A DNA stretch of 15,537 nucleotides from Candidatus Thorarchaeota archaeon (GTDB lineage Archaea > Asgardarchaeota > Thorarchaeia > Thorarchaeales > Thorarchaeaceae): positions 1-15,537 of the forward strand of contig JAEORG010000085.1 in assembly GCA_016841005.1 (NCBI GenBank). The letters run 5' to 3'. Position numbers and translations under genes: made by a program. Below the pieces are notes generated by a model. It did not search any database, was not told where the DNA came from, and worked only from the letters and a program-made list of their open reading frames with translations. Position 1 is the first letter of the stretch; the number at the start of each line of letters is the position of its first letter. Of this stretch, positions 1-15,537 are shown piece after piece.

Positions 1-2104
1 AGAGATTGGAATTTGGGGTATACCAAATATATCCGTTTACATTGTTATATGATATAATATTCCACCACATTTTATTATTGGCAGGAACGTACCAACTCCC
101 AAAGATACCCGTATCTTCTTTGAGATAAATTCCATAGTTATTATTTACAGATGTATTATTTGCGATTTCATTGTTATTTGAGGTTCGGCGGATATAGATG
201 CCAACAGCGTTATTATTGCAGGTATTATTTCTCACAATGTTTGAACTTGAATCATACAAATGAATGCCGTTTCCACTATTATAGCTACAAGTATTGTTAA
301 CGATACTATTAGAACTAGAGCTAACGAGAACAATACCATACAAATTACCATTGCATGTATTATTGATTATATTATTATGATGTGAACTGTCTTCTAATTG
401 GATTGCTCTTTCAATTTGATCATAAAACACGTTGTTAGAAATGTTGTTATAGGAGGATCCAAGCAGAAGATAGATACCACTATAGGCACTGGTACACGTA
501 TTATTTGCTATTGTCACACCGTGCGAATCTGAGAGAGAAGTGCCATAGTAGTTATTGACGAGGTAACTATTCACAATCCTGCCATTCGTAACATTGCTTA
601 GATAGATGCCTGATCCAGGGTTCATACTGGCTCCCATTAGAAAGCAATTGTTGATGGAAAAATTGGCTCGAGTGTTGCTAATACTGATACAAGGATTCGC
701 AGAATCACCTTGATCAATACTTATTCCTTCAATAATGAAGGGATTTTGAGACGACCCATCACCATTCCACCCTTCTGCGATTGCAGTTGCAGTGAAATTC
801 GCATCATTAATGATCACAATTGGAGAATGTTGAGACTGGGTTAGTACAATTATAGAAAATTCGCCTTCAAGGCTGTATCCTGCTGTATCATTAACAAAGA
901 CGTGAACGCTGTATTTACCAGGATCTAATGTTGTTGAGTTTGTAACAATACCATCTTGATTTATACTAAAACTACTGGAGTCAAAAAGCCACCAGTGATC
1001 GATGTTAACCGAGGGTGAAGCGTTTAAGTTATACCGGAAGGAGTTAGCATAAGCAATAAGTTGGTTTATGGGTACAGGTGTCCAATAGATTGGTCTCCAA
1101 TACATTGGTGTAGTTGGAGGATACATCAGAGGATGGGTGTCATAGTTTGATGGGAATTCATATGGTGTGTCACCTATGTCATCTTCATCATTATCAGTTC
1201 CAATATAATCAGACCAATAATTGTAATCAAAGACGTTATTGGGTCCTGAATCAATGGCACTATTCCCAACATTATCGAGAAATGTATTCCACAGGAAGAT
1301 ATTGCCACTGGCTCCACCAAAGACATTAGCTCCATTACTATTATTTCTGCACATATTATTCGTCATGTTGTTGAGAGAAGCAGCATTGACATGAATACCA
1401 TCGTTGACATTGTTACTGAATGTATTATTATCCACATGATTTGATGTAACCTGATATAGAACTATCCCGTAAATGTTATTGTTGCATGTATTATTTGTGA
1501 CAATGTTGTTATGTGAACTACTCTCAAGATTGATTCCTCTGTTGGTATTGTAAGAGCAGTTGTTACCTGTTATGTTGTTGTAGGAAGACCCTGATCGAAG
1601 ACTAATGCTGTATGTACTCTCTGGGCATGTGTTATTCTTGACTAAGAGGTAATGAGTATCCAAGAAATATATGTTGAATTGACTATTGTTGAACACGTTA
1701 TTCAGTATTTTTCCGTTTGTGACATTATTGAGATAGATGCCACTTCCTGGGTCGCTAGCTCCTGTTAGTATACAATTTTGAATTGTAAAATTAGATATTG
1801 TGTTACTGATACTGATACAGTGACTAGGTGCCCCCCCTTGGTCAATTTCCAATCCATCAATTATATAGGGATTTCCAGATGACCCATCACCAATCCACCC
1901 CTCATTCCCTGCAGTTGTAGAGAAATTAGCATCACCATCAATAACGATTGGGCTATGTATCTCTCCTAATACAAACATCTTTCTCGATTCTGAGCTTGAT
2001 GAAAATTCAAAACCTACACTATTAGATGAATATATTGCATTTCCGATAATAAGCAAAATTCCCAAACAAATTACTACACCGCAGATCTGTTCCTTACTTT
2101 GCAT
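1..2104 (-). CDS. Secreted NosD-like beta-helix surface protein with internal duplication, partial (3' end off window)
   Basis: The frame is open from the ATG at 2102-2104 to the window's left edge, about 701 codons without a stop. Residues 1-27 are a signal peptide: short polar start, then a hydrophobic stretch (CGVVICLGILLIIG). From about residue 50 there are many short Asn/Ser/Gly-rich turns of the pattern N-N-x-x-x-N-N-T/S, typical of right-handed parallel beta-helix proteins (NosD/PF05048, PbH1 repeats). The motif YWSDYIGTD near residue 296 is the usual end cap of NosD repeats. An Ig/cadherin-like domain follows (about 343-425). A second beta-helix then begins with the same opening as the first (HSPIVI, residues 50 and 426). 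A strong Shine-Dalgarno GGAGGGG at 2113-2119 supports the start. Likely an extracellular, probably glycosylated surface protein that binds or cleaves polysaccharide. No catalytic residues can be assigned, and the C-terminal anchor is not visible. Confidence 0.88.
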   Translation of the reverse strand, partial: MQSKEQICGVVICLGILLIIGNAIYSSNSVGFEFSSSSESRKMFVLGEIHSPIVIDGDANFSTTAGNEGWIGDGSSGNPYIIDGLEIDQGGAPSHCISISNTISNFTIQNCILTGASDPGSGIYLNNVTNGKILNNVFNNSQFNIYFLDTHYLLVKNNTCPESTYSISLRSGSSYNNITGNNCSYNTNRGINLESSSHNNIVTNNTCNNNIYGIVLYQVTSNHVDNNTFSNNVNDGIHVNAASLNNMTNNMCRNNSNGANVFGGASGNIFLWNTFLDNVGNSAIDSGPNNVFDYNYWSDYIGTDNDEDDIGDTPYEFPSNYDTHPLMYPPTTPMYWRPIYWTPVPINQLIAYANSFRYNLNASPSVNIDHWWLFDSSSFSINQDGIVTNSTTLDPGKYSVHVFVNDTAGYSLEGEFSIIVLTQSQHSPIVIINDANFTATAIAEGWNGDGSSQNPFIIEGISIDQGDSANPCISISNTRANFSINNCFLMGASMNPGSGIYLSNVTNGRIVNSYLVNNYYGTSLSDSHGVTIANNTCTSAYSGIYLLLGSSYNNISNNVFYDQIERAIQLEDSSHHNNIINNTCNGNLYGIVLVSSSSNSIVNNTCSYNSGNGIHLYDSSSNIVRNNTCNNNAVGIYIRRTSNNNEIANNTSVNNNYGIYLKEDTGIFGSWYVPANNKMWWNIISYNNVNGYIWYTPNSNL
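566..829 (-). repeat. Second copy of the internal beta-helix opening module
   Basis: This encodes residues 426-513 of the beta-helix protein and aligns closely with residues 50-136 (bases 1697-1957). Shared landmarks in order are SPIVI, DANF, EGW.GDGSS, NP(Y/F)II(D/E)G, IDQG, CISISNT, GAS, NPGSGIYL or DPGSGIYL, and VTNG. The second copy is one codon longer (an inserted Met-Asn before PGSG). The offset between copies is about 1128 bases, so the duplicated unit includes the beta-helix and probably the Ig-like linker. Confidence 0.85.
1697..1957 (-). repeat. First copy of the internal beta-helix opening module
   Basis: This encodes residues 50-136 of the beta-helix protein and is the partner of bases 566-829. 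The two copies are alike at the protein level but clearly diverged at the DNA level. This points to an old duplication rather than a recent one or an assembly artefact. Confidence 0.85.
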
Positions 2105-2167
2105 GGAGCCAACCCCTCCGCTGCGATGAAGGCATTCAGAGACACCTATGCATAACAAAGAATTGGA

Positions 2168-2181
2168 ATCATTGCTATAGT
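2168..2181 (-). promoter_or_regulatory. TATA-like element, possible promoter of the beta-helix gene
   Basis: The minus-strand sequence ACTATAGCAATGAT lies 64-77 bases upstream of the beta-helix gene's ATG. A near copy (12 of 14 positions) lies 80-93 bases upstream of the other secreted-protein gene, at 3847-3860. The conserved core TATAGCAAT could be a TATA box. A transcript from here would have a leader of roughly 45 bases containing the GGAGGGG ribosome-binding site. This is inferred from sequence and spacing only. Confidence 0.35.
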
Positions 2182-2210
2182 AGTACTTTCACTCTCTCTC
2201 GCAAGACTCC

Positions 2211-2216
2211 AAAAAA
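2211..2216 (-). terminator. Oligo-T tract, possible archaeal terminator after the IscU-like gene
   Basis: A run of six T on the minus strand lies about 60 bases past the IscU-like stop codon and before the beta-helix gene's promoter region. Short oligo-T tracts without a hairpin commonly end archaeal transcription. No stable stem precedes it. Confidence 0.3.
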
Positions 2217-2277
2217 TATGATGCGTCTCCTTATTAATTAGAGGTTTCTATTTGCAAAGATACTGGATTTACACAAC

Positions 2278-2649
2278 CTATGACTTAGTTTTCCTCTCAT
2301 AATCTTCAATTGCCTTATGAAGGGCATCAGCTGCGAGATTAGAGCAATGCATCTTTTGTGGAGGTAGACCATCTAAAGCGTCAGCAACCTGTTTTCTTGT
2401 TAATTCTTTAGCTTCCTCGATTGTCATTCCCTTGGCCATCTGAGTAGTCATGGACGAAGTAGCAATTGCAGCAACACAACCAAAAGTTTCTACCTTGATA
2501 TCAACGATAATATCATTCTCGACTTTTATAAAGAGCCGGAGCATATCACCGCACACAGGGTTACCAACCTCTCCAACACCATCAGGATTTTCCATTCTCC
2601 CCATGTTCTGTGGATTAGTGAAATTCTCTCTTACTTTGTCTGAGTACAT
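2278..2649 (-). CDS. iscU: IscU/NifU-type iron-sulfur cluster scaffold protein
   Basis: 123 residues, close to the usual size of IscU or the NifU N-terminal domain. All ligand motifs are present: GNPVCGD with Cys33 and Asp35, TFGC with Cys58 followed by AAIATSS, and HCS with Cys102 followed by NLA. These match the three cysteines and one aspartate that hold the nascent [2Fe-2S] cluster in IscU. The LPPQK stretch before Cys102 corresponds to the LPPVK chaperone-recognition motif of bacterial IscU, here with Val replaced by Gln. It acts in the cytosol, receiving sulfur from a cysteine desulfurase and passing clusters to apo-proteins. A GTGAGG ribosome-binding site precedes the ATG. The gene is on the same strand as an IscS homologue 1.8 kb upstream but separated from it by two other genes. 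An 11-base inverted repeat ends on its start codon. Confidence 0.95.
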   Translation of the reverse strand: MYSDKVRENFTNPQNMGRMENPDGVGEVGNPVCGDMLRLFIKVENDIIVDIKVETFGCVAAIATSSMTTQMAKGMTIEEAKELTRKQVADALDGLPPQKMHCSNLAADALHKAIEDYERKTKS

Positions 2650-2716
2650 TGGTTGTGCCTCACAAGAAACCGTACAAGCTCTACTTTAGGACTTTTCCTT
2701 TGCGACACAACCAATG
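2647..2716 (-). repeat. 11-base inverted repeat spanning the IscU leader and start codon
   Basis: Plus-strand arms CATTGGTTGTG (2647-2657) and CACAACCAATG (2706-2716) are perfect reverse complements, 48 bases apart. The downstream arm in the minus-strand transcript ends exactly with the AUG of the IscU-like gene. If transcription starts beyond 2716, the leader could fold and pair the start codon. This may be chance. Confidence 0.5.
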
Positions 2717-2723
2717 ACAACCA

Positions 2724-3767
2724 CTATGTGCGTTTCTTCATCATAATCACAAGGGCAATCACAATGACTATTGCGATTCCTCCTCCTACAACAGCAAGTA
2801 ATAATGGATCAAAAGATGTAGGAACAGGAAGGACAGTGACGCTGAATGTTACAGTTCTATTGTTGTCCAAATTATCTCCGGCTGATACCTCTATTCCATA
2901 GACTCCTGGTTCCAATATGGTTGCGTTTGATATTATTCCGTCCCTGTCAATAGTGAAGTGTTCTGTATCATTCACAGCCCAAGCATTAGGATTGACATAA
3001 TGGACATCTGTAGCATTTATGCGATACTGAAATTTTTCTCCTTCATTGATCGTCTGATCAGTGGGAGGATCAACGAATCTTGGTCCCACTAAGTCGATAT
3101 CAACTGTATTGTTCACAACAACATTATCGAATGCTCCTGCAAAAGCAACTGCAAATACGTTCGATGTAGTTACCGTAAGGTCAACTGCCTCAAGAATAAG
3201 AGACCTGTTTAGATAGACACAGAAGTATCCCTTAAGATCTCTTGTGACATCAAGATGATGCCAACCAAGAGGATTCATGTCTTTCCTATCATGTACGATG
3301 CTCCCCCAAGTAGTATCGGAAGTTGCATACAACTCTTGAAAGTAAACTTGGTTAACATCCGGATCGAATACAACTTCATATGCATCTTGAGAATAACCAG
3401 TACCAATAGCAGCAGTTTCAATGATTTCTATGCCTGTAGGACGATTGACGTATACATCAATGGACCAAGTCCCGTACACTACTGAGCTGTTATGCCCTGC
3501 GATGTTCATGTAGTCTTCACCCTGAGAGTAAACTATACCATCAATCACTGTATAATTCGGTTCATACCCCTGAAACTCATGAGTAATCCATTCATCCATA
3601 TCGCCATCATCGAAGTTATCAGACCACATAAGTGCAGCATTAAGATATTTCTGTTCAGAGTTACGAAGGGGTTCAATATTACATTCAAGGGGACTTGATA
3701 ATCCAGCCATTCCGAATCCAAATATTAGCACAACCATAATAGAAAGAGTAAGATATTTCTTCCTCAT
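2724..3767 (-). CDS. Secreted, membrane-anchored protein with concanavalin-like and Ig/cadherin-like domains
   Basis: 347 residues. Residues 1-24 form a signal peptide (MRKKYLTLSIMVVLIFGFGM). Residues about 48-222 open with WSDNFDDGDMDEW and are rich in aromatic beta-strands, resembling concanavalin A-like/LamG jelly-roll domains that bind or cleave glycans; the closing AGAFDNVVV fits this. Residues about 230-314 form an Ig/cadherin-like domain (PPTDQTINEGEKFQY ... FTIDRDGIISNATILEPGVY ... VTFSVTV) similar to the linker domain of the neighbouring beta-helix protein. Residues 321-343 are a transmembrane helix followed by KKRT, so the protein is displayed outside the cell. A strong GGAGGT site 6 bases before the ATG (3774-3779) fixes the start. 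The substrate is unknown. Confidence 0.82.
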   Translation of the reverse strand: MRKKYLTLSIMVVLIFGFGMAGLSSPLECNIEPLRNSEQKYLNAALMWSDNFDDGDMDEWITHEFQGYEPNYTVIDGIVYSQGEDYMNIAGHNSSVVYGTWSIDVYVNRPTGIEIIETAAIGTGYSQDAYEVVFDPDVNQVYFQELYATSDTTWGSIVHDRKDMNPLGWHHLDVTRDLKGYFCVYLNRSLILEAVDLTVTTSNVFAVAFAGAFDNVVVNNTVDIDLVGPRFVDPPTDQTINEGEKFQYRINATDVHYVNPNAWAVNDTEHFTIDRDGIISNATILEPGVYGIEVSAGDNLDNNRTVTFSVTVLPVPTSFDPLLLAVVGGGIAIVIVIALVIMMKKRT

Positions 3768-3846
3768 TTTGTGACCTCCAAAACACAGAACGTGGATATA
3801 ATAGAAGTTAAATCTCTACAAATCAAGTATCCCTAGTAGATGATTT

Positions 3847-3860
3847 ATTATTGCTATACT
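3847..3860 (-). promoter_or_regulatory. TATA-like element, possible promoter of the secreted-protein gene
   Basis: The minus-strand sequence AGTATAGCAATAAT is a near copy of the element upstream of the beta-helix gene (2168-2181). It lies in the 206-base gap before the secreted-protein gene. The same gap holds a perfect 10-base palindrome TACTATAGTA at 3880-3889. Nothing else recognisable was seen in this gap. Confidence 0.3.
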
Positions 3861-3973
3861 GACATCATTGTGTGAAATCTACTATAGTATGAATTAGAAT
3901 AAAAGATGTTACATTCTGTGCATAAACAACATAATTCTCCTGTCATCTGGGGTATATGAGATTGCAAAAATGG

Positions 3974-4435
3974 TTACTCTTGATATAGCTTAGATAGTGG
4001 TTTTTCTCCCTTGTAGATATACTTGCACTCAGGATACAATGCGCATCCATAGAAGATACCCTTTCCATCTTTCTTCTTCTTTTTCAAGAGCGGGTGCCCA
4101 TGAGGGTCTCTATATTCTGTGATTTCAGCTTTGATCTCCTCAATCTTGTCTGTAAGGTTCTTTTTCCATCCTTCTATTCTTAGCGTCTTAGACGTAGTTG
4201 TGATGATTTTTGAGTCGCTGTACATCAGGACAGCTCTGATAGCATCTCTTCCCCGTTCTCTAGAAACTCCGGATCTGATGTCAATTGTTGAGTAGATCCA
4301 GATTGATAGGTCATTAGGAAATGATATCTTGTAAACTGCCTCGAAAACTCCCTTGGGTTTTATCAGCTTTGGATGGTATTTCTTTAAAGCGTCTTCAAAT
4401 TCTCTCTGACTAATATCCACATACCTATCAACCAT
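3974..4435 (-). CDS. Small protein with altered topoisomerase-type zinc ribbon
   Basis: 153 residues. The N-terminal part (about 1-105) is a compact alpha/beta region with a conserved-looking block, DIRSGVSRERGRDAIRAVL (53-70), followed by TLRIEGWKKNLTDKI (84-98). I associate this arrangement loosely with small uncharacterised archaeal and viral proteins but cannot name a family. The C-terminal part (110-141) follows the topoisomerase C4 zinc-ribbon pattern: HPLL, a GKGIFYGC stretch, then YPECKY with Cys131 and Cys137. The expected first C-P-x-C pair reads D-P-H, with His112 and His114 nearby, so metal binding may use His/Asp or be lost. A run of five lysines (118-122) suggests nucleic-acid contact. 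The start follows an AGGGA site. It lies 58 bases downstream of the IscS-like gene and may be co-transcribed with it. Probable DNA- or RNA-binding protein; role unknown. Confidence 0.75.
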   Translation of the reverse strand: MVDRYVDISQREFEDALKKYHPKLIKPKGVFEAVYKISFPNDLSIWIYSTIDIRSGVSRERGRDAIRAVLMYSDSKIITTTSKTLRIEGWKKNLTDKIEEIKAEITEYRDPHGHPLLKKKKKDGKGIFYGCALYPECKYIYKGEKPLSKLYQE

Positions 4436-4493
4436 CTTTATCCCTGTATTTTCATGTGTAGTTTGAGATAAATCCTTTCAGATATTCTGAGTA

Positions 4494-5708
4494 CTACCAA
4501 TCATCCTCAGGAATATCGTGATGATGATCGTCCTCTTCTTCTGTATTAGCGAAATACTCACCATGCCTAATAGGGCTGAATTCCCTAAGTCTCTCAACCC
4601 CTGGAACTAGAGTATCAATGAATCCATCAACTTCTTCCTTTGTGTTGAATCTTGAGAAAGAGACCCTGAGCGACCCGTGAGATAGTTCTGGAGGAAGTCC
4701 TATGGCTTTCAAGACATGACTACCTTGCAATGTCTTCGAGGAACAGGCTGAACCAGTTGATACAGAGTAGCCAAACATATCAAGTTGTACAAGCATTGAC
4801 TCGCCTTCAATAAACTCCACAAGCATACTGAATAATCCCGGTACTCGTTTTTCTTGGTGACCTGTAAGCCTGATATCGGAGAGACTCTCCTGTGCCTTCT
4901 TAGTGATATAGCTTCTCAACTCTTCTAAGTGCTTTACATCATCCGGGTTCCATATCTCAACTGCCTTACCAAACCCGACAATCGCGGGAATGTTCTCAAC
5001 ACCCGGTCTCAATCGTCGCTCTTCGTCTCCACCTTCATGGAGTCTATCAATCCTTGTCTTCCTCCGGATGAAGAGCGCGCCAACACCTTTTGGTCCGTGG
5101 ATATGGTGAGCATCAACTGTGATCAAATCTACTGGTGTTTTTTCAGTATCAATTGGTACTTTCATATATGTCTGAGTTGCATCCATGTGGAAAAGAACTC
5201 CTGCTTCGTGGGTGATTTTCGCTATCTCCTCAATTGGTTGTAATGTTCCAATCTCTGCATTTCCATGTTGTATTGAAACAAGGACTGTGTCTTCTCGAAT
5301 CATTTCTTTCAACTGTTTCAAATCGATAAGTCCTACTTCATCAACGTCAAGAAATGAAATTTCGTAGTCCGCGTTTGATAGACGCTCACAAGACTTCAGA
5401 ACAGATTGCGTTTCAATTGGGGATGTTATGATATGTTTACCTCTAGTTTTATTCGCACGTGCAACACCCCGAGTAGCAAGGTTGTTAGATTCTGTTTCTC
5501 CAGAAGTAAATATAATTTCTCTAGGGTCTGCTTTGAGCGAATCAGCAATAATCCTACGAGCATTCTCCATACCAGTAACTGCGGCAACGTCCTGCGAATG
5601 ACTCAACTCTAATCCTGCTGTACCATAGTGTTCTCTAAAGTATGGAAGCATTACCTCGATGACCCGTTCATCAACTTGAGTAGAGTTCGCATTATCGAAA
5701 TATGCCAT
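4494..5708 (-). CDS. iscS: Cysteine desulfurase (IscS/NifS) homologue lacking the PLP-binding lysine
   Basis: 404 residues, aligning along its length with IscS. With E. coli IscS numbering minus 4, Thr72, Asp176 and Gln179 are kept in SGETESNN and HMDATQ. However, the Schiff-base lysine (K206 in SGHK) is His202 in DAHHIHGPKG. The ring-stacking His104 is Thr100, Asn155 is Ala151, and phosphate-binding Ser203 is Asp199. The codon at 202 is CAT, so the change is in the DNA. The sulfur-accepting cysteine survives: Cys322 in STGSACSS. Family members make persulfide sulfur from cysteine using PLP; this protein probably cannot do so normally. From memory, the A. fulgidus IscS that forms a complex with IscU also lacks this lysine. 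The tail (389-404) is acidic and His-rich (EEEDDHHHD). The gene follows the regulator by 7 bases, and its ribosome-binding site GAGGGTG overlaps the regulator's stop codon, so the two are coupled. Confidence 0.93.
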   Translation of the reverse strand: MAYFDNANSTQVDERVIEVMLPYFREHYGTAGLELSHSQDVAAVTGMENARRIIADSLKADPREIIFTSGETESNNLATRGVARANKTRGKHIITSPIETQSVLKSCERLSNADYEISFLDVDEVGLIDLKQLKEMIREDTVLVSIQHGNAEIGTLQPIEEIAKITHEAGVLFHMDATQTYMKVPIDTEKTPVDLITVDAHHIHGPKGVGALFIRRKTRIDRLHEGGDEERRLRPGVENIPAIVGFGKAVEIWNPDDVKHLEELRSYITKKAQESLSDIRLTGHQEKRVPGLFSMLVEFIEGESMLVQLDMFGYSVSTGSACSSKTLQGSHVLKAIGLPPELSHGSLRVSFSRFNTKEEVDGFIDTLVPGVERLREFSPIRHGEYFANTEEEDDHHHDIPEDDW

Positions 5709-5715
5709 ATCACCC

Positions 5716-6162
5716 TCAGTCCTTATCCTTACAAGCAGTACATTCTGATTCTACGTGTGCGCAATATTCCCGATGAACCTCACAAAGAGTTCCCTTATCC
5801 CTTAGAACTTCAATGATCCTGTTAATCTCTCGGGTCATAATCTCATATACGAATGTTCCTTCATCCCGTCCTGCCCAGGCATTGATGATAACATCAGCGG
5901 ACTTTGCTAATTCAGGGACAATATCATCTGGAATGTCAACTTGGTCTCCACGCGACCTCTTAGATTTATTTAGCTTGTATTGAGTAACTGCTGGTTCTGT
6001 AACTCCGAGCATCTGTGCAATTTGCTTCTGTGGGATTTCTTTGGAGATCATCACTCGTGCCAACTCTCTCCTGATTGCAGGTAGTACATACCATACTTCG
6101 ACTTCTTGGGGCATGAGCCAAGTCCGTTTTTTTCTTCTTTTTTGTTTACTATCTGTTGACAC
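5716..6162 (-). CDS. XRE-type helix-turn-helix transcriptional regulator with C-terminal four-cysteine cluster
   Basis: 148 residues, GTG start at 6160-6162 with GAGGGTGG just upstream. A basic N-terminus (KQKRRKKR) precedes MPQEVEVWYVLPAIRRELA, and the helix-turn-helix lies at about 45-62 (PQKQIAQMLGVTEPAVTQY). This layout fits the archaeal predicted regulators of COG2522. The last 25 residues hold Cys127, Cys134, Cys141 and Cys144 (C-x6-C-x6-C-x2-C) with His130 and His136, a plausible site for a metal or Fe-S cluster. The gene leads the IscS-homologue unit, with a 7-base gap to it. A role as a sensor that adjusts iron-sulfur or sulfur metabolism is an inference from the cysteines and context. 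An imperfect palindrome at 6182-6193 in its leader could be its operator. Confidence 0.88.
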   Translation of the reverse strand: MSTDSKQKRRKKRTWLMPQEVEVWYVLPAIRRELARVMISKEIPQKQIAQMLGVTEPAVTQYKLNKSKRSRGDQVDIPDDIVPELAKSADVIINAWAGRDEGTFVYEIMTREINRIIEVLRDKGTLCEVHREYCAHVESECTACKDKD

Positions 6163-6181
6163 GTTTCCACCCTCAGATTAG

Positions 6182-6193
6182 CAATAGTTATTG
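6182..6193. promoter_or_regulatory. Candidate operator palindrome between regulator and Sir2 genes
   Basis: CAATA-GT-TATTG has perfect 5-base arms around a 2-base centre. It sits 20-31 bases upstream of the regulator's GTG and just past the shared TATA-like box. The heptamer ATAGTTA at its heart recurs 16 bases away (6184-6190 and 6200-6206). Position and symmetry suit autoregulation by the helix-turn-helix protein, but this AT-rich region could produce such symmetry by chance. Confidence 0.35.
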
Positions 6194-6213
6194 TTTATGA
6201 TAGTTAAGAGGCG

Positions 6214-6221
6214 CATATAAG
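6214..6221. promoter_or_regulatory. TATA-like box in the regulator/Sir2 divergent promoter
   Basis: CATATAAG reads as a TATA box on the plus strand, and its complement CTTATATG on the minus strand. On the plus strand, initiation about 25 bases on (near 6243) would fall after the ATG at 6237 and before the ATG at 6303. This supports the later Sir2 start. On the minus strand, initiation near 6190 would give the regulator a short leader. Confidence 0.45.
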
Positions 6222-6302
6222 CATGACGGCACTGACATGCAAATTGTAATTAGAGTGATAATTAATAGCGCGATTATTAAGTTAGGAGTAGAATTATATT
6301 CC

Positions 6303-7046
6303 ATGGCTGAAACAATGGAGTTTCTCATCGAAGCAGCACAGATGATATACGACTCTGAATATCTTATCGCTCTAACAGGTGCAGGAATCTCGAGTGAGTC
6401 GAATGTTCCAACCTTTAGAGGTCCAGATGGATTGTGGAAAAATTACAATGCTATGGAACTTGCTACTCCACAGGCTTTTGCAAATGATCCAAATCTTGTC
6501 TGGGAGTGGTACCACTGGCGTCAGGGATTGATTCGCAATTGTCAACCAAATCCAGCTCATCATACACTGGCAAAGTGGGAGAAAAATGGATTACTAAAAC
6601 ATCTAATTACACAAAATGTTGATGATCTACATCACAGAGCCCTTTCACAAACAATGACACAAGTTCATGGAAGTATATTCAGGTTGAAATGTATTAGATG
6701 TGAATACAAGAGACGACTAAAAGACCTTGAAGAAATCCTTCCCAGCTGTCCGAATTGTCATTCGACTCTTCGTCCAGATGTTGTGTGGTTTGGTGAAAGT
6801 CTAGACCCTCTTGTCATGGCTACTGTCTATCAACAACTTGGATTGGCAGACACAATACTTGTAATTGGCACGTCTGGAATTGTTCATCCTGCAGCATCAT
6901 TTCCAATCATTGTGAAACAGCAAGGAGGTGATATGATAGAGGTCAATATTGAACCTACTCCACTGACCCCATTGGCAGATGTTCACATTTTAGGAAAAGC
7001 AGGAGAAATTATACCAGCAATAGATGCAATTCTTTCTGAAATTTAG
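6303..7046 (+). CDS. sir2: Sir2-family NAD-dependent protein deacylase, SIRT5/CobB-like
   Basis: 247 residues from the ATG at 6303, the usual size for prokaryotic sirtuins. The frame stays open back to an ATG at 6237, but those 22 residues are atypical and would precede the predicted transcription start. NAD-binding GAGISSES is at 26-33, followed by PTFRG. QNVDD is at 104-108, catalytic His122 is in VHGS, and a zinc ribbon uses Cys130, Cys133, Cys149 and Cys152. RPDVVWFGE and VIGTSG complete the core. Tyr70 and Arg73 in WEWYHWRQ form the Y-x-x-R signature of class III sirtuins, which in SIRT5 and CobB binds succinyl- or malonyl-lysine. It therefore probably removes acidic acyl groups as well as, or instead of, acetyl groups, in the cytosol. 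It diverges from the regulator gene and converges on the TPR gene with 3 bases between stops. Confidence 0.95.
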   Translation: MAETMEFLIEAAQMIYDSEYLIALTGAGISSESNVPTFRGPDGLWKNYNAMELATPQAFANDPNLVWEWYHWRQGLIRNCQPNPAHHTLAKWEKNGLLKHLITQNVDDLHHRALSQTMTQVHGSIFRLKCIRCEYKRRLKDLEEILPSCPNCHSTLRPDVVWFGESLDPLVMATVYQQLGLADTILVIGTSGIVHPAASFPIIVKQQGGDMIEVNIEPTPLTPLADVHILGKAGEIIPAIDAILSEI

Positions 7047-7049
7047 TCT

Positions 7050-8171
7050 CTAAACCGATCGAAGCATCCTTGCATGTCCTTTCACGCGTCTCGCTTCGTC
7101 TGTCTTGCCCAACTTCATCAGAATGTCACCCAGTAGATTCCACGCTTCAATCGATTTCGGGTCCACACCTACAGCCATCCTTAGCACATTTTCGGCCCTT
7201 GCTAACTTGCCCTCTTCTTTCAATGATTTTGCATATTCGTAAAGTAGTTCTGGATCATTTCTTCTATGTTTCAAAGCACGGAGAAGGGCTTTTTGTGCTT
7301 GAACATGACGCCCCTGTTGAGCCAGCGAGATCCCGAGAGCTTTCCATGCATCGATAAAGGTATCATCAATTTTGACACTCTCGTATAACGCCTGTGTAGC
7401 ATCCCACTGATTTCCAAGTTTTTGATGGGACATTCCCAACAGATACCATGCATGTGCGTTCTCAGAATCCTGTGCTAGTAACCCATTTAATGATTCAATA
7501 GCACCATCATAATCCTCTTGATAGAACTGAGTTTCACCAAGTTTAACTAAAGCCTCGATGTGTTGTGGGTCAATATCGATGCATTTCTTAAATGCTCTAA
7601 TTGCATCAGGGTACTTTTTCTGTTTCATGTATAATTTCCCAAATTCATACCAGTTATCCGCGCTTCTTTCCTGAGGTTCACTCCGATGAATTTCTATCTC
7701 TTCAGGCTTTGGCTTAGTTTCAGATGTGATTTTCCTTAATGGTTGGGAAGATTCCTTACTGGCCACTTTGGGATGAGGGACTTCCTCTTGTTCACCATCA
7801 AGGTCTTTACTGTCCATAATTTCTGGTTGAGGATCTCCAAACTTAGAAGCAATTTTGGTTGGTGGGTTTTTATCTACATATGTTTCTCTTAGCTCTCCTC
7901 GAAGTCGAGCCCACGTGAGTTCTTTTTTTCCTCGAATTCTCAATATTTGTTTTCCTGCTACTTCTGCTTCAGTTTCTCTTCTCTGCTGTAGAAGTAAGAC
8001 GCAAATTTCAGTCCAAGCATCAAGATTGTCTGGATTCTCACGTATCACAAGACGCAATCCTACCTCTGCTTTCTTCAGATCGCCTGATTGCCAACTCTGA
8101 CGTGCTGCCTCTAGCATCGCGTCAGAATATGAAATCACATTAGTCACATCATTTGCTTTTTCAGATCCCAA
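7050..8171 (-). CDS. Tetratricopeptide-repeat (TPR) protein
   Basis: Up to 373 residues, with no signal peptide or membrane helix, so cytosolic. A first helical repeat pair covers about 15-75 (WQSGDLKKAEVGLRLVI, then NPDNLDAWTEICVLL). Residues about 100-168 are a charged, Pro/Glu/Lys-rich flexible linker. At least five consecutive TPR motifs fill about 170-365, each with the W/Y-LG-Y/F-A-P spacing (for example YPDAIRAFKKCIDIDP, GRHVQAQKALLRAL, GKLARAENVLRMAVGVDP). Such proteins serve as protein-protein scaffolds; the partner is unknown. The start is uncertain. TTG at 8171 has an AGGAG only 2 bases away, too close. GTG at 8147 would overlap a short upstream reading frame by GTGA. ATG at 8117 lacks a clear ribosome-binding site. 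Confidence 0.85.
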   Translation of the reverse strand: MGSEKANDVTNVISYSDAMLEAARQSWQSGDLKKAEVGLRLVIRENPDNLDAWTEICVLLLQQRRETEAEVAGKQILRIRGKKELTWARLRGELRETYVDKNPPTKIASKFGDPQPEIMDSKDLDGEQEEVPHPKVASKESSQPLRKITSETKPKPEEIEIHRSEPQERSADNWYEFGKLYMKQKKYPDAIRAFKKCIDIDPQHIEALVKLGETQFYQEDYDGAIESLNGLLAQDSENAHAWYLLGMSHQKLGNQWDATQALYESVKIDDTFIDAWKALGISLAQQGRHVQAQKALLRALKHRRNDPELLYEYAKSLKEEGKLARAENVLRMAVGVDPKSIEAWNLLGDILMKLGKTDEARRVKGHARMLRSV

Positions 8172-8211
8172 AGCTCCTGTCCACCATCTTCTCCTGAAAT
8201 TACTTCCCCAT

Positions 8212-8229
8212 GAATCCTAATGAGGATTC
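8212..8229. repeat. Perfect 7-base inverted repeat in the TPR/SDR divergent region
   Basis: Arms GAATCCT (8212-8218) and AGGATTC (8223-8229) flank a 4-base spacer AATG. It lies between the TATA-like TTTATC on the minus strand (8251-8256) and the possible TPR starts, so it may be an operator or a small leader hairpin. Its size and spacing suit a dimeric regulator's site. Confidence 0.45.
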
Positions 8230-8250
8230 TGACTTTTTCAATCGGCAAGA

Positions 8251-8259
8251 GATAAATGC
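8251..8259. promoter_or_regulatory. TATA-like element between the TPR and SDR genes
   Basis: GATAAATGC on the plus strand, and TTTATC in the complement, is the only TATA-like stretch in this 123-base divergent gap. Plus-strand initiation near 8280 would give the SDR gene a leader of about 15 bases carrying its ribosome-binding site. Minus-strand initiation near 8226 would serve the TPR gene. Confidence 0.35.
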
Positions 8260-8281
8260 TAGTAGGTCTGGATTCTTTGGT

Positions 8282-8288
8282 AGGGTGG
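8282..8288 (+). promoter_or_regulatory. Ribosome-binding site that decides the SDR gene start
   Basis: AGGGTGG lies 6 bases before the ATG at 8295. The frame extends upstream to an ATG at 8256, but the extra 13 residues do not belong to the SDR fold, which should begin MKILITGATG. This favours 8295. Confidence 0.6.
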
Positions 8289-8294
8289 CGCTTT

Positions 8295-9293
8295 ATGAAA
8301 ATCTTGATTACTGGCGCGACTGGATTTATTGGACGAAAGCTCGTTAGCCGTTTGGTTGAAGCAGGACATGAAATTATAGCTCTAGTAAGAACATCAAGCA
8401 ATACCGCTGGTCTTCCTGAGAGTGTTGAAATTAAGGAGATGGATTTGCTTGACTACGACTCTCTAGAACCAGCAATTGGAGATTCCCAGGTGGTGATTCA
8501 TCTAGCTGCCTATTTTGATTTCTATCCTTCAGATGTTGAACTTCTATATCAAGTAAATGTTGAAGGAACTAGAAATCTGATGAACGCCTGTGTTGGTACA
8601 TCCGTAGAGCGATTCATATATTGTTCATCTGCAGAGGTGACCGGACCAGTTCGGTACCCTCCCGGAAATGAGGATACTGAACTTCTACCTCAGTTTGATT
8701 ATTCGAAGAGCAAAAGGATGGCTGAAGAAGCAATTAGGGAAATCACCAGAGATACTGAACTTCAACACATAATTCTCAGACCAACAGGTGTTCTTGGAGA
8801 GGGCGACACATACACAATTCTGGAATTACTGCAAGCATTAAACCAAGGCGAGATTCCTGTTCTTCCTGGTGATGGAGAAAAACATGTGATGTATACATAT
8901 ATTGGTGATGTAGTTGAGGCTTTTGTTGCTGCTGTTTCAGCTAATGCAGCACTAAACAACACCATACTAATTTGTCCTGATGAACCTGTTACGTATAATG
9001 ATGCAATAGCTTTTCTTTGTCAAACATTAGGTGTAAAGGCTCCAAAACGACGAGTACCTACAAGTTTGGCAAAAGTTGGCATAGGGCTGCTGAGTCCTAT
9101 TAAGAATAGAGGTCGAACTACATTCCTCTGGCACCGAAAAACAATACAGAGCATGGATGAAGATCGTTGGTATTCAAATGAAAAGGCGAAGCGGCTGCTT
9201 GGATGGTCTCCCAAGGTGACTATAAAAGAAGGACTTATGCGTCAAATCGAATGGGCATGGCAAGAAGGGCTCCTAGAGAAGAAGAAGGAATGA
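8295..9293 (+). CDS. NAD(P)-dependent epimerase/dehydratase, extended SDR family
   Basis: 332 residues, typical for extended short-chain dehydrogenases. The start MKILITGATGFIG holds the dinucleotide-binding GxxGxxG at 7-13. HLAA at 69-72, NVEGTRNLM at 88-96, the serine pair at 111-112 (CSSAEV) and Tyr136-x3-Lys140 (YSKSK) form the catalytic frame. ILRPTGVLGEG then TYIGDVVEAF are the usual family markers. The C-terminal WSPKVTIKEGL is the common closing motif of sugar epimerases and dihydroflavonol-reductase-like enzymes. The substrate is not readable: nucleotide sugars, sterol-like or hydroxy-acyl compounds are all possible. The short N-terminal strand pattern and lack of a TM segment indicate a cytosolic enzyme. 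The lactate-permease family gene begins 4 bases after its stop, so the two form an operon. Confidence 0.9.
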   Translation: MKILITGATGFIGRKLVSRLVEAGHEIIALVRTSSNTAGLPESVEIKEMDLLDYDSLEPAIGDSQVVIHLAAYFDFYPSDVELLYQVNVEGTRNLMNACVGTSVERFIYCSSAEVTGPVRYPPGNEDTELLPQFDYSKSKRMAEEAIREITRDTELQHIILRPTGVLGEGDTYTILELLQALNQGEIPVLPGDGEKHVMYTYIGDVVEAFVAAVSANAALNNTILICPDEPVTYNDAIAFLCQTLGVKAPKRRVPTSLAKVGIGLLSPIKNRGRTTFLWHRKTIQSMDEDRWYSNEKAKRLLGWSPKVTIKEGLMRQIEWAWQEGLLEKKKE

Positions 9294-9297
9294 AAAA

Positions 9298-10923
9298 ATG
9301 GACCCAATAATTGGATTTCTACTAATCATTTCTCCCATTGTGGTTGCAATCATAATGTTGATTGTTTTACATAAGGCGGCTGACACAACAGGTGTAGTTG
9401 TCTGGCTACTTACAGTTTTGATAGCTGTATTCGCATTCCAGACAGATATTGGAGTCGCACTTACAGCTAGTGTTGTAGGAATTGTCCGATCATTCCCGAT
9501 CTCACTTATGGTCTTGACTTCGATCTTGATGATGACCTATATGCAAGAAACAGGAGCTTTGAGTAGACTCATTGTCTTCTTCAAGACCCTTGGAGGAGGA
9601 AGTCGACCAATGCAAATCATGTTAATCAGTATTGGATTGGGACTTTTTCTAGTTGGGATTGGTGCCACTCCTGTTTCGATGTTACCTCCAGTCATGCTCG
9701 CCTTAGGTTTCTCTCCACTGGTTGCTGTTGCACTGCCATCGATTGGATATGACCCGTTGACAACATTCGCACTTCTTGGAGTACCTGCTCAGGTCTTTTC
9801 TGATATCTATTCATCAGTGTCTGGTTCTGCAATCGAATTATGGTATGCAGGTTCTGTGTTTGCTGCATTCATGCCAGTTGTATCAGTCGGAATAGCAATA
9901 TCCATGCTCTGGATTGCAGGTGGAAAGAAGCTACTCATGAATAGAGAAGGTCTCTTACTCGCTATCATTGCAGGAGCTACTGCAGGTGTAACAGCAATCA
10001 TATGTAATCTTCAAGTTGTAAATCTAACACGACTAACTAACGTGATAGCTGGAGCAGCAGTCATAGCGGTCTTATTCATTTATAATAAAGTGACTCGAAA
10101 ACCATTCCTAGATCGAGAACAACTCAATGAAGATGATCTTGAGGTAGAAAAAGGGATGAGCCTCCTTAGGGCTAGTATTCCTTGGTTGATACTTGTTGTC
10201 CTATCACTCCTGACTACTCTCATCGATCCAATAAAGCAACTTCTTGCTGTCCAACTTGACTGGGCTATAAACTTCGGGCAATATCAAGGCGCAGACTTAG
10301 TCACTCATAATTATGTTATCAGTACAAAGATACTGTGGCAGGCTTACACACTCATGCTTATTGCGACATTAGTTTCAATGCCATTCTTCAAGAACGATAA
10401 ACAGGTTTTGAAGAATACATTTACGAAATTTCTAAAGCGCGCTCCGAGACCTGTGCTTGCAGCTGCCATATTCTTTGCAATGGCAGAAGTTCTTAATTTC
10501 AGTGGATTTATACCAGACTCCGGTGGTCTCTGGATCTTTCCCACTGATCCAACTAACAACATGGTATACCTATTAGCTTCACTCACATCAGTTTCTCTTG
10601 GTGCAGCGTATCCTATCACTGCTGCATTTCTAGGTCTCCTTGCAGGCTTCATCTCAGGATCGGAAACTTCCGCAATTGCAATGTTCACAAACTACCACTA
10701 TCAAGCGAGTACAGCAATTGGTGCTAATGCTATAGTCGTTGCAGCCTCAAATGGAGTCGGGGGTGGACTTGCCAGTGTGTTAAGCCCTGCAAAAATACAG
10801 AATGCAGCAGCAGTAATCGATGAGATAGGTATAGAAGGGCAAGTCATTCGTTATGGTGCAGTAGTTGCTATTCTCATGACTGCGGCAACTGCAATATTAA
10901 CAATGATATGGGCATTCATCTAA
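9298..10923 (+). CDS. L-lactate permease family (LctP/LldP) transporter
   Basis: 541 residues, close to the usual length of about 550. Around 12-14 hydrophobic segments are spread through the protein, with a hydrophilic loop at about 268-288 (DREQLNEDDLEVEKG). The C-terminal third carries the family signature: GSETSAIAMFTNYHYQ from residue 454, then NGVGGG at 485-490, LSPAKIQNAAAV from 495, and EGQVIR at 513-518. These correspond to the G-S-D/E-T-S, N-S-x-G-G, SPQ and EG-x-x-x-R motifs of LctP/LldP. The family imports lactate or glycolate with protons; the archaeal substrate could be another short hydroxy acid. Pro and Gly-rich segments such as GIGATPVSMLPPVM fit substrate-path helices. It is translated from an AAGGA site located at the end of the SDR gene and is probably co-expressed with it. 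Confidence 0.85.
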   Translation: MDPIIGFLLIISPIVVAIIMLIVLHKAADTTGVVVWLLTVLIAVFAFQTDIGVALTASVVGIVRSFPISLMVLTSILMMTYMQETGALSRLIVFFKTLGGGSRPMQIMLISIGLGLFLVGIGATPVSMLPPVMLALGFSPLVAVALPSIGYDPLTTFALLGVPAQVFSDIYSSVSGSAIELWYAGSVFAAFMPVVSVGIAISMLWIAGGKKLLMNREGLLLAIIAGATAGVTAIICNLQVVNLTRLTNVIAGAAVIAVLFIYNKVTRKPFLDREQLNEDDLEVEKGMSLLRASIPWLILVVLSLLTTLIDPIKQLLAVQLDWAINFGQYQGADLVTHNYVISTKILWQAYTLMLIATLVSMPFFKNDKQVLKNTFTKFLKRAPRPVLAAAIFFAMAEVLNFSGFIPDSGGLWIFPTDPTNNMVYLLASLTSVSLGAAYPITAAFLGLLAGFISGSETSAIAMFTNYHYQASTAIGANAIVVAASNGVGGGLASVLSPAKIQNAAAVIDEIGIEGQVIRYGAVVAILMTAATAILTMIWAFI

Positions 10924-10933
10924 CGATTAGGTC

Positions 10934-11284
10934 CTACTGGACCATTAACTCATCAATCCTTGCTGCCATGATAAAGTCATTATCATGAAGTCCCTTTATT
11001 GCATGGGTCCACAGAGTAAACGTTACCTTATTCCATTGGATGAAGATATCAGGATGGTGACCTTGTTCTTCAGCTATCTCTGCAACAGCATTGACAAAAT
11101 CCATCGCCTTCTTGAAGTTCTTGAATTTATAGGCCCGCCTGATCTTATCATATCCGTCCTCTTTGATTCTATCCCAACCTTCAACAATAGGAAGCATTTC
11201 TTTAATTTTGACATCCTCGAGAGGTGGTATTCCTCCTCGACATGGTACGCATTGAATCTTTGCTAGTTCGTTTCTCTTCATCAT
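10934..11284 (-). CDS. Pterin-4a-carbinolamine dehydratase (PCD/DCoH family)
   Basis: 116 residues from the ATG at 11284. The frame opens at a TTG at 11305, but the seven extra residues are unlikely. The family core is complete: His76-His77-Pro78 in EEQGHHPDI, Trp84, and Thr93-His94 in LWTHAIKGLHDNDF, then MAARID. The three histidines are the known catalytic residues that dehydrate 4a-hydroxytetrahydrobiopterin. The N-terminus has C-x2-C (Cys12, Cys15) followed by RGGIPPL, an extension common in prokaryotic PCD proteins. Role in this organism is unclear: pterin recycling, or molybdopterin-related or moonlighting functions suggested for prokaryotic homologues. No Shine-Dalgarno is visible, so the transcript may be leaderless. 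It converges with the permease gene, with 10 bases between stops. Confidence 0.93.
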   Translation of the reverse strand: MMKRNELAKIQCVPCRGGIPPLEDVKIKEMLPIVEGWDRIKEDGYDKIRRAYKFKNFKKAMDFVNAVAEIAEEQGHHPDIFIQWNKVTFTLWTHAIKGLHDNDFIMAARIDELMVQ

Positions 11285-11345
11285 TGATCTACTATTGAAT
11301 GTCAATTGAATCCTTAAGCAGTTTTAGAAATCGGATTTTTTGAAT

Positions 11346-11357
11346 AAATCTATATCA
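11346..11357 (+). promoter_or_regulatory. TATA-like box upstream of the four-helix membrane protein
   Basis: AAATCTATATCA lies about 42-53 bases before the chosen ATG at 11399. Initiation about 25 bases further on would leave a short leader containing GGAGGT. Confidence 0.45.
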
Positions 11358-11386
11358 CAATTTATTCTATGTATCGAATATTATTT

Positions 11387-11392
11387 GGAGGT
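11387..11392 (+). promoter_or_regulatory. Ribosome-binding site that decides the membrane-protein start
   Basis: GGAGGT directly abuts an ATG at 11393 and lies 6 bases before the ATG at 11399. Spacing makes 11399 the functional start. The upstream ATGs at 11369 and 11393 cannot use this site properly. Confidence 0.75.
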
Positions 11393-11398
11393 ATGCAA

Positions 11399-11833
11399 AT
11401 GGATTTGGAAAACAAAGCAAAACCGATTCAACATGCGAAGGTCATGGGAATGCTTTATGGTGTATTAACCATCTTCCTTGCGGTCCTCTTCTTCTCTACA
11501 GGATGGATAGCTTCGAATACTGTAGACCAGAGACTGAGAGCATTCACAATGGTTTGGGTTGTGGGACTCTTCACGTTACTTGTGTGTTTAGAGATGATAC
11601 ACTACCTCTTCAATTCAGGAATGAATCCCTTAGGACTTGCGTTGTTGGGGATACTCAACATTGCTTTTATCGGATTGGTCCTTGCAGTGTTTGCTGACTT
11701 AATCGTCTTTGATATAGCTGATACACCAATCGCATTGGTAGTAGTATATCTAGCCATTTCAATCATAGGTACGTTAATCGTAATTCTATGGATGTTTTGG
11801 GGATTTATCAGAGCGAGGAGAACTGAATCGTAG
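11399..11833 (+). CDS. Small membrane protein with four predicted transmembrane helices
   Basis: 144 residues from the ATG at 11399. After a polar start (MDLENKAKPIQHAK) come four hydrophobic segments at about 18-38, 49-69, 77-100 and 107-134. Short loops join them: SNTVDQRLRA between the first and second, and NSGMNPLG between the second and third. The basic tail RARRTES is expected on the cytosolic side. I recognise no family and see no conserved polar or metal-binding residues in the membrane. It has its own promoter and ribosome-binding site. The next gene has its own promoter 30 bases downstream, so it appears to be a single-gene unit. Confidence 0.75.
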   Translation: MDLENKAKPIQHAKVMGMLYGVLTIFLAVLFFSTGWIASNTVDQRLRAFTMVWVVGLFTLLVCLEMIHYLFNSGMNPLGLALLGILNIAFIGLVLAVFADLIVFDIADTPIALVVVYLAISIIGTLIVILWMFWGFIRARRTES

Positions 11834-11863
11834 CACAAAGTAGATTCTTCAATTTCAAAGCGC

Positions 11864-11873
11864 AAGTATATCA
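11864..11873 (+). promoter_or_regulatory. TATA box indicating a leaderless MBL transcript
   Basis: AAGTATATCA is centred about 29 bases before the ATG at 11898, and no Shine-Dalgarno lies between. Initiation at the usual archaeal distance would place the 5' end at or within a few bases of the start codon. Confidence 0.5.
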
Positions 11874-11897
11874 GGCACTCATATCCAAAGTCAATCT

Positions 11898-12737
11898 ATG
11901 GTTCTTCAACGAGTAGTTGACCGTGTATATTCAGACATGTCTGGTAAATATGGCGGAAACTTTGGCGCTGTGGTTTTAGAAGATCAAGTCGTGATGATTG
12001 ACTCAGGAATGGTACACACACAGATGACAAAGGTGAAGAGTTGGATTCTCAAAGAATTTGCATTACCTACTACAAAGCTGGTCTACACTCACTCTCATAG
12101 TGACCATGTCTTTGGTGCTCAAGGACTAGGAGAAATCAGTAGAATAAGTTCACATCCAATGTATGAACATTGTATTGAAAATATGCAGGACAATTGGAAA
12201 CGAGAGAAACTGATTAGTGGTTTTCAGCCTCGTAAAGATGAGCGTCCGGAGTTGTGGGAGGCACTTCAAACTCTAGAAATACAACTACCAGATTTAACAT
12301 TTGAAGAAAGCATAAAGATTGGAATCAGTGAAGATCTAAACATACAACTCTTAGGAGGGCATACTTCTGGTTCATCAATAATCTCAGTTGAGCCAGAACA
12401 TGTGGTCTTCATTGGAGACCTTATCTTTAACAATAAATTCCCGTACATTGGAGACACGAGTTGCAATCCCGATCTGTGGTTGCAAGCCCTTCAAAAAGTT
12501 CTTGCTAACGATTACAACACAATCATATCAGGACATGGTCCTACTTGTGATAATAGCGAGCTTGATAATCAGATTGAATTCTTCTACAATTTTAGTACAT
12601 CAGTTAAAGATGCAATAAATGATGGAATCACAAGGGAAGAGTATTTAGAAAAAGGCATGATGCCAACACTATATGACGAAGGTGTAGAAGGTAGAGGACC
12701 GATGGCTGTTGAATTCATGTTTAATTTCTATAAGTGA
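11898..12737 (+). CDS. Metallo-beta-lactamase-fold hydrolase
   Basis: 279 residues. The full metal-binding set is present: His65, His67, Asp69 and His70 in THSHSDH, His155 in GGHTSGS, Asp174 in FIGD and His213 in SGHGP. The N-terminal VVMIDSG is the standard MBL strand. This supports a two-metal hydrolase of the glyoxalase II or lactonase type acting on a thioester, lactone or similar bond; the substrate cannot be read. A C-terminal helical extension (about 225-279) includes REEYLEKGM, often seen lining the active site in such enzymes. The gene starts without a ribosome-binding site behind a TATA box, so it is probably leaderless. Its TGA overlaps the next gene's GTG, so it is translationally coupled to the flavoenzyme. 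This suggests linked steps, perhaps on acyl-CoA or enoate compounds. Confidence 0.9.
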   Translation: MVLQRVVDRVYSDMSGKYGGNFGAVVLEDQVVMIDSGMVHTQMTKVKSWILKEFALPTTKLVYTHSHSDHVFGAQGLGEISRISSHPMYEHCIENMQDNWKREKLISGFQPRKDERPELWEALQTLEIQLPDLTFEESIKIGISEDLNIQLLGGHTSGSSIISVEPEHVVFIGDLIFNNKFPYIGDTSCNPDLWLQALQKVLANDYNTIISGHGPTCDNSELDNQIEFFYNFSTSVKDAINDGITREEYLEKGMMPTLYDEGVEGRGPMAVEFMFNFYK

Positions 12738-14659
12738 GTGACAGTAGAATGATGTTGCTTGAACCAATTAGAGTTGGGAGTCTCAATCTTGAAAATCGAC
12801 TGATTTTCTTAGCGACTCATCTTGGCTATTGTGATACGGGAGGTATGGTCAATGATAGAGTGATTGAGTTTTATCGCGAGCGTGCAAAATATCATCCAGG
12901 TCTTATCATCGTAGGAGGATGTTTCACGGAACACTTTGGAAGAAGTGGTCCTACCATGCTTGGTATTAGTATGGCTGACCATGTCCCTGGATTAACTAAA
13001 CTCACTAAGGTAATACACGATTACGAAGTACCAGTAGCCGCACAGTTGTATCATGCTGGAAGATATTCTCACGAGTTATTTATAGGAAATAAACCGGTTT
13101 CAGCTTCCTCTGAATATTCTCGTCTATTCAAAAGTGAACCTAGGCCTCTTACCAAGGATGAAATCACTGGCACTGTTGAGAACTTTGGAGGAGCAGCAGA
13201 ACGTGCCAGAGAAGCAGAATTTGATGCTGTAGAAATCATAGGCTCGGCAGGATACCTAATAAATCAATTCATGGCTCGAGCGACGAATAAGAGAAACGAT
13301 GAATACAATGGAGACCTCCGAGCTCGAGCACGATTTGCTATTGAAGTAGTTGAATCGGTTCGAGATCATGTCGGAAAAGACTTCACGATTTTCTATAGGA
13401 TGAGTGGTGATGATTTTGTTCCCAACGGAACTACCCTGGAAGACAATAAACAACTTGCACCATGGCTAGTTGATGCAGGCGTAGATTGCTTCAACGTAAC
13501 TGGAGGTTGGCACGAAACTCGGATTCCACAGACGACAATGGATGTACCGCGTGGACACTTTGCCTATTTAGCTGAAGGTATTGCGGAAGTCGTTGATGTT
13601 CCTGTCGTAGCTTGCAATAGAATTAACAGTCCTACAATTGCAGAACGTATTCTAAAACGAGGAAAGGCCCAGTTAATTGGAATGTCTAGAGGTTTAATAG
13701 CTGATCCAGAGTTCCCTGAGAAAATTCGTGCTGGAAGAGTGAGTGAGATTAGAAGCTGTATTGGATGTAATCTTGGGTGTCTTGATAATGTGTTTCTCCT
13801 AGAACCCGTTATATGTGCAATCAATCCAATTGCAGGATACGAGTATGAACGTAAGCTAGGACCTGCAGGTACAGGTAATATCGCTGTAATCGGAGGAGGT
13901 CCTGCTGGAATGGAAACTGCGCGTATTCTGAGATTGCGAGGTTTCAACGTAACACTATATGAAAAAGAGAAACGATTAGGTGGTCTCTTGAATCTAGCAT
14001 CAAAAGTTCCGCTTCGTGGTGAATTTGCCACCTATGTTGTTCACATGGAACGAGAATTAAATCGACTTGGAATCAATATACTGTTTGGAAAAGAAGCAAC
14101 TGTAAATGAGATATTAGAGAAGAAATATGATTTCGTAATTTGTGCTACTGGAACGATTGCAAGTGCACCTCCAATCGATGGAGTGGAATTGCCTCATGTT
14201 ACATCTGCATATGATTTAATCGGCAAGAATCTCGAAGGCTCACGAAATGTATCAATACTTGGAGGAAATGCTCTAGGTTGTTATGCCGCATTGGACCTTT
14301 CAACAAAGGCGAAATCGGTAAAGCTCTTCACACTTGGTGAACGTATAGGTGACGATATTGGACTGTCAACTCGATGGGTGATATTGAAAGCGCTTAAAGA
14401 TCGGAAGGTTAAGATTCGAGAAGACAAGATTGAACAAATAACCAGTACCTATCTTATGATTGACGATGATGAGGAAACAACTCTAGTGAAGTCAAATCTT
14501 GTTGTTACTGCAACTAGTCCACAACCTCGAAATAGGCTCTTTGAGAAGCTGAATTCTGCAGGAGTTTCTGTTGAAAGTGTTGGATCTGTTAAGAGAACCA
14601 TGAATTTACTTGAATGTATTCACGATGCATTTGAATTTGCGAATTCATTTACTCTATAG
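12734..14659 (+). CDS. fadH: FadH-like 2,4-dienoyl-CoA reductase (FMN, 4Fe-4S, FAD flavoenzyme)
   Basis: 641 residues with the three-part FadH layout. Residues about 6-340 are an Old Yellow Enzyme TIM barrel. The E. coli FadH catalytic pair is matched by Tyr174 (GSAGYLINQF) and His260 (GGWHETRIP), and YRMSGDDFV and VPRGHFAY follow that protein closely. Cys342, Cys345, Cys349 and Cys361 (CIGCNLGC ... VIC) are the 4Fe-4S ligands. Residues 385-396 (VIGGGPAGMETA) bind FAD, and 508-516 (ILGGNALGC) form the NAD(P)H site. The family reduces 2,4-dienoyl-CoA during unsaturated fatty acid breakdown; related enzymes reduce enoates or trimethylamine, but the FadH residues argue against those. The start is GTG at 12734, overlapping the MBL stop by GTGA; ATG at 12749 is an alternative that loses only five residues. 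Oxygen-sensitive Fe-S chemistry fits an anaerobe. Confidence 0.9.
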   Translation: MSDSRMMLLEPIRVGSLNLENRLIFLATHLGYCDTGGMVNDRVIEFYRERAKYHPGLIIVGGCFTEHFGRSGPTMLGISMADHVPGLTKLTKVIHDYEVPVAAQLYHAGRYSHELFIGNKPVSASSEYSRLFKSEPRPLTKDEITGTVENFGGAAERAREAEFDAVEIIGSAGYLINQFMARATNKRNDEYNGDLRARARFAIEVVESVRDHVGKDFTIFYRMSGDDFVPNGTTLEDNKQLAPWLVDAGVDCFNVTGGWHETRIPQTTMDVPRGHFAYLAEGIAEVVDVPVVACNRINSPTIAERILKRGKAQLIGMSRGLIADPEFPEKIRAGRVSEIRSCIGCNLGCLDNVFLLEPVICAINPIAGYEYERKLGPAGTGNIAVIGGGPAGMETARILRLRGFNVTLYEKEKRLGGLLNLASKVPLRGEFATYVVHMERELNRLGINILFGKEATVNEILEKKYDFVICATGTIASAPPIDGVELPHVTSAYDLIGKNLEGSRNVSILGGNALGCYAALDLSTKAKSVKLFTLGERIGDDIGLSTRWVILKALKDRKVKIREDKIEQITSTYLMIDDDEETTLVKSNLVVTATSPQPRNRLFEKLNSAGVSVESVGSVKRTMNLLECIHDAFEFANSFTL

Positions 14660-14738
14660 TCCGAATATCCGAACAACCTGCCTCAGCGGATACTCTTATA
14701 GGTCTTCCAACAAAGCAAAAAATCACTGTTGCAACTTT

Positions 14739-14742
14739 GGAG
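14739..14742 (+). promoter_or_regulatory. Ribosome-binding site supporting the GTG start of the M50 protease
   Basis: GGAG lies 11 bases before the GTG at 14754, the only credible initiator in the protease frame. The ATGs at 14744 and 14749 are in other frames. A TATA-like CTTATAGG ends near 14702, in the 94-base gap after the flavoenzyme, suggesting an independent promoter. Confidence 0.5.
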
Positions 14743-14753
14743 TATGTAATGCC

Positions 14754-15537
14754 GTGTCAATTGACAATGACTTCTCTGGTCGTGTAATCAGTTATCCAAC
14801 ATTCACAGAGATCTCTGAGATTTTATCGACTAGATTTGAAATCCTTACAAGCGCAATGGAATTTGGTATGCCAACATTCCTATACAAGTGGAAAGATGGT
14901 GAGATTCCAGATGCTGATGAACAGCGACGGGTATTCAACGAGGTTCACGACAAGTCAGATAAATTGAAGATTTGGCCAGTTATACGATGGCGCGACAAGA
15001 ACGAGGGTGTCTATTACACCCGATTTATTCCTCAAGAGAAGGCATCGAAGAGTGATGTCAGGATAAATTATGCTCTCTTCATCGCCACACTCGCAGCCAT
15101 TGCGATTGGTGGATTAATGCAAGCTAGCAGTAGGGTCTTCCTAACCCTATTTTACCCAAATGGATATACGCCATGGGACATCGCGTTTACAACAGGTATT
15201 TTCATTCTTGCACTTATGGGAATCATCGGGACTCATGAGATGGGACATTATAGAATGGCCAAGAAGTTGGGCATTGAGGCAACACCTCCTTATTTCATAC
15301 CGGGGCTTCCACAGATAGGTGGTACTTTTGGTGCTTTTATCCAACAGAAAAGCCCTCCAAGAGATCGTAGTTCATTGATCGATTTGGGACTTGCAGGACC
15401 TTACTCAGGGTTCATAATTACGCTGATTGCGCTGGTCCTCGGATTTGCGCTGTCTGTACCAGTGACTGCAGAACAACTCTCAGCAATCGATGCTACTTTT
15501 CCAGGTCAATCTGGTTCTCTACCTGTACCCCTGATCT
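14754..15537 (+). CDS. Site-2-protease-like M50 membrane metalloprotease, partial (3' end off window)
   Basis: 261 codons are visible, starting at GTG 14754 and open to the right edge. The first 100 or so residues form a soluble domain that includes SAMEFGMPTFLYKWKDG and KIWPVIRWRDKNEGVYYTRF. A first membrane helix follows (about 105-125), then a second (about 145-165) carrying the zinc motif HEMGH at 161-165. After it come PPYFIPGLPQIGGTFGAFI and a KSPPRDRSSLIDLGLAGPYSGF segment, as in EGY1-type and archaeal S2P homologues. The second zinc ligand (N/D-x-x-P-x-x-x-x-D-G) should lie beyond the window. Family members cut membrane-bound substrates within the bilayer, often anti-sigma-type or maturation targets; the substrate here is unknown. 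No neighbour indicates a partner. Confidence 0.88.
   Translation, partial: MSIDNDFSGRVISYPTFTEISEILSTRFEILTSAMEFGMPTFLYKWKDGEIPDADEQRRVFNEVHDKSDKLKIWPVIRWRDKNEGVYYTRFIPQEKASKSDVRINYALFIATLAAIAIGGLMQASSRVFLTLFYPNGYTPWDIAFTTGIFILALMGIIGTHEMGHYRMAKKLGIEATPPYFIPGLPQIGGTFGAFIQQKSPPRDRSSLIDLGLAGPYSGFIITLIALVLGFALSVPVTAEQLSAIDATFPGQSGSLPVPLI

Follow-up and report, generated by a model that had tools for sequence, protein, structure and literature searches.

In the ISC machinery, sulfur is taken to be supplied by IscS. The primary papers on the IscS of A. fulgidus are reportedly Marinoni 2012, Yamanaka 2013 and Pagnier 2015, and the title of one paper (entry 4hvk) is said to name this protein an unusual L-cysteine desulfurase; the published record is possibly not unanimous. 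In passages of PMC7585200 and PMC5176006, A. fulgidus IscS is reported to be without desulfurase activity owing to the change of Lys to Asp, and to provide the [2Fe-2S] cluster in IscU with a Cys ligand. A passage of PMC7585200 places IscS1 of M. acetivorans (MA0808) likewise beside IscU and without the PLP lysine. Lysine-less IscS, represented by the A. fulgidus protein and Methanosarcina IscS1, is thus already known as a kind. Here we describe a lysine-less IscS homologue encoded in the window, the whole stretch of 15,537 nucleotides of DNA that was analysed (Table 1).

Loss of PLP-site residues from a conserved IscS homologue

By Pfam profile search, the window protein matched Aminotran_5 with 237.1 bits, and its best solved relatives were IscS, Nfs1 and cysteine desulfurase chains. 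Against the NCBIfam profiles TIGR03402 and TIGR02006 it scored 408.2 bits (cut-off 530.75) and 362.3 bits (cut-off 643.2), respectively, and the equivalog cut-off was reached for none of the 25 families listed. Among the features of an active desulfurase, the fold-type I (Aminotran_5) domain and loop Cys322 are present and the PLP lysine is absent. An IscS fold was predicted by AlphaFold2 (57-row alignment), with a mean pLDDT of 89 for the core and below 50 for residues 387-404. The Cys loop at 321-326 was of low confidence in the same model, which would fit a mobile loop.

For residue numbering, the window protein was aligned over its full length with E. coli IscS from NC_000913. Residues T76, D180, Q183, H205, C328 and R354 of the E. 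coli protein are retained as T72, D176, Q179, H201, C322 and R348, and H104, N155, S203, K206 and T243 are replaced by T100, A151, D199, H202 and V237. The first-pass annotation had listed the replacement of Lys206, His104, Asn155 and Ser203 and the retention of Asp176, Gln179 and Cys322, at a constant offset of 4 up to the lysine. Both the list and the offset proved correct; the replacement of T243, the retention of Arg354 and the location of the gene on the minus strand are added here. The constant offset and the full-length alignment rule out misalignment as the cause of the missing lysine. We take the S203 site to be part of the PLP phosphate cup, and the other aligned sites to be those assigned in the IscS literature to binding of PLP or of the substrate carboxylate. 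As the lysine is absent, no internal aldimine of PLP is possible at the His202 site, and the acid at the phosphate site together with Val or Ile in place of Thr243 makes tight PLP binding by the window protein unlikely.

Table 1. Positions of the features described in the text; residue numbers are those of the window protein (of IscU in the IscU row), with E. coli IscS equivalents where given
Feature	Position	Strand	Remark
Lysine-less IscS homologue (type A)	4494..5708	-	404 aa and stop; Aminotran_5, IscS/NifS fold
Codon CAT, His202, PLP-lysine site (E. coli K206)	5103..5105	-	no Lys in 63/63 clade relatives
Asp199 at E. coli S203	5112..5114	-	D in 60/63 relatives
Thr100 at E. coli H104	5409..5411	-	alignment
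Ala151 at E. coli N155	5256..5258	-	alignment
Val237 at E. coli T243	4998..5000	-	V/I in 60/64 clade rows, window protein counted
E229-E230-R231-R232 in clade motif GGDEERRLRPG	5013..5024	-	63/63 relatives
Cys322 in loop STGSACSSKTL (E. coli C328)	4743..4745	-	62/62 relatives with a residue there, 1 gap
Arg348 (E. coli R354), retained	4665..4667	-	26/26 clade rows of tree set
Acidic His-rich C-terminal tail ending EDDW	4497..4562	-	mostly predicted disordered
IscU scaffold; Cys33, Asp35, Cys58, His101, Cys102 intact	2278..2649	-	TIGR03419, 195 bits, cut-off 187.9
Putative membrane-anchored protein (by eye), 347 aa, between iscS and iscU	2724..3767	-	no Pfam match; also in G127
Protein with topoisomerase-type zinc ribbon, 153 aa, between iscS and iscU	3974..4435	-	30.3 bits, Pfam cut-off 32; also in G001
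Helix-turn-helix protein (label by eye), Cys/His-rich C-terminus	5716..6162	-	relative upstream in 8/8 genomes
Third lysine-less class-V protein	L084, L087, L092, L147, L152, L155, L159		

Relatives were collected from 5.8 billion proteins, for which the 8000 candidates sharing most words were scored and the best 120 listed. Among these best 120 matches, 63 close relatives (P0002-P0064, including four fragments of 284-308 aa) share 63-96% identity with the window protein, after which identity drops to 52%. Those with a label are mostly from Candidatus Thorarchaeota, with one from Hermodarchaeota, one from Lokiarchaeota and three from Promethearchaeota. Phage relatives were found as 54 records, all below 60% identity. 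None of the 63 carries lysine at the PLP-lysine site (H in 39, L in 14, R in 8 and V in 2), and the 56 more distant matches listed read K in 40, T in 12, L in 3 and H in 1. The window has CAT as the codon there, and the eight genomes described below have CTT, CTG, CGT, CAC, AGG, AGA, CAT and GTG. Whether His202 with Thr100 marks a conserved clade had been put forward as a check: lysine loss is indeed clade-wide, and the pair itself failed, the site reading H, L, R or V. The same variation rules out His202 as a new general base and leaves a special role for it unsupported. Instead, the clade is marked by Asp199 (60/63) and by His204 and E229-E230-R231-R232 (63/63 each), of which E230 is common outside the clade too. 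Of the close relatives, 62 have a residue at the Asp176 site, Asp in every case; Gln179 is kept in 24 of the 63, and the equivalents of His104 and Asn155 were lost in most.

Variability per site was then compared between 60 clade proteins, the window protein included, and 40 lysine-bearing relatives. The sites of H104, N155, Q183, K206 and T243 lie at the 66th to 79th percentile of variability in the clade versus the 0 to 25th in the lysine-bearing set, as ranks and not rates, for sets of unequal divergence. T76, D180, C328 and R354 show zero entropy in both sets. The S203 site is not relaxed in the clade, being swapped for a nearly fixed Asp, and clade-specific fixed residues, including Asp199, Asp228 and Glu229, stand near the old pocket in sequence. 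Median site entropy was 0.62 bits in the clade versus 0.88 in the lysine-bearing set, which differs from it in divergence. Between the window gene and its counterparts in the eight genomes, synonymous differences were 0.80-0.92 per site and dN was 0.10-0.30 (the G071 copy being compared over 385 codons); since synonymous sites are saturated, no dN/dS ratio is given. The window-type gene is under strong purifying selection. The site variability and these differences altogether indicate that selection was lifted from part of the pocket and not from the remainder of the protein.

Linkage to iscU, IscS paralogues and the origin of lysine loss

We searched 148 genomes, of completeness not stated, drawn evenly from the phylum of G002 (locus L002) with G001 included, and refer to this group as Asgard. 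Some match was obtained in 143 of the 148, and the window type in 8 (64-86% identity); the next matches, among those listed, had at most 48% identity. The 30 loci read from this search included the 8 of window type and 22 others, of which 20 encode Lys and 2 Leu at the site. A lysine-less IscS with Leu at the site, at L122 and L126 (G131 and G125, other genomes of the phylum), carries the sequence SHLIHGPKG and an acidic HHHH tail.

In the window, iscU is located 1.8 kb downstream of iscS. Downstream iscU on the same strand was found in seven of the eight genomes, and was the very next gene in five of the seven with both genes on one contig; in the eighth, G014, 60 bases lie between the end of the window-type gene and the edge of the contig. 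The partnership with IscU proposed for the window protein is thus borne out at the level of gene linkage. Neither the window scans nor the loci of the eight genomes had further isc genes near this iscS-iscU pair, and IscA, HscA and HscB families had no match among the nine window proteins scanned. The gene for the helix-turn-helix protein adjoins the window-type gene in all eight genomes. This protein, which ends in LCEVHREYCAHVESECTACKD, had no Pfam or NCBIfam match and is a candidate metal- or cluster-sensing regulator. The putative membrane-anchored protein has a counterpart in G127 at L200:2910-4007 and was unmatched in the remaining seven loci. In G001, the intact iscU is followed by two further, short IscU fragments (L101 about 738-972; L186, L187), probably a decayed duplicate. 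Beside iscU of G003, a regular repeat stretch resembling a CRISPR array was noted at L104:125-622, with SFNSRNLGSTSAT in translation.

Class-V aminotransferase-like genes of the eight genomes were surveyed with PF00266, giving 88 matches, of which 50 were covered by loci and the other 38 all scored at or below 43.1 bits; among the 50, 43 ORFs matched an IscS-family profile and were aligned. The window type was present in 8/8 genomes, the lysine site reading L, L, R, H, V, R, H and R. A second IscS (type B), with the motif SSND and Lys replaced by Asp, was found in seven and not seen in G014. On the same contig, iscU follows type B in six of these seven (2.4 kb apart in G001). In G002, the end of contig C79 interrupts type B, and a C-terminal piece of Aminotran_5, followed by iscU, opens contig C86. 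Loci with this pair include L102:2003-6683, L103:7395-9344 and L105. The iscU frames linked to type B are 257-293 aa long, and in the one frame scored a stretch at the C-terminus resembles Pyr_redox (25.5 bits, cut-off 22).

As to other cysteine desulfurases, for which a check had been recommended, a SufS-type protein with the lysine, the aligned pocket residues up to His205 and the cysteine was present in 8/8 genomes, with a further one in G127; the one scored against SufS gave 429.2 bits (cut-off 475.1). A lysine-bearing IscS-type protein was found in G002 only (L106:7014-11853), near PAPS-reductase-like and SMC-like genes that by eye resemble a DNA phosphorothioation island. A third class-V protein without the lysine was observed in seven genomes, not in G127. 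It reads SGNxGxM where the lysine motif would be and has RSGLLCAHP around the cysteine, and the two scored were closest to SufS (264.4 and 231.2 bits, cut-off 475.1). The companion check for cysteine biosynthesis genes had a mixed outcome: CysK/M exceeded the cut-off in 3/8 genomes (control 11/14; best match in G127, 124 bits over part of the profile), and SepCysS in 0/8 (control 2/14). SufB/SufD (PF01458) was detected in 3/8 genomes (control 14/14) and was not found in G127, where all matches lie on one contig of 3,157,242 bases. The scaffolds of G127, as judged by the IscU and SufB/SufD families, are therefore two IscU proteins, both beside a lysine-less IscS.

Two trees were built, one by a quick method from 114 rows, including 26 of the 60 longest-listed clade proteins and carrying a long-branch warning (for A. 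fulgidus and E. coli IscS among others), and one from a thinned set of 57 of the same rows. In the 57-row tree, the window clade, the group of type B with A. fulgidus IscS, and a clade with Thr at the lysine site were each monophyletic with 100/100 support. A. fulgidus IscS stands outside the part of this tree in which the window clade joins the Thr-bearing and Leu-bearing groups and two proteins with the lysine. The distribution of the lysine needs three changes, two of them forced by well-supported branches; the 114-row tree agrees. Direct membership of the window clade in the A. fulgidus group is supported by neither tree. In the AU test, joining the window clade and type B as one clade gave p 0.0745, which is no rejection; a single origin of the two is disfavoured. 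Type B and A. fulgidus IscS keep H104, N155, S203 and T/S243 and have lost Q183, H205 and R354 (one row with a gap at R354), and the window clade has largely lost the H104/N155/S203/T243 set, keeps H205 and R354, and reads Q or H at the Q183 site. The Thr-bearing clade consists of 13 proteins (P0077, P0084, P0086 and P0103 included; one labelled only as bacterium) with Asp100, Gln151, His179, Thr202 (Leu in one), Phe323 and an ACF loop. It is a further lysine-less lineage, probably of the M. acetivorans IscS1 type.

Proposed function and alternatives

The central claim of the first-pass annotation, that the PLP lysine and its pocket are lost and the sulfur cysteine intact, is confirmed by the alignment and across the clade. 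We consider it reasonably probable that the window protein is a pseudo-desulfurase working in the manner of A. fulgidus IscS, as an IscU-binding dimer that lends its loop Cys and depends on sulfur from elsewhere. Since the trees keep the clade apart from A. fulgidus IscS, this function is argued by analogy. The protein would form no PLP-lysine aldimine and carry out no cysteine desulfuration. As a homodimer it would bind its own IscU, and a swing of the loop would bring Cys322 into the IscU site, where it would serve the growing cluster for a time as an additional ligand or hold sulfur for it. The sulfur itself would come from outside the protein, most likely as free sulfide in anoxic habitats, for which a passage of PMC12192291 gives a precedent in the archaeal SMS system, or as the persulfide of the SufS-type protein of the same genomes. 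The pocket may still accommodate an amino acid or another ligand, because the equivalents of Thr76, Asp180, His205 and Arg354 are kept, the last being lost in the A. fulgidus group.

The C-terminal tail was examined in 60 clade proteins, the window protein included, by extraction with a regular expression; a few shortened or frameshifted records are among them. At least two His and at least four acids were found in 53/60, at least three His in 45/60, and an acid-acid-Trp end in 49/60. As a strict mark of lysine loss the His/acid tail was rejected, being absent in 12/12 Thr-bearing proteins and in 7/7 readable proteins of the type B/A. fulgidus group. It was present in three of five Leu-bearing proteins, and at least three tail His were found in 5 of 62 lysine-bearing proteins. 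A metal-binding role of the tail would be a guess. Frataxin was not found in any of the eight genomes (control 1/14), and this adds little in favour of such a role, because archaea are said in a passage of PMC5176006 to be without frataxin.

A wider scheme can be put forward, tentatively and with more doubt than confidence. Two parallel IscS-IscU pairs may run Fe-S assembly in an Asgard lineage, neither with the PLP lysine, and with complementary erosion, of the phosphate cup in one and the substrate arginine in the other. IscS would then be a platform for cysteine ligation and iron loading, its acidic His-rich tail replacing the missing frataxin, and would be fed by sulfide or a separate persulfide source.

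As a rival to the ligand-lending role, Cys322 might take sulfane sulfur from a SufS-type desulfurase or DsrE-like carriers and pass it to IscU, so that the protein would be a sulfurtransferase and not a ligand donor. Such a persulfide relay is unlikely, yet it is the best of the alternatives: besides the SufS-type protein with lysine and cysteine, all eight genomes carry DsrE-family genes, located directly upstream of type B in 6/7 (not in G003), and SufE was found in 0/8 (control 5/14). However, in the loci read the window-type gene had neither a DsrE nor a SufS gene next to it, and three regions of 13-15 kb containing the SufS gene, one of them read without its start, showed no isc gene at its side.

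The pocket might also have been reused to bind a different small molecule, such as free cysteine or a metabolite held by Arg348 and Asp176, in which case the protein would serve IscU as a sensor or allosteric subunit. Arg348 is invariant, and the clade-specific Asp199, Asp228 and Glu229 near the old pocket are what such reuse might leave, but the invariance of Arg348 is shared with lysine-bearing relatives and may be structural, and the drift of the lysine site among H, L, R and V indicates no single new catalyst there. We therefore regard this reading as improbable.

That the protein is an active, lysine-independent desulfurase using free PLP as an external aldimine, a use also raised in the first pass, has very little probability. 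Asp176 and Cys322 are intact, and Gln179 persists in part of the clade; nevertheless, Asp199 and Val or Ile occupy the phosphate-binding position, His104 and Asn155 are lost in most relatives, and a passage of PMC7585200 reports no activity for A. fulgidus IscS, in which the loss is milder. Finally, sequencing error, including a misread lysine codon behind CAT, or a decaying gene is ruled out for practical purposes by the loss of lysine in 63/63 relatives, the eight genomes included, and by strong purifying selection.

Comparison with known systems

In Asgard archaea, the relatives of eukaryotes, a lysine-less IscS is kept under strong selection beside IscU, from which it appears that a non-catalytic job, holding IscU and offering a cysteine, can suffice. 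The window clade may serve as a natural separation-of-function protein, and the sulfur supply of IscS-IscU of the A. fulgidus type becomes testable in a second, probably independent lineage. The clade itself appears to be new, as do its wider pocket loss, its acidic His-rich tail and the co-occurrence of several lysine-less paralogues; titles and abstract starts of the open-licence literature searched gave no description of the clade, and the single paper there that contains both Thorarchaeota and IscS (PMC7554672) deals with ammonia-oxidising archaea.

The fold, the mobile Cys loop and the IscU neighbour or partner are common to the window protein and to E. coli IscS and human NFS1; in contrast to these, the window protein has other residues at five PLP sites, among them that of the Schiff-base lysine. 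The parallel drawn earlier with A. fulgidus IscS holds in the loss of the lysine, the retention of the loop Cys and the linkage to iscU. The two differ in that the lysine of the A. fulgidus protein (PDB 4eb5, 4eb7, 4hvk and, for its D199K form, 4r5f) is Asp in an SSND motif, whereas the window protein reads DAHH. In A. fulgidus IscS, Gln183, His205 and Arg354 are changed and His104, Asn155, Ser203 and Thr/Ser243 kept, and the window protein shows largely the reverse set. A. fulgidus IscS groups with type B (100/100) and not with the window clade, and it is without the acidic His tail that the clade has. M. acetivorans IscS1 has the loop STGSACFS, as in the Thr-bearing clade, in place of STGSACSS in the window, and by this loop motif we infer that it belongs to the Thr-bearing clade. 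The minimal ISC system (MIS), as described in a passage of PMC12192291, consists of iscS and iscU without carriers, as in the window; MIS is described there with a cysteine desulfurase, whereas its counterpart in the window is without the catalytic lysine.
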